Source: an uncultured Flavobacteriales bacterium
Lineage (GTDB): Bacteria > Bacteroidota > Bacteroidia > Flavobacteriales > Schleiferiaceae
Length of the DNA: 64,000 bases
Assembly: GCA_913055685.1 (NCBI GenBank)
Contig: CAJXKC010000001.1
Span: 372,001-436,000 of the forward strand
Direction of reading: 5' to 3'
Position numbers and translations under genes: made by a program. The notes under the pieces are model-generated. The model made no database searches. It was given only the letters and a program-made list of their open reading frames with translations, and was not told the DNA's origin. This document shows, piece after piece, positions 1 to 64,000 of the stretch. The first letter of the stretch is position 1. The number at the start of each line of letters is the position of its first letter.

Positions 1-402
1 CCCGATTTACACCGGGTAGGAGGAAAGTATCCACACAGCTGGCATTACAACCACATGCTAGATCCAACTAGTATGAGTCCAGGATCTATTATGCCAACTT
101 ACGAATGGCTATTCACCAAAGACCTAGACGCCAGCGATATCAGCGCCAAGCTAGAAGCGATGAAGAGCCTTGGAGTGCCTTATAGCGACGAGTATATCGC
201 TAATGCGGAAAGCCATTTAATGGCTCAGGCCGAAGAAATCGCCACCGATTTAGAATCTCAGTTAGACGGTGTGGAGGTGAGTCCGAATGAAGAGATCGTA
301 GCCCTTATCGCTTATTTACAGCGTTTAGGCATCGACATCAAAGGAGAGCACAGCGAGCATGTGAAAGCCACTACTGCCGAAACCTTAACCGCTGCAAACT
401 AA
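1..402 (+). CDS. ccoO: cbb3-type cytochrome c oxidase, C-terminal end of CcoO (or fused CcoNO), 5' end outside window
   Basis: The reading frame is open from the first base and ends with TAA at 400-402, giving the last 133 residues. The opening residues PDLHRVGGKYPHSWHYNHM are the typical membrane-proximal haem c region of CcoO, the mono-haem subunit that passes electrons from soluble cytochrome c to the binuclear centre. In Bacteroidota this part is often the C-terminal half of a fused CcoN-CcoO protein, which cannot be tested here because the start is missing. The haem-binding CxxCH would lie upstream. The last 40 residues are hydrophilic and low in conservation. It is followed after 4 bases by ccoQ, so it is part of the operon. 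Confidence 0.93.
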   Translation, partial: PDLHRVGGKYPHSWHYNHMLDPTSMSPGSIMPTYEWLFTKDLDASDISAKLEAMKSLGVPYSDEYIANAESHLMAQAEEIATDLESQLDGVEVSPNEEIVALIAYLQRLGIDIKGEHSEHVKATTAETLTAAN

Positions 403-406
403 GATC

Positions 407-601
407 ATGCTGAAGTTCATCAAACACAATATGGAGACCATAGATGGGGTATCAATTTACCCCATCATCTCCTTCCTTATTTTCTTCACCATCTTTATGC
501 TGGCGATTGTCTATGTGATTCGCAAGGACAGAAAAAGCGTCGAAGAAATCAGCCTATTACCACTTAACGATAATGCCAAACCTCATGAAAAGACTGAATA
601 A
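407..601 (+). CDS. ccoQ: CcoQ-like small subunit of cbb3 oxidase
   Basis: A 64-residue protein with one hydrophobic segment at about residues 18-38 followed by a basic RKDRK stop-transfer patch and a hydrophilic tail. Size, topology and position between ccoO and ccoP fit CcoQ, the small non-catalytic subunit that stabilises the cbb3 complex. Sequence conservation in this family is weak, so the call rests mainly on position. Its 3' end overlaps the start of ccoP by 17 bases. Confidence 0.8.
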   Translation: MLKFIKHNMETIDGVSIYPIISFLIFFTIFMLAIVYVIRKDRKSVEEISLLPLNDNAKPHEKTE

Positions 602-1517
602 AACCCTTATACTATTTGTGGTATTACTCATGGTTGGAGCCGGGAGTATCACCACTTTAAACCCTGAAAGCTCTCAGGACATTATTGGCAATCCTACTTA
701 TTGGATTATCGCCATTGCCCTATTCTTCTTAATCATAGGCTTTATGGCAACCTTCGAAGCCTTAGAGGCGATGAAGAAGATGATAAAAGGCCAAGACGAA
801 ACCGTTGAGGAAGAAGTAGAAGAAGACGATTGGGTAGATAATATCCTACATAAATTAACTGATGCCGCTCCTTTGGACCGTGAAGACGAGGTAGCTACAG
901 ATCATGAATATGATGGCATCCGTGAATTGGACAATAACCTCCCTCCTTGGTGGCTGGCTGGATTTTACATTTCGATTGCTTTTGCGGTAATCTATTTACT
1001 GCGCTACCACGTATTCCAGACTGCTCCATTGAGTGCCGAAGAATTAAAAATTGAATTGGCAGAGGCCGAAGCAGCTACCCAAGAATACTTGAAAAATGCT
1101 GCTAATTTGGTTGATGAAAGCAGCGTGGAAATGCTAAACGATGAATCACGACTGCTAGCAGGTGGCCAAATCTTTACTAAAAACTGTGCAGTTTGTCATG
1201 CCAATGACGGCGGTGGCGGTGTAGGGCCCAACCTTACCGATGCCTACTGGATTCATGGTAATGATATCAAAGATGTCTTTAAAACCGTAAAATATGGGGT
1301 GCCAGCGAAAGGGATGATTCCTTGGAAGGATCAACTTAGTGCTGCAGAAATGCAGGAAGTGGCTTCCTATGTTTTAAGTTTACAAGGAACCACACCGGCC
1401 AATCCTAAAGAACCTCAAGGTGACTTAATCGAAGCTAAGGCTGAAGAAGATATGGCACCCAGTGACAGTAGTGCCAGCGAGGTAATCACGGAAGAAGAAA
1501 ATATTAGCAGCCTATAA
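585..1517 (+). CDS. ccoP: cbb3-type cytochrome c oxidase subunit III (CcoP), single haem c
   Basis: CcoP is the membrane-anchored c-type cytochrome that receives electrons for the cbb3 oxidase. The protein has two membrane segments (about residues 8-28 and 39-60), an acidic linker, the CcoP signature YDGIRELDNNLPPWW followed by a third membrane segment, a helical spacer, and one cytochrome c domain with CAVCH starting at about residue 201 and a downstream Met ligand candidate in GMIPW. Proteobacterial CcoP has two haem sites; only one is present here, which is usual in Bacteroidota. An upstream ATG at 573 is possible, but MKRLNK at 585 puts basic residues directly before the first membrane segment. 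The last 40 residues form an acidic low-complexity tail. Confidence 0.95.
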   Translation: MKRLNKTLILFVVLLMVGAGSITTLNPESSQDIIGNPTYWIIAIALFFLIIGFMATFEALEAMKKMIKGQDETVEEEVEEDDWVDNILHKLTDAAPLDREDEVATDHEYDGIRELDNNLPPWWLAGFYISIAFAVIYLLRYHVFQTAPLSAEELKIELAEAEAATQEYLKNAANLVDESSVEMLNDESRLLAGGQIFTKNCAVCHANDGGGGVGPNLTDAYWIHGNDIKDVFKTVKYGVPAKGMIPWKDQLSAAEMQEVASYVLSLQGTTPANPKEPQGDLIEAKAEEDMAPSDSSASEVITEEENISSL

Positions 1518-1518
1518 G

Positions 1519-2976
1519 ATGAATCAAAAAGACACGGAAGCGGTACTGAAGGAGACCCTGGAGATGGATCAATCCTTCCGTGATTCAGTAGCCACCATAA
1601 GCGAAAAAGGATCAAGAAATTTCTTATTTCCCAAAAAGCCAAAAGGAACCTACACCTCTAGGCGTCAGGTGGTGAGCTATTTCTTATTGGCTATATTCTT
1701 TTCCATTCCATTTATTAAGATAGGAGACCAACCTTTCTTAATGCTTAATGTCTTGGAACGCAAATTTGTAATCTTCGGGCAGATTTTCTGGCCCGAAGAT
1801 TTCTTCATTTTTGTGATTGCCATGATCATCGGTGTCCTTTTTGTAGCGGTCTTTACCGTGGCCTTTGGTCGTTTATTCTGCGGTTGGGTTTGTCCCCAAA
1901 CTATTTTCATGGAGCATGTATTTCGACGCATTGAATACTGGATTGATGGTGATCGCAACCAACAATTACGCCTTGCGCGTATGCCATGGAACGGTGAAAA
2001 AATTCGCAAGCGAATATTAAAAAATGGCATTTTCTTCGCTATCGCCTTCATTATCTCCAACTTCTTTTTGATGTATATCATCGGCAAAGATGCTTGGTGG
2101 GAAATTGTTAGCGACGACCCTTCTAAGCACCTGAGTGGTCTTAGCGGTATGTTCATTTTTGCGGGCGTATTCTTCTTTGTTTTTGCCTGGTTTAGGGAGC
2201 AAGCCTGTATCATTGTTTGCCCTTACGGCCGATTACAAGGAGCCCTTTTAGATCGCAACTCGGTTGTTATTGCCTACGATTATTTAAGAGGAGAAAAGAG
2301 AGGTAAGTTTCGCAAGAGTGAAGACCGAGCGGCAGTTGGCAAAGGCGATTGTATAGATTGCAACCAATGTGTAGATGTTTGTCCAACCGGTATCGATATA
2401 CGTAATGGCACCCAGCTGGAGTGTACCAATTGCACGGCCTGTATTGATGCTTGCGACAATATCATGGAAAAAACCAATAAGCCGAAAGGACTTATTCGAT
2501 ACGACTCCGAAAACAATATTGCCAATGGCAGCGGTAAAATTTTTACCGGTCGGGTAAAAGCCTATATGGCAATCTTAGTGGTATTAATGAGCATTTTCAC
2601 CTACCTCTTGATGAGTCGCGCTGATGTAGAGGCCATATTCTTGCGGATGCCTGGACAGCGTTACCAAAAAGTTGACGAGAATACCTACATGAACGCTTAC
2701 AACTGGAAATTGCTTAACAAAACTGCTGAGGATAAAACCTATCAGTTTAAAGCGATAAGTCCAAGTGAAGGATTAAAATTAAAGACCGCAGGGGAATCGG
2801 AGCAAATTACTGTAAATGCCTCCGGCCTTGCAGAAGGAGCGGTTATCTTGTACCTTGATAAAGGCCAACTGACTGGCACCAGCACCGATATTGAAATCGG
2901 CGTTTATGAAGGTGACCTCTTAATAGAGACCATTGAGACCGCCTTTACCGGTCCCTTGGTTAAACCAAAAAAGTAG
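1519..2976 (+). CDS. ccoG: cytochrome c oxidase accessory protein CcoG (polyferredoxin, cbb3 assembly)
   Basis: CcoG is a membrane-bound iron-sulphur protein needed for cbb3 oxidase assembly and linked to copper reduction during maturation. The 485-residue protein shows several membrane segments (about residues 55-75, 92-118, 170-192, 210-230, 345-365). It has the paired motifs CGWVCPQT (about residue 121) and CIIVCPYG (about 231), and a dicluster ferredoxin region with CIDCNQCVDVCP (about 278) and CTNCTACIDACD (about 302). The C-terminal 120 residues form a periplasmic Ig-like domain, as in the family. It starts one base after the ccoP stop, so translation is probably coupled. Confidence 0.95.
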   Translation: MNQKDTEAVLKETLEMDQSFRDSVATISEKGSRNFLFPKKPKGTYTSRRQVVSYFLLAIFFSIPFIKIGDQPFLMLNVLERKFVIFGQIFWPEDFFIFVIAMIIGVLFVAVFTVAFGRLFCGWVCPQTIFMEHVFRRIEYWIDGDRNQQLRLARMPWNGEKIRKRILKNGIFFAIAFIISNFFLMYIIGKDAWWEIVSDDPSKHLSGLSGMFIFAGVFFFVFAWFREQACIIVCPYGRLQGALLDRNSVVIAYDYLRGEKRGKFRKSEDRAAVGKGDCIDCNQCVDVCPTGIDIRNGTQLECTNCTACIDACDNIMEKTNKPKGLIRYDSENNIANGSGKIFTGRVKAYMAILVVLMSIFTYLLMSRADVEAIFLRMPGQRYQKVDENTYMNAYNWKLLNKTAEDKTYQFKAISPSEGLKLKTAGESEQITVNASGLAEGAVILYLDKGQLTGTSTDIEIGVYEGDLLIETIETAFTGPLVKPKK

Positions 2977-2983
2977 ATTGAGG

Positions 2984-3427
2984 ATGAAATTGAATTGGGG
3001 CACAGGCATAGTAATTACCTTAAGCTTATTTGCTATTGGTATGGGTTATGCCGTTTATAAAGCAGTGAACACCAAACATGATTTGGTGACTACCGACTAT
3101 TATCAAAAGGAATTAGCCTACCAGAGTACTATAGACGCCAAGAAAAATGCCGAATCTTTGGGGGAAAATATTCAATTTGACATCAATGGTGATCAGGTAA
3201 GCCTAATTTTTCCCTCTTCCTTGGAAGGTAAAATAGGGGAACTTGAATTGGAGCTTTACTATCCTACCATGGCTAAGCGCGATTTTAATATTAGTAAGCG
3301 CGATTGGAGCATTGGTACTATAGAATTACCACAGGAACAATTAGCCAGTGGTAAGTGGATTGCCAAGGCGCATTTAGAATCGGCCGAAATCAACTATTAT
3401 TTCGAAACCGAAACTGTACTTCACTAA
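2984..3427 (+). CDS. ccoH: FixH/CcoH family cbb3 oxidase assembly protein
   Basis: A 147-residue protein with one N-terminal membrane segment (about residues 5-25) and a periplasmic domain. The motif VTTDYYQKELAYQ after the membrane helix is the FixH signature. FixH/CcoH acts in assembly and stability of cbb3 oxidase, probably with the copper-loading steps. The reading frame is open further upstream, but ATG 2984 gives the short basic N-terminus MKLNWG directly before the helix and lies just behind the ccoG stop. The stop codon overlaps the next start as TAATG. Confidence 0.92.
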   Translation: MKLNWGTGIVITLSLFAIGMGYAVYKAVNTKHDLVTTDYYQKELAYQSTIDAKKNAESLGENIQFDINGDQVSLIFPSSLEGKIGELELELYYPTMAKRDFNISKRDWSIGTIELPQEQLASGKWIAKAHLESAEINYYFETETVLH

Positions 3428-4113
3428 TGTACGCCTTGGCCTTTACCTTCGGCCTTATCTCCTCCTTGCACTGCCTGGGGATGTGCGGACCTTTGCAGGC
3501 CGTGGTCATGGGCTCTTGGCTAAAAAGCAAACGACGCGGTAATTGGTTTATCTACCATTCAGGAAGGCTTAGCACCTATATGGCTCTGGCCTTAATTGCC
3601 ACTCTATTAGGTGCAAGTATGGGAATTCCTGATATGCAAGGAAGTTTTACAATAATTGCCGGGCTCATATTAATTCTGGGCTATTTCGGTCTTAAAGTAC
3701 TTAGCTGGGACCGAAAAATTCTGGCTGTATTTCAACCCTTACTGCGACAGGTGCAAAGCAAGGCTCAAGGAAAAAGTGCAGGAACCTGGTACTTTGTAAG
3801 TGGTGCACTTAATGGCTTATTACCCTGCGGTATGGTATACGCGGCTTTGGTTCCAGCCATGGCCCTGTCCAATCCAGCTGAAGGAGCATTGTATATGTTG
3901 CTTTTTGGTGCAGGTACCCTACCCCTTTTATTGGGTTTCAACCTTTTTAGCAATCAGCTCCTCTTACGTTTTGCACCTCAACTGCAAAAGCTCATTCCTA
4001 TTAGCATCGTAGTAATTGGGGCTCTACTTATATTAAGAGGAATGGAATTGGACATTCCCTATTTATCGCCGGCTGCCCCTAAGCCTAATGCCTCCTTAGA
4101 GTCCTGTTCCTAA
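3427..4113 (+). CDS. sulfite exporter TauE/SafE family membrane protein of the cbb3 cluster
   Basis: A 228-residue polytopic membrane protein with about six helices. The start SSLHCLGMCGPLQA and the second half GLLPCGMVYAAL are the paired Cys/Pro motifs of the short SafE-like family (urease accessory protein UreH-like, DsbD-like) that sits at the end of ccoG-ccoH operons. The conserved MCGP and LPCG cysteines suggest metal or thiol transfer, most likely copper supply for the oxidase; this is inference from context. The start overlaps the ccoH stop by one base. The protein ends with a cytoplasmic tail ending in SCS. Confidence 0.88.
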   Translation: MYALAFTFGLISSLHCLGMCGPLQAVVMGSWLKSKRRGNWFIYHSGRLSTYMALALIATLLGASMGIPDMQGSFTIIAGLILILGYFGLKVLSWDRKILAVFQPLLRQVQSKAQGKSAGTWYFVSGALNGLLPCGMVYAALVPAMALSNPAEGALYMLLFGAGTLPLLLGFNLFSNQLLLRFAPQLQKLIPISIVVIGALLILRGMELDIPYLSPAAPKPNASLESCS

Positions 4114-4128
4114 ACCAATTAAGTCCCT

Positions 4129-4151
4129 GGGTGTTAAAATGAAAAACACCC
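4129..4151 (+). promoter_or_regulatory. inverted repeat directly upstream of a small membrane protein gene
   Basis: GGGTGTT (4129-4135) pairs perfectly with AACACCC (4145-4151), with a 9-base A-rich loop. The ATG of the next gene follows after one base. There is no T tract, so it is not a normal terminator on either strand. It could weaken ribosome access to the ATG or mark the end of the cbb3 mRNA after processing. The role is not known. Confidence 0.4.
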
Positions 4152-4152
4152 T

Positions 4153-4374
4153 ATGAAATTTAGCATTCTATTTTCCTTTGTATTCCTTATTGCCTATGCT
4201 CTCAGCGCATTCTTTCACATAGAGCCATTGGTAATGCTGCTTTTTTCTTTAAGTCCCCTACTAGTGTTATACGTAGTTTATAAGGTACTTAAAGACCCGC
4301 ATGAAGTTAAGGAGAGCTTTGAGGAGCACTTTTACCAAGACGGCAGTCACCCCCGCAGCACTAGCAATGGTTAA
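4153..4374 (+). CDS. small membrane protein of unknown function (73 aa)
   Basis: A 73-residue protein with two predicted membrane segments (about residues 3-21 and 25-46), then an acidic, histidine-containing cytoplasmic tail (HEVKESFEEHFYQDGSHPR). I do not recognise a family. It lies 39 bases after the SafE-like gene on the same strand and its stop overlaps the convergent hemN stop by 4 bases. Position suggests a late gene of the cbb3 cluster, but this is only context. Confidence 0.6.
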   Translation: MKFSILFSFVFLIAYALSAFFHIEPLVMLLFSLSPLLVLYVVYKVLKDPHEVKESFEEHFYQDGSHPRSTSNG

Positions 4375-5720
4375 ACAGCCTGACTAAAGGTGGGCTTCGA
4401 TAATTCTTGAGCACTTAAGCGCCGGTCCAGAACCGAACAAACGTTGCGAATAAAAGCCTGACCCTTACGAGTCACTTTCACCTGGTATGGGAAAATTCGC
4501 AGTAGACCGTCTGCCTGCAAGAGCTCGAATCGCGGCTTTAAAAAAGCATCGAAATAAGCTCGATCATTAAGCCAATCGGCTTCAAAATGGCAAATTAAGT
4601 CAAGTAGCTTAGCACGTACTCCAAGATCCTCATCACTGTGATAATGCGACTTTATTAAGGGCGGATAGTCTTCCGAATTCACCCTTTGTAGGTAGTCTTT
4701 TAATTTCTTTTCATTTTGGGCAAAGCCAGACCAGGCGTCGCTAATGGAACTTGCCCCTAGGGCGATGGCTAAATGGGTATGATGGGGAGTGTAGCCCATG
4801 AAATTTCGATGCAGCTTATGCTTACGCGCAGATATGGCTAAATCATCTTCCGCTAAAGCAAAGTGATCCATACCAATTTCTTGGTATCCCATGGCTAAGA
4901 AACCATCCGCTCCCAAGCGATACAAATCCCATTTATCCTTTCCTTTAGGCAAATCGTTTTCGTCATATGCCCTCTGACTAGGCGCTACGCCAGGCACGTG
5001 TGCGTAAGAATAAAAGGCGATACGATCTGGCTTCAATTGCTTCACCCACTCTAGATTAGCCTCAATGTGCCTTTCGTTTTGTTTTGGCAGGCCGTATATT
5101 AAATCGAAGTTTATGGAGTCGTAGCCAATTTCACGAGCTTTAGCGACGATATGCTCAATTTGAGCCGCGCTTTGAAAACGATTGATAAGACGTAAAATGT
5201 CCTCATCAAAGTCTTGAATACCTAAGCTGAGTCGATTAAAGCCTAATTCAAACAAGGTCTCCAAATGAGCGTCTGTGGTACTAAATGGGTGTGCTTCGAA
5301 GCTAAAAGAGTGAAATTTTTGCACCTCAGCCTCCCCGAGAATTCCTTCAATTAATGTTTTAAGATTATCCGGACTAAAAAAAGTAGGTGTACCGCCCCCC
5401 AGGTGTATTTCCCTAATCTTTGCTTTGCGAGGAAAGCGACTGGTATACATGCGCCATTCCTTTAAAACTGCCTTTACATAGGGCTCTTCTACCAGATGGT
5501 TCTTGGTGATGTGTTTATTACATCCGCAATAGGTACATAAACTTTCACAATAAGGAAGGTGAATGTAGAGACTAATCTCATCGTCCTGTTCAAAGGTTTC
5601 CAAAACCTTATCCATCCAACGTTTTCCACTCAAATCTTTATTCTCCCACAAGGGGACAGTAGGGTAAGAAGTATAGCGAGGAACGGCTACATTGTATTTC
5701 TCTACTAATCTGTAATCCAT
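4371..5720 (-). CDS. hemN: oxygen-independent coproporphyrinogen III oxidase (radical SAM)
   Basis: HemN oxidatively decarboxylates coproporphyrinogen III to protoporphyrinogen IX without oxygen, in the cytoplasm. The protein (449 residues) begins MDYRLVEKYNVAVPRYTSYP, the standard HemN start, and carries the radical SAM cluster motif YCESLCTYCGC (Cys58, Cys62, Cys65, with Cys67 following as in true HemN). GGGTPTF follows, and the C-terminal HemN domain is complete. A TTG three codons upstream is less likely because the predicted promoter lies only 10-20 bases before it. It faces hemJ across a short shared promoter region, so two late haem steps are controlled from one spot next to the haem-rich cbb3 oxidase operon. 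Confidence 0.95.
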   Translation of the reverse strand: MDYRLVEKYNVAVPRYTSYPTVPLWENKDLSGKRWMDKVLETFEQDDEISLYIHLPYCESLCTYCGCNKHITKNHLVEEPYVKAVLKEWRMYTSRFPRKAKIREIHLGGGTPTFFSPDNLKTLIEGILGEAEVQKFHSFSFEAHPFSTTDAHLETLFELGFNRLSLGIQDFDEDILRLINRFQSAAQIEHIVAKAREIGYDSINFDLIYGLPKQNERHIEANLEWVKQLKPDRIAFYSYAHVPGVAPSQRAYDENDLPKGKDKWDLYRLGADGFLAMGYQEIGMDHFALAEDDLAISARKHKLHRNFMGYTPHHTHLAIALGASSISDAWSGFAQNEKKLKDYLQRVNSEDYPPLIKSHYHSDEDLGVRAKLLDLICHFEADWLNDRAYFDAFLKPRFELLQADGLLRIFPYQVKVTRKGQAFIRNVCSVLDRRLSAQELSKPTFSQAV

Positions 5721-5737
5721 TATCTTCAATTTCCAGT

Positions 5738-5768
5738 CAAAACTACATGCTCAAAAAAGCATTGGAAA
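5738..5768 (-). promoter_or_regulatory. predicted promoter of hemN
   Basis: On the minus strand TAGTTTTG (5745-5738) matches the Bacteroidota -7 box TAnnTTTG exactly, and TTTC (5768-5765) sits 19 bases upstream where TTTG is expected. The predicted transcript starts about 10 bases before the hemN ATG. I looked for an FNR-type TTGAT-N4-ATCAA box here and found none. Confidence 0.6.
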
Positions 5769-5791
5769 TGACAATTATCAGACCCTAAGCC

Positions 5792-5799
5792 TATTTTTG
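5792..5799 (+). promoter_or_regulatory. predicted -7 box of hemJ
   Basis: TATTTTTG is an exact TAnnTTTG box and ends only 4 bases before the hemJ ATG at 5804. Transcription would start at or next to the start codon, giving a leaderless or nearly leaderless mRNA. No good -33 element is seen at the expected distance. Confidence 0.5.
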
Positions 5800-5803
5800 T
5801 TCT

Positions 5804-6343
5804 ATGGATTATCAATTCTTCAAAGCCTTACATATTATTGGCTTCGTAGCCTGGTTTGCCGGCATATTTTATATCGTTCGCCTTTTTGTCTACCACCGCG
5901 AGGCCTGGGACTTGGGAACCGAGGACCCCAGAGGCCAAATTTTGCGGGAGCAATACCAAATAATGGAAGAGCGCCTTTACAAAATCATCCAAAGCCCTGC
6001 TATGTACCTTACCCTCATTGGCGGCATCGGGATGCTGCTAATAAATAGTGCTTGGCTGAAAAGCCCTTGGATGCATCTTAAGCTTTCGCTGATATTTATT
6101 TTAATCATCTACCATTTTAGTTGTGGTAAACAAATTAAAGCTTTGGCTAATTCTGCTACTGGAATAAGCAGTTTTGGCTATCGACTTTATAACGAGGTGC
6201 CTACTTTAATTCTCATCGCGGTGGTAATGCTAGCGGTATGGAAAAACCTCGATGGTCTGTGGCTAGGGTTGGCCGTACTTCTTGGCTTGGGACTTTTGTT
6301 TTTTATTGCCGCCAAACTTTATCGCCGAAAGAGAGAGTCTTAA
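5804..6343 (+). CDS. hemJ: protoporphyrinogen IX oxidase, HemJ family
   Basis: HemJ oxidises protoporphyrinogen IX to protoporphyrin IX in the cytoplasmic membrane. The 179-residue protein has about four to five membrane helices and the family start FKALHIIGFVAWFAGIFYI with the conserved His in KALHIIG. It also has YRLYNEVPTLILIAVV near the C-terminus, where the conserved RxxNE lies. Length is close to the family's usual size. Its promoter region is shared with hemN, which catalyses the preceding step. The next 500 bases hold no protein gene but three small RNA units. Confidence 0.9.
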   Translation: MDYQFFKALHIIGFVAWFAGIFYIVRLFVYHREAWDLGTEDPRGQILREQYQIMEERLYKIIQSPAMYLTLIGGIGMLLINSAWLKSPWMHLKLSLIFILIIYHFSCGKQIKALANSATGISSFGYRLYNEVPTLILIAVVMLAVWKNLDGLWLGLAVLLGLGLLFFIAAKLYRRKRES

Positions 6344-6415
6344 AATTTTTTAGTGCCTCATTTTCATGATCTTACAGACAGCTTTTGCGTTTTTTGCAAA
6401 TAATGGATTTAGCTA

Positions 6416-6448
6416 TTTGCATTTTTCGATAATAGCGTCTTATATTTG
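6416..6448 (+). promoter_or_regulatory. predicted promoter of tandem small RNA unit 1
   Basis: TATATTTG (6441-6448) is an exact TAnnTTTG box. TTTGC (6416-6420) lies 20-21 bases upstream as the -33 element. Transcription is expected to start about six bases after the box, right at the conserved head of the small RNA (6454). Confidence 0.65.
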
Positions 6449-6453
6449 TACCA

Positions 6454-6514
6454 GCGAAGCAGATTAATCAGGTTAAGGTTTTACCTCGGCATCCTTCTGG
6501 ATGCCGGGGTTTTT
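6454..6514 (+). ncRNA. tandem small RNA unit, copy 1
   Basis: The unit begins with a head shared by all three copies (GCGAAGCAGATTAATCAGG, then TTAAGGTTTTACC) and ends in a strong intrinsic terminator. CCTCGGCATCC (6484-6494) pairs over 11 positions with GGATGCCGGGG (6499-6509) around a TTCT loop, followed by TTTTT. With its own promoter this is a free-standing transcript of about 60 nt. There is no open reading frame of useful length and no protein gene downstream, so it is not a leader. The 130 bases between this copy and the next hold nothing else I can identify. Confidence 0.7.
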
Positions 6515-6648
6515 CCATTTTATAGACCTAAGCAAGTCAAACAAAACAAGATACAAATCGCTGTTTTACAGCAATTTACCCAATAACACCAAAGAAAGTA
6601 TCGCAATCTAGAGTTCTTCCCAATTGGAAAGTGTACCTTTATAGTTCT

Positions 6649-6705
6649 GCGTAAGCAGATTAATCAGGTTAAGGTTTACCCCGTTAGTTTACTAGCGGGG
6701 TTTTT
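6649..6705 (+). ncRNA. tandem small RNA unit, copy 2
   Basis: The head GCGTAAGCAGATTAATCAGG matches copy 1 apart from one extra T. The terminator stem has a different sequence but the same design: CCCCG (679-683 of this kb) pairs with CGGGG (6696-6700), continued by a T-G pair and TAG/CTA, then TTTTTCTTTTTTT. A weak -7 box TACCTTTA (6634-6641) precedes the head. No convincing -33 element is seen, so this copy may be less active or controlled by an activator. Confidence 0.62.
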
Positions 6706-6764
6706 CTTTTTTTAGAAGGGCCCATTATGAATTTTTCATTTTTTCACATTATTGGATATGAAAA

Positions 6765-6795
6765 ATTGCCAATTAAAAAAATTATTCTACTTTAG
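6765..6795 (+). promoter_or_regulatory. predicted promoter of tandem small RNA unit 3
   Basis: TACTTTAG (6788-6795) matches TAnnTTTG at five of six fixed positions. ATTG (6765-6768) lies 19 bases upstream. The box ends six bases before the conserved head, the same distance as in copy 1. Confidence 0.5.
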
Positions 6796-6800
6796 CAGTA

Positions 6801-6860
6801 GCGAAGCAGATTAATCAGGTTAAGGTTTTACCCCGTCGTCCTTCTGGATGACGGGGTTTT
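6801..6860 (+). ncRNA. tandem small RNA unit, copy 3
   Basis: The head GCGAAGCAGATTAATCAGG and TTAAGGTTTTACC are identical to copy 1. The terminator pairs CCCCGTCGTCC (6831-6841) with GGATGACGGGG (6846-6856) around TTCT, followed by TTTT. Compared with copy 1 the stem has a two-sided change (G-C to T-A at the sixth pair) and two one-sided changes that keep pairing, so the hairpin itself is under selection. The trailer reaches the stop codon of the convergent cyclase gene at 6867. Confidence 0.7.
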
Positions 6861-6866
6861 CCATTT

Positions 6867-7607
6867 TTAGACCCTTTTGCTTTTGTAAAAAATAGGCCGG
6901 GAAGGAACGGCATCACTATGTAGGGGCGCAGATTGAAGGTTAAGGTAATAATAGCCCGCCTCCATTTCACTTGGGAAAACTGCCAGCTCTGTTATAGTTG
7001 AATATTGGCGAGTATTTTCTGGGTATTGCCAAAAGGCTTTATGCGCTGCCAAAGCGCCCCCATCTTCCTCTCGATCAACGGAAGGTAAATTGCATATTAG
7101 ATGCTTCACCCCCTTCTCTGCTAGGAAGGCACATAAGGCGGGGTCAAAATAAGGCGGATTGGTACCGCTAAAATCTTGAGGGAAACTTATTCCCTTCGCC
7201 TCAATCGCAAATACCTCTATCTCTTGCCAATCAATATCCGGTAAGTCTTCCAGGCTTAGGATTCGATTTCCTAGTTGCTCCTTTAAACCTTGACGATGGA
7301 AATAAGCGATGAAATGATGCTCCAGTAAATGGGCGTTCAACTTTTGATGACCCTTATCAATATGACCGTAACATTCGGTATGAGTGCCATTTCCGTGGGG
7401 AACCAACTGTACTTGAAAAAAGTTAACACTGGCCCCTTCCTTTACTGCGCCTACCCAATCTCCCATTACTATGGGTTCTATTTTTACCGGCTCTGCATAC
7501 CAGGCTCTTGGCTCCCTTTCAGGCTCGCCAAAAGTGCTGGAACAATCAAAAGCTTGGTCCAAATTGGCCTGCCACTTTTGGCCTCTTCTTTCAAATTCAA
7601 TAATCAT
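6867..7607 (-). CDS. cyclase family protein (kynurenine formamidase-like metal hydrolase)
   Basis: A 246-residue soluble protein of the cyclase/kynurenine formamidase superfamily. The metal-binding motif is seen as HGNGTHTECYGHI (residues 71-83), where family members have HxGTHxDxPxH; the usual Asp is a Glu here. Further family features are SFPQDFSGTNPPYFD and the conserved glutamate region near the C-terminus. Substrate cannot be fixed from sequence. An ACMSD-type decarboxylase of the kynurenine pathway lies 30 kb away, which makes N-formylkynurenine possible but not shown. It follows hemW by 3 bases and is probably co-transcribed with it. Confidence 0.8.
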   Translation of the reverse strand: MIIEFERRGQKWQANLDQAFDCSSTFGEPEREPRAWYAEPVKIEPIVMGDWVGAVKEGASVNFFQVQLVPHGNGTHTECYGHIDKGHQKLNAHLLEHHFIAYFHRQGLKEQLGNRILSLEDLPDIDWQEIEVFAIEAKGISFPQDFSGTNPPYFDPALCAFLAEKGVKHLICNLPSVDREEDGGALAAHKAFWQYPENTRQYSTITELAVFPSEMEAGYYYLNLQSAPLHSDAVPSRPIFYKSKRV

Positions 7608-7610
7608 TTT

Positions 7611-8732
7611 CTAGGTATAAAATAAATCTGCGGCGATGCCATCACTAAAAAAACGCCATTCCGATGGAATACGATAACCCTCGGAAAACTGCACCAATTT
7701 ACCTGTAGCCAACAATTTCCTTGATTCTTTAAGCCAATGCCTTTGAAACACGGGGCTAAAGGAATTTATTTCCCGCTCACTAATGCCTTCGAGAAGCCTT
7801 AAACGGGTCATTAGCATTTCATTAAAGCGGTCCTTTTCTTCCAGAATTTCCTTCTCAAGCGCCAAGCCGTCCTGCTCCAATGCTTTTAAATAAAGGGCAT
7901 TATTAGCTACATTCCAGCTTCGCTCCTTGCCATTGTAAGAATGTGCGGATGGGCCCAGGCCCAAATAGGCCGTGCCTTCCCAATAACTACCATTGTGTAC
8001 TGCTCGCTTACCCGGTCTCGCAAAATTGGAAAGCTCATAATGTTCATAGCCTTCCTTTTTTGCAAAGTCCTGCAAAAGCTCAAAATGCTTTGCGGCATTC
8101 TCATCTTTTAACTCAACCGCTCCTTTGGCTTGGAGATAGGCCAGTTTAGTTTTAGACTCCACGGTTAAAGCATAAGCCGAAAAATGGGGTATATCGAAGG
8201 TCTTTAAATGCTCCATTTGCCACAGCCAATCCTCTGGGCTTTGGTTTGGTAAACCATAAATGAGATCGATACTATAATTATCAAATCCATACTTGGCTAA
8301 AGATTCTAAACAACCTATTGCCTCCTTAGCCGAATGCGCACGATTCATAAAGCTTAAGTCGGCCTCTTTAAAACTCTGAATTCCTATTGAAAGTCGATTT
8401 ACAGGGCTTCGCGAAAGCTCAGTCAGATAAGCCTCATTAAGATCATCAGGATTCGCCTCGAGGGTGATTTCGGCACTAGCATCAATACCGTATAAATTAT
8501 CCAATGCTTCGATAATTTTCTCGATATCTGCTATTGGCACCACACTAGGTGTTCCTCCCCCAAAGTATATAGATTTCAATGCTTGCTGTGGCAGAAAGTC
8601 TTTGCGCAATTGGGCTTCTTTGATAATAGCCATTGTCATTGCACCTCGGTCTTTCTCTAGGGTACTAAAATGAAAATCGCAGTAAATGCAGGCCTGTTTG
8701 CAAAAGGGAATATGAATATAGGCTCCAGCCAA
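7611..8732 (-). CDS. hemW: haem chaperone HemW (radical SAM, coproporphyrinogen oxidase-like)
   Basis: HemW-type proteins carry a radical SAM cluster, bind haem and deliver it to respiratory enzymes; they are not coproporphyrinogen oxidases. The motif IHIPFCKQACIYCDFHF gives CxxxCxxC at residues 11-18, and the residue after is Asp-Phe rather than the Gly-Cys of HemN, which separates the two. GGGTPSV and the HemW C-terminal domain follow. I place the start at TTG 8732 (MAGAYIHIPF), the usual family start, two bases after the kinase stop; ATG codons at 8777 and 8798 would add residues translated out of frame from the kinase gene. Together with hemN and hemJ this makes three haem genes within 5 kb of the cbb3 operon. 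Confidence 0.87.
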   Translation of the reverse strand: MAGAYIHIPFCKQACIYCDFHFSTLEKDRGAMTMAIIKEAQLRKDFLPQQALKSIYFGGGTPSVVPIADIEKIIEALDNLYGIDASAEITLEANPDDLNEAYLTELSRSPVNRLSIGIQSFKEADLSFMNRAHSAKEAIGCLESLAKYGFDNYSIDLIYGLPNQSPEDWLWQMEHLKTFDIPHFSAYALTVESKTKLAYLQAKGAVELKDENAAKHFELLQDFAKKEGYEHYELSNFARPGKRAVHNGSYWEGTAYLGLGPSAHSYNGKERSWNVANNALYLKALEQDGLALEKEILEEKDRFNEMLMTRLRLLEGISEREINSFSPVFQRHWLKESRKLLATGKLVQFSEGYRIPSEWRFFSDGIAADLFYT

Positions 8733-8733
8733 A

Positions 8734-9888
8734 CTATGGAAGCTTTGGTAAAAGAATTCTGAAAGTGGTTCCTTCATTGAGGCTAGAACTGGCCACAAAG
8801 ATTTTACCTTGATGGTATTGTTCGATAATGCGTTTGGCCAAGCTTAAGCCTAAACCCCAGCCGCGCTTTTTAGTGGAAAAGCCCGGTCTAAAAACGGTTT
8901 TTAGCTTGGCCGCACTAATCCCTTTACCACTGTCTTGCACATCTATCTGCAACCATTTGGCATCTTTAACCTCCATGCTTACCCTTATTGTTCCTGGACC
9001 CTCGATGGCGTCAATCGCATTGCGAATCAAATTTTCAATCACCCATTCAAATAATGGCTTGTTGAGAAAGGTATACAATGGTTCTCGGGGTAAATCGCAG
9101 TTTACCTCAATTTTCTTGGGGCTGCGGTTACGGAGGTAGTCGACTGCCATTTTAGTGGCAAAAACTAAATCGGTTTCCTTTAAGGCAGGCTGAGAGCCAA
9201 TCTTAGAAAAACGATTGGTAATGGTCTCCAGTCTTTTTATGTCCTTCTCCATTTCCATCGGAATAGAAGGATCTATCTCTTGCATTTTTAAGAGCTCCAG
9301 CCAGCCCATCAAGGACGATAATGGGGTGCCAATTTGGTGGGCTGTTTCCTTGGCTAAGCCATTCCATACCTGGTTTTGCTCGGCTTTTCTGGCGCCACTA
9401 AAGGCAAAGTAGGCAATTAAAATAAAGAGGCTTATTACCACTAAGAGCACAATCGGATAAATCCTTAGCTTGGTTAGAATGGTACTATCCTCATAGTATA
9501 CTATATAAGGCTGATTTTGCTGAAAGTCGGCTTCGATAAAACTTCCCCCATCCTTCATCTCTTCCAAACGATTGCGCAAAAACTGATCTTGCTTGGTCTT
9601 GGGGAGTTCAATGTTTCGGGTAACAATTATGCTATCCCTATCATTGGTTATAATTACCGGAATGGTGGTGTTATTTCGAAGAATTTCGGTAACGAGCGTC
9701 AGGTCGGTATTTTCTGTTGCCTGCTGCACCTTAGCCATGGCATTGGCCCAAAGGTTAACCTTTTTAAGCTCTTCATTACGAAGGTCTTTCAAAAAACTCT
9801 CGGTATACAAGAGGGTAATTACCCCAATGAGTATCGCAAAGAGGAATAAGAAAAACTTCCAAAGGTTTTTGCGGCTGTAAAAATCCAT
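8734..9888 (-). CDS. membrane-bound sensor histidine kinase
   Basis: A 384-residue kinase with a membrane helix at about residues 11-30, a 110-residue periplasmic sensor region, a second helix at about 141-164, and a kinase core. The phosphoacceptor box is AKETAHQIGTPLSSL with His184, a form common in Bacteroidota kinases. The ATP-binding domain shows the N box LIRNAIDAIE, the G1 box DSGKGIS and the G2 box GWGLGLSLAKRIIEQ. No response regulator gene is adjacent, so the partner is not known; a lone receiver-domain protein lies at 62.0 kb. The signal is not predictable from the sensor region. Confidence 0.92.
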   Translation of the reverse strand: MDFYSRKNLWKFFLFLFAILIGVITLLYTESFLKDLRNEELKKVNLWANAMAKVQQATENTDLTLVTEILRNNTTIPVIITNDRDSIIVTRNIELPKTKQDQFLRNRLEEMKDGGSFIEADFQQNQPYIVYYEDSTILTKLRIYPIVLLVVISLFILIAYFAFSGARKAEQNQVWNGLAKETAHQIGTPLSSLMGWLELLKMQEIDPSIPMEMEKDIKRLETITNRFSKIGSQPALKETDLVFATKMAVDYLRNRSPKKIEVNCDLPREPLYTFLNKPLFEWVIENLIRNAIDAIEGPGTIRVSMEVKDAKWLQIDVQDSGKGISAAKLKTVFRPGFSTKKRGWGLGLSLAKRIIEQYHQGKIFVASSSLNEGTTFRILLPKLP

Positions 9889-9898
9889 AGGCTAAAAA

Positions 9899-9906
9899 CA
9901 AATGTA
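9899..9906 (-). promoter_or_regulatory. predicted -7 box of the histidine kinase gene
   Basis: On the minus strand TACATTTG matches TAnnTTTG exactly and ends 10 bases before the ATG at 9888. The 5' leader would be only a few bases. A matching -33 element is not clear. Confidence 0.45.
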
Positions 9907-9938
9907 GCCTTTATTTATTGCCTTAAGCCGGTTATTTG

Positions 9939-10913
9939 CTAGTCCTCCAAGAGGTCATTTAATTCGCTTAGGTCGGGCTCAATAATTATCTCGGTTCTTC
10001 GGTTCTTGGCCTTTCCTTCCGGACTATCATTATCGGCGATGGGCATGTACTCACTTCTACCGGCAGCGGTAATATTGGCTTTATTGACCCCCTCGTTTGC
10101 AACAATAATTTTAACGATACTAGTAGCGCGCATTACCGATAAATCCCAATTGTCTTTCACTGCGGTCCGTCCATTAAAGGCATCGGCGTCGGTATGACCC
10201 TCAACTGTTACTTGGAGGTCTGGGTTTTCGGCCAAGACTATCGCTAATTCATCCAGCGCTTTCTTTCCTTCGGATTGTACCTCCCAGCTGGCGGAAGGGA
10301 ACAACAATTTGTTTGACAAAGACACGTATACCTTACCATTACGATCCTCCACGGTTAGTCCTTTGCCATCAAAATTTAACAAGGCATCTTTAAGGCGTTG
10401 ACGTACCATTTTAACCGTGCTGTCTTTGCGAGCGATTGCCGATTCCAATTCACTAATACGGGCTTCACGCGACTGCATTGCCGCGCTTAGCTTTTCTAGA
10501 CGCTCATTTTCGATGCGCAAAGAATCTTCCTTGCGGTTTAACTCCTCTTGCAGCTTATTCAGTTTCTCAACCAATTTTTGGTTTTCCTTCTGATTGCTCG
10601 CTAGAAGGTTGTTATTGTTCTCTAATAAATATTCGTAAGAACGGTTTAGGTCTTGGTATCGGCTTTGTAAAGAAGATAAGGCTGCTGCAGACTCGGCCGA
10701 CTTTTCCCTCAAAGTACCTAGCTCCTGTTCTAGATTGGCCAGTTTCCCTTCGGCCAACTTTAAAGCCGATTGGGCCTCATCTCTTTCTTTTCTCAAATCT
10801 ACGTTCTCTGCTTCGAGATCCGCAAACTTAGATTGTAACTCTTTGTAAACCTTAGAGCTCACACAAGAGCTAAGGCTGAAAACTACAATGGAAAACAGGG
10901 CAAGTTTCTTCAT
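9939..10913 (-). CDS. OmpA family lipoprotein with coiled-coil stalk
   Basis: A 324-residue outer-membrane lipoprotein. MKKLALFSIVVFSLSSC gives a lipoprotein signal with the lipid cysteine at about residue 17. A long coiled coil follows (about residues 25-185, rich in Leu, Glu, Lys), then a C-terminal OmpA domain that binds peptidoglycan, with TVEGHTDADAF, LSVMRATSIV and NRRTEIII. The family anchors the outer membrane to the cell wall. The frame is open further upstream, but ATG 10913 gives the signal peptide and lies 17 bases behind an exact -7 box. The gene stands alone between kinase and Ig-like lipoprotein genes. Confidence 0.92.
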   Translation of the reverse strand: MKKLALFSIVVFSLSSCVSSKVYKELQSKFADLEAENVDLRKERDEAQSALKLAEGKLANLEQELGTLREKSAESAAALSSLQSRYQDLNRSYEYLLENNNNLLASNQKENQKLVEKLNKLQEELNRKEDSLRIENERLEKLSAAMQSREARISELESAIARKDSTVKMVRQRLKDALLNFDGKGLTVEDRNGKVYVSLSNKLLFPSASWEVQSEGKKALDELAIVLAENPDLQVTVEGHTDADAFNGRTAVKDNWDLSVMRATSIVKIIVANEGVNKANITAAGRSEYMPIADNDSPEGKAKNRRTEIIIEPDLSELNDLLED

Positions 10914-10930
10914 AATAGGTATTTGTAGGT

Positions 10931-10938
10931 CAAAAATA
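10931..10938 (-). promoter_or_regulatory. predicted -7 box of the OmpA-like lipoprotein gene
   Basis: The minus strand reads TATTTTTG, an exact TAnnTTTG box, 17 bases before the ATG at 10913. TTTG lies 22 bases further upstream, a slightly long spacing. Confidence 0.5.
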
Positions 10939-11007
10939 CGCGGCTCTGCTTCGCTTAAAGCAAAAGCCAGCAATACTTAACAACGATGAATTGTTGATTT
11001 CTAATGC

Positions 11008-12636
11008 CTATTTAGGCAGATAAGTCCACTCAATAGTGAGCTCCCAATTAGCTCTAATCTCTAGCCCTTCTTGGTAGGGAATACGCCGTTCGGGCACCCG
11101 GTTTTCTTGGAAGTTACCCGGACTAAACTTACCGTTGCCATCGCGGTCCTGGATCAGGAAAACCTTAAACTTGCGCGGTATCTCGTTCTTGAGTGAAACC
11201 AAGGTGCTGTCTGAAAATGATTTCAGCAAATAGACTTGACCCTTTTCTTCCTGAATTTCTAAGACGTAAGCCGAGCTAGAATCGGCCACTTTCACCTTAA
11301 AATCGATACTTCCCAACTCCTCGCCAGCAAAGAGTTTATAGTTGAAACTTTGAGCCGATGTGGAAATCAAAGATCCCGCCTCCATAGCACCTGCTTTTAA
11401 TTCCAATTTGATATCCGATTTATGAGGAGGATAATAATACCACTGGAAAGGATCACTTGAATCGGCCACTGGTAATTGCCTTAAACTATCGTTTCCCACG
11501 ACCAAAAGCAAAGAGTCTTGCACCCATTTAGTAATAGGACGGTTAGAACGCAATTTTATAGTGTCGTTCCTGCGCAAATCCTTTTTTGAGCTTTTCAGCT
11601 TTAAGCTGATGGGCGACATTTGCCTTAAGCGAACCGTAATTATAGAATCCACGAAAAGACTGTCGTAATTGAGTTTAAACAAAAGGCTATCTGCGGCAAA
11701 GTCGAAGTAATAATTAAGCGTATCCTTCTGCTTACTATAGTAAAAGAACCCTGAATCTATCGGAGCATTAAGCACCTCTACCTTAAAGGAGTCTGCAGGT
11801 AGGTTCCAAGCCAATTGCACATGTCCCGGTGCCTCTTGTCGGGCATTGTAAAAGCGTAAACTTTGCTCAGGTTCATAAGTGAAGAGCCTTAGGTCGAAAA
11901 CGGTATCGGGACTAATTAAAATCGTATCAGGCCAAAAAGCCATTTCGTCTTTGGGATTGTTACGCTTAAAGTCACCATCCTTATCCTCGAAGGCCGCCAA
12001 AAGGTATTTCCCACCCTTGATATTGGTCATCTCAAAGCCCCCTTCCTCATCGCTAAAGGCATAATAATCGGGACGCTCCTTTAATAAGAAGGAATCCCTT
12101 CCACTTTTACGGTCGGCCGAATAAAGGGCTACCAAGAACTCTTTCTCTGCTTCCCCGGAATAGGCATTGTTTAAGTGTCCGCGCAGCACCAGCGAGTCGA
12201 TATAACTACCGGTAGAAAAGACATATTTAAAGTTCTTATTGACATTACCCTCGGTTAGGTCGGCCAAAGAAGAACCGAAAGAAATGATATAGGTGGTATT
12301 GTCTTTTAAACTATCTGGGAGGCTTATACTAACTTTTTTTCCTCGCCCCTTAACCTCCAGATCTTCTTTTAGAAGTGGACTAATATTAATTTGATCGAAA
12401 GGGTTTTTCAGTTCCACGTATTCTTCAAAGCGTAATTCGATTTCCTTCGCTTTAAAAAAGATACTCTGATTGGGAGGAAAGGCGGTGTCGAGCTTGGGTG
12501 CTAGAGTGTCCTTTGGTCCACCATTCGGACTCGATTTGCTGGCGCAAGAGCTAATAAACACTTCAAAAAGAGCAATGAGCATAAAGCTGATTGCAAAAAA
12601 GTGCATCAATGACCTAAGTTGAGTATTTCCTTTCAT
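11008..12636 (-). CDS. lipoprotein with N-terminal Ig-like (bacterial Ig 5 type) domain
   Basis: A 542-residue predicted lipoprotein. The signal segment ends in FEVFISSCASKSSPNGGPKD; the SPNGGPKD start after the lipid cysteine is typical of a Bacteroidota family with one Ig-like domain (about residues 45-145, ending YVFSTG). The region after it, about 400 residues, is all-beta in character with acidic patches, including GKYLLAAFEDKDGDFKRN and a later VFLIQDRDGNGKFSPGNF, both looking like prealbumin-like or carboxypeptidase-regulatory folds with calcium-type Asp loops. Enzymatic residues are not seen. The function in the family is not known; an outer-membrane or surface structural role is likely. 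Confidence 0.8.
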   Translation of the reverse strand: MKGNTQLRSLMHFFAISFMLIALFEVFISSCASKSSPNGGPKDTLAPKLDTAFPPNQSIFFKAKEIELRFEEYVELKNPFDQINISPLLKEDLEVKGRGKKVSISLPDSLKDNTTYIISFGSSLADLTEGNVNKNFKYVFSTGSYIDSLVLRGHLNNAYSGEAEKEFLVALYSADRKSGRDSFLLKERPDYYAFSDEEGGFEMTNIKGGKYLLAAFEDKDGDFKRNNPKDEMAFWPDTILISPDTVFDLRLFTYEPEQSLRFYNARQEAPGHVQLAWNLPADSFKVEVLNAPIDSGFFYYSKQKDTLNYYFDFAADSLLFKLNYDSLFVDSIITVRLRQMSPISLKLKSSKKDLRRNDTIKLRSNRPITKWVQDSLLLVVGNDSLRQLPVADSSDPFQWYYYPPHKSDIKLELKAGAMEAGSLISTSAQSFNYKLFAGEELGSIDFKVKVADSSSAYVLEIQEEKGQVYLLKSFSDSTLVSLKNEIPRKFKVFLIQDRDGNGKFSPGNFQENRVPERRIPYQEGLEIRANWELTIEWTYLPK

Positions 12637-12692
12637 CTAATATTAGAGGAGCTGCTGCTATTGCCCCGCAAAGATGGCAAATAATGGATGAT

Positions 12693-13385
12693 CTAAGCAT
12701 GGGCCAAACAAAATACCGAAATCCTAAGCTCCGGTTCCTTTAAGAGAACTTGTGCGCAGGCTTCTAGTGTAGCTCCGGTGGTAATAACGTCGTCTACCAA
12801 TAGAATATGACAGCTCTGAAGGCTAATTTTTGACTGAAGGCGAAAATTTTGAGAAACATTTTGCCAGCGCTCAAAACGATGTTCTTTGGTCTGAGATTTT
12901 TGAAAGAGACTGCGTTCCAGAAGGTCACTACGCACTGGAATACCCAAAGCAGCAGACATTCCCTTGGCAATGCAAGCCGCTTGATTGTAACCCCTTTGCC
13001 TTAATCGGCGGGGGTGTAAAGGCACTGCTACTATAAAATCTAAGGTCTTGAAAAAACCAGAGTCTACCCATTCTTCGGCCGCCCTCCTACCTAAATAAAA
13101 GGCCAAGTCAGGACGATTCTTGTACTTAAACTGATGCATTAAACTTTGCACCCGGCCTTCCTTGTTAAAGTGCAACCAAGCGCCTGCCTTTTCCAGAGCA
13201 GCTCTACCCAAAAATTTTCGCATTACCGGGTTTTCGGAATGCTCTTGAAAATAAGTGCGGGGCAAGTCTAAATCACAGGCAATGCAGATACAGCACTCCC
13301 CTTCTACCAATGTCGTTCCACAAGCACAACAGAATTCGGGGAATATAAAATCCCATAGACTTTTAAAATAGCGTTCAATAATCAC
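12693..13385 (-). CDS. comF: ComF family protein (phosphoribosyltransferase fold)
   Basis: A 230-residue protein with an N-terminal zinc ribbon made of FCCACG and CICIACD, and a C-terminal phosphoribosyltransferase domain with the PRPP loop ILLVDDVITTGATLEAC at about residues 194-210. ComF acts in DNA uptake during natural transformation in some bacteria; in most Bacteroidota the role is not tested. dprA, another uptake-related gene, lies at 62.5 kb in this window. The start is GTG 13385, since no ATG precedes the zinc ribbon. Confidence 0.88.
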   Translation of the reverse strand: MIIERYFKSLWDFIFPEFCCACGTTLVEGECCICIACDLDLPRTYFQEHSENPVMRKFLGRAALEKAGAWLHFNKEGRVQSLMHQFKYKNRPDLAFYLGRRAAEEWVDSGFFKTLDFIVAVPLHPRRLRQRGYNQAACIAKGMSAALGIPVRSDLLERSLFQKSQTKEHRFERWQNVSQNFRLQSKISLQSCHILLVDDVITTGATLEACAQVLLKEPELRISVFCLAHA

Positions 13386-13419
13386 CGGCAGAAGTTGCCG
13401 AATTCTATTTATTCTAGGC

Positions 13420-13439
13420 TTTTCTAAACGTTTAGAAAA
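13420..13439. repeat. 20-bp perfect palindrome over the stop codon of the large outer-membrane protein gene
   Basis: TTTTCTAAACGTTTAGAAAA reads the same on both strands. It covers the TAA stop (13432-13434) of the upstream gene and lies 35 bases before the comF start. As RNA it would form only a weak A-U hairpin without a U tract, so a terminator is unlikely. A dimeric protein binding site is an alternative. Confidence 0.5.
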
Positions 13440-16400
13440 AGGCCTTTACCTGCACATTTCCGGTGTGAATTGCCGACAATGATTCACTAAATCTTCCGCT
13501 ATAGCTAAGGCTGATAACGATATTCTTTAAGAGCGTTCTTTGAATGCTTAATTGGGCACCTAAATTTCGACCCGGTCTAAAGGCTTGCAGCATTTCGAAG
13601 GCGGCCGGACTATTTACTTCACCGCTAAAATCATTGTAAATCAAATCCACTTCCGAGCGCAAAGCGATATTCTGCGCGACATTGTAATTGAGTTCCAATC
13701 CAGCTACTTGTCCGGCTAGTTGATTGGCCACATCGCCAAAACTTTCTTCCTGTCTTAGCAAATAAGACAAACTTAAGGTCAGCTTATCGCTACTTTGATA
13801 GCTAAGCGCCCATTCATGCTGAATCGCCTCTAAATCGTAATTACGTTGCAAGAAATTACCGGAGCGATTGCCCTTGTTTTGATAACGACCGCCATACCGC
13901 AAGACCCAAGACTCCCAAAAGCCGTAACGGAGGTTTAAGCGATGCTCTTCCAGCTGTCTTTCTTCAATTCCGAAGCTTAACAAATTGCGGTTTTCATTGC
14001 GACTGTAGGTATAATCACCCCCAAAAACCAGACTACTGCGATTGAAAAATAGACTTTGTCGGAAGGAATTATTCTGGGCCACCAATAGACTATCGTTAGC
14101 CAATTCCTGAAAGGGGTTAAGTTGATTGAAGCCGCCTTGAAGCAAACTGCGCCTTTCCTGCTGAAAGGCAGTAATTAAAGAAAAACGTCGTAAGAACTTC
14201 TTCCAATTTAAGTCGGTGCTCTGCCAAGAACGGGGAGCTTGAATATTTAGATTCTGACCAAACTTGAGTGCAGAAGTGCGCACGAACTCGAGGTTAGGAC
14301 TAAAGACTCGAATAAATGTCGCTAAATCGGGAGTAGGTGCTAATTCAAATTCGTCTAGCTCGCGAATCCCATTACCATTGTAATCGACGTGGGTATGGGT
14401 ACCAGTACCCGCCGGAACTTCAATAAATGTAAAGCTGCGCCTCGGCTCGGTTCCCGAACCACTTTCATAAAAAGTCTGGCTAAGGATTGCGCGGTCAAGA
14501 AAAGGCTGACTATAATTAAGGCGACTGGTTAAAGTGCGTTGCAAAGCCAAGTCTTCGGGTGCATTAATCTTAAGACTTCGATAATATACTTTGTAATTGA
14601 GACGCCCCCTGTATTGATTTAACCAGGCTCCGCGAATAAAGCTGGTATAGGCATAGGCGAATCGCTCAAGGGCACTGGTTCGCACCGAATCGTCGTAGCG
14701 CTGTAAGAAGCCAAATTCGGTAAAGGTCTTATTGGTATCTCCGAAACCTTGAAAAACCTGATACTCGAAAAAAGAATAACTCGCCGCCGAAAGACTATCC
14801 GCCGCCAGGCGCTTTTGATTCCATTCCCCAACGCTTGCTAGACCAATCCAAGCCTCTGGCAGCCAATAATATCGCGTACTTACCTGCTCGCGCCAAAAGG
14901 ACTCTTCCAGCCCTAAGCCCTTGGTTTCGGTTAAACTGGCTTTGGCGCTACCTAACCATCGCTGAGCTTGCCAATCTGACTTTAAACTCTGACGCCAACC
15001 TTGCTTTAGCGGACTATTTAAAAACTCTGCTCCATAAGCAACCTGCAGTGAGTCGCGGCGATAACTTAATCCCACTTCACCCGTTTGCAAGGCCCCTTGA
15101 TAACTAAAAGGTAAATTCCAATCCCGGGCAAATTCAACCGGCCGAATTCGCTCCAAAGTGATAAATCCCGGATTATTAAACTCATAAGCGGTCTTAAGTT
15201 CCAATTCGCCTTTAGCAAAATTGCGACGCAGACGGTAATCAAATTTTGCCGCTGCCCCATCGTCATTACTGCGATCGCGATCCGAAAACAAATTGAGCTG
15301 ATTATTACTAAAAGCGCCTTCTACCGCCAAGCTCTGTCTATTTTTAGTCCCCCAAGTCCCTCTACTGCTATAGGCCAGCACCTGCAAGCGATTAGGTGCT
15401 ATTAAGCTCTTTAATGGAGCATATGATCCTTGGGGAACCCCGTTTAGCGGCGCCACCCATTTAAAAACCCGTCCATTGGCATTACTCTGCGCCAATTGAT
15501 AATCGCCTTGATTGGAACCCAAATAACTAAAGCTGGCATTGTAAAGCGCCACATTACTGTCGGTCGAAAACACTAAAACCGAATCAAATCCCAAACTATC
15601 CACCAGACGATATTGCACTAAGGAGGGATCGAAGGCTGCCGACCGAATAGTATTGCTACGGGCAGCATCCAGATTATCGCCCACCGATGCCAAAAGCGCT
15701 TTTTCTTGATCAGAGTAATCAGTGCTTATAGGCTGATCTTTGGAATCTTGTTCGCTGTAATAGCGCACTTCGCTCTGCCAGTTCGCCTTTTCCCAGGCCA
15801 AGGAACCTTGCACCACCGAACGCAAAAAGTTTTGCTCGGTGTATTGAAATTCAACCACAATCCGCTTATCCCTCGTAATAGGCTGCAAGGCTGTAAAGGT
15901 TATTTCACCGGCATTGTAGTCAATAATGTAATCAAATTGCTCACCGCGCTTCTGTAAAACTCCATCGATATAAACCCGCTCCGATCCGGAAATGATAATT
16001 ATAAACTGCTCACCGTTGGCACCACGTAATTTGTAAGGGCCTTGGTTTCCCTCCTGACCCTGAAAACGGTTTCGGGCAAAACGACCTCGAGCTAAACCTC
16101 CTTCGACATTAAGCTCGTATTGGCTTTCGCCTGATGCGAACCCGGTAGAGACCCCCGCTCCCGAAATACGCTTTTCGAGACTTAAGAAATGGGCTCGCGA
16201 AACAATATTGTAATCTCCGGCTCTTAGCTTTCCGAAATCGGGGTTTTCCAATTCAAGGTAAACTCGGTCAAAGTCCCGTAATTGCTGAGTATAGCCTTGT
16301 GCTTGAATGGGCACGGTATTATCACTAATACTGGCCCTAATCACCGTTTGATTTCCCAAATTACCGCTCAGCTGTAAATTCAGCGCCGAGTTTAAAACGG

Positions 16401-16815
16401 CATCCTGATTATTGCCTACGGCCACACTACGGCTAATACTACCTTGGCTATTGAGTTGCTGAAAAGGACTAAAGCCAATTGCTTCGGCTTGGTATAATTC
16501 TTCCTCCTTTAATTGGCTACCCCGCCTACTTTCGGGTAAAATTAAGCTCGGCTCTCGAAGCGAAAATCGCTGGGGGAGTGGCAAGCTTAATTTTTGGTAA
16601 TGCAAAAGCACCGTGTCCGATAAGGGCGGATCAAATACCAAGTAAGGTAGGGCTTCACCCCTAATTAGAAATTTTGGCGATATCGTATCCGCCGAAAGGC
16701 GCGTAAAAAAAAGTCTTTCCCGCCACAAACCACCTTCCGGTAAAAGCAGGGAGTCACCCGGTGCAATTGTTACTTGCTCCCACTGCTGTCCTCGCAGCGA
16801 ATGACTACTTAGCAA
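13432..16815 (-). CDS. very large predicted outer-membrane beta-barrel protein (at least 1127 aa), unrecognised family
   Basis: From TTG 16815 this is a 1127-residue protein. The N-terminal 170 residues are beta-rich, then comes a region with RVYIDGVLQKRGEQFDYI and YNAGEITFTALQPITRDKR, a module seen in SprA-like and other large Bacteroidota surface or secretion proteins. The remaining 750 residues show alternating aromatic/polar strands typical of a large barrel, and the last residue is Phe (VQVKAFF), as in outer-membrane proteins. I do not recognise a named family. Codons upstream of the TTG, in frame back to 16860, encode a clear signal peptide (RQSIWKYGLFYLVLLLSS) but no ATG, GTG or TTG occurs there, so the true start is unclear. 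Confidence 0.75.
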   Translation of the reverse strand: MLSSHSLRGQQWEQVTIAPGDSLLLPEGGLWRERLFFTRLSADTISPKFLIRGEALPYLVFDPPLSDTVLLHYQKLSLPLPQRFSLREPSLILPESRRGSQLKEEELYQAEAIGFSPFQQLNSQGSISRSVAVGNNQDAVLNSALNLQLSGNLGNQTVIRASISDNTVPIQAQGYTQQLRDFDRVYLELENPDFGKLRAGDYNIVSRAHFLSLEKRISGAGVSTGFASGESQYELNVEGGLARGRFARNRFQGQEGNQGPYKLRGANGEQFIIIISGSERVYIDGVLQKRGEQFDYIIDYNAGEITFTALQPITRDKRIVVEFQYTEQNFLRSVVQGSLAWEKANWQSEVRYYSEQDSKDQPISTDYSDQEKALLASVGDNLDAARSNTIRSAAFDPSLVQYRLVDSLGFDSVLVFSTDSNVALYNASFSYLGSNQGDYQLAQSNANGRVFKWVAPLNGVPQGSYAPLKSLIAPNRLQVLAYSSRGTWGTKNRQSLAVEGAFSNNQLNLFSDRDRSNDDGAAAKFDYRLRRNFAKGELELKTAYEFNNPGFITLERIRPVEFARDWNLPFSYQGALQTGEVGLSYRRDSLQVAYGAEFLNSPLKQGWRQSLKSDWQAQRWLGSAKASLTETKGLGLEESFWREQVSTRYYWLPEAWIGLASVGEWNQKRLAADSLSAASYSFFEYQVFQGFGDTNKTFTEFGFLQRYDDSVRTSALERFAYAYTSFIRGAWLNQYRGRLNYKVYYRSLKINAPEDLALQRTLTSRLNYSQPFLDRAILSQTFYESGSGTEPRRSFTFIEVPAGTGTHTHVDYNGNGIRELDEFELAPTPDLATFIRVFSPNLEFVRTSALKFGQNLNIQAPRSWQSTDLNWKKFLRRFSLITAFQQERRSLLQGGFNQLNPFQELANDSLLVAQNNSFRQSLFFNRSSLVFGGDYTYSRNENRNLLSFGIEERQLEEHRLNLRYGFWESWVLRYGGRYQNKGNRSGNFLQRNYDLEAIQHEWALSYQSSDKLTLSLSYLLRQEESFGDVANQLAGQVAGLELNYNVAQNIALRSEVDLIYNDFSGEVNSPAAFEMLQAFRPGRNLGAQLSIQRTLLKNIVISLSYSGRFSESLSAIHTGNVQVKAFF

Positions 16816-16914
16816 TAGAACTAAGTAAAAGAGGCCATATTTCCAGATGCTTTGCCGGATATCCTATTAATTTGCATGCTATAACGGCAAAATTGCACAT
16901 TTAAGCTATAGCTG

Positions 16915-17682
16915 ATGAAGATCTTCTCTTATAACGTAAACGGAATACGCGCGGCAGAACGCAAAGGTTTAAGTGAATGGCTCGCTGAAGCCGGCGCCGA
17001 TGTCCTTTTAATTCAGGAAACCAAGGCCCAACCCGAACAAATTGACACCGCAGTTTATGAGAGTTTGGGCTACCAGTGTTATTGGCACAGCGCCGAAAAA
17101 AAAGGCTACAGCGGGGTGGGTATTTTAAGTAAAATTGCTCCCAATCATGTGGAAATTGGTTGTGGTATTGATTACATAGATCAGGAAGGTCGAATTATAC
17201 GAGCCGACTACGGAGATCTAAGTATCATGAGTGTTTATGTGCCCAGTGGCAGCAGCGGAGATGCGCGACAAGAGCTTAAAATGAAGTTCCTGAGCGACTT
17301 TCAAAGCTATATTGCCGATTTGCTAAAAGAACGTCCTAAACTAATTATTGGCGGCGACTTCAATATTTGTCATACCGAAATCGACATCCACAATCCTAAA
17401 TCGAATAAAGACACCTCCGGTTTTTTACCAGAAGAGCGTCAATGGGTAAGCGACTTTCTTGAGGTTGGCTTGATTGATTCCTTCCGTCATTTCTACCCAG
17501 ACCAAGTCGATCAATACTCTTGGTGGTCTTACCGCGCTAATGCCCGTGGAAACAATAAAGGCTGGCGCATAGATTACAATATGGCCAGTGAAGCACTAAA
17601 GAATGACTTGCAGGATGCAGCTATTTGGCCCGAGGCAAAGCACAGCGACCATTGCCCGGTAAGTGTTGTTCTTAAAGGCTAA
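16915..17682 (+). CDS. xthA: exodeoxyribonuclease III (AP endonuclease)
   Basis: A 255-residue enzyme of the Exo III family, which cuts abasic sites and removes 3' nucleotides in base excision repair. All catalytic blocks are seen: NVNGIRAA, LLIQETKAQ (metal-binding Glu), YSGVGILSK, GGDFNICHTEIDIHNP (catalytic Asp and Asn), and the C-terminal SDHCPVSVVL with the catalytic His. Length is normal. Its stop TAA is directly followed by the stop of the convergent omega-amidase gene with no bases between. It diverges from the large outer-membrane protein gene. Confidence 0.95.
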   Translation: MKIFSYNVNGIRAAERKGLSEWLAEAGADVLLIQETKAQPEQIDTAVYESLGYQCYWHSAEKKGYSGVGILSKIAPNHVEIGCGIDYIDQEGRIIRADYGDLSIMSVYVPSGSSGDARQELKMKFLSDFQSYIADLLKERPKLIIGGDFNICHTEIDIHNPKSNKDTSGFLPEERQWVSDFLEVGLIDSFRHFYPDQVDQYSWWSYRANARGNNKGWRIDYNMASEALKNDLQDAAIWPEAKHSDHCPVSVVLKG

Positions 17683-18465
17683 TTAGTCCACCGAAAACGA
17701 ATCGCGATCCTTTAAAAAGGCGAATCGCTCCCTAATTTTTTGCAAGTGACCGTATTCAAGTGAAATAATTTCTACTTGCTCCTCTCCAGCAGCAATGGTC
17801 GATATTTTTTCCCCTAGGGGATCGTAAACTGCCGAATCACCCGAATGATAAATCCCATTACCATCTTCACCGATTCGATTGAGTCCTGCTAAGTAAACCT
17901 GGTTCTCAATTGCTCTAGCTTGCAAGAGTGTTTGCCAAGCCGCCGAGCGCCGCTCCGGCCAATTAGCCACAAAGTACTGAAGATCGAATTCCTCCGCGTT
18001 TCGGCACCATACCGGGAAACGTAAATCATAACAGATCTGTGGATTTATTCGCCAACCTAGGTATTCCAGCACCAGTTTTTTATCTCCAGCGGTATATACC
18101 TTTTCTTCTCCGGCATAGGAAAACAAGTGACGTTTATCGTATTGGCGATACGAGCCATTAGGATAAACAAAATAGAGACGGTTGTAATAATGTCCCTTTT
18201 CCTCCACAATAAGAGAACCACTAAGGGCTGCATTAAGGGCTTGTGCTTTCTCTTGCATCCATTTAAATGCCGGCCCCTCACTCTCTTCGGCAAGCGTGGC
18301 TGGCTTCATGGAGAAGCCCGTGCTAAACATCTCGGGCAGCAAAATTAAATCGGCCCCCAGGCAAGCCTCCATTTTGCCCTCAAAATAACGCAGGTTTTGC
18401 GCCTTATTTTCCCAGGCGAGTGGCGCTTGAATTAGTGCCAGTTTGAGAATTTCTTTTCTAGCCAT
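17683..18465 (-). CDS. nitrilase family omega-amidase (YafV/Nit2-like)
   Basis: A 260-residue carbon-nitrogen hydrolase. The Glu-Lys-Cys triad is visible as LLPEMFSTGF (Glu45), QYDKRHLF (Lys111) and QICYDLRFPVW (Cys145). The KRHLF and CYDLRFP forms point to the omega-amidase branch, which hydrolyses alpha-ketoglutaramate or alpha-ketosuccinamate in methionine salvage and glutamine transamination. The protein is cytoplasmic with no signal. No salvage genes are adjacent, so the substrate is taken from the family only. Confidence 0.88.
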   Translation of the reverse strand: MARKEILKLALIQAPLAWENKAQNLRYFEGKMEACLGADLILLPEMFSTGFSMKPATLAEESEGPAFKWMQEKAQALNAALSGSLIVEEKGHYYNRLYFVYPNGSYRQYDKRHLFSYAGEEKVYTAGDKKLVLEYLGWRINPQICYDLRFPVWCRNAEEFDLQYFVANWPERRSAAWQTLLQARAIENQVYLAGLNRIGEDGNGIYHSGDSAVYDPLGEKISTIAAGEEQVEIISLEYGHLQKIRERFAFLKDRDSFSVD

Positions 18466-18525
18466 AATACTTATGTGTTCAAAGCTACAGAATTCGACAA
18501 AAGGGCCTTCAATTAAGTTTTCTGG

Positions 18526-18556
18526 TTTGTGAGCTGCGGAAAAATGCTTACTTTTG
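18526..18556 (+). promoter_or_regulatory. consensus Bacteroidota promoter of a small RNA
   Basis: TTTG (18526-18529), exactly 19 bases, then TACTTTTG (18549-18556). Both elements match the consensus TTTG-N19-TAnnTTTG without a mismatch. No protein gene follows on this strand for 3.5 kb, so the promoter must serve the small RNA that ends at 18634. Confidence 0.75.
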
Positions 18557-18561
18557 ACTGG

Positions 18562-18634
18562 AAGAGCACACGAAGTTTTTTCATTTTTATGTTTTAGTTT
18601 TCGTTGAAAGCCATCGGTTTCCGGTGGCTTTTTT
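18562..18634 (+). ncRNA. candidate small RNA with its own promoter and terminator
   Basis: The predicted transcript is about 70 nt. It starts six bases after the consensus promoter and ends in a strong terminator: AAGCCATCGG (18608-18617) pairs with CCGGTGGCTT (18621-18630) over 10 pairs including one G-U, with a three-base loop and a run of six T. Upstream of it ACGAA and TTCGT can form a smaller stem around a U-rich loop. No reading frame of useful size is present. The trailer TTTTTTCATTTTTTAGACC resembles those of tandem RNA copies 1 and 3 at 6.5-6.9 kb. Confidence 0.7.
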
Positions 18635-18687
18635 CATTTTTTAGACCGCAGACTAGGAAATGTTAAAAAAAATTGTAGCTTAGTGTC

Positions 18688-18798
18688 AACTTAACAGGGT
18701 TCTTCATTTTATAGGGAAATAGGGTTAGTAATCTACAGATTCCAAACACTGTTAAGGTATTTTAAAGCGGGAGTTGCAGAGTCTCCCGCTTTTTTTTT
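18688..18798 (+). ncRNA. candidate structured RNA of about 110 nt with intrinsic terminator
   Basis: CTTAACAG (18690-18697) pairs perfectly with CTGTTAAG (18749-18756), closing a domain. Inside, GTTAGTAATC and GATTCCAAAC form a second stem with a TACA loop and two single mismatches; a 26-base bulge lies on the 5' side. The terminator follows: AAAGCGGGAG (18764-18773) with CTCCCGCTTT (18783-18792) and nine T. A partial -7 box TAGCTTAG (18676-18683) lies just before the closing stem, with a weak -33. No gene follows on this strand. The form, a closed stem with a large asymmetric internal loop, could suit a 6S-like or other regulatory RNA, but I cannot assign a family. Confidence 0.6.
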
Positions 18799-18819
18799 GC
18801 CCAAAAGTCTTTTCGATTT

Positions 18820-20448
18820 TCAAATTTGTCGTTCCGACACTGCTTTTAAATTGCGGTAAATTTCTCGTACCACCCCCTTTTCCTCAGGATTGTAAGACCA
18901 TACATTGTCAAAGGCGGAAATAACTTCTTCATTAGCCTGGTCGGTTATAACAAGACTATGGAACTGAGTGCCATTATTGTGCTGATGCTTTTCCATTGCT
19001 TGCTGCAAGTCATCACTAATGCGATACATGATAAAATCTGAAATCACCAAAACATCCGCATCCCGGTAACGGTGGGTCTCTAACTGCTTTAAAGCCTCGC
19101 TAAGAGCCAGCGAGATGTCGGTTCCCCCGTGAAAGGACTTTTGCAGAAAGGCGGCTACCTCATCAATGGAATCGACCAAATTGTATAAATCGACCGTATG
19201 AATGCCGGAGCTAAAATTAATTAAGAATGCCTGACGATGATCGGCGGCCGCCATCTTCAAAATCCCAAAACAAAGCACCTTGGCAATACGCTCAGGCTCG
19301 CCTTCCATACTGCCGCTGGTGTCGACACAAACGATAAATGGCCCCTTTTCCTTCTTTTTAATTTTTTGATAGGTCTCACTAAAAACCTTGCTGCTATTAA
19401 TGAGCTTGCGGTCTTCGAAACGGTTCATTTGCAATTGTTCTTCTGCAAAGCGCTTTAAAAACTGCCATTCCGTTTCCCCGCCCAAAAGCGCTACTTCCGA
19501 AGGTAAGATCTGATTAAGGTCATTTCCGCTCTCTACGCCCACTATTTCGCTACGCATATAGGGGTCTTTTACCCACTCTTTGTAGCTCACCACCTTTTCA
19601 TAGGTTTCTTCGTCGGTTTCAATTTCGGCCTTCCGCAAGCGACCGAGCAGTTCGGCCAACCGCTTTAACTCCTCTTCATCTTGGAGTAAGGCATCATAGC
19701 GTTCTACAAGGTCCAGGGTGCTGTCTTCCCACAAAGCCCTGCTCATATCCCAGTATTTAGAAATATGATCGGTAAAAGGTTTCACCAATGAGGTAAGTTT
19801 TTGAAACTCCTGAACTTTGGCCTCCAACTTTTCCTTAAAATCCTCTTTCTCTTGGCGCAGTTTCTTCATCTGGAAATCGAGAATTTTAGCTTGTAGCCGA
19901 GCATCCCACTGAGCTAAGAGATCTTTTAAAATTCGCTCTATCTCCTCCTTTTGCTTTGCCTCCAGCTCTTCGTAGCTCGAAGCACCAATAAGGGATTTAA
20001 ATTTAGATTGATGAAAAGAGGGATCAATCTCTTCCCGTGGGTAAAAACTACTCACCTTCTGAATGAGGAAAGTCCAGGAGCGCGTAAATTGCCGTAAATG
20101 CCTTACTCCCCACGACTCCAATTCTTGTTGCTCCTCAGCAAAAGGATGTTTTTGGGCCAGCTTGCCGTAGGTTTTACGAAACCATTGCAGGGTATCGGCA
20201 ATAATTTGGGCCCCTAAAAAATCGTGCTTAGCGGCAATCTTTCGCAAGTCTTCATCCTCAAAAAGATCGTCTAAAGCCGATTTAAAATATTCGAAGTAAT
20301 CGCTGTGAAGGTCTTCCTCCGGCTCTTTGCCCAAAAGCAAATACCGCAAGTAAGCAACAAAATAGCGTCGACTCGCCTTATCAAGCACTTGTCCAAATTG
20401 GATAAAGCGCTCGTATTCTTCTTCAATTTTTTGCAGCGCTTCTTCCAT
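18820..20448 (-). CDS. viaA: VWA domain protein, ViaA-like partner of a MoxR ATPase
   Basis: A 542-residue cytoplasmic protein. The N-terminal 350 residues are alpha-helical and charged, with predicted coiled coil around 170-230. The C-terminal von Willebrand A domain has the metal-binding MIDAS motif VDTSGSMEG with Asp376 and later GGTDISLAL and VLVISDF. This layout is that of ViaA. With RavA it forms a chaperone-like pair; in E. coli the pair acts on fumarate reductase and NADH dehydrogenase and sensitises cells to aminoglycosides. Start ATG overlaps the ravA stop as TAATG, so the two are translationally coupled. Confidence 0.88.
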   Translation of the reverse strand: MEEALQKIEEEYERFIQFGQVLDKASRRYFVAYLRYLLLGKEPEEDLHSDYFEYFKSALDDLFEDEDLRKIAAKHDFLGAQIIADTLQWFRKTYGKLAQKHPFAEEQQELESWGVRHLRQFTRSWTFLIQKVSSFYPREEIDPSFHQSKFKSLIGASSYEELEAKQKEEIERILKDLLAQWDARLQAKILDFQMKKLRQEKEDFKEKLEAKVQEFQKLTSLVKPFTDHISKYWDMSRALWEDSTLDLVERYDALLQDEEELKRLAELLGRLRKAEIETDEETYEKVVSYKEWVKDPYMRSEIVGVESGNDLNQILPSEVALLGGETEWQFLKRFAEEQLQMNRFEDRKLINSSKVFSETYQKIKKKEKGPFIVCVDTSGSMEGEPERIAKVLCFGILKMAAADHRQAFLINFSSGIHTVDLYNLVDSIDEVAAFLQKSFHGGTDISLALSEALKQLETHRYRDADVLVISDFIMYRISDDLQQAMEKHQHNNGTQFHSLVITDQANEEVISAFDNVWSYNPEEKGVVREIYRNLKAVSERQI

Positions 20449-21995
20449 TAGTGGCTACGCTCGTAAAGATGTTTGGTCTTCTCCAACTTAAGCTCCAGTT
20501 CAGATAATGCATCACTAACTTCTTGATGATTAGCTTCCACAATGGGCACCAGGCTTTCGTCGATAAATAGATTATGCCTTCCTTTCACCAGTTCCTCGGG
20601 CTTTTCACTTTCAATCCGTTCCTTCTGTTCGGTCAAATACGTATTGAGGCGATCATAACGTTCGTCCCAAAACTTCTTCACCAGGGGGTGAGGAGCTTTA
20701 TATTGATACTGCAGTTTTTCTTTTTGATAAGTCTTAAGCTGCAGATGATGACTGGTAGAATTATGGTTTAACTTTATTTGAAATTCGGCTTCTGAGCGAT
20801 CAGCTCGTAAACGATTTACCAATTTAAAGTCTTCATCGTAGACGTTCATTACCGGCACCTCCGATGACTGTAGCTTATTGTAGTCCTTTACCTGGATATA
20901 CTTTCCGGCAAAGCCCTCACCATTTTTAAGGAGCTCGTAGTACTCTTCTTCTACCGGCCTTAAAACCTCTTCCGTTTGGGTAATCTTAATTCGCACCTCT
21001 TCCAAAACCTCCTGCTCAAACTCCCTTAACTCTCGGCGCAGCATGGGAAGTCCAATGGCGACACTGTAACCATGCTTCCGGATGGTTTCACTCACAATTT
21101 CTTGCACCACTTCCAATTGTGAGGGCTGGTTCCAAAGGGCATGGACCATCAAAAAGCAGTCGAGTAGATCTACTTTATCCCGGCCATTTAAAAAGGCTGA
21201 GGTGCGGAGCAAGCGAATTAACTTTTTCCAGCGGCGATCATAGACCTTTATTTGAAGGGCTGGGTCCTCTTGCTTGGCATTATAGTCTTCGATCTTTTCC
21301 CGCACAATCTGAATCACCGAAAGAACTTCATCCTCTACCTTAATAGCATTGATGCCTGCTTGCCATTCCTGTAAATCGGAAGCCGAAATTTTAAGCTCGG
21401 CAGGCACCGGGTCTTCATAGAGTTCCTCGGTACCAGTAATCATTTCTAAAAAATGCTTGGTGGACTTTATTTCTTTTAAATGGTAACGCAGCAAGAGGCG
21501 ATCGTATAATGGTCCGAAATTCTCTCCTAAGGGTGGCAATTCATTAGAAGCGGTTATAAGCCCTTTTAGGTCGACTTTAATTTCTTGTTCCCCATTGCGG
21601 TAAAGCTTCTCATTTATGATCGTTAGTAGCGCATTCTGAATAGAAGAACTAGCCTTCCAGATTTCATCTAAAAAGACAATGTTGGCCCCAGGCATATATT
21701 CTTCGGTTTTACGCTCGTACTTGTCCTCGTTTTTTAGCTTTTGAATAGATATGGGTCCAAATACCTCCTCGGGGGTCGAAAAGCGAGTCATTAAGTATTC
21801 AAAAGACTTGGCATCGGCAAAGGCGTACTTTAGCCGACGAGCAATCATACTCTTGCCTACTCCAGGGGGGCCCAATAAAAATATAGATTCACCAGCTAGG
21901 GCAGTCAATAAGGAGAGTTTCACCACCTCATCGCGCTCGTATAATCCCGCACAGAGTTTTTCCAAAAGACCCTGTAATTTCTCTTTACGCTCCAT
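20448..21995 (-). CDS. ravA: RavA-like MoxR-family AAA+ ATPase
   Basis: A 515-residue ATPase. Walker A is LLGPPGVGKS (about residues 41-49) and Walker B is IVFLDEIWKA (Asp110, Glu111); the sensor region reads TASNELPP, where NELP is typical of the RavA group. After the AAA+ core (to about 310) comes a helical region and a beta-rich insert corresponding to the LARA domain region, then a C-terminal helical tail. Pairing with a ViaA-type gene supports RavA rather than other MoxR ATPases. The gene is the first of a two-gene unit. The 107 bases upstream are shared with the divergent LOG gene. Confidence 0.9.
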   Translation of the reverse strand: MERKEKLQGLLEKLCAGLYERDEVVKLSLLTALAGESIFLLGPPGVGKSMIARRLKYAFADAKSFEYLMTRFSTPEEVFGPISIQKLKNEDKYERKTEEYMPGANIVFLDEIWKASSSIQNALLTIINEKLYRNGEQEIKVDLKGLITASNELPPLGENFGPLYDRLLLRYHLKEIKSTKHFLEMITGTEELYEDPVPAELKISASDLQEWQAGINAIKVEDEVLSVIQIVREKIEDYNAKQEDPALQIKVYDRRWKKLIRLLRTSAFLNGRDKVDLLDCFLMVHALWNQPSQLEVVQEIVSETIRKHGYSVAIGLPMLRRELREFEQEVLEEVRIKITQTEEVLRPVEEEYYELLKNGEGFAGKYIQVKDYNKLQSSEVPVMNVYDEDFKLVNRLRADRSEAEFQIKLNHNSTSHHLQLKTYQKEKLQYQYKAPHPLVKKFWDERYDRLNTYLTEQKERIESEKPEELVKGRHNLFIDESLVPIVEANHQEVSDALSELELKLEKTKHLYERSH

Positions 21996-22102
21996 GTAGG
22001 TAAAACCTTAGAAACACAAAGGTGTTCATGGCTTAATCCAGAATTACCGGTTTTCTCAACCGAGCTTAGTACTTTAGGGATTCCAAAAACCCCTTTTTTA
22101 GC

Positions 22103-22681
22103 ATGAAAGTATGCGTTTATTGTGCCTCCAGCTCAAACATAGATGCTCAGTATTTTGAAGCCACTACTAAGCTCGCTAAGGCCTTGGTAAAAGCGAATAT
22201 TGAAGTGGTATATGGTGGCGGTGCCAAAGGGCTCATGGGTAAATTGGCAGATACTATTATTGAAGAAGGAGGCAGCATTAAGGGCATTATGCCCAAGTTC
22301 ATGAATGAAGTCGAATGGGCGCATAAAAAAGTGGCCGAATTCGAATTTACCGAAACCATGCACGAGCGCAAAGCCAAGTTCTTAGAAGGGGTAGACGGGG
22401 TAATTGCCTTACCGGGAGGAACCGGAACCTTAGAGGAACTTTTAGAGGCGGTGACTTTAAAACGCCTAGGTCTGATTGACCTACCCATCCTAATTTTAAA
22501 TACCAACGGCTTTTATCAAGACCTACAAGCTCTAATGGATCGGATTGTTAAGGAAGGTTTCATGGAGGATAAGCATCATCGCATGTGGACTTTCACACAA
22601 GAGCCCGAGGAAATCATTGGGCAATTGAAAAGCTATCAAACATGGGGCGAGGGCTCAATAAAACTAAGCGATAAGGGCTAA
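22103..22681 (+). CDS. LOG family protein (nucleoside 5'-monophosphate phosphoribohydrolase type)
   Basis: A 192-residue Rossmann-fold protein of the TIGR00730/LOG family. The two signature motifs are present: YGGGAKGLMG (about residues 37-46) and PGGTGTLEEL (about 104-113), which bind phosphate and hold the catalytic Arg-Glu. Enzymes of this family cleave the glycosidic bond of cytokinin ribotides or purine monophosphates. In non-plant-associated bacteria purine nucleotide turnover is the likely role. The stop overlaps the next start as TAATG, so the following methyltransferase is coupled. Confidence 0.9.
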   Translation: MKVCVYCASSSNIDAQYFEATTKLAKALVKANIEVVYGGGAKGLMGKLADTIIEEGGSIKGIMPKFMNEVEWAHKKVAEFEFTETMHERKAKFLEGVDGVIALPGGTGTLEELLEAVTLKRLGLIDLPILILNTNGFYQDLQALMDRIVKEGFMEDKHHRMWTFTQEPEEIIGQLKSYQTWGEGSIKLSDKG

Positions 22682-23322
22682 TGATTCGTAAACTGTTTAG
22701 TTATCTATGGCCCTTAAGCAAAGGCTATGCTTCCGAGCACAGCAGGCGCTTAGAAGTTAATTGGATTAATGGCAAAAAGGTATTAGACAGTCCAAATGCG
22801 AATTATTCCTACGGTAAGCTGCAGGAAGTTTTAAACTTCGGCCTCGACTTTTTGGAGCCGGAACGTGCCCGTTCAATCTTAATTCTAGGTCTGGGTGCAG
22901 GCAGTATACTAGAGAGCTTAAGCCAAAGAGGAGTAAAGGCAAAAATTAAAGCGGTAGAAATTGACCCCGCGGTAATAGCCATTGCAAGGTCAGAGTTCGG
23001 CTTAGACCGTTTCGTCCTAGATTTAGAAGAGGGTGATGCAGCGGTGGTTCTGGCCAATGAGCGCAAAAACTACGATCTAATTATTGTCGATTTGTTTATC
23101 GATGATCAAGTACCGGTAAAGTTCCGCCAAGTTCACTTCTGGGAATTACTCTGTAATCGCCTTACGGCGGATGGACAATTACTCTTTAACCTGGGAATGT
23201 GGGAGAAAGTGTGGGCCCGAGAACAAGAACTGAAACAGGTTTTCGAGCATTATGGCGGACTTAAAGTGAAAGTTCTACATCGCGTAATGGGGCAAAATCA
23301 ATTGCTTATCGCCAAACGCTAA
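22681..23322 (+). CDS. spermidine synthase-like class I methyltransferase fold protein
   Basis: A 213-residue protein with the nucleotide-binding glycine motif ILGLGAGS (about residues 67-74), acidic loop VEIDPAVIAIA and a later DLIIVDLFIDDQVP, in the order of spermidine synthase and related transferases. The N-terminal beta domain of true spermidine synthases is shortened to about 50 residues. Conserved polyamine-binding aspartates are not clearly present, so SpeE activity is doubtful. It is translationally coupled to the LOG gene. Confidence 0.75.
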   Translation: MIRKLFSYLWPLSKGYASEHSRRLEVNWINGKKVLDSPNANYSYGKLQEVLNFGLDFLEPERARSILILGLGAGSILESLSQRGVKAKIKAVEIDPAVIAIARSEFGLDRFVLDLEEGDAAVVLANERKNYDLIIVDLFIDDQVPVKFRQVHFWELLCNRLTADGQLLFNLGMWEKVWAREQELKQVFEHYGGLKVKVLHRVMGQNQLLIAKR

Positions 23323-23364
23323 AAAAATATGCCGACCTTGGCGGCCTTCTAAACCCTAGTCAAA

Positions 23365-23697
23365 ATGAGCGATAGCCAAAGCTGCCCCGAATGCAAATCA
23401 CCCTATGGATATTCTAGCGGTGGAAACTTATGGATGTGTCCCGAATGCGGGCACGAGTGGGATCCCGAAGCCCAAGAAAAAGGAAACCAAGTCCTTGACT
23501 CAAATGGCAATCCCCTGCAAGATGGCGACTCGGTGGTAGTCATTAAAAACCTCCCCGTGAAAGGTGCCCCAAAACCAATTAAGGCCGGTACGAAGGTTAA
23601 AAATATACGCTTGGTGGATGGCGATCATAATATTGACTGCAAAATTGAGGGCTTTGGATCGATGGCCTTAAAATCGGAGTTCGTGAAAAAGGCTTAA
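23365..23697 (+). CDS. yjdM: YjdM/PhnA family zinc ribbon protein
   Basis: A 110-residue protein with an N-terminal zinc ribbon made of CPEC (Cys7, Cys10) and CPEC (Cys25, Cys28), followed by the conserved domain [20 protein letters not shown] and ending [16 protein letters not shown]. This is the whole YjdM (formerly PhnA) family layout at its normal length. Despite the old name it is not shown to hydrolyse phosphonates and no phosphonate genes are near. The gene follows the methyltransferase by 42 bases. Confidence 0.93.
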
Positions 23698-23706
23698 TTT
23701 TCCTAC

Positions 23707-24576
23707 ATGAAGCCAATTCACTTATTTATATACCCCTTGCTATTTCTAGCCGGCTCCTTGCTTAATGCCCAGCAAGCCAAATTGGAAAAAGAGATTAGCA
23801 CCAAGCGTAATTTCATTTTAGAGAATTCGGAAGGTGCCTTTGAATGTACCTTAGAATATCATGACCGCTCGGATGTGAGTTTCACGCTATATACGGCCCG
23901 TGGGGAAATGCGCAAAATGGCCAATCAAGAAAGCTTTCCGGTAGTCGCATTTGTCTCACGGTCTAGGATTACAGCCTATCACTTTAAAGACGAAGATCTG
24001 GCCGAAGATGTCCTAGACTTCAAAGGGGATTATTATAATCCCGTGGAGTGTGAAGAAGTGATGAATAACAAGGAAGGCTATGTCCGCAAAATAACCTTTG
24101 AAAAGGGTAATGCTCTTTGGATTGAAAAGGGCGACACTACCAACTATATTACCAACACGGTTAATCTGGACGTATACCGCGAAGAAGAGTATCTATGGTG
24201 GGGATCTAAACGCATCAGTTTAAGGAATTACTTGCCCATGCGCAATTTTCAAATAGAGGCTGAGTCAGAGAACCGCGTAGTTTTAAGCTATGCTTTCAGC
24301 TCCAATCCCTACAATCCGATGGGCCGCTGTGGTGCCGGCGAAGAAAGGGGCTTAATCAAGTTTGAAATTGATGAACGCGGTAATATTGTCTCCGACGAAA
24401 GTTTTCCATTGGAAAGCTGTTACCGCGATGTTTACTTTAGTAGAGAGACCCGAAACTTCGGCAGTACCGAGTACTACTATTACGAAGTTGAATTCCCCGA
24501 AAAAATTAAAACCTATTACTTCCGGCCCGACAAAGCCCTTATCTCCGAAGTAGTAGACGATATACTTGACAACTAA
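23707..24576 (+). CDS. secreted protein of unknown function (289 aa)
   Basis: A signal peptide is clear (IHLFIYPLLFLAGSLLNAQ, cleavage near residue 21). The mature part is mixed beta with many aromatic and acidic residues and one cysteine pair candidate (MGRCGAGEER and LESCYRDVYF). I do not recognise a family. It starts 9 bases after yjdM, and its stop overlaps the start of the following secreted protein, so the two small secreted proteins are probably made together. Confidence 0.65.
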   Translation: MKPIHLFIYPLLFLAGSLLNAQQAKLEKEISTKRNFILENSEGAFECTLEYHDRSDVSFTLYTARGEMRKMANQESFPVVAFVSRSRITAYHFKDEDLAEDVLDFKGDYYNPVECEEVMNNKEGYVRKITFEKGNALWIEKGDTTNYITNTVNLDVYREEEYLWWGSKRISLRNYLPMRNFQIEAESENRVVLSYAFSSNPYNPMGRCGAGEERGLIKFEIDERGNIVSDESFPLESCYRDVYFSRETRNFGSTEYYYYEVEFPEKIKTYYFRPDKALISEVVDDILDN

Positions 24577-25091
24577 TGAAAAGGGTCATCTATTTATGCA
24601 GCATAATGCTAATATCTGCAGGCCTTTGGTCGCAGAAGTCTGAGGAAAACATTATCAAAACCTGGAACGACAGTACCGCATCACCAGCTGCAAAAATTGA
24701 AGATCTAGCCTGGATTGCTGGTCATTGGAGGGGTAAAGCCTTCGGAGGCATTTTAGATGAAGTTTGGCTTCCACCGATGGGTGAGTCTATGCTCGGTGCT
24801 TTTAAATTAGTGGTTAAGGGCAAAGATGATTTCAAGGAAATCCTCAGTATTAGTGAAACAGAATCGGGTAGTTTAGAATTGAGTCTGCGTCATTTCGATG
24901 CCCAGCTCGTAGCTTGGGAGGAAAAGGAAGAAGTACTGCGTTTTCCTCTAATCGCCATTGAGGGGGAAACTGCCTATTTTAAGAGTTTTACCTTTCAAAG
25001 AGTAGATGCAGAACACCTAAACATCTACGTCTTATTTAAGGAGGGCGGCAAAGAGGAGGTAATGAAATTTGCCTACACCCTGCAACCCTAA
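24576..25091 (+). CDS. secreted DUF6265-like protein
   Basis: A 171-residue secreted protein with signal peptide ending GLWSQK. The mature protein has LAWIAGHWRGKAFGGILDEVW, then MGESMLGAFKLV and a compact beta-barrel pattern, which fits the DUF6265 family (lipocalin-like fold, function not known). The start overlaps the preceding stop by one base (TAATG). A terminator hairpin begins directly at its stop. Confidence 0.75.
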   Translation: MKRVIYLCSIMLISAGLWSQKSEENIIKTWNDSTASPAAKIEDLAWIAGHWRGKAFGGILDEVWLPPMGESMLGAFKLVVKGKDDFKEILSISETESGSLELSLRHFDAQLVAWEEKEEVLRFPLIAIEGETAYFKSFTFQRVDAEHLNIYVLFKEGGKEEVMKFAYTLQP

Positions 25092-25117
25092 AAAAAAAGC
25101 CCCTCAAATAGAGGGGC
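25091..25117 (-). terminator. intrinsic terminator, best on the minus strand
   Basis: GCCCCTC (25099-25105) pairs with GAGGGGC (25111-25117) around AAATA. On the minus strand the stem is followed by eight T, making a strong terminator about 90 bases after the stop of the gene at 25208. On the plus strand only CCTT follows, so it may also slow the DUF6265 transcript. Confidence 0.75.
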
Positions 25118-25207
25118 CTTCAGCGTAAGAGTAATCAGGCTGTCATTAAACCTTCTTATGCCGGATAATCAATAAATTAAGCTAACGACATTTTGCTGGC
25201 TTACTCC

Positions 25208-26302
25208 TTACTTGCGACTTCTTGCAATGTTAAAACCGAGCATAAATCCGACCACGTGAGAGTCGAAAGTGGGAACATGCGAGTAATAGAAATTTACAGG
25301 GAGGTTTATGTGACCACTTCTAAAGGTCTTACCCACGGCTACAATTAAACCGGTGCTCAAGTTTAAGTCACCACGCTTATCAATATTGCGCTCTACCACG
25401 TAGCTACCTTCTATTTCTGGCTCACCTAAATTCCAGTTTCCTTCGGCATCATAATAACCTTCGGCAATTCTAGAAAAACGGAATACTGGTCCGAAGCCAA
25501 TTTCCCAGCCTTTATAGCGGAAGCCATTTAATAGGGCCAAACTGGGCGACACATAATTAGTCTCTATACCATTAATTGAAAGTATACACTCCAATAAAAC
25601 TTGAAACTCACCCGAGCTCACATATTGAAACTCTTGTTGGTAGGCAAATACCGTGGAGTAAGGATTAGATCCATAACCCCCTTGATCGGTTGAAGCTTGC
25701 AGGCGTTCAGCAATTTTTCCACTAAAGAACTGCATTCCAAAACGCGGTCCACTAAGCTTTAAGGTCTGGCCATCGGTAATAATTGGCTTATCTACATTGG
25801 TAAGCTTGGCTTCTACTTCTGGATCTACTTCTAAGTCGAGTAAGCTCGATACCGATACCCGCGCCATTAATTGCAAATAGTCTTCGTCGTATACGTATTC
25901 CTTCACATCCGACTTGATGATTTTCTCGGCGCGTACATCAATCATTCGCAAGGTTACAATGGTCTTAGAGCCAAACTTTTCAACGGTACCCGTGAGCATA
26001 TAATCGGCCTTTATCTGTTTTCCAATATCGACCAGCTGCGATTTTCCAAAAGCATTAATGGGGTCGATTCCCTTGCCTTTTAAGGTAGCCTCTACGTCGT
26101 ACTTATCTAATACTTCGTATTTCTGAAGCTTTTCGAGCTCAAGGCGGATAAGACTTGCCATGGCTACATTGTCTAAACTAATCCCTCTAGAGTCTACACT
26201 AATAATGGCGATACTCTTGTGGTTTTCCATGTTTACTTGTGCATTGGTAAATGGCATTAAAGCAATCATACTAAACAGTGCACTTAATACTAACTTTTTC
26301 AT
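25208..26302 (-). CDS. secreted protein with CsgG/TolB-N-like domain and C-terminal beta region
   Basis: A 364-residue exported protein (signal peptide to about residue 21, ALMPFTNAQ). Residues 30-150 contain KSIAIISVDSRG, RLELEKLQKYEVLDKYDVE, ADYMLTGTVEKFGSKTIVTLRMIDV and a later Asp-Leu rich part, the pattern of the CsgG-type nucleotide-fold domain that in the outer-membrane CsgG forms secretion pores and in others is a periplasmic adaptor. Residues 190-364 are beta-rich with YYSHVPTFDS and a final GFNIARSRK, likely a small barrel or sandwich. A role in envelope structure is likely; partner genes are not adjacent. Confidence 0.68.
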   Translation of the reverse strand: MKKLVLSALFSMIALMPFTNAQVNMENHKSIAIISVDSRGISLDNVAMASLIRLELEKLQKYEVLDKYDVEATLKGKGIDPINAFGKSQLVDIGKQIKADYMLTGTVEKFGSKTIVTLRMIDVRAEKIIKSDVKEYVYDEDYLQLMARVSVSSLLDLEVDPEVEAKLTNVDKPIITDGQTLKLSGPRFGMQFFSGKIAERLQASTDQGGYGSNPYSTVFAYQQEFQYVSSGEFQVLLECILSINGIETNYVSPSLALLNGFRYKGWEIGFGPVFRFSRIAEGYYDAEGNWNLGEPEIEGSYVVERNIDKRGDLNLSTGLIVAVGKTFRSGHINLPVNFYYSHVPTFDSHVVGFMLGFNIARSRK

Positions 26303-26327
26303 GGTTCAATGATTTTAGATTATGAAG

Positions 26328-26335
26328 CAAAGCTA
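26328..26335 (-). promoter_or_regulatory. predicted -7 box of the CsgG-like gene
   Basis: TAGCTTTG on the minus strand is an exact TAnnTTTG box, 25 bases before the ATG at 26302. A -33 element at 19 bases is not convincing. The rest of the 223-base gap up to 26525 carries the promoter region of the divergent regulator gene; nothing else is seen. Confidence 0.5.
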
Positions 26336-26525
26336 TGCACGCATAAGACCTCGGGAAAACGGCTTTGCGCTTGGCTTTAGGCCCGAACCGCATAAATCGC
26401 CGTGAAGTCTAGAATCTAAATCACACCTTTATCGAGCGATGCATATTATCCAAAATGAATTAAAAGATTTGCGGTATTTCGGAATCCTTTTGTGTCTATT
26501 TGCGATATATGCGTATTTTTAAACA

Positions 26526-27524
26526 ATGAAGTACCAAGAGCTCTTTATTGAAAGGCTTCAAAATAGTCTGCCCGCTGGCCAGAGCCTCGCGCCCATCCTG
26601 GCCGATTTGCTCGATATAAGTATGGACTCGGCTTACCGCCGTATTAATTGCAAAACCATTTTTAGTTTAGACGAAACTATAAAGGTGGCCCAGGAATTTG
26701 ATTTGAGCATCGACAGTTTACTGGATCCGAATCAAATAAAAGCCAGTTTTATCTTCCAAGATTTGCAAGCCAGTTTTGAAAGCTTCGCTCAGTATTTAGA
26801 TATACTTCATCAAAACTTAAAGCACTTAAAAGCCACGCCTAATAGTCATCTCTATTATTCCTGTTTAGATATTCCTATCTTTTTAAACCTGAGCAATCCT
26901 ACCGTAGGCGCTTTTAAGATTTTTTATTGGATGCACTCTATTATGGAGGTACCCGAATTGCAGGGTCAGGTTTTTAAACCCGAGATAATACCGGTTGACT
27001 TCATTCAAAAGGGTTTAGAAATCTTTAAAACCTACAGTGAAATACCCAGTACCGAATTATGGACGGTAAATACCTTTAAAAGCACCTTACGCCAAATAGA
27101 GTATTACCATCAAGCAGGTTATATCCGGGATAGAGAAGTTAGTGAAGCCATTTACGATGGGATGAATGATTTGATTCAGCGTCTTAATGCCATGGCCGAA
27201 AAAGGCAGTAAGGTAATTGACCGGGTGGCCGAAAGTGATGAAATGAATAATTTCAAGTTGTACGAAAGCGACATTGAACTTACGGGTAATGGAGCCATCG
27301 CCGTGGTTGGTGAACGCAAGCGATCCTTTATCGGTCATTTAACCTTCCACACTTTAATTAGCGATCACCCCGCCTTAAATGACAAGACCATGGCTTGGTA
27401 CGAAGGCTTGGTTCGCAAGGCCAATCTTATCAGTTCCGTTTCAGCGAAATTTAGGTATCAATTTATTAGTCACCTGCAAAGTGAGGTTGATGCTTCTCGT
27501 TCTAGGATCTTGGCTAATTCATAA
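26526..27524 (+). CDS. helix-turn-helix transcriptional regulator, Bacteroidota type
   Basis: A 332-residue protein. Residues 1-65 form a helix-turn-helix of the XRE type (LAPILADLLDISMDSAYRRINCKT, with LDETIKVAQEFDLSID after it). The remaining 260 residues are alpha-helical, without a recognised ligand domain, a layout seen in many uncharacterised Bacteroidota regulators. It stands alone, with its own promoter region (TTTG at about 26491 and TATTTTTA just before the ATG). The next genes downstream, a cysteine-rich lipoprotein and a small secreted protein, are possible targets by position only. Confidence 0.75.
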   Translation: MKYQELFIERLQNSLPAGQSLAPILADLLDISMDSAYRRINCKTIFSLDETIKVAQEFDLSIDSLLDPNQIKASFIFQDLQASFESFAQYLDILHQNLKHLKATPNSHLYYSCLDIPIFLNLSNPTVGAFKIFYWMHSIMEVPELQGQVFKPEIIPVDFIQKGLEIFKTYSEIPSTELWTVNTFKSTLRQIEYYHQAGYIRDREVSEAIYDGMNDLIQRLNAMAEKGSKVIDRVAESDEMNNFKLYESDIELTGNGAIAVVGERKRSFIGHLTFHTLISDHPALNDKTMAWYEGLVRKANLISSVSAKFRYQFISHLQSEVDASRSRILANS

Positions 27525-27657
27525 ATACCTTCCTATTAACAATACAAACTCCCTCTCCTTTCCATAGTTATTGATGCGCATAAAAGCGCTATTCACGACA
27601 ATTATTTGGTAGAGACAAGACTTTGTAGGATATTACCTTTCACTAAACCAATTTTAT

Positions 27658-27945
27658 ATGATACGAATTCTGCGTTTTTGCTTTCTTTCCTTCTGGATTA
27701 GTTTTACTCTAGTTGCATTTTCCTGTGAAGATGAACTAGACCCACCAGTATTGGAACAGGACGGCTCGGCCAGTGGTGGCGGAGTAGACTGCACAAGGCT
27801 AACCTACAACGGTCCTACCAACGACGCACAAGTAGAAAGTCAATGTCGTTTGGCTCAGGTTTACAAATGCCAAGGAAACGACAATGGTGTAGCCATTTGC
27901 TGTAAAAACATCAAAGACATGGGCGGTACTTGTCCTTATTGCTAA
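27658..27945 (+). CDS. small cysteine-rich lipoprotein, probably surface exposed
   Basis: A 95-residue protein. The signal segment ends in LVAFSC, and the residues after the lipid cysteine, EDELD, are acidic as in the export signal that sends Bacteroidota lipoproteins to the cell surface. The mature 73 residues carry seven further cysteines (VDC, SQC, YKC, ICC, GTC, PYC), enough for three disulphides, and the chain ends in Cys. No family recognised. It is followed after 4 bases by another secreted protein gene, so they form a unit. Confidence 0.7.
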   Translation: MIRILRFCFLSFWISFTLVAFSCEDELDPPVLEQDGSASGGGVDCTRLTYNGPTNDAQVESQCRLAQVYKCQGNDNGVAICCKNIKDMGGTCPYC

Positions 27946-27949
27946 GCCT

Positions 27950-28513
27950 ATGAAAAAGTTAATTTATACAGTTTTAGGTTTAGGCCTATGCATTGGTCTT
28001 AGCGCCCAAAAGCAGGCGGTAGGCTATTCTGGCGGCACCAGCTCCTACGTTGGCCTGGGCTACATCTATTATGGTAATAGCTTTGGCATAGGCGTAGACC
28101 TTGCCGGTAATACTGGTACCATCGAAACATTTCCGCAGGGCGATCGCTATGAAATGAATTCCAATGAAATTTTGGATGGAGGTGAGCATGATTGGAGCTA
28201 TGACGACGAGCATGCTTATGATCGTGGATTTCTAACTTTACGCTTGTATGGACGCCTAAGTGGAGATGAGTGGTCGGGTGAATGGCTTTACGCCGGAATC
28301 GGACCAGGCTGGTCTCGAAATTATTATGGTTACGATTGGTCCGGTGGAACCAATACCGAATATGTTATGAATCGGGAAAACTCCTTTTTTGGCACCGAGA
28401 TTCAGGCAGGCTACATGTATGAGATGCAAGAGCTATTCCTATTAGTCGGTTACAGTGGCATTAATTTTATAGAAAAGCCACAGGTTACTTTCGGATTTAT
28501 GGTTGGGTTTTAA
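27950..28513 (+). CDS. secreted glycine/tyrosine-rich protein, possible small outer-membrane barrel
   Basis: A 187-residue protein with a clear signal peptide (to about residue 19, GLSAQK). The mature chain alternates Gly, Tyr and Trp with hydrophobic residues (YVGLGYIYYGNSFGIGVDL, WLYAGIGPGWS, EIQAGYMYEM) and ends FGFMVGF, which fits an eight-stranded outer-membrane barrel ending in Phe. A central acidic loop (GGEHDWSYDDEHAYD) may be surface exposed. No family recognised. The neighbour is the cysteine-rich lipoprotein. Confidence 0.65.
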   Translation: MKKLIYTVLGLGLCIGLSAQKQAVGYSGGTSSYVGLGYIYYGNSFGIGVDLAGNTGTIETFPQGDRYEMNSNEILDGGEHDWSYDDEHAYDRGFLTLRLYGRLSGDEWSGEWLYAGIGPGWSRNYYGYDWSGGTNTEYVMNRENSFFGTEIQAGYMYEMQELFLLVGYSGINFIEKPQVTFGFMVGF

Positions 28514-28524
28514 GTATACCCTTA

Positions 28525-29058
28525 ATGCCGCAATTTGTCCTTTATATTGCTCAGAGTCTGGACGGTTATATCGCCGATATCCAGGGCTCTACCAATTGGT
28601 TGCACGAGCTGCCCAATCCCGATCAAAGCGACTATGGTTTTCATGAATTCCTAGCTGGAGTGGGTCAGGTGCTAATGGGCCGTAAAACCTATGAAAGCAT
28701 TTTAGGCTTTGATATACACTGGCCTTACCATCAACAGCTTTCCTATATTCTTAGCCGTAAAAATTTAGGTGACCTTCCCGAAGGGATTGAGCAACTCCAT
28801 CAATTGGACACTAAGACAGTGCAGCAGTTAAAATCAAAAAGCGAAAAAGATATTTGGTTAATTGGTGGTGGCGAACTAGTTAAACAAAGCATAGAGGCAA
28901 AGCTTTTGGATAAAATCATTCTTTTTACCATGCCCATCAGTTTGGGGAAAGGCATCAGCTTATTTCCAGAAAGTGAAGTTCAAAGTCATTGGAAACTGAG
29001 TCGTTGTGAGGTCTATTCAAGTGGAGTTATCGAACATGAATACCTCCCTCAAAGCTAG
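28525..29058 (+). CDS. dihydrofolate reductase family protein (RibD C-terminal fold)
   Basis: A 177-residue NADPH-dependent reductase-fold protein. The start FVLYIAQSLDGYIADIQG, then VLMGRKTYESIL and the nucleotide loop IWLIGGGELVKQ are the normal blocks of the RibD_C/YyaP group. The substrate of these stand-alone members is generally not known; pterin or flavin precursors are possible. It begins 11 bases after the barrel-like gene but the function differs, so co-transcription may be incidental. Confidence 0.87.
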   Translation: MPQFVLYIAQSLDGYIADIQGSTNWLHELPNPDQSDYGFHEFLAGVGQVLMGRKTYESILGFDIHWPYHQQLSYILSRKNLGDLPEGIEQLHQLDTKTVQQLKSKSEKDIWLIGGGELVKQSIEAKLLDKIILFTMPISLGKGISLFPESEVQSHWKLSRCEVYSSGVIEHEYLPQS

Positions 29059-29089
29059 GGCATCTGGAAAATAATGCCTTGCTTTGAAT

Positions 29090-29731
29090 ATGCCTTTTGA
29101 AGATCTCATTTACCTTTTTGACATTGTAGGAACCCTCGTTTTTGCCATATCGGGGGTAGTTGCGGCGGTTGAGCGAAAATTCGATTTAGTAGGCGCCTTC
29201 ATCATTGGACTAGTAACGGCCTTGGGAGGGGGCACTACTCGCGATCTTTTAATTGGCTCCACGCCTGTAGGCTGGATGCTTTCATTGGATTACCTCTGGG
29301 TGGTAATCTCGGCCATGGTACTTTGCTTTTTCTTTTATCGCCAATTAGCCCGTATCCGCAAAGGCCTCTTTATTTTTGACTCGATTGGACTTGGGCTTTT
29401 CACCATATTAGGATTACAAAAGGCGCTAAACGCAGGCTTAAGTATCCCGATTGCCTTAATGTTGGGTATCGTGAGTGCCGTATTCGGTGGCGTTATCCGT
29501 GATGTTCTAACCAACCAAGTTCCCCTAATATTTAGAAAAGAAATATATGCCTTAGCCTCTCTTTTTGGAGGTGTGTTCTATCTGATTGGTATCGAAATGA
29601 ATTTTAGCAGTGCATTAAATGCCTTTATCTCCATCGGTATCGTGATTCTTATTCGCAGTTTAGCGGTAAAGTACGGTTGGCAAAGTCCTTTTTTACCGCT
29701 TAGTGAAGTCGAAAAAATCAAGAAGGGGTGA
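29090..29731 (+). CDS. trimeric intracellular cation (TRIC) channel family protein
   Basis: A 213-residue membrane protein with seven predicted helices, built from two repeats: ALGGGTTRDLLIG in the first and VFGGVIRDVLTN in the second, both with the conserved glycine-arginine-aspartate of the UPF0126/TRIC family. Prokaryotic TRIC proteins conduct potassium and sodium. A TTG at 29084 is possible, but ATG 29090 fits the usual short N-terminus MPFEDLIYLFDIVGT. The stop overlaps the next start (GTGA). Confidence 0.9.
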   Translation: MPFEDLIYLFDIVGTLVFAISGVVAAVERKFDLVGAFIIGLVTALGGGTTRDLLIGSTPVGWMLSLDYLWVVISAMVLCFFFYRQLARIRKGLFIFDSIGLGLFTILGLQKALNAGLSIPIALMLGIVSAVFGGVIRDVLTNQVPLIFRKEIYALASLFGGVFYLIGIEMNFSSALNAFISIGIVILIRSLAVKYGWQSPFLPLSEVEKIKKG

Positions 29732-30609
29732 AATTGACCAATGTTCATTTAAGACGCATGCTCTGGGCCTTAGAGTCGCCTTCCTTTTTGGCATTAGACC
29801 ACACCGCAAACTATTTTTATAAAGCTGGGCACCGTGAAGTAATTCACGATATTCTTCTGGAATTGGACGAAAAGCCTGAAGCGGTAAATCACTTTTTTGA
29901 AGGATTGGGCTATATGCCTTTAGGTCGCTACTTCGAACAGCTCCTTTTTTACATTATGGCGCGCGACCCCTATTACAAGGTGCGGTGGCAGAATCAGCAA
30001 ATAATAAACGATGAAGGCATTACCGAAGGTGAAATTGACCTAATTGTCGAAAAGGACACCGGCGAAATTGAACATTGGGAGATCGCGTTAAAATATTACC
30101 TACAAGTAAAGCCGAGTACTGACCACCAATATTACCTAGGCCCATCTCGCCGCGATTTTCTCGCTAAAAAGATGGAAAAGCTGAACCGCCATCAGCTAAA
30201 ATTAGGCGCACATCCGCAAACCCTTGCGGAATTTGGAGAAATTCCCTCCAAACTATTCCTAAAAGGAGAGTTGTATTTCCCCCGCGAAAGAGACTTAGTT
30301 TTTCCAGAGGCCCATCAGGCGAAAGCCCCTCTATATTACTACCTACCTTTTTCCCAATTAGATAGTTTGGCCGAGGAAAGTCCACATTTTAAAATCCTAT
30401 TTAAACCAGACTGGCTAAGCCCTTTTGAAAGCTCCGGCCCCAGTTTAATGCGCAGTTTCCACCAGGTAAAAATGGAGTTAGGGGAGCAGTTTTCCAATTT
30501 GTACCGTCCTCAGCTTTTAGCCCTTCTCGATTTTCATGAGGGTAGCTTTGTGGAAAGGCAACGCTTTTTCATTTTACCTGATAATTGGCCCCAAGAAAGC
30601 ATTTATTAA
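29728..30609 (+). CDS. DUF1853 family protein
   Basis: A 293-residue soluble protein. LGRYFEQLLFYIMAR, then GEIDLIVEKDTGEIEHWEIALKYYL and YYLGPSRRDFLAKKMEKL are the family blocks; the E-D-x-E-x-K arrangement (GEIDLI and EIALKYY) strongly resembles a PD-(D/E)XK nuclease core, which is inference. GTG start overlaps the TRIC stop by 4 bases, so translation is coupled. Biological role is not known. Confidence 0.78.
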   Translation: MKLTNVHLRRMLWALESPSFLALDHTANYFYKAGHREVIHDILLELDEKPEAVNHFFEGLGYMPLGRYFEQLLFYIMARDPYYKVRWQNQQIINDEGITEGEIDLIVEKDTGEIEHWEIALKYYLQVKPSTDHQYYLGPSRRDFLAKKMEKLNRHQLKLGAHPQTLAEFGEIPSKLFLKGELYFPRERDLVFPEAHQAKAPLYYYLPFSQLDSLAEESPHFKILFKPDWLSPFESSGPSLMRSFHQVKMELGEQFSNLYRPQLLALLDFHEGSFVERQRFFILPDNWPQESIY

Positions 30610-30636
30610 AATTGTATTTTCGGGAAAATTCAATCT

Positions 30637-31137
30637 TTGAAAGACCTACGCTCCTTTCTGGTTAGCTTGTTTATTTTCTTCCTACTCAGCATCCTTGGCG
30701 AGTATTTAGTGGGGCCATTGATGGGCGACGATATCCCACTTTGGAAAATTCTGGCGGTAAGTTTAATTACCGCTTTAATGTCTGTGATACCGCTACAAAA
30801 AAGAGGCTTAAAACCTGGGGATATTCTTAAGTATTTTAAACGCACCTATTTCGCTCCCGAAATTCGCTTATACTCATTATACACGGCCCTCCTAGAACGT
30901 TTCCCCGATAGTCAATTTCAGTTAAAATTAGATGAAGAGGCGCAGAAAATCAGCATCCGTCGCAAGGCTAACTGGCGAAGTTTTGGAGAGGTAATAGGGA
31001 TAAGCCTAAAGGACTCTGAAGTGCGCGTTTCGGTACGGCCCAAATATTACTTAGATCTATTTGATCAGGGTCAGGCGCTTGAATCGCTGCAGACCATTGA
31101 GAAGACCATTAAAATGAAAACGCAAAATGCATCTTAG
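30637..31137 (+). CDS. small membrane protein of unknown function (166 aa)
   Basis: The only plausible start is TTG 30637, giving MKDLRSFLVSLFIFFLLS; the first in-frame ATG would delete both membrane helices (about residues 5-25 and 36-52). A cytoplasmic region of about 110 residues follows, mixed alpha/beta, with RKANWRSFGEVIGISL. No family recognised. The 3' end overlaps the start of the metallo-hydrolase gene by 11 bases. Confidence 0.65.
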   Translation: MKDLRSFLVSLFIFFLLSILGEYLVGPLMGDDIPLWKILAVSLITALMSVIPLQKRGLKPGDILKYFKRTYFAPEIRLYSLYTALLERFPDSQFQLKLDEEAQKISIRRKANWRSFGEVIGISLKDSEVRVSVRPKYYLDLFDQGQALESLQTIEKTIKMKTQNAS

Positions 31138-32029
31138 GCCAGCTCTATTCCTCCTTCTTTTGTTGAACATTCCCCTAGGGGCACAACAAGTTATGGTACT
31201 AGGCATTGCTCAGGATGCAGGCAAGCCACAACTAGCATGCAGCAAGGAATGCTGTGCGGAACTTCCTCCAAATTTTGACGGTAGTCCCGTCTCCCTGGCT
31301 ATTCTTGACTCAAACAGCAAAAAATGGTACTTAATAGAAGCTAGCCCGGCAATTAAAAAACAGCTTCTGAAGATTCCGTCCGACTACCCTGCCCTTCCTG
31401 AGGCGATTTTTCTGACTCATGCCCATATCGGCCACTATTCGGGTCTGGTTCACTTTGGTCGAGAAGCGGCCAATAGCCAAAGAATAAGTACCTACAGCGG
31501 ACCTCGTTTCTGTGAGTTCTTGCGAAATAACGGACCCTGGTCGCAATTGGTCAGCTTGAAGAACATCATTCCGAAAGCCATTAGCAGTGGGGATTCCGTT
31601 AAAATTGCTTCCGGAGCAATTAGCATAAAGGCAATTGCCGTTCCTCATCGAGATGAATACTCTGAGACTTTTGGCTACTTAATTTCCGGGCCCAAAAAGC
31701 GATTACTTTTTATTCCTGATATCGATAAATGGGAGCGATGGGAGCTGGACATCGATAGTATTATTAAAAAGGTGGATTACGCCCTTTTGGACGCTACTTT
31801 CTTTGATAGTAAGGAGCTGCATGGAAGAGATATGGCAGAAATACCCCATCCCTTTGTAAAGGAAAGTATGCAGCGCTGGCAAAGCCTTGGAGCGAACGAA
31901 AAAAGAAAGATTCATTTCATTCACCTCAATCACAGCAATCCTTTGTGGGATAAAAATTCTAGCGCCTATCGGGCGGCAATTGAGGCCGGCTTTAGGGTTG
32001 CCGAAGTGAATCAGGTCTTTAGCCTTTGA
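31127..32029 (+). CDS. exported metallo-beta-lactamase fold hydrolase, PqqB-related
   Basis: A 300-residue protein with a signal peptide (LFLLLLLNIPLGAQ). VLGIAQDAGKPQLAC and the CCAE cysteines recall PqqB, where a similar start precedes the metallo-beta-lactamase core. The metal motif reads THAHIGHYSGL: the usual Asp of HxHxDH is Gly. Further metal ligands are plausible at VPHRDEYS, PDIDKW and IHLNHSNP. No other pqq genes are present, so it does not make PQQ; a periplasmic hydrolase of unknown substrate is the best reading. Confidence 0.78.
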   Translation: MHLRPALFLLLLLNIPLGAQQVMVLGIAQDAGKPQLACSKECCAELPPNFDGSPVSLAILDSNSKKWYLIEASPAIKKQLLKIPSDYPALPEAIFLTHAHIGHYSGLVHFGREAANSQRISTYSGPRFCEFLRNNGPWSQLVSLKNIIPKAISSGDSVKIASGAISIKAIAVPHRDEYSETFGYLISGPKKRLLFIPDIDKWERWELDIDSIIKKVDYALLDATFFDSKELHGRDMAEIPHPFVKESMQRWQSLGANEKRKIHFIHLNHSNPLWDKNSSAYRAAIEAGFRVAEVNQVFSL

Positions 32030-32070
32030 ACCTTTCGCTGACTTTCGCTTTATTTTAAAAAAAATCAATC

Positions 32071-33756
32071 ATGCTAAAATTACGTCTACTCCTAGCCTTT
32101 AGCCTCTTTAGCACATTTGCTTTCGCCCAAGACCGTGTCACCGGCGCAACCTTTGCTACGCGCTCTGAAGTAATTGCCACCGAAGGAATGGCCGCAACTA
32201 GTCACCCTTTAGCCTCGCAAATTGCCATTGACATTCTTAAAAAGGGCGGAAATGCTATTGATGCGGCAATTGCCGCCAATGCCGCACTAGGACTAATGGA
32301 ACCTACGGGCTGCGGAGTTGGTGGTGATTTATTTGCTATTGTCTGGAGTGCTAAGGATGAAAAACTATACGGCTTAAACGGCAGTGGTCGGTCTCCCCAA
32401 AACTTAAGCTTGGCTTACTTTAAGGAAAATGGCTATGAGCAGATTCCCGCCTTTGGTCCTTTGCCTGTTAGTGTGCCAGGAGCGGTGGATGGCTGGTTTA
32501 GCCTGCACAAAAAGTTTGGAAGCCTAGACATGGAGGATATTTTAGCCCCCGCTATCGATTATGCAGAAAAAGGCTTTCCGCTTACTGAGCTTATTGCCTA
32601 TTACCTGCAATTGTCGGCTCGAAGGTTTAAGGATTATCCAAATTTCAGCGAAACTTATCAGCCGCAAGGCCAAAGTCTATCTAAGGGTGAACTATTCAAA
32701 AACCGCTTTCTGGCTAATACCTACCGAAAAATAGCTAAGGAAGGACGTGATGGTTTTTACAAAGGAGAAATAGCCAAAACCATTGCCACTTTTATTCAGG
32801 AGCAAGGTGGTTTTCTTAGTGAAGAAGACTTGGCGGCCCATAAAAGTGAATGGGTGGAGCCATTATCCATCAATTACCGTGGTTATGATATTTGGGAGCT
32901 GCCCCCTAATGGTCAGGGAATAGCTGCCCTACAGATTCTTAAAATTTTGGAAGCCTATGATCTTGCCAGCATGGGCTTTGGTTCGGCCGATTACGTTCAT
33001 CACTTCATCGAAGCCAAGAAATTGGCCTTTGAAGACCGAGCTAAATACTATGCCGACCCCGATTTTAATAAACTAGACTACCGAGAGCTAATTAGCGAGG
33101 AGTATGCAGCGCAACGTCGGGCCTTAATTAAGCAGAGAGCCGCGCGGAGCTACGATGCGGGTAAATTAGAGCAAGGCAATACGATTTACATGACTGTGGC
33201 CGATGCCGAAGGGAATATGGTCTCTCTTATCCAAAGTAATTACCGAGGCATGGGATCGGGCATGGTTCCGCCCAAGCTCGGATTTATGCTCCAAGATCGA
33301 GGAGAGCTTTTTAGTTTAGAAGAAGGCCATTACAATGTTTATGCCCCAGGCAAAAGACCCTTTCACACTATAATACCTGCCTTTATAACTAAGGATGGAA
33401 AGCCTTTCGTTAGCTTTGGCTTGATGGGCGGCGCGATGCAGCCGCAAGGACATGCTCAGATTGTAATTAACCTCATCGACTTTGGTATGAATTTACAAGA
33501 AGCTGGTGATGCACCCCGCATTCAGCATGAGGGAAGCAGTGAGCCAACCGGAGGGGCCATGACTGATGGGGGTCGGGTTTTATTAGAAAGCGGATTTGAC
33601 TATGACGTAATTCGCTCCCTTATGAAGAGAGGCCATAAAGTCGGTTTCGACTTAGGCTCTTATGGCGGTTATCAGGCCATTAAAAGAGATACAGAAAGTG
33701 GTGTTTACTACGGTGCCAGCGAATCCCGTAAAGACGGCATGGCTATTGGCTATTAA
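32071..33756 (+). CDS. ggt: gamma-glutamyltransferase family protein (YwrD-like), exported
   Basis: A 561-residue Ntn-hydrolase precursor with signal peptide (LAFSLFSTFAFAQ). The large subunit has MAATSHPLAS, GCGVGGDLFAIVW and GGFLSEEDLAAH. Autocleavage is expected before Thr371 in GNTIYMTVADAEGN, giving the small subunit. In classical enzymes the catalytic Thr is followed by Thr-His; here Ile-Tyr follows, as in the YwrD branch, and SNYRGMGSG replaces the usual loop. Glutathione or gamma-glutamyl peptide breakdown is the family role; strict specificity is not known. The gene stands alone with 40 bases before it. Confidence 0.88.
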   Translation: MLKLRLLLAFSLFSTFAFAQDRVTGATFATRSEVIATEGMAATSHPLASQIAIDILKKGGNAIDAAIAANAALGLMEPTGCGVGGDLFAIVWSAKDEKLYGLNGSGRSPQNLSLAYFKENGYEQIPAFGPLPVSVPGAVDGWFSLHKKFGSLDMEDILAPAIDYAEKGFPLTELIAYYLQLSARRFKDYPNFSETYQPQGQSLSKGELFKNRFLANTYRKIAKEGRDGFYKGEIAKTIATFIQEQGGFLSEEDLAAHKSEWVEPLSINYRGYDIWELPPNGQGIAALQILKILEAYDLASMGFGSADYVHHFIEAKKLAFEDRAKYYADPDFNKLDYRELISEEYAAQRRALIKQRAARSYDAGKLEQGNTIYMTVADAEGNMVSLIQSNYRGMGSGMVPPKLGFMLQDRGELFSLEEGHYNVYAPGKRPFHTIIPAFITKDGKPFVSFGLMGGAMQPQGHAQIVINLIDFGMNLQEAGDAPRIQHEGSSEPTGGAMTDGGRVLLESGFDYDVIRSLMKRGHKVGFDLGSYGGYQAIKRDTESGVYYGASESRKDGMAIGY

Positions 33757-33828
33757 GATTATTTAGATTGGCTCTGAGAGAAATTATTGCTTAATTTAGG
33801 TGGTTTAGGCTTAACCAAACACCTATAC

Positions 33829-34677
33829 ATGTTTACACGCGAGGAACTCGCAAGGCTCAAGAACCGAAAGCAATTCATTAGCCTAGCGGAGAAAAACGGC
33901 ACTGATTTAAAAAAAGCCATACGCAATCAGCGTTACGAAGAAGAGTTAAAATTATTACAGGCAGAACTAGTTAATCTACAGCGCTGGGTCGCAGAAAAGA
34001 AACTGCGAGTAGCAGTACTTTTTGAAGGTCGGGATGCTGCTGGCAAAGGAGGATCCATCAAGCGCTTTGCCGAACATTTAAACCCTCGCTCCATGCGAGT
34101 GGTTGCCTTATCCAAGCCGACTGAAGTAGAAAAAGGTCAGTGGTACTTCAGACGTTATATCAAAGAGCTTCCAAACCCAGGAGAAATTGTTTTCTTCGAC
34201 CGTTCCTGGTACAACCGAGCCGTTGTAGAACCCGTGATGGGCTTTTGTAGTGATGCAGAATACGATCAATTTATGGTGCAGGTTCCTGGCTTCGAACATA
34301 TGCTTTACGAAGACGGGGTTATTCTTATCAAATTTTGGTTTTCCATCACCAAGAAAGAACAAAAGAAACGCTTTGCCTCGCGTATGGAAAATCCGCTTAA
34401 ACAATGGAAGTTCTCGCCCGTGGATATGAAAGGTCAAGAGCTCTGGGATCGCTATACCCATTTTAAGGAACAGATGTTTTCGAAAACCCATACCACTTTT
34501 AGTCCCTGGATTATCGTAAAAACCAATAATAAACGCGAAGCTCGCCTAGAGAGTATCCGCTATGTTTTATCCCGGTTTAACTATCGCGAAGGCCGACGTA
34601 AACCCGCTACCACCTTATTACCCGACCCCAATGTAGTTACGCGTTATTACCGTCACATCGAACAAATAGACATCTAG
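33829..34677 (+). CDS. ppk2: polyphosphate kinase 2 family protein, first of a tandem pair
   Basis: PPK2 enzymes move phosphate between polyphosphate and nucleoside diphosphates or monophosphates. The 282-residue protein has Walker [17 protein letters not shown] (about residues 65-80), the lid-like KPTEVEKGQWYFRRY, and Walker [11 protein letters not shown] with PVMGFC after it. All catalytic blocks of the class I type are present. I use ATG 33829 (MFTREELARLKNR); a TTG at 33787 would add an unconserved segment. The second copy follows after only 2 bases. Confidence 0.9.
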   Translation: MFTREELARLKNRKQFISLAEKNGTDLKKAIRNQRYEEELKLLQAELVNLQRWVAEKKLRVAVLFEGRDAAGKGGSIKRFAEHLNPRSMRVVALSKPTEVEKGQWYFRRYIKELPNPGEIVFFDRSWYNRAVVEPVMGFCSDAEYDQFMVQVPGFEHMLYEDGVILIKFWFSITKKEQKKRFASRMENPLKQWKFSPVDMKGQELWDRYTHFKEQMFSKTHTTFSPWIIVKTNNKREARLESIRYVLSRFNYREGRRKPATTLLPDPNVVTRYYRHIEQIDI

Positions 34678-34679
34678 CC

Positions 34680-35477
34680 ATGAGCAAACAAAATGATATT
34701 GAGAACTTAAGTGATGCTCAAATTGAGCTATTAAATTCACCTTTAGGTTTAAAGCACCTTATGGCGGATAAGAAAATTGATGTCCTGAAAGCCTTGCGTA
34801 ATGCCGAGTACGAAGAAGAGCTTAGAGGACTACAAGCCGAATTAATCAAAATGCAGAATTGGGTAATCGACAATGGTAAAAAAGTGGTGATTCTTTTTGA
34901 AGGCAGGGATGCCGCAGGAAAAGGTGGCGCTATTCGCCGGATAACTGCCCATATTAACCCTCGACACTACCGCATCGTTGCACTTCCCAAACCAAGCGAA
35001 GAAGAAGCTGGTCAGTGGTATTTTCAGCGCTATGTAAATCGCTTACCCAAGCCGGGAGAAATTGTCTTTTTCGACCGTTCCTGGTACAACCGAGCGGTGG
35101 TAGAACCGGTCAATAAGTTCTGTACGCAGGAGCAATATGAAAACTTCATGACTCAGGTTAATGACTTTGAGCGCATGATTATGTCGGCCGACACCTACCT
35201 TATTAAATTCTACTTCTCCATCTCAAAAGATGAACAAGCACGGCGTTTTGCAGATATAAAATCGAGTCCGCTGAAACGCTGGAAAATGACCAAAGTTGAC
35301 GAAGACGCTCAGGGTCTTTGGGACGAATACACGAAGTATAAAGAAAGAATGTTTGAGGTCAGCGATACACCCCAATCACCTTGGGTAATTATTCAGGCCA
35401 ACCGTAAAACTGAGGCAAGATTAGAAGCACTTAAACATGTATTGGCAACCCTGCCCTACGAGACCAAAGGCGATTAG
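34680..35477 (+). CDS. ppk2: polyphosphate kinase 2 family protein, second of a tandem pair
   Basis: A 265-residue paralogue of the preceding gene. It has the same blocks: [39 protein letters not shown] in place of the first copy's sequence, and [19 protein letters not shown]. The two proteins differ mostly at the N-terminus and in the region after Walker B, which suggests an old duplication with different nucleotide preference rather than a recent copy. It starts 2 bases after the first stop, and its stop overlaps the convergent pth stop by 4 bases. Confidence 0.9.
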
Positions 35478-36037
35478 CCATTAAATTGATTCATAGTAAT
35501 GGCCGCACCCGCAAGGGCAAAAGATTTAATTGCTTCCCCGGCTTTTAAGACTTTTGGCTGAATGAGCGTTTGTTCTTCTGTGCTCCACTTTCCTAAAACA
35601 TAATCGACCTGATGGCCACGGGGAAAGTCATTCCCAATACCAAAACGCAGGCGCGCATAATCTTGTCGCCCTAGAACTTGATTAATGTTCTTAAGGCCAT
35701 TCTGACCTCCATCGCTACCTTTAAGTTTAAGACGCAGGGTACCGTGGGGAAGGGCAAGGTCATCTACTACTACCAAGAGGTTTCGCAAGGGAATTTTTTC
35801 CTGCTGCAACCAGTAGTTTACCGCTTTACCGCTCAGGTTCATGTAGGTAGTAGGCTTAATAAGAATGAGCTGTTTGTTCTTCACTTTTAGCTCGGCGCGA
35901 AAGGCATAGCGATCGCTAGAAAAAGAAATGCCAGACTCCTTAGCTAAGGAGTCTAGCACTTCAAATCCAATATTATGACGTGTACCTTCGTAGTCGGGCC
36001 CAATGTTTCCTAAGCCAGCTATGAGGTATTTAGTCAC
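35474..36037 (-). CDS. pth: peptidyl-tRNA hydrolase
   Basis: Pth releases tRNA from peptidyl-tRNA that drops off ribosomes. The 187-residue protein has [22 protein letters not shown] (catalytic His21), [13 protein letters not shown] and [16 protein letters not shown] (catalytic Asp), all standard. It is the last gene of prs-rplY-pth, 11 bases after rplY. Length is normal. Confidence 0.96.
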
Positions 36038-36048
36038 GACTTATAAGC

Positions 36049-36675
36049 TTATGCTTCAGCAGGAGCTTCTTCGCTAGAAGCTTCAGCACCTTCTTCAGTA
36101 CCTTCTTCTTCGTCTTCTTCCTCGTCAACAGCGTTACGAGAAGTCTTAATAGCTACTACCGAACGTCCTGGCTCACCTAAGATTTCATATCCCTCAGTAG
36201 CAATATCACTTACGCGAAGTGATTGGCCAATACGAAGGTCTTCGATGTTTAGGTCGATCATACCTGGAAGATTATCCTCAGTAGCACGAACGGTAACACG
36301 ACGCAGGTTAAACTTCAATTTACCACCATTACGAACACCACGTGCATTACCTACTAAGTTGATAGGAACTACAACATTTACTGGCTTACCATCGCTAAGT
36401 TGGAAGAAGTCAACGTGCTCAATTTCATCAGAAACAGGGTGGAACTGGCTATCGCGAACCACACACTTGTACTCATTACCGTCTAGGTTTACAACCACTA
36501 GTAATGCTTCGGCAGTGTAAAGGATGTCCTTGAAATTACGGTGATCGGTGTAAAAGTGTACGTTTTCACCGGCACCATAGATAACGCAAGGTACCATTCC
36601 CTCGCGGCGCAATTGCTTGGCACTTTTTGTACCTAGCTCTTCTCTTAATTTACCCTCGATGCTTACTGATCTCAT
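36049..36675 (-). CDS. rplY: 50S ribosomal protein L25/general stress protein Ctc
   Basis: The 208-residue protein has the 5S rRNA-binding domain (residues 1-90, ending with DGNEYKCVVRDSQFHPVSD) and the C-terminal TL5/CTC beta domain (KPVNVVVPINLVGNARGVR). A Glu/Ala-rich acidic tail of about 25 residues closes the chain, common in Bacteroidota. It starts 13 bases after prs and precedes pth by 11 bases, the usual prs-ctc-pth order of many bacteria. Confidence 0.95.
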   Translation of the reverse strand: MRSVSIEGKLREELGTKSAKQLRREGMVPCVIYGAGENVHFYTDHRNFKDILYTAEALLVVVNLDGNEYKCVVRDSQFHPVSDEIEHVDFFQLSDGKPVNVVVPINLVGNARGVRNGGKLKFNLRRVTVRATEDNLPGMIDLNIEDLRIGQSLRVSDIATEGYEILGEPGRSVVAIKTSRNAVDEEEDEEEGTEEGAEASSEEAPAEA

Positions 36676-36688
36676 TGTATCTGGGAAT

Positions 36689-37624
36689 TTAATTTTCTAA
36701 AAAGTGTGAACTAATTGATTCGTGGTGGTGAACTTTCTGCATAACACTAGCAAAAAGCTCGGCGATCGATAATACTTCGATCTTATCCGACTTCCGCTCC
36801 TGAGGAATGGTGTCGGTAATCACTAAGCGATCAAGCTTAGAGTTTTCAATTCTTTCTAAGGCCTTACCGGATAATACGCCATGGGTACAATAAGCTTGTA
36901 CACTCAATGCGCCTTTTTCCATAAGCATATCGGCTGCTTTCGTTAAGGTGCCTGCTGTATCAACCATATCGTCGATTAATACCACATTACGTCCTTCAAC
37001 ATCACCGATAACTGTCATCTTATCAATAACATTGGCCTTTTTACGCTGCTTGTAACAAATAACCACCTCGCTCTGCAACCACTTGGCGTAGTTGTTTGCG
37101 CGCTTGGAACCACCCATATCTGGAGAAGCGATGGTTAAGTTTTCAAGGTTTTGTGCCTTTAGGTGAGGAACGAAAATGCTTGAAGCAAAAACGTGGTCCA
37201 CAGGCACCTCAAAAAATCCTTGAATTTGATCGGCGTGAAGGTCCATGGTCATGATGCGGGTTGCACCAGCCGCCATTAGTAAGTTTGCTACCATTTTAGC
37301 CCCTATAGGCACCCGTGGTTTGCTCTTACGATCTTGACGCGCCCAACCGAAATAGGGCATTACTACGGTAATATGCTTTGCAGAAGCACGCTTAGCCGCG
37401 TCAATCATCAATAGTAATTCCATTAAGTTGTCGGTAGGTTGATGTGTAGACCCTACCAGAAACACCCGTCCTCCGCGAACCGTTTCTTCAAAAGAAGGCT
37501 CGAATTCACCATCGCTAAATTCATTAATCTCAACCTTACCCAAAGAGATACCGTATGCGGCGGCCATTCTTTCGGCGATTGCTTGTGATGCGCGGGTTGC
37601 AAATATTTTTGCCTGTGGTGTCAA
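36689..37624 (-). CDS. prs: ribose-phosphate pyrophosphokinase
   Basis: Prs makes PRPP from ribose 5-phosphate and ATP for nucleotide, histidine and tryptophan synthesis. The 311-residue protein shows FSDGEFEPSF, the PRPP synthetase signature DLHADQIQGFFEVPVDH and the PRPP-binding loop VVLIDDMVDTAGTL. Start is TTG 37624; no ATG or GTG lies between the upstream stop and the conserved first strand. It is the first gene of prs-rplY-pth and has its own promoter with a leader of about 45 bases. Confidence 0.95.
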   Translation of the reverse strand: MTPQAKIFATRASQAIAERMAAAYGISLGKVEINEFSDGEFEPSFEETVRGGRVFLVGSTHQPTDNLMELLLMIDAAKRASAKHITVVMPYFGWARQDRKSKPRVPIGAKMVANLLMAAGATRIMTMDLHADQIQGFFEVPVDHVFASSIFVPHLKAQNLENLTIASPDMGGSKRANNYAKWLQSEVVICYKQRKKANVIDKMTVIGDVEGRNVVLIDDMVDTAGTLTKAADMLMEKGALSVQAYCTHGVLSGKALERIENSKLDRLVITDTIPQERKSDKIEVLSIAELFASVMQKVHHHESISSHFLEN

Positions 37625-37675
37625 GTGTCTAATACTTTGGAATTGACTATTTTATGCTCCCTTAAAAAAGGGCTG

Positions 37676-37707
37676 CAAATGTAACTAAATCTCTTAGAAG
37701 TTATCAA
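37676..37707 (-). promoter_or_regulatory. predicted promoter of prs-rplY-pth
   Basis: The minus strand reads TACATTTG (37683-37676), an exact TAnnTTTG box, with TTG (37707-37705) 21 bases upstream. The small repeat CCCTT-AAGGG just downstream overlaps the expected transcription start. The leader would be about 45 bases. Confidence 0.6.
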
Positions 37708-37766
37708 CAACTTTTGTGAAATATCTTCGATAAATTGAGGAAGCTTCCATAGAAAGCCGAAAATTT

Positions 37767-37774
37767 TAAATTTG
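37767..37774 (+). promoter_or_regulatory. predicted -7 box of the ACMSD-type gene
   Basis: TAAATTTG is an exact TAnnTTTG box that ends 4 bases before the ATG at 37779. The transcript would be leaderless or nearly so. No clear -33 element. Confidence 0.5.
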
Positions 37775-37778
37775 TGCC

Positions 37779-38831
37779 ATGCTGAAAATCGATATGCACA
37801 CCCATATTCTCCCCGAAAAACTACCCAATTTTGCGGAGAAGTTTGGTTACGGAGACTTTATATACTTAATGAATAATCAGGATGGCTCGGCCAACATGAT
37901 GCAGGGAGATAAATTTTTCCGTCGCATCCAGGCCAATTGTTGGGATCCCGATATCCGCATTCGTGATTATGCAAAGTACAACACCCAAGTTCAGGTGGTG
38001 TGCACGATTCCGGTAATGTTTTCTTACTGGGCCAAAGCCAAGGACACCAAAGCCTTGGCCGAATTCTTGAACGATGACATTGCTGAGCTTTGTGAAAAGT
38101 ACCCGCAAAACTATTTGGGTCTAGGTACCCTGCCCATGCAAGATGCCGAGGAAGCCATTAAAGAATTGGAGCGCTGTAAGAAAATCGGTTTACTAGGTGT
38201 TCAGATTGGCTCCAACATTAATGATATCAATTTAGGAGAACCCGAGTTCTTCCCCATATTCGAGGCTGCCCAGGAATTAGACATGGCCATTATGATTCAC
38301 CCCTGGAACATGATGGGTATGGAAAGCATGCGTAAATATTGGTTGCCATGGTTAGTTGGTATGCCTGCCGAAACAGCTCGTGCTGCAGCTTCTTTAATTT
38401 TTGGTGGGGTACTCGAAAAACTACCCAAACTTCGGGTTTGCTTTTCTCATGCCGGAGGCTCTTTTTTACCGACTATTGGTCGGATTGAACACGGCTTTAA
38501 TTGTCGCCCCGACCTAGTAGCCATTCATAATAATGTAAATCCACGTCGTTACATCGGCGAATTTTGGGTAGACAGTATTACCCATGATCCTAAATTATTG
38601 GAATACATTCTCGATATGCAAGGCTCGAAGCGCGTAATGCTTGGCTCAGATTATCCTTTCCCACTGGGCGATTTAGAGATCGGCCAATTTATCCAAGACA
38701 TGAATTTGGAGCAATCGGTGGTCGAAGACATCTATGCCAATGCGGCCCTTGAATGGCTAAATATTGATAAAAGCAGATTTATTATAGATGGCGATAATGG
38801 TAAGCAGGTAGAGCTCTCAGAAAAGGGCTAA
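37779..38831 (+). CDS. ACMSD-type amidohydrolase (2-amino-3-carboxymuconate-6-semialdehyde decarboxylase)
   Basis: A 350-residue metal-dependent decarboxylase. The zinc ligands are seen as DMHTHILPE (His7, His9), IHPWNMMG (His at about 175), CFSHAGGSFLP and GSDYPFPLG (Asp). MHTHILP and the HPWNM block are typical of ACMSD, which diverts the tryptophan-kynurenine route from NAD synthesis to acetyl-CoA. I see no other kynurenine genes adjacent; a cyclase family protein that could be kynurenine formamidase lies at 6.9 kb. The next gene, PurF-like, has its own -7 box over this stop codon. Confidence 0.87.
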   Translation: MLKIDMHTHILPEKLPNFAEKFGYGDFIYLMNNQDGSANMMQGDKFFRRIQANCWDPDIRIRDYAKYNTQVQVVCTIPVMFSYWAKAKDTKALAEFLNDDIAELCEKYPQNYLGLGTLPMQDAEEAIKELERCKKIGLLGVQIGSNINDINLGEPEFFPIFEAAQELDMAIMIHPWNMMGMESMRKYWLPWLVGMPAETARAAASLIFGGVLEKLPKLRVCFSHAGGSFLPTIGRIEHGFNCRPDLVAIHNNVNPRRYIGEFWVDSITHDPKLLEYILDMQGSKRVMLGSDYPFPLGDLEIGQFIQDMNLEQSVVEDIYANAALEWLNIDKSRFIIDGDNGKQVELSEKG

Positions 38832-38836
38832 CTTTG
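38829..38836 (+). promoter_or_regulatory. predicted -7 box of the PurF-like gene
   Basis: TAACTTTG is an exact TAnnTTTG box. Its first three bases are the TAA stop of the preceding gene. The ATG of the PurF-like gene is 25 bases downstream. The -33 region is not convincing. Confidence 0.45.
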
Positions 38837-38861
38837 CATTCCATTTTGAAGATCTATTGTC

Positions 38862-40760
38862 ATGAGTGACGCTATCACCCACGAATGTGGTATTGCCCTA
38901 GTTCGACTTAAGAAACCGCTCTCCTATTACCATGAGAAATACGGTTCGGCTCTCTACGGGATAAATAAGATGTACATTTTAATGGAGAAACAGCATAACC
39001 GTGGCCAAGACGGCGCGGGTTTAGCTTCCATTAAACTAGATATGCCTCCTGGGAAACGCTACATTAGTCGCTATCGCTCAATGGACAAAACCCCTATTCA
39101 AGATCTATTTGAACGTATTAATCAACGTGTTTTTAATGGTTTAAATGGGGACGAATCAAAAATAAATGATCCCGAATGGTTAAAGCACAATGTTCCTTTT
39201 ATGGGAGAGCTTTACCTGGGACATCTCCGATATGGAACTTATGGCGGACAATCCATTGAAAACATCCACCCTTTCTTGCGTCAAAACAACTGGCTAACAC
39301 GTAACCTTATCCTAGCCGGTAACTTTAATATGACCAATGTCGACCAACTTTTCAATAATCTGGTAGACTTAGGGCAGCATCCCAAAGAAAAGGCAGACAC
39401 CGTTACCATTCTGGAAAAAATTGGTCATTTCCTGGATGAACAAAACGAGAAGCTTTACCGCAAATACAAGAAGGAAGGTCTTTCAAAAACCGATATTAGT
39501 CCGCGTATTGCCGAAGAACTCGACATTCAGAAAATCCTTAAAAAAAGTGCCAAATACTGGGATGGTGGTTATGCCATGGCCGGTCTTTTTGGTCACGGCG
39601 ATGCCTTTGTTCTTCGCGACCCCAATGGCATCCGCCCTGCCTTCTTTTATGACGACGATGAAGTTTGTGTGGTGGCCAGTGAAAGGCCGGTAATCCAAAC
39701 TGCCTTCAATGTTCCTTTTGAAGAAATTAAAGAGATTAGTCCGGGTCACGCTCTAATCATCAAAAAAGGCGGTGAAGCGAGCCTAAAACAAATTCGTAAG
39801 CCCGGCAAACGCACCGCTTGTTCCTTCGAACGCATTTATTTCTCCCGTGGCAATGATGCGGATATTTACCGCGAACGGATCGAGTTAGGACGTCGGGTTT
39901 GCCCCGCTATTCTTGATGAAGTTAACCATGACCTTCGTAATACCGTCTTCTCTTTCATTCCCAATACTGCCGAAATCAGTTTCTACGGTATGGTTAAAGG
40001 CATGGAAGACTACCTAAATGAGGTAAAGCGAAATAAGATTTTAAAGTTTGAGGGTGACCTCAATTCCGAAAAATTAGAGAGCCTCTTATCGATCCGACCA
40101 CGAGTAGAAAAATCGCTTTGGAAGGATGTGAAAATGCGCACCTTCATTACTCAGGATAGTAGTAGAGACGAATTGGTAAGCCACGTTTACGACATTACCT
40201 ATGAAACGGTTAAGAAAACCGATACCCTAGTAGTTATCGACGATAGTATTGTGCGCGGTACGACTTTAAAACAATCTATCCTAAGCATATTGGATCGTCT
40301 CGGTCCTAAAAAGGTGATCGTAGTAAGCTCCGCGCCGCAGATTCGCTACCCCGACTGCTACGGAATTAACATGTCCCTACTCGAAGATTTTGCTGCTTTT
40401 AGAGCCGCCATTGCTTTATTAAAAGAGCGTGGTATGCAGAATGTTATCGACGACACCTATGCTAAATGTGCGGCTCAAAAAGACCTACCCGATAGCGAAG
40501 TACAGAACTTTGTGAAACAGATTTATGCGCCTTTCACACCCCAGGAAATTTCGGATAAAATGGCCGAAATGCTTACTCCAAAAGGTATGAAAGCGGAAGT
40601 GAGAATCATGTTCCAAAGCATTGAAAACCTTCATGCCTCGGCTCCGGATCATACCGGCGATTGGTATTTCACTGGAAACTTCCCTACGCCAGGAGGACAG
40701 CGGGTAGTAAACAAAGCCTTCCTAAATTACTATGAGGGTAAACGCGAACGCGCCTATTAG
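38862..40760 (+). CDS. amidophosphoribosyltransferase-like protein, long form (632 aa)
   Basis: PurF transfers ammonia from glutamine to PRPP in the first step of purine synthesis. The N-terminal glutaminase domain starts ITHECGIALV (nucleophile Cys9 after removal of the leader, if processed as usual) and has KQHNRGQDGAGLAS, LGHLRYGTYGG and NGIRPAFFY. The C-terminal phosphoribosyltransferase domain has VVIDDSIVRGTTLKQS at about residues 456-471 and PDCYGINM. The chain is about 130 residues longer than ordinary PurF, with insertions in the glutaminase part and a C-terminal addition. Many Bacteroidota carry such a long form beside a standard purF, so its exact role is open. Confidence 0.82.
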   Translation: MSDAITHECGIALVRLKKPLSYYHEKYGSALYGINKMYILMEKQHNRGQDGAGLASIKLDMPPGKRYISRYRSMDKTPIQDLFERINQRVFNGLNGDESKINDPEWLKHNVPFMGELYLGHLRYGTYGGQSIENIHPFLRQNNWLTRNLILAGNFNMTNVDQLFNNLVDLGQHPKEKADTVTILEKIGHFLDEQNEKLYRKYKKEGLSKTDISPRIAEELDIQKILKKSAKYWDGGYAMAGLFGHGDAFVLRDPNGIRPAFFYDDDEVCVVASERPVIQTAFNVPFEEIKEISPGHALIIKKGGEASLKQIRKPGKRTACSFERIYFSRGNDADIYRERIELGRRVCPAILDEVNHDLRNTVFSFIPNTAEISFYGMVKGMEDYLNEVKRNKILKFEGDLNSEKLESLLSIRPRVEKSLWKDVKMRTFITQDSSRDELVSHVYDITYETVKKTDTLVVIDDSIVRGTTLKQSILSILDRLGPKKVIVVSSAPQIRYPDCYGINMSLLEDFAAFRAAIALLKERGMQNVIDDTYAKCAAQKDLPDSEVQNFVKQIYAPFTPQEISDKMAEMLTPKGMKAEVRIMFQSIENLHASAPDHTGDWYFTGNFPTPGGQRVVNKAFLNYYEGKRERAY

Positions 40761-40792
40761 AACAATTCGGTAAAGCTTGGCCTTATTTGCTC

Positions 40793-42397
40793 ATGCAGGC
40801 TTTCACCGATTTATTCTTAGCCATCGATCAAAGCACCAAAACCACTAAAAAGTTAGAGGCTTTAGTGCGCTTTTTTGAAAAAGCTTCAGATGAAGATAAG
40901 GTTTGGGCCATTGCTTTATTGAGCGGTAAAAGGCCTAAGCGAGCAGTGCGCAGTGGAAACCTCCGGAATTGGACCGCCGAAATTAGCGGTCTTCCTGCCT
41001 GGCTCTTCGAAGAAACCTATCACATTGTTGGCGATCTGGCCGAAACAATCGCCAAAATTTTACCTCCTGCAGAGCACCAAGTCGAATACAGCTTATCGGA
41101 TTGGATGTCTTTTATTCAGTCCCTATCTAAACTCGACCCTCAAGAAAAGAAGGCCAAAGTGCTTTGGGCATGGAATCACCTCGACCCTTGGTCTTGTTTT
41201 GTTTTTAATAAAATGATGATGGGGGGATTTCGAATTGGTGTTTCCCAAAAACTTACCGTCAAAGCCCTAGCCCAATATACCGGTAAAGAGGAGTCGGATT
41301 TGGCGCATAGGCTGATGGGAAATTGGCAAGCTGATGCGGTTGACTTCAAAACCTTGATTATCGATAAAAAAGCGGCCGATGATTTAAGTAAGCCCTATCC
41401 TTTTTATTTAGCATACCAAATAGATAGTGAAGTGGAAGAGTTGGGTAAGCCAGAGCTTTGGCAGGCCGAACCTAAATGGGATGGAATCAGGGGTCAGCTT
41501 ATCATTAGAGGCGGAAAACACTATTTATGGAGCCGTGGTGAGGAGTTGATTAGTGATAAATTTCCTGAATTCGACCCTAGCCCCTCTTTAATTCCGGATG
41601 GAACCGTATTCGATGGAGAGTTATTGGCCTATCGCAATGATCAGACCCTTGGTTTTCAAGAACTACAACCACGCATAAGCCGGAAGAACCTCAGTAAAAA
41701 GATACTGCAGGAAGCACCAGTGATTATGCGCGTGTACGACTTATTGGAATGGAAAGGCAAAGACCTCCGAGAAAGGCCACAGGCTGAAAGGCGAGAATTG
41801 CTGGAACAAGTCTTTGCTGAATTGCCCGATAACCAAATATTTCAACTGAGTCCTAAAATTAGCTTTTCCGGCTGGGATGAGCTACGCGAAATTCGTAGCC
41901 GTTCAAGAGAAGAAGGACATGAAGGTATAATGCTTAAACGCAAAGAAGGCATCTATCAGGTAGGCAGAAAAAAAGGCGATTGGTGGAAGTGGAAAGTTGA
42001 GCCTCTTAGCATTGACGCGGTATTAATTTACGGGATGCGGGGCCATGGCCGACGGGCAAACCTTTACACCGATTATACTTTTGCCGTTTGGGATGGCGAC
42101 AAATTGGTGCCGTTTACAAAAGCCTACTCCGGTTTAACCGATGCCGAATTTCGAGAGGTAGATCGCTTCATTAAACAAAATACCATCGAACGCTTTGGAC
42201 CAGTACGTAGCGTAAAGCCCGAGCTAGTCTTCGAAATCGCCTTTGAAGGTATTCAAGCATCCAAACGCCATAAAAGTGGAATTGCTCTGCGTTTCCCCAG
42301 AATGAAGCGGTGGAGAAAAGACAAAAAAGCTAATGAGGCCAATCGTTTATCCGATTTAAAAGATCTATTGAAGCTATACCCATCCGCATCTCAATAA
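40793..42397 (+). CDS. ATP-dependent DNA ligase
   Basis: A 534-residue ligase with a helical N-terminal DNA-binding domain, nucleotidyltransferase domain and OB domain. The AMP-accepting lysine is Lys228 in AEPKWDGIRGQL; further motifs are LWSRGEELIS, DGELLAY, EGIMLKRKEGIY and WWKWKVEP. In many Bacteroidota this enzyme belongs to a four-gene repair cassette with an exonuclease, a DEXH helicase and the endonuclease PdeM; none of those is adjacent here. ATG 40793 is preferred to TTG 40787. It acts in addition to the NAD-dependent LigA that all bacteria carry. Confidence 0.9.
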   Translation: MQAFTDLFLAIDQSTKTTKKLEALVRFFEKASDEDKVWAIALLSGKRPKRAVRSGNLRNWTAEISGLPAWLFEETYHIVGDLAETIAKILPPAEHQVEYSLSDWMSFIQSLSKLDPQEKKAKVLWAWNHLDPWSCFVFNKMMMGGFRIGVSQKLTVKALAQYTGKEESDLAHRLMGNWQADAVDFKTLIIDKKAADDLSKPYPFYLAYQIDSEVEELGKPELWQAEPKWDGIRGQLIIRGGKHYLWSRGEELISDKFPEFDPSPSLIPDGTVFDGELLAYRNDQTLGFQELQPRISRKNLSKKILQEAPVIMRVYDLLEWKGKDLRERPQAERRELLEQVFAELPDNQIFQLSPKISFSGWDELREIRSRSREEGHEGIMLKRKEGIYQVGRKKGDWWKWKVEPLSIDAVLIYGMRGHGRRANLYTDYTFAVWDGDKLVPFTKAYSGLTDAEFREVDRFIKQNTIERFGPVRSVKPELVFEIAFEGIQASKRHKSGIALRFPRMKRWRKDKKANEANRLSDLKDLLKLYPSASQ

Positions 42398-42415
42398 AAT
42401 TTCGACCTTTAAGCG

Positions 42416-43210
42416 ATGCTAAAAAGGTTTCTATTTGTCCTGCTTTTAGGCTCTTTTGCCTGTCAACAAGAGGCAAAGCCAGTAGTTAATTCCGTATCTG
42501 AGGATACCGATAGTTTACAAGTTGTCATTAATACTAATCCGACCGATAGCCTGAGCGCAACTTCGCATCAACCAATAAAACCCATAGACACTTTGGCTCC
42601 TTTTGATGGAAAGTTTGAAGTGCGTGAAACAGATAAATGGACCACTATCACTTACCCCGAGTTTAACTTGGAATTAAATGGGGAGTTTTGGCTATCCGAA
42701 GAAAAAAGAGGCGACACGCTCTTTCTGCAAGAAGAGGTGGGCGAATACATTTATGGTCGCGAATTGCGAATTTTAAAATTGGTTTCAACTTATAGTTTAA
42801 AGGCCTATCTCAGTTTAAACGAAATTATTTGGCAAACCTATGCCTATAGACCAGAAGATAGTTTAAACCAACCTGATTATGAAACCTTCAGGGATGGAAG
42901 GCATAGCTATAAAAATTGGACCGATGATCAATTTATCCCCTTTGATGAAAAGGGTAGTTTTATTATTCCAATGCTCACCGAAGCATCTTACGGTAGACCG
43001 CGGCGAGAACTTCTAGAAGCTTTAAACCTGGACACTACCAATTACCACATACCGGGTGAAATGGGCGGAACTCATATTTATTTCTACTACCAAAACAAGC
43101 CCGCTATTTACACTATTGCCTCCTGTCTTTTCCGTTTCGAATTACATGAGTCCAATAAGGAGGAGCCTATTATTCGTTACTTACAGGTTCACTTTAGCTA
43201 TGGTTGTTAA
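42416..43210 (+). CDS. lipoprotein of unknown function (264 aa)
   Basis: The signal segment MLKRFLFVLLLGSFAC places the lipid cysteine at residue 16, followed by QQEAK. A Ser/Thr/Asp-rich linker to about residue 60 precedes a mixed alpha/beta domain with YIYGRELRILKLVS and GGTHIYFYYQNKP. No family recognised. Its stop overlaps the following gene by 11 bases, so the two are coupled. Confidence 0.68.
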   Translation: MLKRFLFVLLLGSFACQQEAKPVVNSVSEDTDSLQVVINTNPTDSLSATSHQPIKPIDTLAPFDGKFEVRETDKWTTITYPEFNLELNGEFWLSEEKRGDTLFLQEEVGEYIYGRELRILKLVSTYSLKAYLSLNEIIWQTYAYRPEDSLNQPDYETFRDGRHSYKNWTDDQFIPFDEKGSFIIPMLTEASYGRPRRELLEALNLDTTNYHIPGEMGGTHIYFYYQNKPAIYTIASCLFRFELHESNKEEPIIRYLQVHFSYGC

Positions 43211-43673
43211 ACGGATTCTTATTCTCGTCTTGCTCAGCTCCTGCTCTTGGGAATACCATCGGACACATTTTGAAACCGATTTCTACAATCCCCAACCGGG
43301 AGAATTCTATAGCCAACAAGATTCTATCCTGGATCACAATCACGGGCCATGCTTACGCACGAACTACTTTATCCACCGGGGGAATTGGCGACATATGAGT
43401 GCTTGTAAGTGTCCAGAAAATTGGCAGGTAGATAGTGCATTTGACAAAAAAGGGCGTCTTTATCTTAGCCGGAAGTACCACACCAATCGCACTGAAAGCT
43501 ATTTATACGACAGCACCTTGGTAATTTATTACGACCGAAGGGAAAGACCCATTAAGCAGTTTATAAACATTAACAAGCCCGGTCGCTCGGAAGAATACTG
43601 GCAGTACTTTAATGAAGACGGAACAGTAGAAGAACTTAAGCGACCGGTAATCTATCAATTGCTAGATGAATAG
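43200..43673 (+). CDS. lipoprotein of unknown function (157 aa)
   Basis: MVVKRILILVLLSSCSWEYHR gives a lipoprotein signal with Cys15. The mature 140 residues are rich in Tyr, Arg and His and include SRKYHTNRTESYLYDSTLVI and EYWQYFNEDG, resembling MORN-like or RHS-like short repeats, though I cannot assign a family. Start ATG 43200 lies inside the end of the preceding lipoprotein gene. The stop overlaps the DUF3820 gene by 8 bases. Confidence 0.62.
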   Translation: MVVKRILILVLLSSCSWEYHRTHFETDFYNPQPGEFYSQQDSILDHNHGPCLRTNYFIHRGNWRHMSACKCPENWQVDSAFDKKGRLYLSRKYHTNRTESYLYDSTLVIYYDRRERPIKQFININKPGRSEEYWQYFNEDGTVEELKRPVIYQLLDE

Positions 43674-43905
43674 ACCCATCGCCGATCGCAGCATCCTAAT
43701 AGACCTAGTGCAAAAGAAAATGCCCTTTGGCAAATACGAAGGACGATACCTCTGCGACCTGCCAAGCTATTACCTTGAATGGTTTGCTAGCAAGGGTTTC
43801 CCCAAAGGCAGAATCGGTATTTGTCTCGAAACTTTATTCGTAATTCGCACCGAAGGTTTGCATGAAATTTTGGATGAATTAAGGGCGCGTTATGGCAAAC
43901 CATAA
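43666..43905 (+). CDS. DUF3820 family protein
   Basis: A 79-residue protein. KMPFGKYEGRYLCDLPSYYL and EWFASKGFPKGRIG are the family blocks; the whole domain is present at normal length. Members have been called putative quorum-sensing-regulated factors, but no function is established. It overlaps the preceding lipoprotein gene by 8 bases and ends a run of three coupled small genes. Confidence 0.85.
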   Translation: MNRPIADRSILIDLVQKKMPFGKYEGRYLCDLPSYYLEWFASKGFPKGRIGICLETLFVIRTEGLHEILDELRARYGKP

Positions 43906-43979
43906 GCTGATTGATTTAAACAATTGGCTTGAAAATTAATCCTTGTCACAAGCTTAAATAGTCGAATTTTGCTCCTTCA

Positions 43980-44879
43980 ATGGAAGACAAAGAGAAATTA
44001 AAGGCCCATTTAGCCCTTGTGGCGGTTGCCCTTATCTATGGCTTAAATTACAGTATTGCCAAGGATGTAATGCCTGAGTTTTTACAGCCTCGCGCTTTTA
44101 TATTTATTCGCGTGGCTGGTGCCGTGTTCCTATTCTTTCTCCTATATGCTTTCGGAAGCAAAGAAAAGATTGCTAAAAAGCATTGGCTGCGACTAATTGC
44201 TGCTGGGTTTTTTGGCGTGGCCGCCAACCAATTGTTGTTTTTTGAAGGACTTAATATAACTACTCCAATAAGCGCCGCGGTAATTATGACCACCAATCCC
44301 ATTATGGTTTTGAGTTTATCCGCTATCTTCTTAAAAGTACCTTTAAAATTAGCCCGCATTCTAGGAATTATTCTAGGTATTAGTGGCGCCTTGGTGCTTA
44401 TCTCTCAGGGTAAATCGATAGAGGCCATTTTTCAGGAAGGAGAGTCATTAGGTAATTTATTGGTAATGCTCAATGCCCTTTCCTATGCATCTTACTTGGT
44501 AGTAGTTAAGCCACTAATGCGCGATTACAAACCCCTTACGGTGATAAGCTGGGTTTTTCTGGCCGGTTTCGCCTTTGTAATCCCCTTTGGAGCGCCCCAA
44601 CTTTCCGCTATCGAGTGGGTAAACATGCCGCTTAAGATTTATGCCGAAATCGGCTTTGTGGTTTTGGGTACTACTTTTTTTGCTTACCTCTTAAATATCT
44701 ACGCGCTAAAGACGGTAAGCTCTACTACCGTAAGTTTTTACATCTATTTACAACCCTTAATCGCCACCTTAGCCGCCATCTCTTTAGGAACAGATAGCCT
44801 CAGGCCAAGTATGTTAATATCTGCCTTACTGATATTTACTGGGGTATATCTCGTCTCATTCTATCGCGCTAAGAAATAG
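43980..44879 (+). CDS. EamA/DMT family transporter
   Basis: A 299-residue inner-membrane protein with ten predicted helices in two EamA repeats; each repeat has a late Gly/Pro-rich helix (TPISAAVIMTTNPIMVLSL and VSSTTVSFYIYLQPLIATL). The family exports or imports metabolites; the substrate cannot be told. It is preceded by a 74-base gap and stands alone. Confidence 0.9.
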   Translation: MEDKEKLKAHLALVAVALIYGLNYSIAKDVMPEFLQPRAFIFIRVAGAVFLFFLLYAFGSKEKIAKKHWLRLIAAGFFGVAANQLLFFEGLNITTPISAAVIMTTNPIMVLSLSAIFLKVPLKLARILGIILGISGALVLISQGKSIEAIFQEGESLGNLLVMLNALSYASYLVVVKPLMRDYKPLTVISWVFLAGFAFVIPFGAPQLSAIEWVNMPLKIYAEIGFVVLGTTFFAYLLNIYALKTVSSTTVSFYIYLQPLIATLAAISLGTDSLRPSMLISALLIFTGVYLVSFYRAKK

Positions 44880-44886
44880 CAATCAT

Positions 44887-44894
44887 TAACTTTG
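44887..44894 (+). promoter_or_regulatory. predicted -7 box of yicC-gmk-nadD
   Basis: TAACTTTG is an exact TAnnTTTG box ending 6 bases before the ATG at 44901. The leader would be at most one base or so. The -33 region, inside the end of the EamA gene, does not match well. Confidence 0.5.
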
Positions 44895-44900
44895 CGGCCT

Positions 44901-45770
44901 ATGAAGCCATTGTATTCCATGACCGGTTTTGGTAAAGCGATTTTGCAAATTCCGGGTAAGAAGGTCAATATTGAAATAAAAAGCCTGAATAGTAAGCAGG
45001 CTGATATTAATCTTCGCCTTTCCTCCTTATACCGACCAAAGGAGAATGAGATTCGCCAAATTATTGCGCAACGTCTCCTGCGCGGTAAAATCGATTGTAG
45101 CATTTACGCCGAGTTAACAGGATTGGAAAATGCTCCTAAAATAAACGAGGAGCTGGCCGGAGGATATATGCGTCAATTGCGCGATTTGGCGGCAGACAAT
45201 GGGGTTCAGGGCGACATTATTGGAGCGGTAATGCGGATGCCCGACGTGATGCAAAGCAGCGAAGACGAGCTTAGCTCAGAAGAGTGGAAAGCCTTGGAAA
45301 ACACCCTAGCCGAATGTCTTACTAATATCGAAGGCTTTCGATCCGATGAAGGGGCAAAGCTTAAAGCAGACATCGAACTTAGACTTAATAATATTGAAGC
45401 TGGCCTAGAAGCAGTAAAGCCTTTAGAGGGTGAGCGGATTGAACGGGTTAAAGAACGAATGCAAAAAGCTCTAGACCAGCTAAAGCTTGAAAATAACCAA
45501 GACCGCTTTGAACAAGAACTCATCTACTACCTCGAGAAATTTGATATTACCGAGGAGAAAGTCCGTCTAAAAGCCCATTTAGATTATTTCCGTGAACTGA
45601 TGGATCAAGGTGGAATGATTGGGAAGAAACTTGGCTTCGTGAGTCAGGAGATTGGTCGTGAGATTAATACCATGGGCTCCAAAGCTAATCATGCTGATAT
45701 CCAAAAGCAGGTGGTAGGCATGAAAGACGAGTTGGAAAAAATTAAAGAGCAAGTCCTCAATATCCTCTAA
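44901..45770 (+). CDS. yicC: YicC family endoribonuclease
   Basis: A 289-residue protein with the start LYSMTGFGKAI and the C-terminal DUF1732 region (GKKLGFVSQEIGREINTMGSKA, a family hallmark). YicC proteins are RNases; in E. coli the enzyme takes part in small RNA turnover. A TTG at 44892 is possible but ATG 44901 fits the predicted start of transcription. The stop overlaps gmk as TAATG. With three to five small RNA candidates in this window the presence of an RNA-turnover enzyme is worth noting, without evidence of a link. Confidence 0.92.
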   Translation: MKPLYSMTGFGKAILQIPGKKVNIEIKSLNSKQADINLRLSSLYRPKENEIRQIIAQRLLRGKIDCSIYAELTGLENAPKINEELAGGYMRQLRDLAADNGVQGDIIGAVMRMPDVMQSSEDELSSEEWKALENTLAECLTNIEGFRSDEGAKLKADIELRLNNIEAGLEAVKPLEGERIERVKERMQKALDQLKLENNQDRFEQELIYYLEKFDITEEKVRLKAHLDYFRELMDQGGMIGKKLGFVSQEIGREINTMGSKANHADIQKQVVGMKDELEKIKEQVLNIL

Positions 45771-46351
45771 TGGCCGATCGAAATAAGAAATTAATCATTT
45801 TTTCTGCCCCTTCTGGAGCCGGTAAAACTACCTTAGTTCGCCATCTACTGAGCCAAGAAGAACTGAGCTTAGCTTTTAGCATATCCGCTACCAGCAGAGC
45901 GCCAAGAGGAGAAGAAAAAGACGGTAAGGATTATTACTTCCTGAGCAATGAAGACTTCAACAAGAAGGTTGAAGAAGGAGCCTTTTTGGAGTGGGAGGAA
46001 GTCTATTCTGGCACGAAGTACGGGACTTTAATAAGCGAGGTTGACCGTATTTGGAATGAAGGAAAATCGGTGATTTTTGACATTGATGTGGTCGGTGGCT
46101 TAAATCTCAAAAGCCTCTATGGCGATAGAGCCTTAGCCGTTTTCGTGATGCCTCCCGACGAAGAAGAATTAGAAAGACGCTTGCGTGGTCGCCAAACCGA
46201 TTCCGATGATAAAATTCGTCAGCGATTGGCTAAAGCCCGCAAAGAAATTGGACGCTCCGACCGTTTCGATTATGTTTTATGGAACCGAGATTTAGAAACC
46301 GCCAAAAAGGAGGCTTATAATCTGGTAAAAGTATTTCTGGGGAATGACTAA
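45770..46351 (+). CDS. gmk: guanylate kinase
   Basis: Gmk phosphorylates GMP to GDP. The 193-residue protein has the P-loop FSAPSGAGKTTLV (about residues 11-23), the GMP-binding SATSRAPRGEEKDGKDYYF and EWEEVYSGTKYGT, and FDIDVVGGLNLK. Length is normal. It overlaps yicC by one base and nadD by 8 bases; yicC-gmk-nadD is a common order in Bacteroidota. Confidence 0.97.
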   Translation: MADRNKKLIIFSAPSGAGKTTLVRHLLSQEELSLAFSISATSRAPRGEEKDGKDYYFLSNEDFNKKVEEGAFLEWEEVYSGTKYGTLISEVDRIWNEGKSVIFDIDVVGGLNLKSLYGDRALAVFVMPPDEEELERRLRGRQTDSDDKIRQRLAKARKEIGRSDRFDYVLWNRDLETAKKEAYNLVKVFLGND

Positions 46352-46919
46352 AGTTGGATTGTATTTCGGAACTTTTAATCCTATCCATGTTGGTCATTGT
46401 ATTATTGCCCAATATATGCTGGAGTTCACCGATTTAGATGAAGTATGGTTTGTGGTAACTCCCCACAACCCACACAAAAAGAAAAGCACCTTACTAGACG
46501 ATCGGCAACGATTACATATGGTCAATTTGGCCATTGGTGAACACTACAAGCTAAGGGTAAGCGACGTAGAGTTTGGTTTACCTCAGCCTAGCTACACTGC
46601 TACCACTTTAGCCTATTTAGAAGAATCTCACCCCGACCATAGTTTTCACCTCATTATGGGTGAAGATAATTTGGAAAGCTTTCCGCGTTGGCTCAACCAT
46701 GAAGCAATTTTAGAGGAACATGACCTTTATGTTTACCCCCGCATTAATAGTGATGGTGGACAACTAAAGGATCATCCTAAAGTGCATATCACCGGCGCTC
46801 CTATAATTGAAATTGCTTCCACCGATATTCGACAAGCGATTAAAGAAGGAAAAGACGTGAGCTTTATGCTTCCGGAAGCAGTTTGGACCTATATCGATCA
46901 AGAGCTTTTCTACCGATAA
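46344..46919 (+). CDS. nadD: nicotinate-nucleotide adenylyltransferase
   Basis: NadD makes deamido-NAD from nicotinate mononucleotide and ATP. The 191-residue enzyme has GLYFGTFNPIHVGHCI at its start, LIMGEDNLESFPRW in the middle and ASTDIRQAIKEGK at the end, all diagnostic. Its start lies inside gmk and a terminator follows two bases after its stop. Confidence 0.95.
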   Translation: MTKVGLYFGTFNPIHVGHCIIAQYMLEFTDLDEVWFVVTPHNPHKKKSTLLDDRQRLHMVNLAIGEHYKLRVSDVEFGLPQPSYTATTLAYLEESHPDHSFHLIMGEDNLESFPRWLNHEAILEEHDLYVYPRINSDGGQLKDHPKVHITGAPIIEIASTDIRQAIKEGKDVSFMLPEAVWTYIDQELFYR

Positions 46920-46920
46920 A

Positions 46921-46942
46921 AAACCCCGCCGAAGCGGGGTTT
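46921..46942 (+). terminator. intrinsic terminator of yicC-gmk-nadD, also active on the minus strand
   Basis: AAACCCCGC (46921-46929) pairs with GCGGGGTTT (46934-46942) around CGAA, then TTAATTTT. On the minus strand a run of T also follows, so it can serve the DinB/menB unit too, 97 bases after the DinB stop. The rest of this 119-base gap holds nothing identified. Confidence 0.85.
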
Positions 46943-47038
46943 AATTTTATAGTGATAAGAAAGGGCTTGTATTCCTCCCCGCCTAATCAACTATCCTATT
47001 TCAGGTGCAAAATAGTCTGAGACTACTGGCTTTGCTTG

Positions 47039-47584
47039 TCAGCCATTGCTTAAATTCGGTAAGTAACGTTCTTTAACAATTCTTTGATGGTGTAAATCGT
47101 GACCAGGAATCACATAGACCATAGCCGCCATATTTATAGGTCCCGCATCTGTACTGCCTTTTGCTCGCCATTGCTTTTCGGAAAGACTAGCAAAAAAATC
47201 TAAACTAGCTTGCTTCACACTTTGATACTCCTGTAGTAATGAAGCCCAGCTGCGGCGATCAGCTTCCGAGAAGCGAACGTATTCATTATGGTCAAATCCG
47301 GCCAAATTCTTTTGCTCTCCGCGCGCTAGACATAAGGCCCTGTAACTAAAGATGCGTTCGGTATCGGTAATATGGAGAAGCATTTCTCGGATAGACCACT
47401 TTCCAGCTTCATAACGATGCAGTGAGTGCTCTTCAGAAATACTGTTCCAAAATGCTAAAGAATCTTGGAGGACATTATAGCAATTCTCCAAAATTGGTAA
47501 GTCCTCCTTCAGATACTGGAAGTAGTTTTGATAATATTCTGGGTAATTCCCCGGACTAGGCTTAGATACTCTTAAGGAATCCAT
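47039..47584 (-). CDS. DinB family protein (four-helix metal-binding fold)
   Basis: A 181-residue protein. Metal-ligand histidines are seen as LLHITDTERIFSYRALCLARG and GHDLHHQRIVKERYL, the form of the DinB/YfiT group, which often transfers bacillithiol or related thiols. Bacteroidota make bacillithiol in some lineages, so a thiol-transferase role is possible but not shown. The start lies inside the last 13 bases of menB. Confidence 0.85.
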   Translation of the reverse strand: MDSLRVSKPSPGNYPEYYQNYFQYLKEDLPILENCYNVLQDSLAFWNSISEEHSLHRYEAGKWSIREMLLHITDTERIFSYRALCLARGEQKNLAGFDHNEYVRFSEADRRSWASLLQEYQSVKQASLDFFASLSEKQWRAKGSTDAGPINMAAMVYVIPGHDLHHQRIVKERYLPNLSNG

Positions 47585-48414
47585 TTGATATCCTTGAAAT
47601 TAGGTTTACGCTTTTCTAAGAATGCATTACGCCCTTCTTTGGCTTCCTCAGTCATGTAGGCCAGCCTAGTAGCCTCACCGGCAAAAACTTGCTGCCCCAC
47701 CATACCATCATCGGTAAGGTTAAAGGCAAATTTTAGCATTTTAATAGACGTAGGTGATTTCTCCAATATTTCTTGAGCCCACTGGTATGCGGTATCTTCT
47801 AATTCGGCATGAGGAATACTAGCATTTGCCATTCCCATATCCACCGCCTCGTCCGCGGAATAATTACGTCCTAAGAAGAAAATTTCCCGGGCCTTCTTCT
47901 GACCAACCATTTTAGCTAAATAAGCTGAGCCATACCCACCATCAAAGCTGGTAACATCAGCATCAGTTTGTTTGAAAATCGCGTGTTCCTTACTGGCCAA
48001 TGTTAAATCGCAAACCACATGAAGGCTATGTCCTCCTCCCACTGCCCAACCTGGCACCACGGCAATTACCACCTTAGGCATAAAGCGTATTAGCCTTTGC
48101 ACTTCTAAGATGTTTAAGCGTGGCATGCCGTCATCATCGACATAACCTTGGTGGCCACGGGCATTTTGATCGCCGCCGCTACAAAATGAATACACCCCAT
48201 CTTTAGGTGAAGGGCCTTCTGCACTTAGCAGCACCACTCCGATAGAAGTGTCTTCCCTAGCGTCTAAAAAAGCCTCGTAAAGCTCACCCACGGTTTTGGG
48301 TCGGAAGGCATTTCGCACCGCCGGGCGATTGAAAGCAATGCGGGCTACGCCATCGCCAGATTTCTTATACGTAATATCCTCATACTCCTTTACGGTAGTC
48401 CAGTTTACAGCCAT
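47572..48414 (-). CDS. menB: 1,4-dihydroxy-2-naphthoyl-CoA synthase
   Basis: MenB closes the second ring of menaquinone. The 280-residue crotonase-fold protein has AFNRPAVRNAFRPKTVGEL, the oxyanion region FCSGGDQNARG, and QTDADVTSFDGGYGSAYLAKMVGQKKAREIFFLGR, where the DVTSFDGGYGS block is diagnostic for MenB. Other men genes are not in the window. Menaquinone feeds the respiratory chain ending in cbb3 oxidase. Confidence 0.96.
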   Translation of the reverse strand: MAVNWTTVKEYEDITYKKSGDGVARIAFNRPAVRNAFRPKTVGELYEAFLDAREDTSIGVVLLSAEGPSPKDGVYSFCSGGDQNARGHQGYVDDDGMPRLNILEVQRLIRFMPKVVIAVVPGWAVGGGHSLHVVCDLTLASKEHAIFKQTDADVTSFDGGYGSAYLAKMVGQKKAREIFFLGRNYSADEAVDMGMANASIPHAELEDTAYQWAQEILEKSPTSIKMLKFAFNLTDDGMVGQQVFAGEATRLAYMTEEAKEGRNAFLEKRKPNFKDIKWIP

Positions 48415-48453
48415 TGCAATGTATTTTGGACAAAGATAAGCTTTGGAGTCTCG

Positions 48454-48488
48454 AAAAAAAGCCCTGTCTCATTTAGAAACAGGGCTTT
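48454..48488 (-). terminator. intrinsic terminator after ssb
   Basis: GCCCTGT (48461-48467) pairs with ACAGGGC (48479-48485), extended by AAA/TTT pairs. On the minus strand seven T follow the stem, four bases after the ssb stop, which separates ssb from menB. On the plus strand only TTTCT follows. Confidence 0.8.
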
Positions 48489-48492
48489 CTCC

Positions 48493-48834
48493 CTAGTTTG
48501 GTTTGGCCCCTAAAAAATTTAGGTCATTGGCAACAATCTCGGTGATGTAACGCTTTTTACCTTCCTTATCTTCATAAGATCGATTTACTAACTTTCCTTC
48601 CAATACCAAATAAGACCCTTTCTTGACGTAATTCTCTATGAGTCCGGCCAAACCATTCCAGGCCACTACATTATGCCATTGGGTTTCGGTAATTCGTTCG
48701 CCCTTGGCATTTTTATAGGATTCATTGGTGGCTAAGGAGAACTTGGCCAACTTTCCATTGGCATCAAAAGACTTCACTTCGGGGTCGGCCCCAACGTGTC
48801 CAATTAAGGATACACGGTTTTTTAAATCAGACAT
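48493..48834 (-). CDS. ssb: single-stranded DNA-binding protein, short form without acidic tip
   Basis: A 113-residue OB-fold protein starting LKNRVSLIGHVGADPEV, with LATNESYKNAKGERITETQWHNVV and GSYLVLEGKLVNRSYEDKEGKKRYITEIVA, the normal SSB core. It ends EIVANDLNFLGAKPN, without the linker and acidic tip (DDDIPF type) through which main SSBs recruit repair and replication partners. It is therefore probably an auxiliary SSB, and the main one lies elsewhere. It is transcribed alone and ends at a terminator. Confidence 0.92.
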   Translation of the reverse strand: MSDLKNRVSLIGHVGADPEVKSFDANGKLAKFSLATNESYKNAKGERITETQWHNVVAWNGLAGLIENYVKKGSYLVLEGKLVNRSYEDKEGKKRYITEIVANDLNFLGAKPN

Positions 48835-48916
48835 GCTAAATACATTTTACATTAGACTGCTAAAATCCAGCATCTTAGCTGCTTTGCCTGAATAAAAACA
48901 TTTGGGAAACGATTGA

Positions 48917-49795
48917 TTAATGTTGTGATTCTCTAATGGCCTTACTAGAGCCGCCAGTTCCTACTAGAATAATAGCGAAGCCGGTAGCAAACATGATAAG
49001 GCTGTATATAGCAGCAGGAATCGCCATGGAGGCAGCACTTAAGGCTATAGTCGCGATACCAATGGCCATCGTGCCGTTCTGGATACCCGACTCAATGCTT
49101 ATGGTTAAAGTTTGCGCATTGCTTAACTTAAATAGCTTGGCACTTAAAAAGCCTACAAACATAGTCGCCAAATTAAGGGCTAGGCTAGCTAAGCCTGCTT
49201 GTTCGAAATAAGATAAGACATTTGCCTTTTCCTTGATCAAGATTCCAACTATCACCAAGGCTAAAACTAATGCCGAAGCAATTTTAACTGGCCGCTCCAT
49301 TTTATCAGCGAAAGCTTCACGCTTCGAACGAATCCACATACCCAAGGAAACGGGAATAACAATTATTACCAATAGCTGACCAAAGACTTTAGCCACGTCG
49401 AGCTGCACGCTCTGATCGGAGGCCATAAAATAATTTAGGGAGAAGGAAATAATAATGGGTATGGTGAATATGGTGAGAATACTCGCTATGGCGGTTAAGC
49501 TTACACTAAGGGCAGTATCCCCTTTGGCCAAATGGGTTATTAGGTTAGAGGTGGCTCCACCTGGACAAGCGGCAAGAATCATCAAGCCTACCGCTAAACT
49601 AGGTTCCAAATGCATGAAATAGGCTAGAGAAAAGCCAATGAGCGGTAATAAAATTAATTGGTTTACTAAGCCTAGAATTATTGCCTTGGGATATTTCACT
49701 ACTCGGGCGAAATCGGCCGGACTTAAGGTTAGACCCATCCCAAACATGATGATAAATAAGGCTCCAATTAATACGATTGCTCCCGTAGAATCCAT
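48917..49795 (-). CDS. bile acid:sodium symporter family protein
   Basis: A 292-residue membrane protein with nine to ten helices. FGMGLTLSPADFARV near the start, GGATSNLITHLAKGDTALSVSLTAIAS and ESGIQNGTMAIGIA are the sodium-site blocks of the BASS family. Bacterial members carry organic acids or sulphonates; the substrate here is not known. It is on its own, with 82 bases to ssb. Confidence 0.9.
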   Translation of the reverse strand: MDSTGAIVLIGALFIIMFGMGLTLSPADFARVVKYPKAIILGLVNQLILLPLIGFSLAYFMHLEPSLAVGLMILAACPGGATSNLITHLAKGDTALSVSLTAIASILTIFTIPIIISFSLNYFMASDQSVQLDVAKVFGQLLVIIVIPVSLGMWIRSKREAFADKMERPVKIASALVLALVIVGILIKEKANVLSYFEQAGLASLALNLATMFVGFLSAKLFKLSNAQTLTISIESGIQNGTMAIGIATIALSAASMAIPAAIYSLIMFATGFAIILVGTGGSSKAIRESQH

Positions 49796-49870
49796 ATTCT
49801 AATTTTTTGAGAATTTAGGGAAAAATTGTTTGTTGTCGCTTAGTGTGCCACTCGCCTAAGCAAGATATAA

Positions 49871-49878
49871 TACCTTTG
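49871..49878 (+). promoter_or_regulatory. predicted -7 box of the 49883 gene
   Basis: TACCTTTG is an exact TAnnTTTG box ending 4 bases before the GTG at 49883, so the transcript is predicted to be leaderless or nearly so. No suitable -33 element is seen. Confidence 0.45.
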
Positions 49879-49882
49879 AAGG

Positions 49883-50347
49883 GTGAAAAAATGGATTGTC
49901 CTCATAGCATTTTTTAGCAGCATTATTGAGCTCTCGGCTCAAGTAGACAGCAATTGGATACGGATCGAGCATCATTGGTATGGTGCCCGCTTTTTCCACA
50001 ATGAGCAGCCTATTGCCATGAGTGATTTAATCGAAATTAGTGAGGGGCGTTTAAGCAGTAATGCCTTGTTTCGTAAGGCTAATAATCGACACGACTTCGC
50101 CCGGTTTAGTCAGGCTGCGGGTGCTTTCCTCATCCTTTACCCCATCGTAAATCAAGCGATCGGCAGAGAGCCAAATTGGAATATGGTTTACATCGGAGCC
50201 GGACTTTGGGGCCTTTCCATTCCCATTGAATTAAGCTCAAGACATTTGGCCACTCAGGCGGTGATGCTTTACAATAAGCAATCAAAGCAAGAAGGAATAA
50301 AACTGGATATTGATCCACTGCGGTTTCGAATAGCATTGCGATTTTAA
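49883..50347 (+). CDS. exported protein of unknown function (154 aa)
   Basis: GTG start gives MKKWIVLIAFFSSIIELSAQ, a clear signal peptide. The mature 130 residues contain NWNMVYIGAGLWGLSIPIEL, one hydrophobic stretch at about 90-110 that may be a membrane segment, and end in RIALRF. No family recognised. The next gene begins directly after its stop, so the two are co-transcribed. Confidence 0.62.
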   Translation: MKKWIVLIAFFSSIIELSAQVDSNWIRIEHHWYGARFFHNEQPIAMSDLIEISEGRLSSNALFRKANNRHDFARFSQAAGAFLILYPIVNQAIGREPNWNMVYIGAGLWGLSIPIELSSRHLATQAVMLYNKQSKQEGIKLDIDPLRFRIALRF

Positions 50348-51397
50348 ATGGAGAAAGTAGCACTGATTGAATTCGGCAATTCGCATGATGAGGTGGTTTA
50401 TCCACAATATCTATTTCTAAAAGAGAGTAGTGATTTCGAACCCGTCCTCTTTTTTTCAGAAGCTTTAAAAAATCGCTTGTTTGGATACCCAGAGGAAGAA
50501 CTGCACTTTATAAGTGCTGAACCCCGTGCACGCGATTTTCGAAATCTCCATCGAACTCTTCGGAAGCTTGGAATAAAAAAGGTAGTTATAAACACCGCCA
50601 GTGGGAAAAAGGTACGCAACTTCCTCTGGTCAAGCGCAAGCCTAAACTTCGAGTGCTATGGGGTGCTTCACAACCTGCGAAAATTGGAAAAAAGCACTAC
50701 GCAGTCACTCATAAGCCTTAGGCTAAAGAACTATTTTCTATTGGCCGATTACCTCAAAGAAAAAGCCCAGCTCCTTAAACCCAAATTAGCCTTTGAAAGC
50801 TTCAAAGCCCTTTGCCTTCCAGCACCGAGTATTAGCGCTAATTTGCAAAAGCCCGCTGATGAAACTTGGATCGTAGTGCCAGGTCAAGTCGAATATAAAC
50901 GGCGCGATTACCTAAGCCTCTTGGAAAGTCTGGAAGACATGGAACTGGACCCCGGATTGCGTTTTATCCTTTTAGGTAAATCCAAACATTCGCACGGCAA
51001 TGGACCTGAATTAAAGCGGGAAATCCATCAGCGAAAGCTGGAAAAACATTTTATCATGTGGGACGACTTTGTTCCTAACGATGAATTCCAAACTTATTTG
51101 GCTCAGGCCGATTTTGTTCTGCCCTTAATTCACCAAGGGCATGAGAGTGCAGCACTGTACAGCAAGCAAATTTCTGGCGCATGGAATATGGCCTTTGCTT
51201 ATCGGGTTCCTTTGCTGATGGATGCTTATTGGTCTGCCTTTCCCGAATTTAAAGGAGCTGCCCAATTTTACCAGGCGCATGAATTGAAAGAAATCTGGTC
51301 GATACTGGAAAAATATAAGTCGGGTCAGTATTACCAATCAACTCTTTGGGAAAAAAGCCATCAGGCGAAAGCTTACCTCAACTTCCTAAAAAAATAA
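50348..51397 (+). CDS. glycosyltransferase-like protein (GT-B type C-terminal half)
   Basis: A 349-residue soluble protein. The C-terminal half has the features of GT-B enzymes: IVVPGQVEYKRRDYLSLL, FILLGKSKHSHGNGPELK, HFIMWDDFVPNDEFQTYLAQADFVLPLI and later PLLMDAY, in the order of sugar-nucleotide binding domains. The N-terminal half is less clear but has a Rossmann-like start (VALIEFGNSHDEVVYPQ). No acceptor can be named. It begins immediately after the stop of the exported protein gene, and a terminator follows its stop. Confidence 0.72.
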   Translation: MEKVALIEFGNSHDEVVYPQYLFLKESSDFEPVLFFSEALKNRLFGYPEEELHFISAEPRARDFRNLHRTLRKLGIKKVVINTASGKKVRNFLWSSASLNFECYGVLHNLRKLEKSTTQSLISLRLKNYFLLADYLKEKAQLLKPKLAFESFKALCLPAPSISANLQKPADETWIVVPGQVEYKRRDYLSLLESLEDMELDPGLRFILLGKSKHSHGNGPELKREIHQRKLEKHFIMWDDFVPNDEFQTYLAQADFVLPLIHQGHESAALYSKQISGAWNMAFAYRVPLLMDAYWSAFPEFKGAAQFYQAHELKEIWSILEKYKSGQYYQSTLWEKSHQAKAYLNFLKK

Positions 51398-51419
51398 AGC
51401 CCCTTGCTAAGCAAGAGGC
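51390..51419 (-). terminator. intrinsic terminator of the T9SS cargo gene
   Basis: GCCCCTTGC (51399-51407) pairs with GCAAGAGGC (51411-51419) with one mismatch and a TAA loop. On the minus strand TTTATTTTTTT follows, 25 bases beyond the stop of the gene at 51444. On the plus strand no T run follows. Confidence 0.75.
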
Positions 51420-51443
51420 TTCGAGGATGAAACAAGTATAAAC

Positions 51444-53450
51444 TTATTTGCGAATGCTGAGTTTGACGGTTTTGCTGTTTTGCTCCGCGTCGGTAATATT
51501 GATTAGGTATATCCCATTAGGAAGGTGTGTAAGGTTAAGCTCAATCTTCTCTTTGGCATTTAAATTATGTGTCTGACTCATTAATAGCTCACCACGTATT
51601 GATTGCACTTTTAAGCTATACTGCCCTGGTCTATCAAACTCAATAAAACCTTTCCCTGAGGTCGGATTGGGGTAGACACTAAAGGTTTCTAAGTCTGATT
51701 CCCGAAGATTGATCGTGGGGTTAGCCACAATTAAGCGGTAATGGGGCGCTTCAAAGGTGGTGCTATTGGAGAAACCACTAAACCAGCTGCCATTGGAGTT
51801 TTGGAAAACCGAGGCATAACTAGGCTGATTCCAGTTGGCGCTATTTGCAAATCGTATTACTCCATCGGTGGCATTTGGAAACAAACTGGCAATCACATAA
51901 TAGGTACCCGCGTCCAATTCTAATGGCTCACCCTGACCATCCTCAAAGGAGAAATTAACCAAATTACAAGGTACGGATCCATCGAAAGAGAAAACCCGCG
52001 TAAACTTTGGAAGTGTTCCGCCTGGGAAGCCAGCGTTAAAAGCAAAGCCGGCTGAGTCGTAGATAGCTATTTCCATATCGGCGGTACTATCCGTTAAACA
52101 GCTCATTTGAATCTCAATTCCCTGTAAGTATACTTTACCTTGGTTTCCGGCGGTATCGGGATCTTCAAGGTTAAAAAGCGTACCAATAGCAATCATACCA
52201 TTGGTGCCGGTATTGGTGCCAAAGTAATTATCTGCTACCCCATCATCAATACTATATTTCGGTCCTACAAATAGGTTAAAAGTATCGGCTGTAGGAGTCG
52301 CAGCCTGACTAATACTGTCGGAAATAGCTTTGTAAACTATCCTGTAGTCTCCATCAATTGCTGGAGTCCAGGGGGCGGTGGTAAGGGTTGTGTAATAGGC
52401 CGTGTCGTAAGCGTTTAAACTTGCTACCGGCGGAGACAATACCGTAGTAACCAAATTGTTATTAGCATCGATTACCTCCACTGCTAACTGCACATTTGTT
52501 TGGGCATTGGTGCCGTAGTTGTAGATATTACTATCGAAGGTGATAGGCACTTTTTGTTTGCCGGCCAAATGCATGTATTTGGGGTAGGATCCATCCCCAT
52601 CAAAAATTACGTCGTGGGCAGGGGCTTCGCCCGTGGTGCCTGGTGCGGTGGCACGCACGAAAGTGAGCAAATTGGCAGGTGGCGTTAGCAGCTCAATATC
52701 ATCAATCATCCAGTAATAGCGACCCGAGCCATTGCTGTTACTCACGGTGCCATCAAAAATAAATTCGAGTACCACCTCACTTTGATTAGCGACTATACTA
52801 GAAATATTGGTACGGTAATAAGCATTACTAGGGGTAGAAGAGTTCACCGGCACTTCATTGGCAGGAAAAGCCTCTACTGTGTCTGAAAAAGTGGCGCCTC
52901 CATCCGTGCTAATGGCGACATACCAAGCCGATTGAAAGCGGCGGGCGTACATGTAAAAGCCTAGCTCAGCGCCATTATGTGCGCTTAAATCGATGGTATC
53001 TGTACGCAGCCTACCGATATGCGGAGCCGGTACTGTACCCTGTCCATTTGTTGCACGATCTCCATCGGAATGAAGGTAGTCGGAGTCAAAAATCATAAAA
53101 CCGTTGGAACGTGTCGGAGAGCTAATGGGAGAACCTAGGTTTCCAGATTGATTAGGACCAGCCCAACAACCGCGTGAGCCTACCGAATCGGGAGGCGTAG
53201 TATTGGGTCCACGGTATTCCCATAGGGCCAAGGCCGGCGTGCCATTCTGAGTCCAATCTTGAGGAATGCCATTGGCAAAATCTTCAGACCATATTACCGT
53301 GCTAACGCCAGATTCTGGTCGGTCTTGATATTTCACCAATTTCGGCTTAATCTCCTGATAATCTTCGGAAGCCTCAAGTTTTGGTAAATTTTGTGCGTTT
53401 AGGCTCAGGCTTAAGCCTAGCCCTAGAATGAAGAGGTAGTTTTTGGTCAT
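51444..53450 (-). CDS. secreted cleaved-adhesin-type protein with T9SS type A sorting domain
   Basis: A 668-residue secreted protein. The signal peptide is LFILGLGLSLSLNAQ. Residues 50-265 form a galactose-binding-like cleaved adhesin domain (WSEDFANGIPQDWTQNG, with YYWMIDDIELLTP). The middle shows beta-sandwich repeats. The C-terminal 75 residues are a type A sorting domain (VYPNPTSGKGFIEF, GIYLINITDAEQNSKTVKLSI), removed on export through the type IX system. Such proteins are surface-linked or released adhesins or enzymes; no protease residues are seen here. It gives direct evidence that the organism has T9SS. Confidence 0.92.
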   Translation of the reverse strand: MTKNYLFILGLGLSLSLNAQNLPKLEASEDYQEIKPKLVKYQDRPESGVSTVIWSEDFANGIPQDWTQNGTPALALWEYRGPNTTPPDSVGSRGCWAGPNQSGNLGSPISSPTRSNGFMIFDSDYLHSDGDRATNGQGTVPAPHIGRLRTDTIDLSAHNGAELGFYMYARRFQSAWYVAISTDGGATFSDTVEAFPANEVPVNSSTPSNAYYRTNISSIVANQSEVVLEFIFDGTVSNSNGSGRYYWMIDDIELLTPPANLLTFVRATAPGTTGEAPAHDVIFDGDGSYPKYMHLAGKQKVPITFDSNIYNYGTNAQTNVQLAVEVIDANNNLVTTVLSPPVASLNAYDTAYYTTLTTAPWTPAIDGDYRIVYKAISDSISQAATPTADTFNLFVGPKYSIDDGVADNYFGTNTGTNGMIAIGTLFNLEDPDTAGNQGKVYLQGIEIQMSCLTDSTADMEIAIYDSAGFAFNAGFPGGTLPKFTRVFSFDGSVPCNLVNFSFEDGQGEPLELDAGTYYVIASLFPNATDGVIRFANSANWNQPSYASVFQNSNGSWFSGFSNSTTFEAPHYRLIVANPTINLRESDLETFSVYPNPTSGKGFIEFDRPGQYSLKVQSIRGELLMSQTHNLNAKEKIELNLTHLPNGIYLINITDAEQNSKTVKLSIRK

Positions 53451-53518
53451 ACGTTTTAATTTAACCTCAGGAAATTAGAAAATATTCCTTTCCAATTAAC
53501 AGAAGCTTAGATATTTAA

Positions 53519-53764
53519 CATACAATACCCAGCTTTAGCCATCGACCAAATAGAGCATTTGGATCGCTTCGAGTCCAAGTTAAAGGAAAGCCTAAAACTT
53601 ATTATGTCCAAAATCGGCCTACCCGAGGCGGAGGCTTTGGTTTAACTAAAGCATACCACCTAGTTAGTCAGTTGGGCGGAAAAATGTACATCGATTCACC
53701 TACCCAAGATAAGGGAGGCACGAAAATTAAACTAGTAATCCCCTTGCCTAAGAAAGACGGATAA
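53519..53764 (+). pseudogene. remnant of a histidine kinase ATP-binding domain
   Basis: An 81-codon frame without any start codon in its first two thirds encodes the end of a kinase domain: GGGFGLTKAYHLVSQLGGKM (the G2 box and following helix), YIDSPTQDKGGTKIKLVIPLP (the last strands), then KKDG and stop. The N-terminal three quarters of any kinase are missing. The preceding 65 bases of this 360-base gap and the 80 bases after it show no other gene. It is best read as a decaying gene, not a functional small protein. Confidence 0.6.
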
Positions 53765-53846
53765 ATACTTTCAATGCAAAGTAAAAAGGTCTAGATCAAA
53801 GTGATTATAAGTGCTATTTTTACGCTTAATCGCTAGAAAGAAAGCT

Positions 53847-56648
53847 TTGCAAAAATTCCTAAAATCAGCCGCCCAATTTGTCTTACGTTCCCCCAGGCCA
53901 CTGCACGAAATCAGTGTTGTGGTGCCGAGTCGTAGAGCGGGCCTGTTTTTTCAAAAAGCCCTTAGCGAAGAATTAAAGCAGGTGGCAATTGCGCCTAGGG
54001 TTTTAAGCATAGAGGACTTAATCCTCGAAATAAGTGGCTTGCAATTAGATTCCCAAGCGGCACTTTTCTTTAAACTTTTTGAAGCCTACCAAAGCAGCAT
54101 TCCTGAAGCTGAAGCTTTTGAGGAGTTTAACAAGTGGGGAAGGATGCTCCTGCAGGATTTCAACGAAATTGACCGACATCTGGTAGAAGCAAATGATATT
54201 TTCGCCTATCTGGGAGATGTCAAAAGGATTGAAAATTGGAATCTAGAACCTGGTGAAAGTGATGCCTTGCTCGATAGGTATTTGGCCTTATGGCCTAAAC
54301 TGGCTCTCGTGCATAAGCACTTTACTCAGGCTTTATTAAAGGAAAAGCTAGCCTATCAAGGCTTAGCCTATCGAATTTTCTACCAGGAACTTGAGCAACA
54401 GCAAGGACAATTAGAAAAACAGTTTGGGCATTTTTACTTTTTCGGCTTTAATGCGCTCAATAAGGCGGAAGAAAAGGGATTTGAATTCTTATTTGACATC
54501 GGTCTAGCCGACTTCTTTTGGGATGTCGATGAATATTATCTAAAAAACCCCAAGCATGAAGCGGGTTTATTTTTGAGACAATCCAAACTTTTCAAGAAGC
54601 TCGAAAAAAGCGGTAAGCTTCATGGCATTCATCAAAAACTAAAGGAAAAGGAACGAAATATTAACATTATCGCGGTTTCCGGTAAAAACCTTCAAGCCTA
54701 TATCGCCAATCAGGAAATGGGGGAAATTGCGGTGGAAGAACAGTCGAACACCGCTTTGGTAATGGCCGATGAAGAATTGCTGAAAGGGATTCTCAACAAC
54801 TTACACCCTGGAGTTAAGAGCTTTAATCTTAGCATGGGCTTAAGCCTTAAAAACTCGCCTCTAGCGGGCTTCTTTGAACTGCTACTGGATTTCGCTCTTG
54901 AAGCGGAGAGAAGTAATCGAAAAGACAGTAAGGGACAGCCGCGCTTTAGCCATAAAAAGTGGAATGCGCTTTTATCTCACTTTGTTTTACGGCGTTTTTC
55001 AGCCCAACAAATTCGGCTTTTCGAAGCTTGCCGGTCTCAGCTCATCCAAGAAAATGCCCTATACCGCTCCTTGGGAGAATTGGAAATTGAAAATGCTTTA
55101 GCCCCCTTGCCGAAAGAGCTTTTCGTAAAGCATCATGAACCTCATGATTATTTTGGCTTGCTAGCTCGCTTCTGTTTAAAGTTTCATGAAAATAGTCCGC
55201 AGGATAAGTATTTAAACGAAGCGCTTTTTGGCTTTTATCAAGTTTTTAATCAGCTCGAAGCCCTATTAAAGCAATATCCTTACATCCAGAACTTTGAGCA
55301 AAGCCTGCCTTTTTTCCGCGATCTATTAGGCGATTTAAGCATGGACCTCAGGGGGGAACCGCTGTCTGGACTGCAAGTGATGGGCATGCTTGAAACGCGC
55401 CTCCTGGATTTTAAACGGCTTATTATTACCAGCCTAAATGAAGGTGTGCTTCCGAAAGGAAAAACTGAAAACAGCCTTTTGCCTTTCGATGTAAAGCGAA
55501 AGTTTGGCTTACCCACTTATTTAGAAAAAGACGCCGTTTATGCCTATCACTTTTATCGCCTGCTACACCAGGCCGAGGACATAAGTCTACTCTATTCGAC
55601 TAGTGATGGCTCCCTGGGTCTGGCGGAAGCTTCACGCTTTATCAAGCAATTAGAATTGGAATGGCCCAAATACAATCGCAGACTTAAAATCCGCACTTTT
55701 AATGCTACTGGCAACTCGAATACTTTAGCACGCCGTGAGGATAGCGTGGATAAGACACCAAGCTTAATGAAGCGACTGGAGGAGATGGCGGCCAAAGGAT
55801 TTTCGCCCACTGCCTTAATTCAATATTTAAAAGATCCGGTAGACTTCTATTACGAAAGGGTTTTAGGCTTAAAGCCTGAAGAGCAAATTCAAGAAGATTT
55901 AGAGCTGCCCCTACAAGGAACGGCCTTACACCAATGTCTCGAAAAGTATTATTCCGAACCTAATCCAGAAGACCCCGAGCAAAGACAACCGCGCACTCCA
56001 GCTGCGGAGGACCCTATTTATCACAAATCGAAGCAGGAGTATAAAGAAGATTTGAAATTGGAACTAAAGACCTTAGTACCAGGAGCCGATTTAGACCAGG
56101 GGCCAAACTACCTAATACTAGAGACCATGAGCCAGATGCTCTACTCTTTTATGTGGCAAGAGTCCACCCTAAATGCGAAAAAGCAAGATTGGAAAGTTCT
56201 GGCAACCGAAGCTAACTTAGAGGGTGCAATCGCTTTAAAAAGTGGCCTAGAAATAAAGCTGAAAGGTCAGGCAGATCGGATTGATCAACAAGGCGATCTC
56301 TTTCACATCATCGATTATAAAAGCGGTGCCAAAGGAAGTAATGACTATAACTTAAGTAGCCGAACTTTTGACTCTATGTCACTAGAGGCTTTTGTAAAAA
56401 AACCATATGCTTTCCAATTACCGCTCTATACCTATTTGTTCTATAAAGCTCAGCCACAAGACGCGAAGGTAAAGGCCTCCATTCTTTCTTTGCGCAAAGC
56501 CAAATCAAACCCCATTAGCATGAATTTGGTGGATATACGGCATTTCGATAGCTCGAATGTGGAGTACTTTGAAGCCATCCTAAAAGAGCTAATGGAGGAA
56601 ATTTTTAATCCCGATATTCCCTTCAAAAGGAGAGACAATGAAAATTAA
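53847..56648 (+). CDS. AddB-like PD-(D/E)XK nuclease family protein
   Basis: A 933-residue protein from TTG 53847 (MQKFLKSAAQFVLRS), the usual family start; a GTG at 53811 directly after an in-frame stop is the alternative. ISVVVPSRRAGLFFQKAL is the degenerate helicase-like start of Bacteroidota AddB proteins. The middle is inactive helicase-like (LIITSLNEGVLPKGK). The C-terminal nuclease core has the acidic site LKGQADRIDQQGDLFHIIDYKSG at about residue 812, with DYK as the metal-binding pair. It normally works with an AddA-type helicase in double-strand break repair; no addA is next to it here. It overlaps the dehydratase gene by 11 bases. Confidence 0.85.
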   Translation: MQKFLKSAAQFVLRSPRPLHEISVVVPSRRAGLFFQKALSEELKQVAIAPRVLSIEDLILEISGLQLDSQAALFFKLFEAYQSSIPEAEAFEEFNKWGRMLLQDFNEIDRHLVEANDIFAYLGDVKRIENWNLEPGESDALLDRYLALWPKLALVHKHFTQALLKEKLAYQGLAYRIFYQELEQQQGQLEKQFGHFYFFGFNALNKAEEKGFEFLFDIGLADFFWDVDEYYLKNPKHEAGLFLRQSKLFKKLEKSGKLHGIHQKLKEKERNINIIAVSGKNLQAYIANQEMGEIAVEEQSNTALVMADEELLKGILNNLHPGVKSFNLSMGLSLKNSPLAGFFELLLDFALEAERSNRKDSKGQPRFSHKKWNALLSHFVLRRFSAQQIRLFEACRSQLIQENALYRSLGELEIENALAPLPKELFVKHHEPHDYFGLLARFCLKFHENSPQDKYLNEALFGFYQVFNQLEALLKQYPYIQNFEQSLPFFRDLLGDLSMDLRGEPLSGLQVMGMLETRLLDFKRLIITSLNEGVLPKGKTENSLLPFDVKRKFGLPTYLEKDAVYAYHFYRLLHQAEDISLLYSTSDGSLGLAEASRFIKQLELEWPKYNRRLKIRTFNATGNSNTLARREDSVDKTPSLMKRLEEMAAKGFSPTALIQYLKDPVDFYYERVLGLKPEEQIQEDLELPLQGTALHQCLEKYYSEPNPEDPEQRQPRTPAAEDPIYHKSKQEYKEDLKLELKTLVPGADLDQGPNYLILETMSQMLYSFMWQESTLNAKKQDWKVLATEANLEGAIALKSGLEIKLKGQADRIDQQGDLFHIIDYKSGAKGSNDYNLSSRTFDSMSLEAFVKKPYAFQLPLYTYLFYKAQPQDAKVKASILSLRKAKSNPISMNLVDIRHFDSSNVEYFEAILKELMEEIFNPDIPFKRRDNEN

Positions 56649-57579
56649 GCTTAAGGACATAGAAGCGGCCCGCACTAGAATCAATCCCTTCATTCATCGT
56701 AGCCCGGTGCTCAGTAGCCGACTCTTAAATGAAATAAGTGGTGCAGAGCTGTATTTTAAATGCGAAGGTTTTCAAAAAACGGGTTCTTTCAAAGCACGGG
56801 GTGCTACTAATGCTGTCCTAAAGTTGGATGAAAAATTGGCCCAGAAAGGAGTAGCCACCCATAGCTCTGGAAACCACGGGCAAGCTCTTGCTTGGGCCGC
56901 AAAAAAGAGGGGAATTCCAGCCTACATTGTAATGCCCGAAGATGCACCGGCGGTGAAAGTAGCCGCGGTTCGAGGCTATGGTGCCGAGCTTATTTTTTGC
57001 GAGGCTAGTCTGGCAGCTCGGGAAGATGGTCTAGAAGCAGTTATCGCTCGCACCGGAGCCACATTTATCCCGCCATATAATCATTACGATATTATTGAGG
57101 GGCAGGCCAGCGCTGCGGCGGAACTTATTGAAGATGTTTCCAATTTAGAAACTATAATTAGCCCTGTAGGTGGAGGTGGCCTCCTTGCTGGAACGGCCTT
57201 GAGCGCCTATTACTTGAAGGAAGATATAAAGGTGTATGCCGCTGAGCCAGCTGGAGCTGATGATGCCTTTCGTTCTTTTCATAGTGGTGAACTAGTACGC
57301 TCCCACCAACCAAACACCATTGCCGATGGCCTTAGAACTACTCTTGGCCCCTTGAACTTCGAGATAATCAAAGACCTCGTAAGTGATATATTCCTGGTAA
57401 ACGACGATGAAATAATCGACGCTATGAAGCTCATTTATCAGCACTTAAAAATTGTAATCGAACCTAGCTGCGCGGTACCCTTCGCGGCTATTCTAAAAGA
57501 AAAAGACCGATTCAAAGGTCAAAGAATCGGTCTCATTTTAAGTGGTGCTAATGTCGACTTACAAAAACTTCCTTTTTAA
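56638..57579 (+). CDS. threonine/serine dehydratase or serine racemase-like PLP enzyme
   Basis: A 313-residue fold-type II PLP enzyme. The PLP lysine is Lys52 in KTGSFKARGA; the substrate loop is SSGNHGQA (about residues 76-83) and the phosphate-binding glycine loop is SPVGGGGLLAG (about 171-181). The protein lacks the C-terminal ACT-like regulatory domain of biosynthetic IlvA, so it is a catabolic type threonine dehydratase or a serine racemase. The start lies in the last 11 bases of the nuclease gene. The 3' end carries the terminator of the convergent gene in its coding sequence, and the two stops overlap by 4 bases. Confidence 0.88.
   Translation: MKIKLKDIEAARTRINPFIHRSPVLSSRLLNEISGAELYFKCEGFQKTGSFKARGATNAVLKLDEKLAQKGVATHSSGNHGQALAWAAKKRGIPAYIVMPEDAPAVKVAAVRGYGAELIFCEASLAAREDGLEAVIARTGATFIPPYNHYDIIEGQASAAAELIEDVSNLETIISPVGGGGLLAGTALSAYYLKEDIKVYAAEPAGADDAFRSFHSGELVRSHQPNTIADGLRTTLGPLNFEIIKDLVSDIFLVNDDEIIDAMKLIYQHLKIVIEPSCAVPFAAILKEKDRFKGQRIGLILSGANVDLQKLPF
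57494..57533 (-). terminator. intrinsic terminator of the TonB receptor gene, inside the convergent coding region
   Basis: AGACCGATTC (57504-57513) pairs perfectly over 10 bases with GAATCGGTCT (57524-57533), loop of 10 bases. On the minus strand TTTTTCTTTT follows the stem, 43 bases after the receptor stop. In the plus strand the same bases encode part of the dehydratase C-terminus (KDRFKGQRIGL). Confidence 0.75.
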
Positions 57580-60269
57580 AGGTCGTAACGTACTCCCAGC
57601 ATAACATAGCGTGGTAAAACGTTGTAGGCCGTAGTGCTAATTAAGTTTGCACTCAGGGCGTCTTCACGTATAAAGCTAGTATTCAATAGGTTTAAAGCTT
57701 CAATGCTAAAAATCCAAGGACTATCTTGACTCTGATACTCCAAGCTAGCATTTAAGAAGTCGAAAGAAGTTCTTTGTCCGCCCGGATTACCATAGTTATT
57801 ATAACGGTAATCGGCTCTAAAGACATAGTGCTTTAAGAAATACCAACTAAGCTCAATACTGGGGACGTGGTTGGTAAAAGTGCTGGCACTTCTCGCTCCG
57901 CTGTAGTCGTTTTGCGTGTAGGTATAGCGCAGGTCGATATTAGGATATTTCTCAAAATTTGTTCCTATGCCGGCACGATAAGACTGACTAAAAGTATTGT
58001 TGGTATTCTCACGTCCGTTCACCAAGTTATTTACGGTGCTATAACTCAGGTTAGCGCGACTGTCTACTTTAAACCACTCGAACTTACGAGAATAAGATGC
58101 AAAGCCAGTGAGGTTCTCGTTAAAGCCATTGGCGTTAATTGGACTAAAGACCTGCTGTAGGCCGAAGTATTGTACTTGATTATTGATTGGGTCTAGACTC
58201 TTGCTGTAATTTAAACCTGCAAAAATGGTAGTGAAGTTAAAGAGGTTAAAATCGCGGTAGATAAAGCTAAGGTTGTGAATGCGCGCAAAGTTAAGGCTGT
58301 CATTACCCGTTAATAATGAGTTATAGGAGCGTACGATTAGTCCATCCATGATCTGATTAACATCGTTAAACTGTGCAGACATATTGTAGCGCAGGTCAAT
58401 ACCGCGACTAGAACTAAACTCATAGCGTAGCAATGCGTCGGGCAATAACACCTGATAATCTCTCCGCTCATCCATTCCCGCTTGCTGGTCACGTACCTGA
58501 TAGTAATGGGCATTTAAGCCCGGACGAAAAGTGAATTTGCCAAATTTGGTTTTATAGTGCACCCCGGCAAAACCATCTAAAAGACTAAACAAAACCTCAT
58601 TTTGTAAGCGGGCATCATTAAACTCTTGACCTCCATCATCGATATTGCCCTCGGCCAAACGATTGCTGTAATCTTGCGTATTGTATACACTACCAAGGTT
58701 AAACTCGATGTGATTAAATTTATTTAAGACCCAGTAATAGCTAGCTCTGCCTTCAATACTCTCACTGTTCACTAAACGCGTTTGTAATAACTTGTAGAGC
58801 GAGGAATCCTGGAAAGCAAAAACGTTTAAAAAGGGAATTTGCGCAGATTGCATCGCAAACAAGGGATCTTGCTGCTTTCTTAAATGTTGCAACTCTACCG
58901 CAAATACATCCGAACCTAAATTTTGAAAGAATTCCAGGCTCTGTTGCATAGACCAGGGCTTTTGCTGCTCCTGAGTAGCAAGGTCATTACTAAAATTGAA
59001 ATCACTAAAACTACTGAAGAGTCTAGAGGTGTTAAGCTGATCGGAGTACTTTACGAAAACATCGTAATTTAAATAGGTTTGATCGCTCGGCTCATAGGTA
59101 GCCGAAAACTTTGATAAAATGGCTGTAGAATGTTGGTGGTTTTCTGTGTTCAACTGCTCCTGGGCATCGTTTAAGCTATCGAGCCCAATATAGGTTCGGG
59201 TAGTAGCATAGGCACTCGAAACTACATTATCACTTGCAATCACAAAGCCCGATAAACTTAAGTCCTTGCGCGGGTTATAGCTAAAATTAGCCGCTCCAAA
59301 TCGACCGATTACCTCATTAGCGCGATTATTCTGCCCCAAGGGAATACCTAGGTCATCCTGAGCAAAGTTGAAATTAAAACCCGAACGGCTACTTAACTGG
59401 CGAAAGCCACCGCTAAAACGGAAGTAATCGCGCATCGTAAAGGCAGCCTGACCAATATTATTTACATCACCAATAAAGTTAAAGCTTGCTTTAGGCGTGT
59501 AATAAAAGGAATTACCGTGGGCATAATACCGTTCTGGATCGCCACCTTTCACTTCGGCATCACCAAACCAAAGGTTTTTCTTGCCTTCCTTCAACTTAAT
59601 ATTCAAGGCAATTCTATCCTCAGAACTAAGACCTTGTAAAGGCGAAATTTCCTCGTAATTGCGCAGCACTTGCACCTTGTCTATGGCATCGGCAGGGAGG
59701 TTTTTCGTTGCCACTTTCGTGTCGCCGTCGAAGAATTCCTTGCCTTCAACCAAAACCTTTTCCACCGTTTTGCCTTCTACTTTTACCTGACCATCTTCAT
59801 CGATTTCGAAGCCTGGTAATTTCTCCAAAACATCTTCGAGCTTACGTTCTTGCCCATTGGTAAAAGCATCTGCCTTATAACTAATGGTATCGCCACTAAC
59901 TACAATGGGCATTTCCTCCACTACTTCCACTTGATCGAGAAGAGCTTGGTCTTCTATTAAACTTACTGCCTTGAGGCGCATGGGCTCTGACTGGGCATCT
60001 ACATTTAAAGACTGGCTAAGGCCCTTGTAACCTAAATAAGAATACTTAATGAGGTATTGCCCCGGCTCTAACTGAAACCTAAACTGACCCTCACTATTGG
60101 TAAAGCCATAAGTAACCATAGCGGAGTCTTGTGCCGAAAGCACCAAAACATTGGCCATTTCTAAAGGCACATTTTCGCTGCCTAAAACCTGACCATAAAC
60201 ATCTCTCTTTTGTGCAAAGGCTGAAATGGAAACTAAAGCCAGGGTCCAGCTCAAAAGCAGTTTTATCAT
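57576..60269 (-). CDS. TonB-dependent outer-membrane receptor with carboxypeptidase-regulatory-like N-terminal domain
   Basis: An 897-residue outer-membrane protein. After the signal peptide (LVSISAFAQ) come a CarboxypepD_reg-like domain (residues 24-105, VYGQVLGSENVPLEMANVLV), a plug-like region (about 115-230, with LEDVLEKLPGFEIDEDGQV and EFFDGDTKVATKNLPADAID) and a beta-barrel of about 650 residues ending in ...MLGVRYDL. No clear TonB box is seen. The layout is that of receptors that neighbour GLPGLI proteins, as here with 2 bases between. Substrate not known. Confidence 0.88.
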   Translation of the reverse strand: MIKLLLSWTLALVSISAFAQKRDVYGQVLGSENVPLEMANVLVLSAQDSAMVTYGFTNSEGQFRFQLEPGQYLIKYSYLGYKGLSQSLNVDAQSEPMRLKAVSLIEDQALLDQVEVVEEMPIVVSGDTISYKADAFTNGQERKLEDVLEKLPGFEIDEDGQVKVEGKTVEKVLVEGKEFFDGDTKVATKNLPADAIDKVQVLRNYEEISPLQGLSSEDRIALNIKLKEGKKNLWFGDAEVKGGDPERYYAHGNSFYYTPKASFNFIGDVNNIGQAAFTMRDYFRFSGGFRQLSSRSGFNFNFAQDDLGIPLGQNNRANEVIGRFGAANFSYNPRKDLSLSGFVIASDNVVSSAYATTRTYIGLDSLNDAQEQLNTENHQHSTAILSKFSATYEPSDQTYLNYDVFVKYSDQLNTSRLFSSFSDFNFSNDLATQEQQKPWSMQQSLEFFQNLGSDVFAVELQHLRKQQDPLFAMQSAQIPFLNVFAFQDSSLYKLLQTRLVNSESIEGRASYYWVLNKFNHIEFNLGSVYNTQDYSNRLAEGNIDDGGQEFNDARLQNEVLFSLLDGFAGVHYKTKFGKFTFRPGLNAHYYQVRDQQAGMDERRDYQVLLPDALLRYEFSSSRGIDLRYNMSAQFNDVNQIMDGLIVRSYNSLLTGNDSLNFARIHNLSFIYRDFNLFNFTTIFAGLNYSKSLDPINNQVQYFGLQQVFSPINANGFNENLTGFASYSRKFEWFKVDSRANLSYSTVNNLVNGRENTNNTFSQSYRAGIGTNFEKYPNIDLRYTYTQNDYSGARSASTFTNHVPSIELSWYFLKHYVFRADYRYNNYGNPGGQRTSFDFLNASLEYQSQDSPWIFSIEALNLLNTSFIREDALSANLISTTAYNVLPRYVMLGVRYDL

Positions 60270-60271
60270 GA

Positions 60272-61105
60272 CTAGCGCTTAATGGTTATTTCGAATCCCC
60301 CGCGGCCATGCCCATTGTTGCGGCCCTTCATCATACGCTGCATTTCCTGCATCTTTTTCTCGGCCATTTCTTCAAATTCGGCACGAGTCATTTCATCCCC
60401 TTCACTAGGTTCTTCTATTTCCTTTTCCTCTTTGGTATTAATGGCCACCTTAGTGCATAAAATGGTAGTCCCATCATCATTAACTTCAAGGATTAAACCT
60501 GGCAAACCCTGGTACTTTCCCGGACCATGGTTTATTGGTACTTGCATCGTGTACCAAGCGGTGATGTAAGAGGTGTCTACTCCGGCACTATCTTCCATTC
60601 CACCGCCATCCTTGGTTTTTATAGTCATGGTTTTACGAACCTGCATAGCGGTAGCTTTATTGCAGATATAATTTCCAATGGTCTTGGTCTCTGAGCCCAG
60701 TTTCCAATCAAATTGCTCCAGACTATCTTTTACTAAAAACTTTTTGCCAAAGAACTCCGTGGCATCGGTATAACGTTGCTCTTGGTTATTCTTATAAAAA
60801 GTACCGTTTGTACCGCCTGTGAACATGGTCATCATGCGCATTCCCCGAGCATTTCCCGATTCTTTATCCAACTCAATCACTTCCTTATAAAGGGATTCGT
60901 TGCGGTTAAACTCTAGGCTAAACTCTTTTTGCATGGCTTTGGCCATCCGTGCCTCAATGGCTTTTTTACGTTCCGGTGGAATATCGTCGGGAAGCTTAAT
61001 ATCCATTTTCGAGGCCGTTTTATAGGTAGCGCTGCCACTAATTTTTTGGGCATTTAAGCTTAAGCTGAAAACGACAGTGGCAAAGGCAAGTACTAGTTTG
61101 TTCAT
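60272..61105 (-). CDS. GLPGLI family exported protein
   Basis: A 277-residue protein with signal peptide MNKLVLAFATVVFSLSLNA. The family motif is GPGKYQGLPGLILEVNDDG at about residues 202-220, preceded by ITAWYTMQVPINHGPG. The C-terminal 60 residues are Glu/Met/Arg/Gly-rich (GNNGHGRGGFEI). GLPGLI proteins are of unknown function but usually sit directly before a TonB-type receptor, as here. The start at 61105 leaves a normal signal peptide; the frame is open for 10 further codons upstream. Confidence 0.88.
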   Translation of the reverse strand: MNKLVLAFATVVFSLSLNAQKISGSATYKTASKMDIKLPDDIPPERKKAIEARMAKAMQKEFSLEFNRNESLYKEVIELDKESGNARGMRMMTMFTGGTNGTFYKNNQEQRYTDATEFFGKKFLVKDSLEQFDWKLGSETKTIGNYICNKATAMQVRKTMTIKTKDGGGMEDSAGVDTSYITAWYTMQVPINHGPGKYQGLPGLILEVNDDGTTILCTKVAINTKEEKEIEEPSEGDEMTRAEFEEMAEKKMQEMQRMMKGRNNGHGRGGFEITIKR

Positions 61106-61188
61106 ATTCTTGATATCGCTAATTGGAAAAGCCAAATATCACGCAATGCGCGCACAGGCCTTGTTAGAAGCTTGTTAAAATGAAAGGT

Positions 61189-61986
61189 TTAAAGGCTTGG
61201 TGCATTTTTTAAATAATCCGCCAACAAGGTACTAAGCTTTTGATCACCCTCCGCTTGGAGTGCACTTTGTTTATGGTGTCGAATTACAGAAATGGCTAGT
61301 ACTTCTATTTGCATATGGGCGGCAGCAATTGCCTCCATGCTAGTGCTCATCCCATATACATCAGCTCCAGCTATTCGATAGAAATTTCGCTCCGCCGGAC
61401 TCGGACAACTTGGTCCCGCGTGGGCGAGGTAGACTAATTCCGGTAAAACATTAAGTCCCTTATCCTTAATTAAGTTTTGAGTAAACCTACGTAGGCGTGG
61501 ACTGTATAAATCCTCCAGGTCGGGAAATCGGGGCCCCAAGTTTTCGAAGTTATAGCCCCGCAAAGGATTATCAGGAATTAAGTTTATATGGTCCTTTATT
61601 AAGCCCAGCGAACCCTCTGCCAATTCGGGCCTCAAGCTCATCGCCGAATTACTAATTATTAATTCCTTTAAGCCTAAAAGCTTTAATACCCTTAGTGGGT
61701 GTATAATTTCGGAAGCTTGATAACCTTCATAATGGTGGTAGCGACCTTTCATCGCTAATATAGACTGGGCATTCAATTTGGCCTTTATTAGGAAGCCTGG
61801 CTCATCCATGGTGGCAGAAGGGAAGTGGGGAATTTCGCTATAGGAGATTTTCTGTACCTGTTCTAAATGGGCAATAAAATTGTGAAAGCCGGTTCCAAGA
61901 ATTACCAAGCGAGGAGCCGAATTAATTCCTTTCCGCTGCAAGAAGGCAGCGGTTTCTTCGATTTGATGTAGATCAATCTGTACCAC
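61189..61986 (-). CDS. purine nucleoside phosphorylase-like protein with altered base-binding site
   Basis: A 265-residue protein of the trimeric PNP family. Phosphate-site blocks are kept in part: LGTGFHNF (residues 30-37, usual GSGLGG), GRYHHYEGY (81-89). The purine site is changed: SNSAMSLRPEL (112-122) stands for SNAAGGLNP; GPSCPSPAE (191-199) has Pro195 where the base-binding Glu of GPSFETPAE should be; SVIRHHK (233-239) has His237 where the Asn of the ITNK block should be. YGMSTSMEAIAAAH is kept. So it is either a phosphorylase with another base, or no longer a phosphorylase. GTG start. Confidence 0.78.
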   Translation of the reverse strand: MVQIDLHQIEETAAFLQRKGINSAPRLVILGTGFHNFIAHLEQVQKISYSEIPHFPSATMDEPGFLIKAKLNAQSILAMKGRYHHYEGYQASEIIHPLRVLKLLGLKELIISNSAMSLRPELAEGSLGLIKDHINLIPDNPLRGYNFENLGPRFPDLEDLYSPRLRRFTQNLIKDKGLNVLPELVYLAHAGPSCPSPAERNFYRIAGADVYGMSTSMEAIAAAHMQIEVLAISVIRHHKQSALQAEGDQKLSTLLADYLKNAPSL

Positions 61987-62038
61987 CTATCAAAGGTGGC
62001 ACAATTTTGAATCAAAAATTATGATTTAAATCACCAGC

Positions 62039-62410
62039 TTACTTAACTCTTTGAGCCAAGATGTCATTCAAGCGATTGATGTCGATCGGCTTGGTGATGT
62101 AATCGACCATACCTGCTTCCAGAAAGCGTTCGCGGTCGCCGTCCATCGAATGAGCAGTAAGAGCAATAATAGGTGGAGCCTGATCTCCCATATCCGCTAC
62201 AATGGATTTAGTTGCCGATATGCCATCCATAATTGGCATCTCGATATCCATGAATACCAAATCGTACTTAGTTGCCTTCACCGCTGCCACTGCTTCTTCT
62301 CCATTAGAGGCAAAGTCTAAAGTGAGGTTATTTCTCTTAAAAAGAAGGTCAGCTAATTTGCGGTTGATCTCATTATCCTCCGCCATTAACAATTTCGGTT
62401 GACTGCTCAT
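62039..62410 (-). CDS. single-domain response regulator
   Basis: A 123-residue receiver domain only: acidic pair Glu11-Asp12, phosphoacceptor Asp55 in LVFMDIEMPIMDG, Thr85 in IALTAHSMDGD and Lys107 in YITKPID. No output domain, so it signals by protein contact, as CheY-like or Spo0F-like proteins do. The IALTAH form is common in receivers at the end of hybrid histidine kinases, so it may have split from one. It stands alone. Confidence 0.92.
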   Translation of the reverse strand: MSSQPKLLMAEDNEINRKLADLLFKRNNLTLDFASNGEEAVAAVKATKYDLVFMDIEMPIMDGISATKSIVADMGDQAPPIIALTAHSMDGDRERFLEAGMVDYITKPIDINRLNDILAQRVK

Positions 62411-62461
62411 ACTTCAAATTGGAGCTCAAATCTACTACAATTGCTAAAATTGCGGAGGTTT

Positions 62462-63571
62462 TCAAATCAAAAGTCGATATCGACTACCAGACAAAGGCTT
62501 AACTAGGCCTTCCAACTCTAGGGCCACTAAACGGCTTAAAACTTCTGAGGGCCCTAATTTACTTGCATGGCAGAGCCAGTCGAAATCTTTAACGGTATTG
62601 TTTTGCCCTAGTAAATCTACCAGATCCTGATCTTGCGCCGACAGTTGCATCTGCCTTGTTGCCGCTTTGGGTCCCTTCCCCTGCTCCCAACGAAGCACAT
62701 ATTCCAAATCCTTAACCGACTCGAGCAGGTTAGCTCGGTGACTTTTAATAAGCAAATTACAACCAGCCTTACTTTCCTGACCCGGCATGCCAGGAACAGC
62801 AAAAACATCTCGATTGTAATCATTCGCATATTGGGCCGTAATGAGGGCCCCGCCCTTGCGCGCTGCCTCCACCACCAGTACTGCATCACTCAAGCCCGCA
62901 ATTATTCGGTTGCGCTTCGGGAAATTTTCCCGCTCAGGCTCAGTCCCACTGAGAAACTCACTAACTATCGCGCCCCCTGCTTCTACCACATCTTGAGCCA
63001 GCTTTTTGTGCAGGAAAGGATATACTCGATCCAATCCATGCGCAACCACCGCTACATTATTTATCCCATTTTTTAAAGAGGAGCGATGCACAGTTCCGTC
63101 TACGCCATAAGCCAGACCGCTTATTGTTAAGACTCCATAAGAAGTAAGATCCCCACAAAAAGACTCGATAAATGCCCTTCCCTCATCCGTCATTTTGCGG
63201 GAACCCACTATCGCCAAAGCGCGACTGACATTTAAATCGGCCTCTCCTTTTTGAAAAATTACAATAGGCGCATCATTGGCATTGCGCAGTCTGCGCGGAT
63301 AAGCGGGGTCTTTTATATAATGTGCTATCCAGGCCCGCTTTTCCAAAACTTTAAGTTCTGCCTCGGCTCGATGTAGGGAAAACGAACTATTTATGGCCTT
63401 TATCCTTTCTCTTCCTAAACCTTCGATGGCCAGTAAGGCCTCCTTCTTTTCCCTAAAAACTGCGCTGGGTGAGCCACATTGCTGAATTAACTTTCGCGCT
63501 AAAATGGGCCCGATACCATCGATCTGACTTAAAGCAATTGCGTGTAATAGAGTTTCTTGACTTGTTTCCAT
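62462..63571 (-). CDS. dprA: DNA processing protein DprA (DNA uptake)
   Basis: DprA loads RecA on incoming single-stranded DNA. The 369-residue protein has an N-terminal helix-hairpin-helix region (IDGIGPILARKLIQQCG), the Rossmann-fold DprA domain with LAIVGSRKMTDEG, SGLAYGVDGTVH and PKRNRIIAGLSDAVLVVEA, and a C-terminal winged-helix region (residues 305-369). All standard. comF, the other uptake gene, lies at 12.7 kb on the same strand. Confidence 0.95.
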   Translation of the reverse strand: METSQETLLHAIALSQIDGIGPILARKLIQQCGSPSAVFREKKEALLAIEGLGRERIKAINSSFSLHRAEAELKVLEKRAWIAHYIKDPAYPRRLRNANDAPIVIFQKGEADLNVSRALAIVGSRKMTDEGRAFIESFCGDLTSYGVLTISGLAYGVDGTVHRSSLKNGINNVAVVAHGLDRVYPFLHKKLAQDVVEAGGAIVSEFLSGTEPERENFPKRNRIIAGLSDAVLVVEAARKGGALITAQYANDYNRDVFAVPGMPGQESKAGCNLLIKSHRANLLESVKDLEYVLRWEQGKGPKAATRQMQLSAQDQDLVDLLGQNNTVKDFDWLCHASKLGPSEVLSRLVALELEGLVKPLSGSRYRLLI

Positions 63572-63657
63572 GCTAATTAATCGAGCCGAAAATAGCTTCC
63601 CTAGCGGCTTTAAAAGGAATTTTAGTATTTTCGTAATTGCTTAAAAAGCGTATAGTC

Positions 63658-64000
63658 TTGCAACACACCTTAGATCATTACATAGGAAATCTGCTTTACG
63701 CACACGAATGTGTGGTGGTACCGGGCTTTGGAGCCTTCCTTACCCGTAACTATTCCGCCGAGATAAATGCGGCTACGCATATGTTACGCCCTCCATCTAA
63801 AAGAGTGGTGTTCAATGCGCGTATTCAAGATAATGATGGTCTTCTTGCGCAGCATATTGCTAAAGTTGAAGGGAAGAGCTACCGCGCCGCTAATGAAGGA
63901 ATTGAAATCGCCGCTAGAGGCTGGAAAAAATCCTTGAGAGCCGGCAGAAAAGTGAACCTTTCTGGCATCGGTCGCTTGTATATCGATGACAAAGGCAAGC
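63658..64000 (+). CDS. HU-family DNA-binding domain protein (CCDC81/SPOR type), 3' end outside window
   Basis: The frame runs off the right edge. TTG 63658 gives MQHTLDHYIGNLLYAHECVV, then VPGFGAFLTRNYSAEINAATHML, which is the HU-like domain of Bacteroidota proteins that often continue with a second HU repeat and a C-terminal SPOR domain. The second HU-like segment is starting at the edge (GRKVNLSGIGRLYID). A partial -7 box TATTTTCG lies at 63626-63633. The SPOR domain, if present, would be outside, so peptidoglycan binding is not shown. Confidence 0.75.
   Translation, partial: MQHTLDHYIGNLLYAHECVVVPGFGAFLTRNYSAEINAATHMLRPPSKRVVFNARIQDNDGLLAQHIAKVEGKSYRAANEGIEIAARGWKKSLRAGRKVNLSGIGRLYIDDKGK

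Follow-up and report, generated by a model that had tools for sequence, protein, structure and literature searches.

Tandem sibling small RNA genes with a conserved open head and three separate promoters, predicted downstream of hemJ in a Flavobacteriales genus

The window, by which we mean the whole stretch of 64,000 nucleotides analysed here, carries hemJ, followed on the same strand by three tandem small RNA (sRNA) units and then by a convergent putative cyclase gene (Table 1). Each unit consists of a shared unstructured head followed immediately by a strong intrinsic terminator. The array lies within a respiration/heme cluster (2933-8798) composed of a small FixH-like membrane protein gene (named by eye), a gene for a DsbD_2-domain membrane protein, hemN, hemJ, the sRNAs, the cyclase gene and hemW. 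The absence of a protein gene in sense behind copy 3, pointed out when the DNA was read from the sequence alone, holds, the next gene being the convergent one. The upstream neighbour of the array is hemJ in three genera. In the genus of the window the flanks are hemJ and the cyclase gene, then hemW, wherever the neighbourhood was read; in sister genera the cyclase gene does not adjoin the array, beyond which lie a pirin-like gene, named by eye (genus g2), or an Rrf2-family regulator (genus g3).

Table 1. Positions of the sRNA array, its promoter elements and neighbouring genes in the window, with the loci of the second element in other genomes.
Feature	Position	Strand	Remarks
hemN (oxygen-independent coproporphyrinogen III oxidase)	4371..5729	-	TIGR00538 over cut-off
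hemJ (protoporphyrinogen oxidase)	5804..6343	+	TIGR00701, 147.8 bits, cut-off 138
TTTGCAA/TTTGCA elements upstream of copy 1	6393..6421	+	direct reading; -33 element formed by the proximal of these (6416-6421)
Copy 1 -7 box TATATTTG	6441..6448	+	Bacteroidota consensus TAnnTTTG; identical at copy 1 in 7/7 genus genomes
Copy 1 sRNA (predicted)	6453..6515	+	predicted start 6453, head 6453-6482, terminator stem 6483-6510, T run to ~6515
Copy 2 degenerate promoter region TACCTTTATAGTTC	6634..6647	+	exact TATATTTG at copy 2 in 6 congeners, not in this genome
Copy 2 sRNA (predicted; probably weak or decaying)	6648..6706	+	terminator stem 6678-6701, T run
Copy 3 -7 box TACTTTAG	6788..6795	+	identical at copy 3 in 5/6 congeners; TATATTAG in the sixth
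Copy 3 sRNA (predicted)	6800..6861	+	predicted start 6800, head 6800-6829, terminator stem 6830-6857, T run
Putative cyclase gene, convergent with copy 3	6867..7607	-	PF04199
AATTAGGTTAAGGTTTGGTTAATTGGTTGACCA element loci	L249-L261		genomes G009, G010, G011, G001, G002, G006, G021, G022, G025-G028

The shared head AAGCAGATTAATCAGGTTAAGG begins at 6457, 6653 and 6804 of the plus strand, and its 20-nt core GCAGATTAATCAGGTTAAGG at 6459, 6655 and 6806. A pattern scan of the whole window gave no further match to this core with up to three mismatches allowed; shuffled windows contained a mean of 0.01 matches, and none contained three. The same three copies were recovered by a repeat search, in which copies 1 and 3 agree at 90% over 70 nt; the head of copy 2 has CGTAA in place of GCGAA. 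The terminator scan returned stems of 12, 10 and 12 bp for copies 1, 2 and 3, with a T run after each, and five terminator-like sites in the array region as opposed to 0.5 in shuffles. Three head-plus-terminator units had been proposed by the sequence-only reading, and this proposition is confirmed. RNA folding gave z-scores of -4.0, -4.5 and -3.8 for copies 1, 2 and 3, while the head by itself is unfolded (z +0.7), and the predicted fold is that of an open head with one hairpin. The run of T residues following the head varies between three and four bases from copy to copy. Covariance-model scores were 82.6 bits for copy 1 (E 2.5e-22, copy 1 itself being among the sequences from which the model was built), 63.6 bits for copy 2 and 84.7 bits for copy 3 (E 5.5e-23).

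The start of copy 1 was placed 5 nt past its -7 box by means of the box-to-start spacing reported for Flavobacterium psychrophilum promoters (PMC9723704), and the TTTGCA of the -33 element lies ~20 bp upstream of that box. The box of copy 3 stands at the same distance from its head as that of copy 1. For these two copies the promoter boxes originally read are retained, as is the weakness of copy 2, which has no good -7 box by direct reading. The interpretation of the latter is nevertheless to be corrected, since the exact TATATTTG is found at copy 2 in all six relatives: the copy 2 of the window is a degraded copy that has lost its box and whose terminator, too, diverges most. Boxes resembling TTTGCAA occur upstream of copies 1 and 3 in several genomes and were not seen at copy 2, and TTGCAA dyads or repeats comparable to those of the window precede copy 1 in several congeners. 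It is possible that the boxes of copies 1 and 3 form a putative shared operator, bound by a common regulator. Further sequences were observed in the vicinity. In some genomes the boxes upstream of copy 1 are arranged as a dyad, TTTTGCAA-N7-TTGCAAAA, and ATTAAAATTTGCAA is conserved upstream of copy 3 in congeners. Palindromes lie between copies 1 and 2 (6553-6579, AAATTGCTG/CAGCGATTT) and differ among genomes, those of G001 and G002 being ATTTAGAC/GTCTAAAT; they are possible operators of copy 2.

Exactly three tandem copies are located downstream of hemJ in each of the seven searched genomes of the genus (two of them in one contig), and the genome of the window has no others. Over the 22-nt head, 21/21 of these copies are identical, in contrast to their divergent upstream sequences and terminator stems. 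Head columns -2 to +22 do not vary among the 21, and for the majority of columns ahead of the -7 box agreement drops to 7-16 copies. Downstream of hemJ there is also one copy in sister genus g2, and there are three in sister genus g3; the heads of these copies are almost unchanged, and their terminator stems are unrelated. The sequence-only reading had made its case depend on the head being found in related genomes, and it is present in all seven of the genus as well as in sister genera. A fourth, altered copy, whose head ends in AGGTTAAACTGACC, was observed at an unrelated locus of one genus genome (G006, L102:3772-3826, G006:C278). Among 396 genomes sampled across the order, convincing copies are limited to the family of the window's genome. 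The exact degenerate head pattern, searched for in 84,980 species genomes, occurs in Flavobacteriales/Bacteroidetes MAGs only, some of them labelled Owenweeksia sp., apart from two lone matches (L031 and L047) that were rejected because no terminator stands behind either; viral contigs gave no match to the head. Weak covariance-model matches of less than ~34 bits elsewhere in the family were set aside as being mostly plain terminators; those in G031 (33.7 bits) and G038 (26.3 bits) are situated at gene ends before terminators, with no head.

The stems of copies 1 and 3 differ by one G-C to T-A double change, one T-G to C-G and one A-T to G-T change, and direct reading bears out the account of these changes that had been given at the outset. 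The terminator helix covaries among 18 sequences: 86% of helix cells are paired as against 77% in shuffles, double changes occupy 20 cells as against 6.3, and the true register beats all slid registers. It had been concluded from such changes that the stem is selected. The pairing-keeping changes are real, but by themselves they are a sign of a maintained terminator only; the evidence for sRNA genes is the head, which is conserved across genomes. What does not vary is the unpaired head, as would be the case for a seed or a protein site. The anatomy and the strict conservation of the head are established computationally, and the earlier proposal that these are free-standing RNA genes, ~60 nt long and individually equipped with promoter and terminator, holds as a prediction from this anatomy and its conservation in relatives.

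The promoters and the bodies of the array behave in opposite ways. Within the genus, the mean distance between upstream regions is 0.43 for the same copy position across species and 0.63 within a genome, while terminator bodies are 0.18 apart within a genome and 0.35 apart between same-numbered copies of different genomes. Promoters thus cluster with their positional counterparts in other species and bodies with those of the same genome, and in 0/5000 label permutations was either effect as strong. Within each genome, the bodies of copies 1 and 3 differ at just 0-13% of positions. It follows from the two groupings that the tripling preceded the diversification of the genus, after which the promoters diverged and remained distinct, and that homogenisation of the bodies is continuing; three old promoters would drive one homogenised RNA in the genus. 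Gene conversion would be the simplest route to this homogenisation. The suggestion that the copies are dosage or condition variants is supported, and it is sharpened by the finding of distinct ancient promoters on homogenised bodies.

A second element, AATTAGGTTAAGGTTTGGTTAATTGGTTGACCA with small variations, followed by a terminator, is found in five genera, that of the window included; most of its loci are 3' UTRs of an RND efflux gene. Its place is just behind this gene (AcrB family) and ahead of dxs in two genomes of the window's genus as well as in genera g4, g8, g9 and g12, and behind the RND gene only in G011; in G009 and G006 there are copies at other loci, the extra G009 copy with a promoter-like TATATTCG. 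Most genomes show no promoter box for the element, and its pattern read backwards gave no matches. The element has AAT[CT]AGGTTAAGGTTT in common with the tandem heads. As it was found by searching with the head, there is some selection in this match, and a common seed is the better reading of the likeness, short of proof. The element has the appearance of a separate sRNA derived from a 3' UTR. It can be tentatively hypothesised, with somewhat more doubt than confidence, that the tandem sRNAs beside hemJ and the RND 3'-UTR RNA act through AAT[CT]AGGTTAAGGTTT on one and the same regulon, by which envelope efflux would be tied to heme/respiratory status, and that gene conversion keeps the tandem RNAs identical but leaves their promoters distinct.

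With regard to function, we consider it probable that the array comprises three sibling sRNA genes, with an open 5' seed and a terminator hairpin, that act in trans by pairing with mRNAs independently of Hfq, three promoters yielding one RNA product. Each copy would be transcribed from its own sigma-A-type promoter, from a few bases before GCGAAGCAG to the intrinsic terminator ~60 nt further on, and the RNA would consist of ~30 nt of unstructured 5' seed and the terminator hairpin. The seed would most likely pair with several mRNAs, probably in their translation-initiation regions, and the single product of three promoters would allow different signals, or a higher dosage, to feed one regulon. 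Hfq is absent from all seven genomes of the genus, and a protein with a single RRM domain (RRM_1, ~95-107 aa) is present in six of the seven. The RNAs probably work like FopS, the family of paralogous sRNAs of Bacteroides thetaiotaomicron, whose members of ~65-70 nt have a shared 5' seed and a variable remainder, pair through their 5' ends with susC mRNAs at the start region and are ligands of the RRM protein RbpB; one member is 3'-UTR-derived and the others stand alone (PMC11697453). FopS is the nearest analogue, being of the same phylum, of similar size and layout, and found in a phylum that is free of Hfq and has an RRM-1 protein.

Pairing of the head with mRNA start regions, which had been suggested, is so far not supported by target scans. 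These scans for long matches covered the seven genomes with the complementary patterns AACCTTAACCTGATTAA (two mismatches) and CTTAACCTGATTA (one mismatch), with the reversed pattern as a control. One gave 23 non-self matches and 19 in the control, and a further one ~62 and ~52, which is no clear excess in either case. Long near-complementary targets were rejected, as the counts are near those of the reversed control and nearly all matches lie inside coding sequences; the few shared between genomes fall inside conserved proteins. No 5'-region site complementary to the head and conserved across orthologues was found in the seven genomes. Three matches lie right at start codons, those of a secreted protein gene in G004 and of a zinc-finger protein gene and a secreted protein gene in the window's genome (G000); the zinc-finger site was taken as a chance match, being absent from the relatives' orthologues. 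Since the scans revealed no clear excess and no 5' sites that are conserved, the target step is one that we infer, as are transcription, base pairing and the signals.

The main rival to mRNA pairing is a protein decoy, in which the head, AGGTTAAGGTT with its repeated GGTT, would bind a protein such as that with the RRM_1 domain and the RNAs would act as a sponge, as do CsrB and RsmZ for CsrA. The head is conserved for more than 22 nt, a length beyond that needed for pairing and beyond that of a usual pairing seed; this could point to protein binding and counts against pairing. A sponge would also accord with the single-stranded state of the head, with the two GGTT occurrences of the tandem RNA and the four of the RND 3'-UTR element, with the presence of an RRM protein and with the lack of complementary targets in the scans. 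However, typical sponges have many sites per RNA, and here there is one short head, with no second site in the terminator or loop. We regard the decoy as unlikely.

Far less probable is a DNA-level role without a functional RNA, in which the units would be operators or other DNA sites, or promoter-terminator pairs insulating the neighbours. The head does begin right at the predicted start, a possible position for an operator, and GATTAATC is palindromic by direct reading, but promoter, head and terminator follow one another in fixed order in every unit, nothing else is there to regulate, and the seed recurs in 3' UTRs ahead of terminators where a promoter box is missing in most genomes. A premature-termination leader, either attenuator or riboswitch, would fit the layout of leader plus terminator; it is very improbable, since the next gene past copy 3 is convergent and none lies in sense, three leaders in series would stop one another, the predicted fold holds no alternative pairing of head and terminator, and Rfam gives no riboswitch match. 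A thrice-repeated short peptide-coding gene, for which one open frame of the head could be adduced by direct reading, can practically be dismissed, as the predicted transcript has no ATG, GTG or TTG ahead of the terminator stem and the T run of three or four bases after the head shifts any frame.

Returning to the sibling sRNAs as the preferred reading, at least two homologous genes, each with promoter and terminator (the promoter of copy 2 being degraded here), and a conserved single-stranded seed are the features by which such sRNAs are recognised, and they are found in this array as predicted. No Rfam family matches the window at gathering score. The best match below threshold reached 23.8 bits against a gathering score of 44, and matches of this kind, such as L10_leader and anti-hemB, were taken as chance, being far below gathering. 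The comparison with Flavo-1 that had been proposed yields no match, either at gathering score or among matches to E 5, and a description of the tandem RNA was not found in the open-access literature. FopS comprises 14 dispersed copies, in contrast to three in tandem here, and the head pattern occurs in no Bacteroidaceae in the exact-pattern scan of the 84,980 species genomes, the FopS sequence itself being compared by description. Adjacent, near-identical sRNA genes with shared regions are likewise seen in OmrA/OmrB, PrrF1/PrrF2 and AbcR1/AbcR2, tandem siblings thought to derive from duplication (review PMC4211561); these are proteobacterial, unrelated to the array in sequence (no Rfam match), and occur in two copies, whereas the array has three. 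Rfp18 of F. psychrophilum (PMC9723704) is also an intergenic flavobacterial sRNA conserved throughout a genus, but it is structured, with pairing predicted for its third stem-loop, unlike the unstructured head and single hairpin described here, from which it is set apart by description. On sequence grounds, the tandem RNAs thus appear to be a new family of sibling sRNAs, a known kind, outside FopS as far as pattern scan and description go.

Few sRNA families are known in Flavobacteriia, and the genus lacks Hfq. The tandem family is precisely delimited, its head is strictly conserved, and it has no name in Rfam. The array offers a natural case in which promoters have evolved separately while the bodies were homogenised, so that the two reasons for keeping sibling sRNAs, dosage and the response to different signals, become testable apart.
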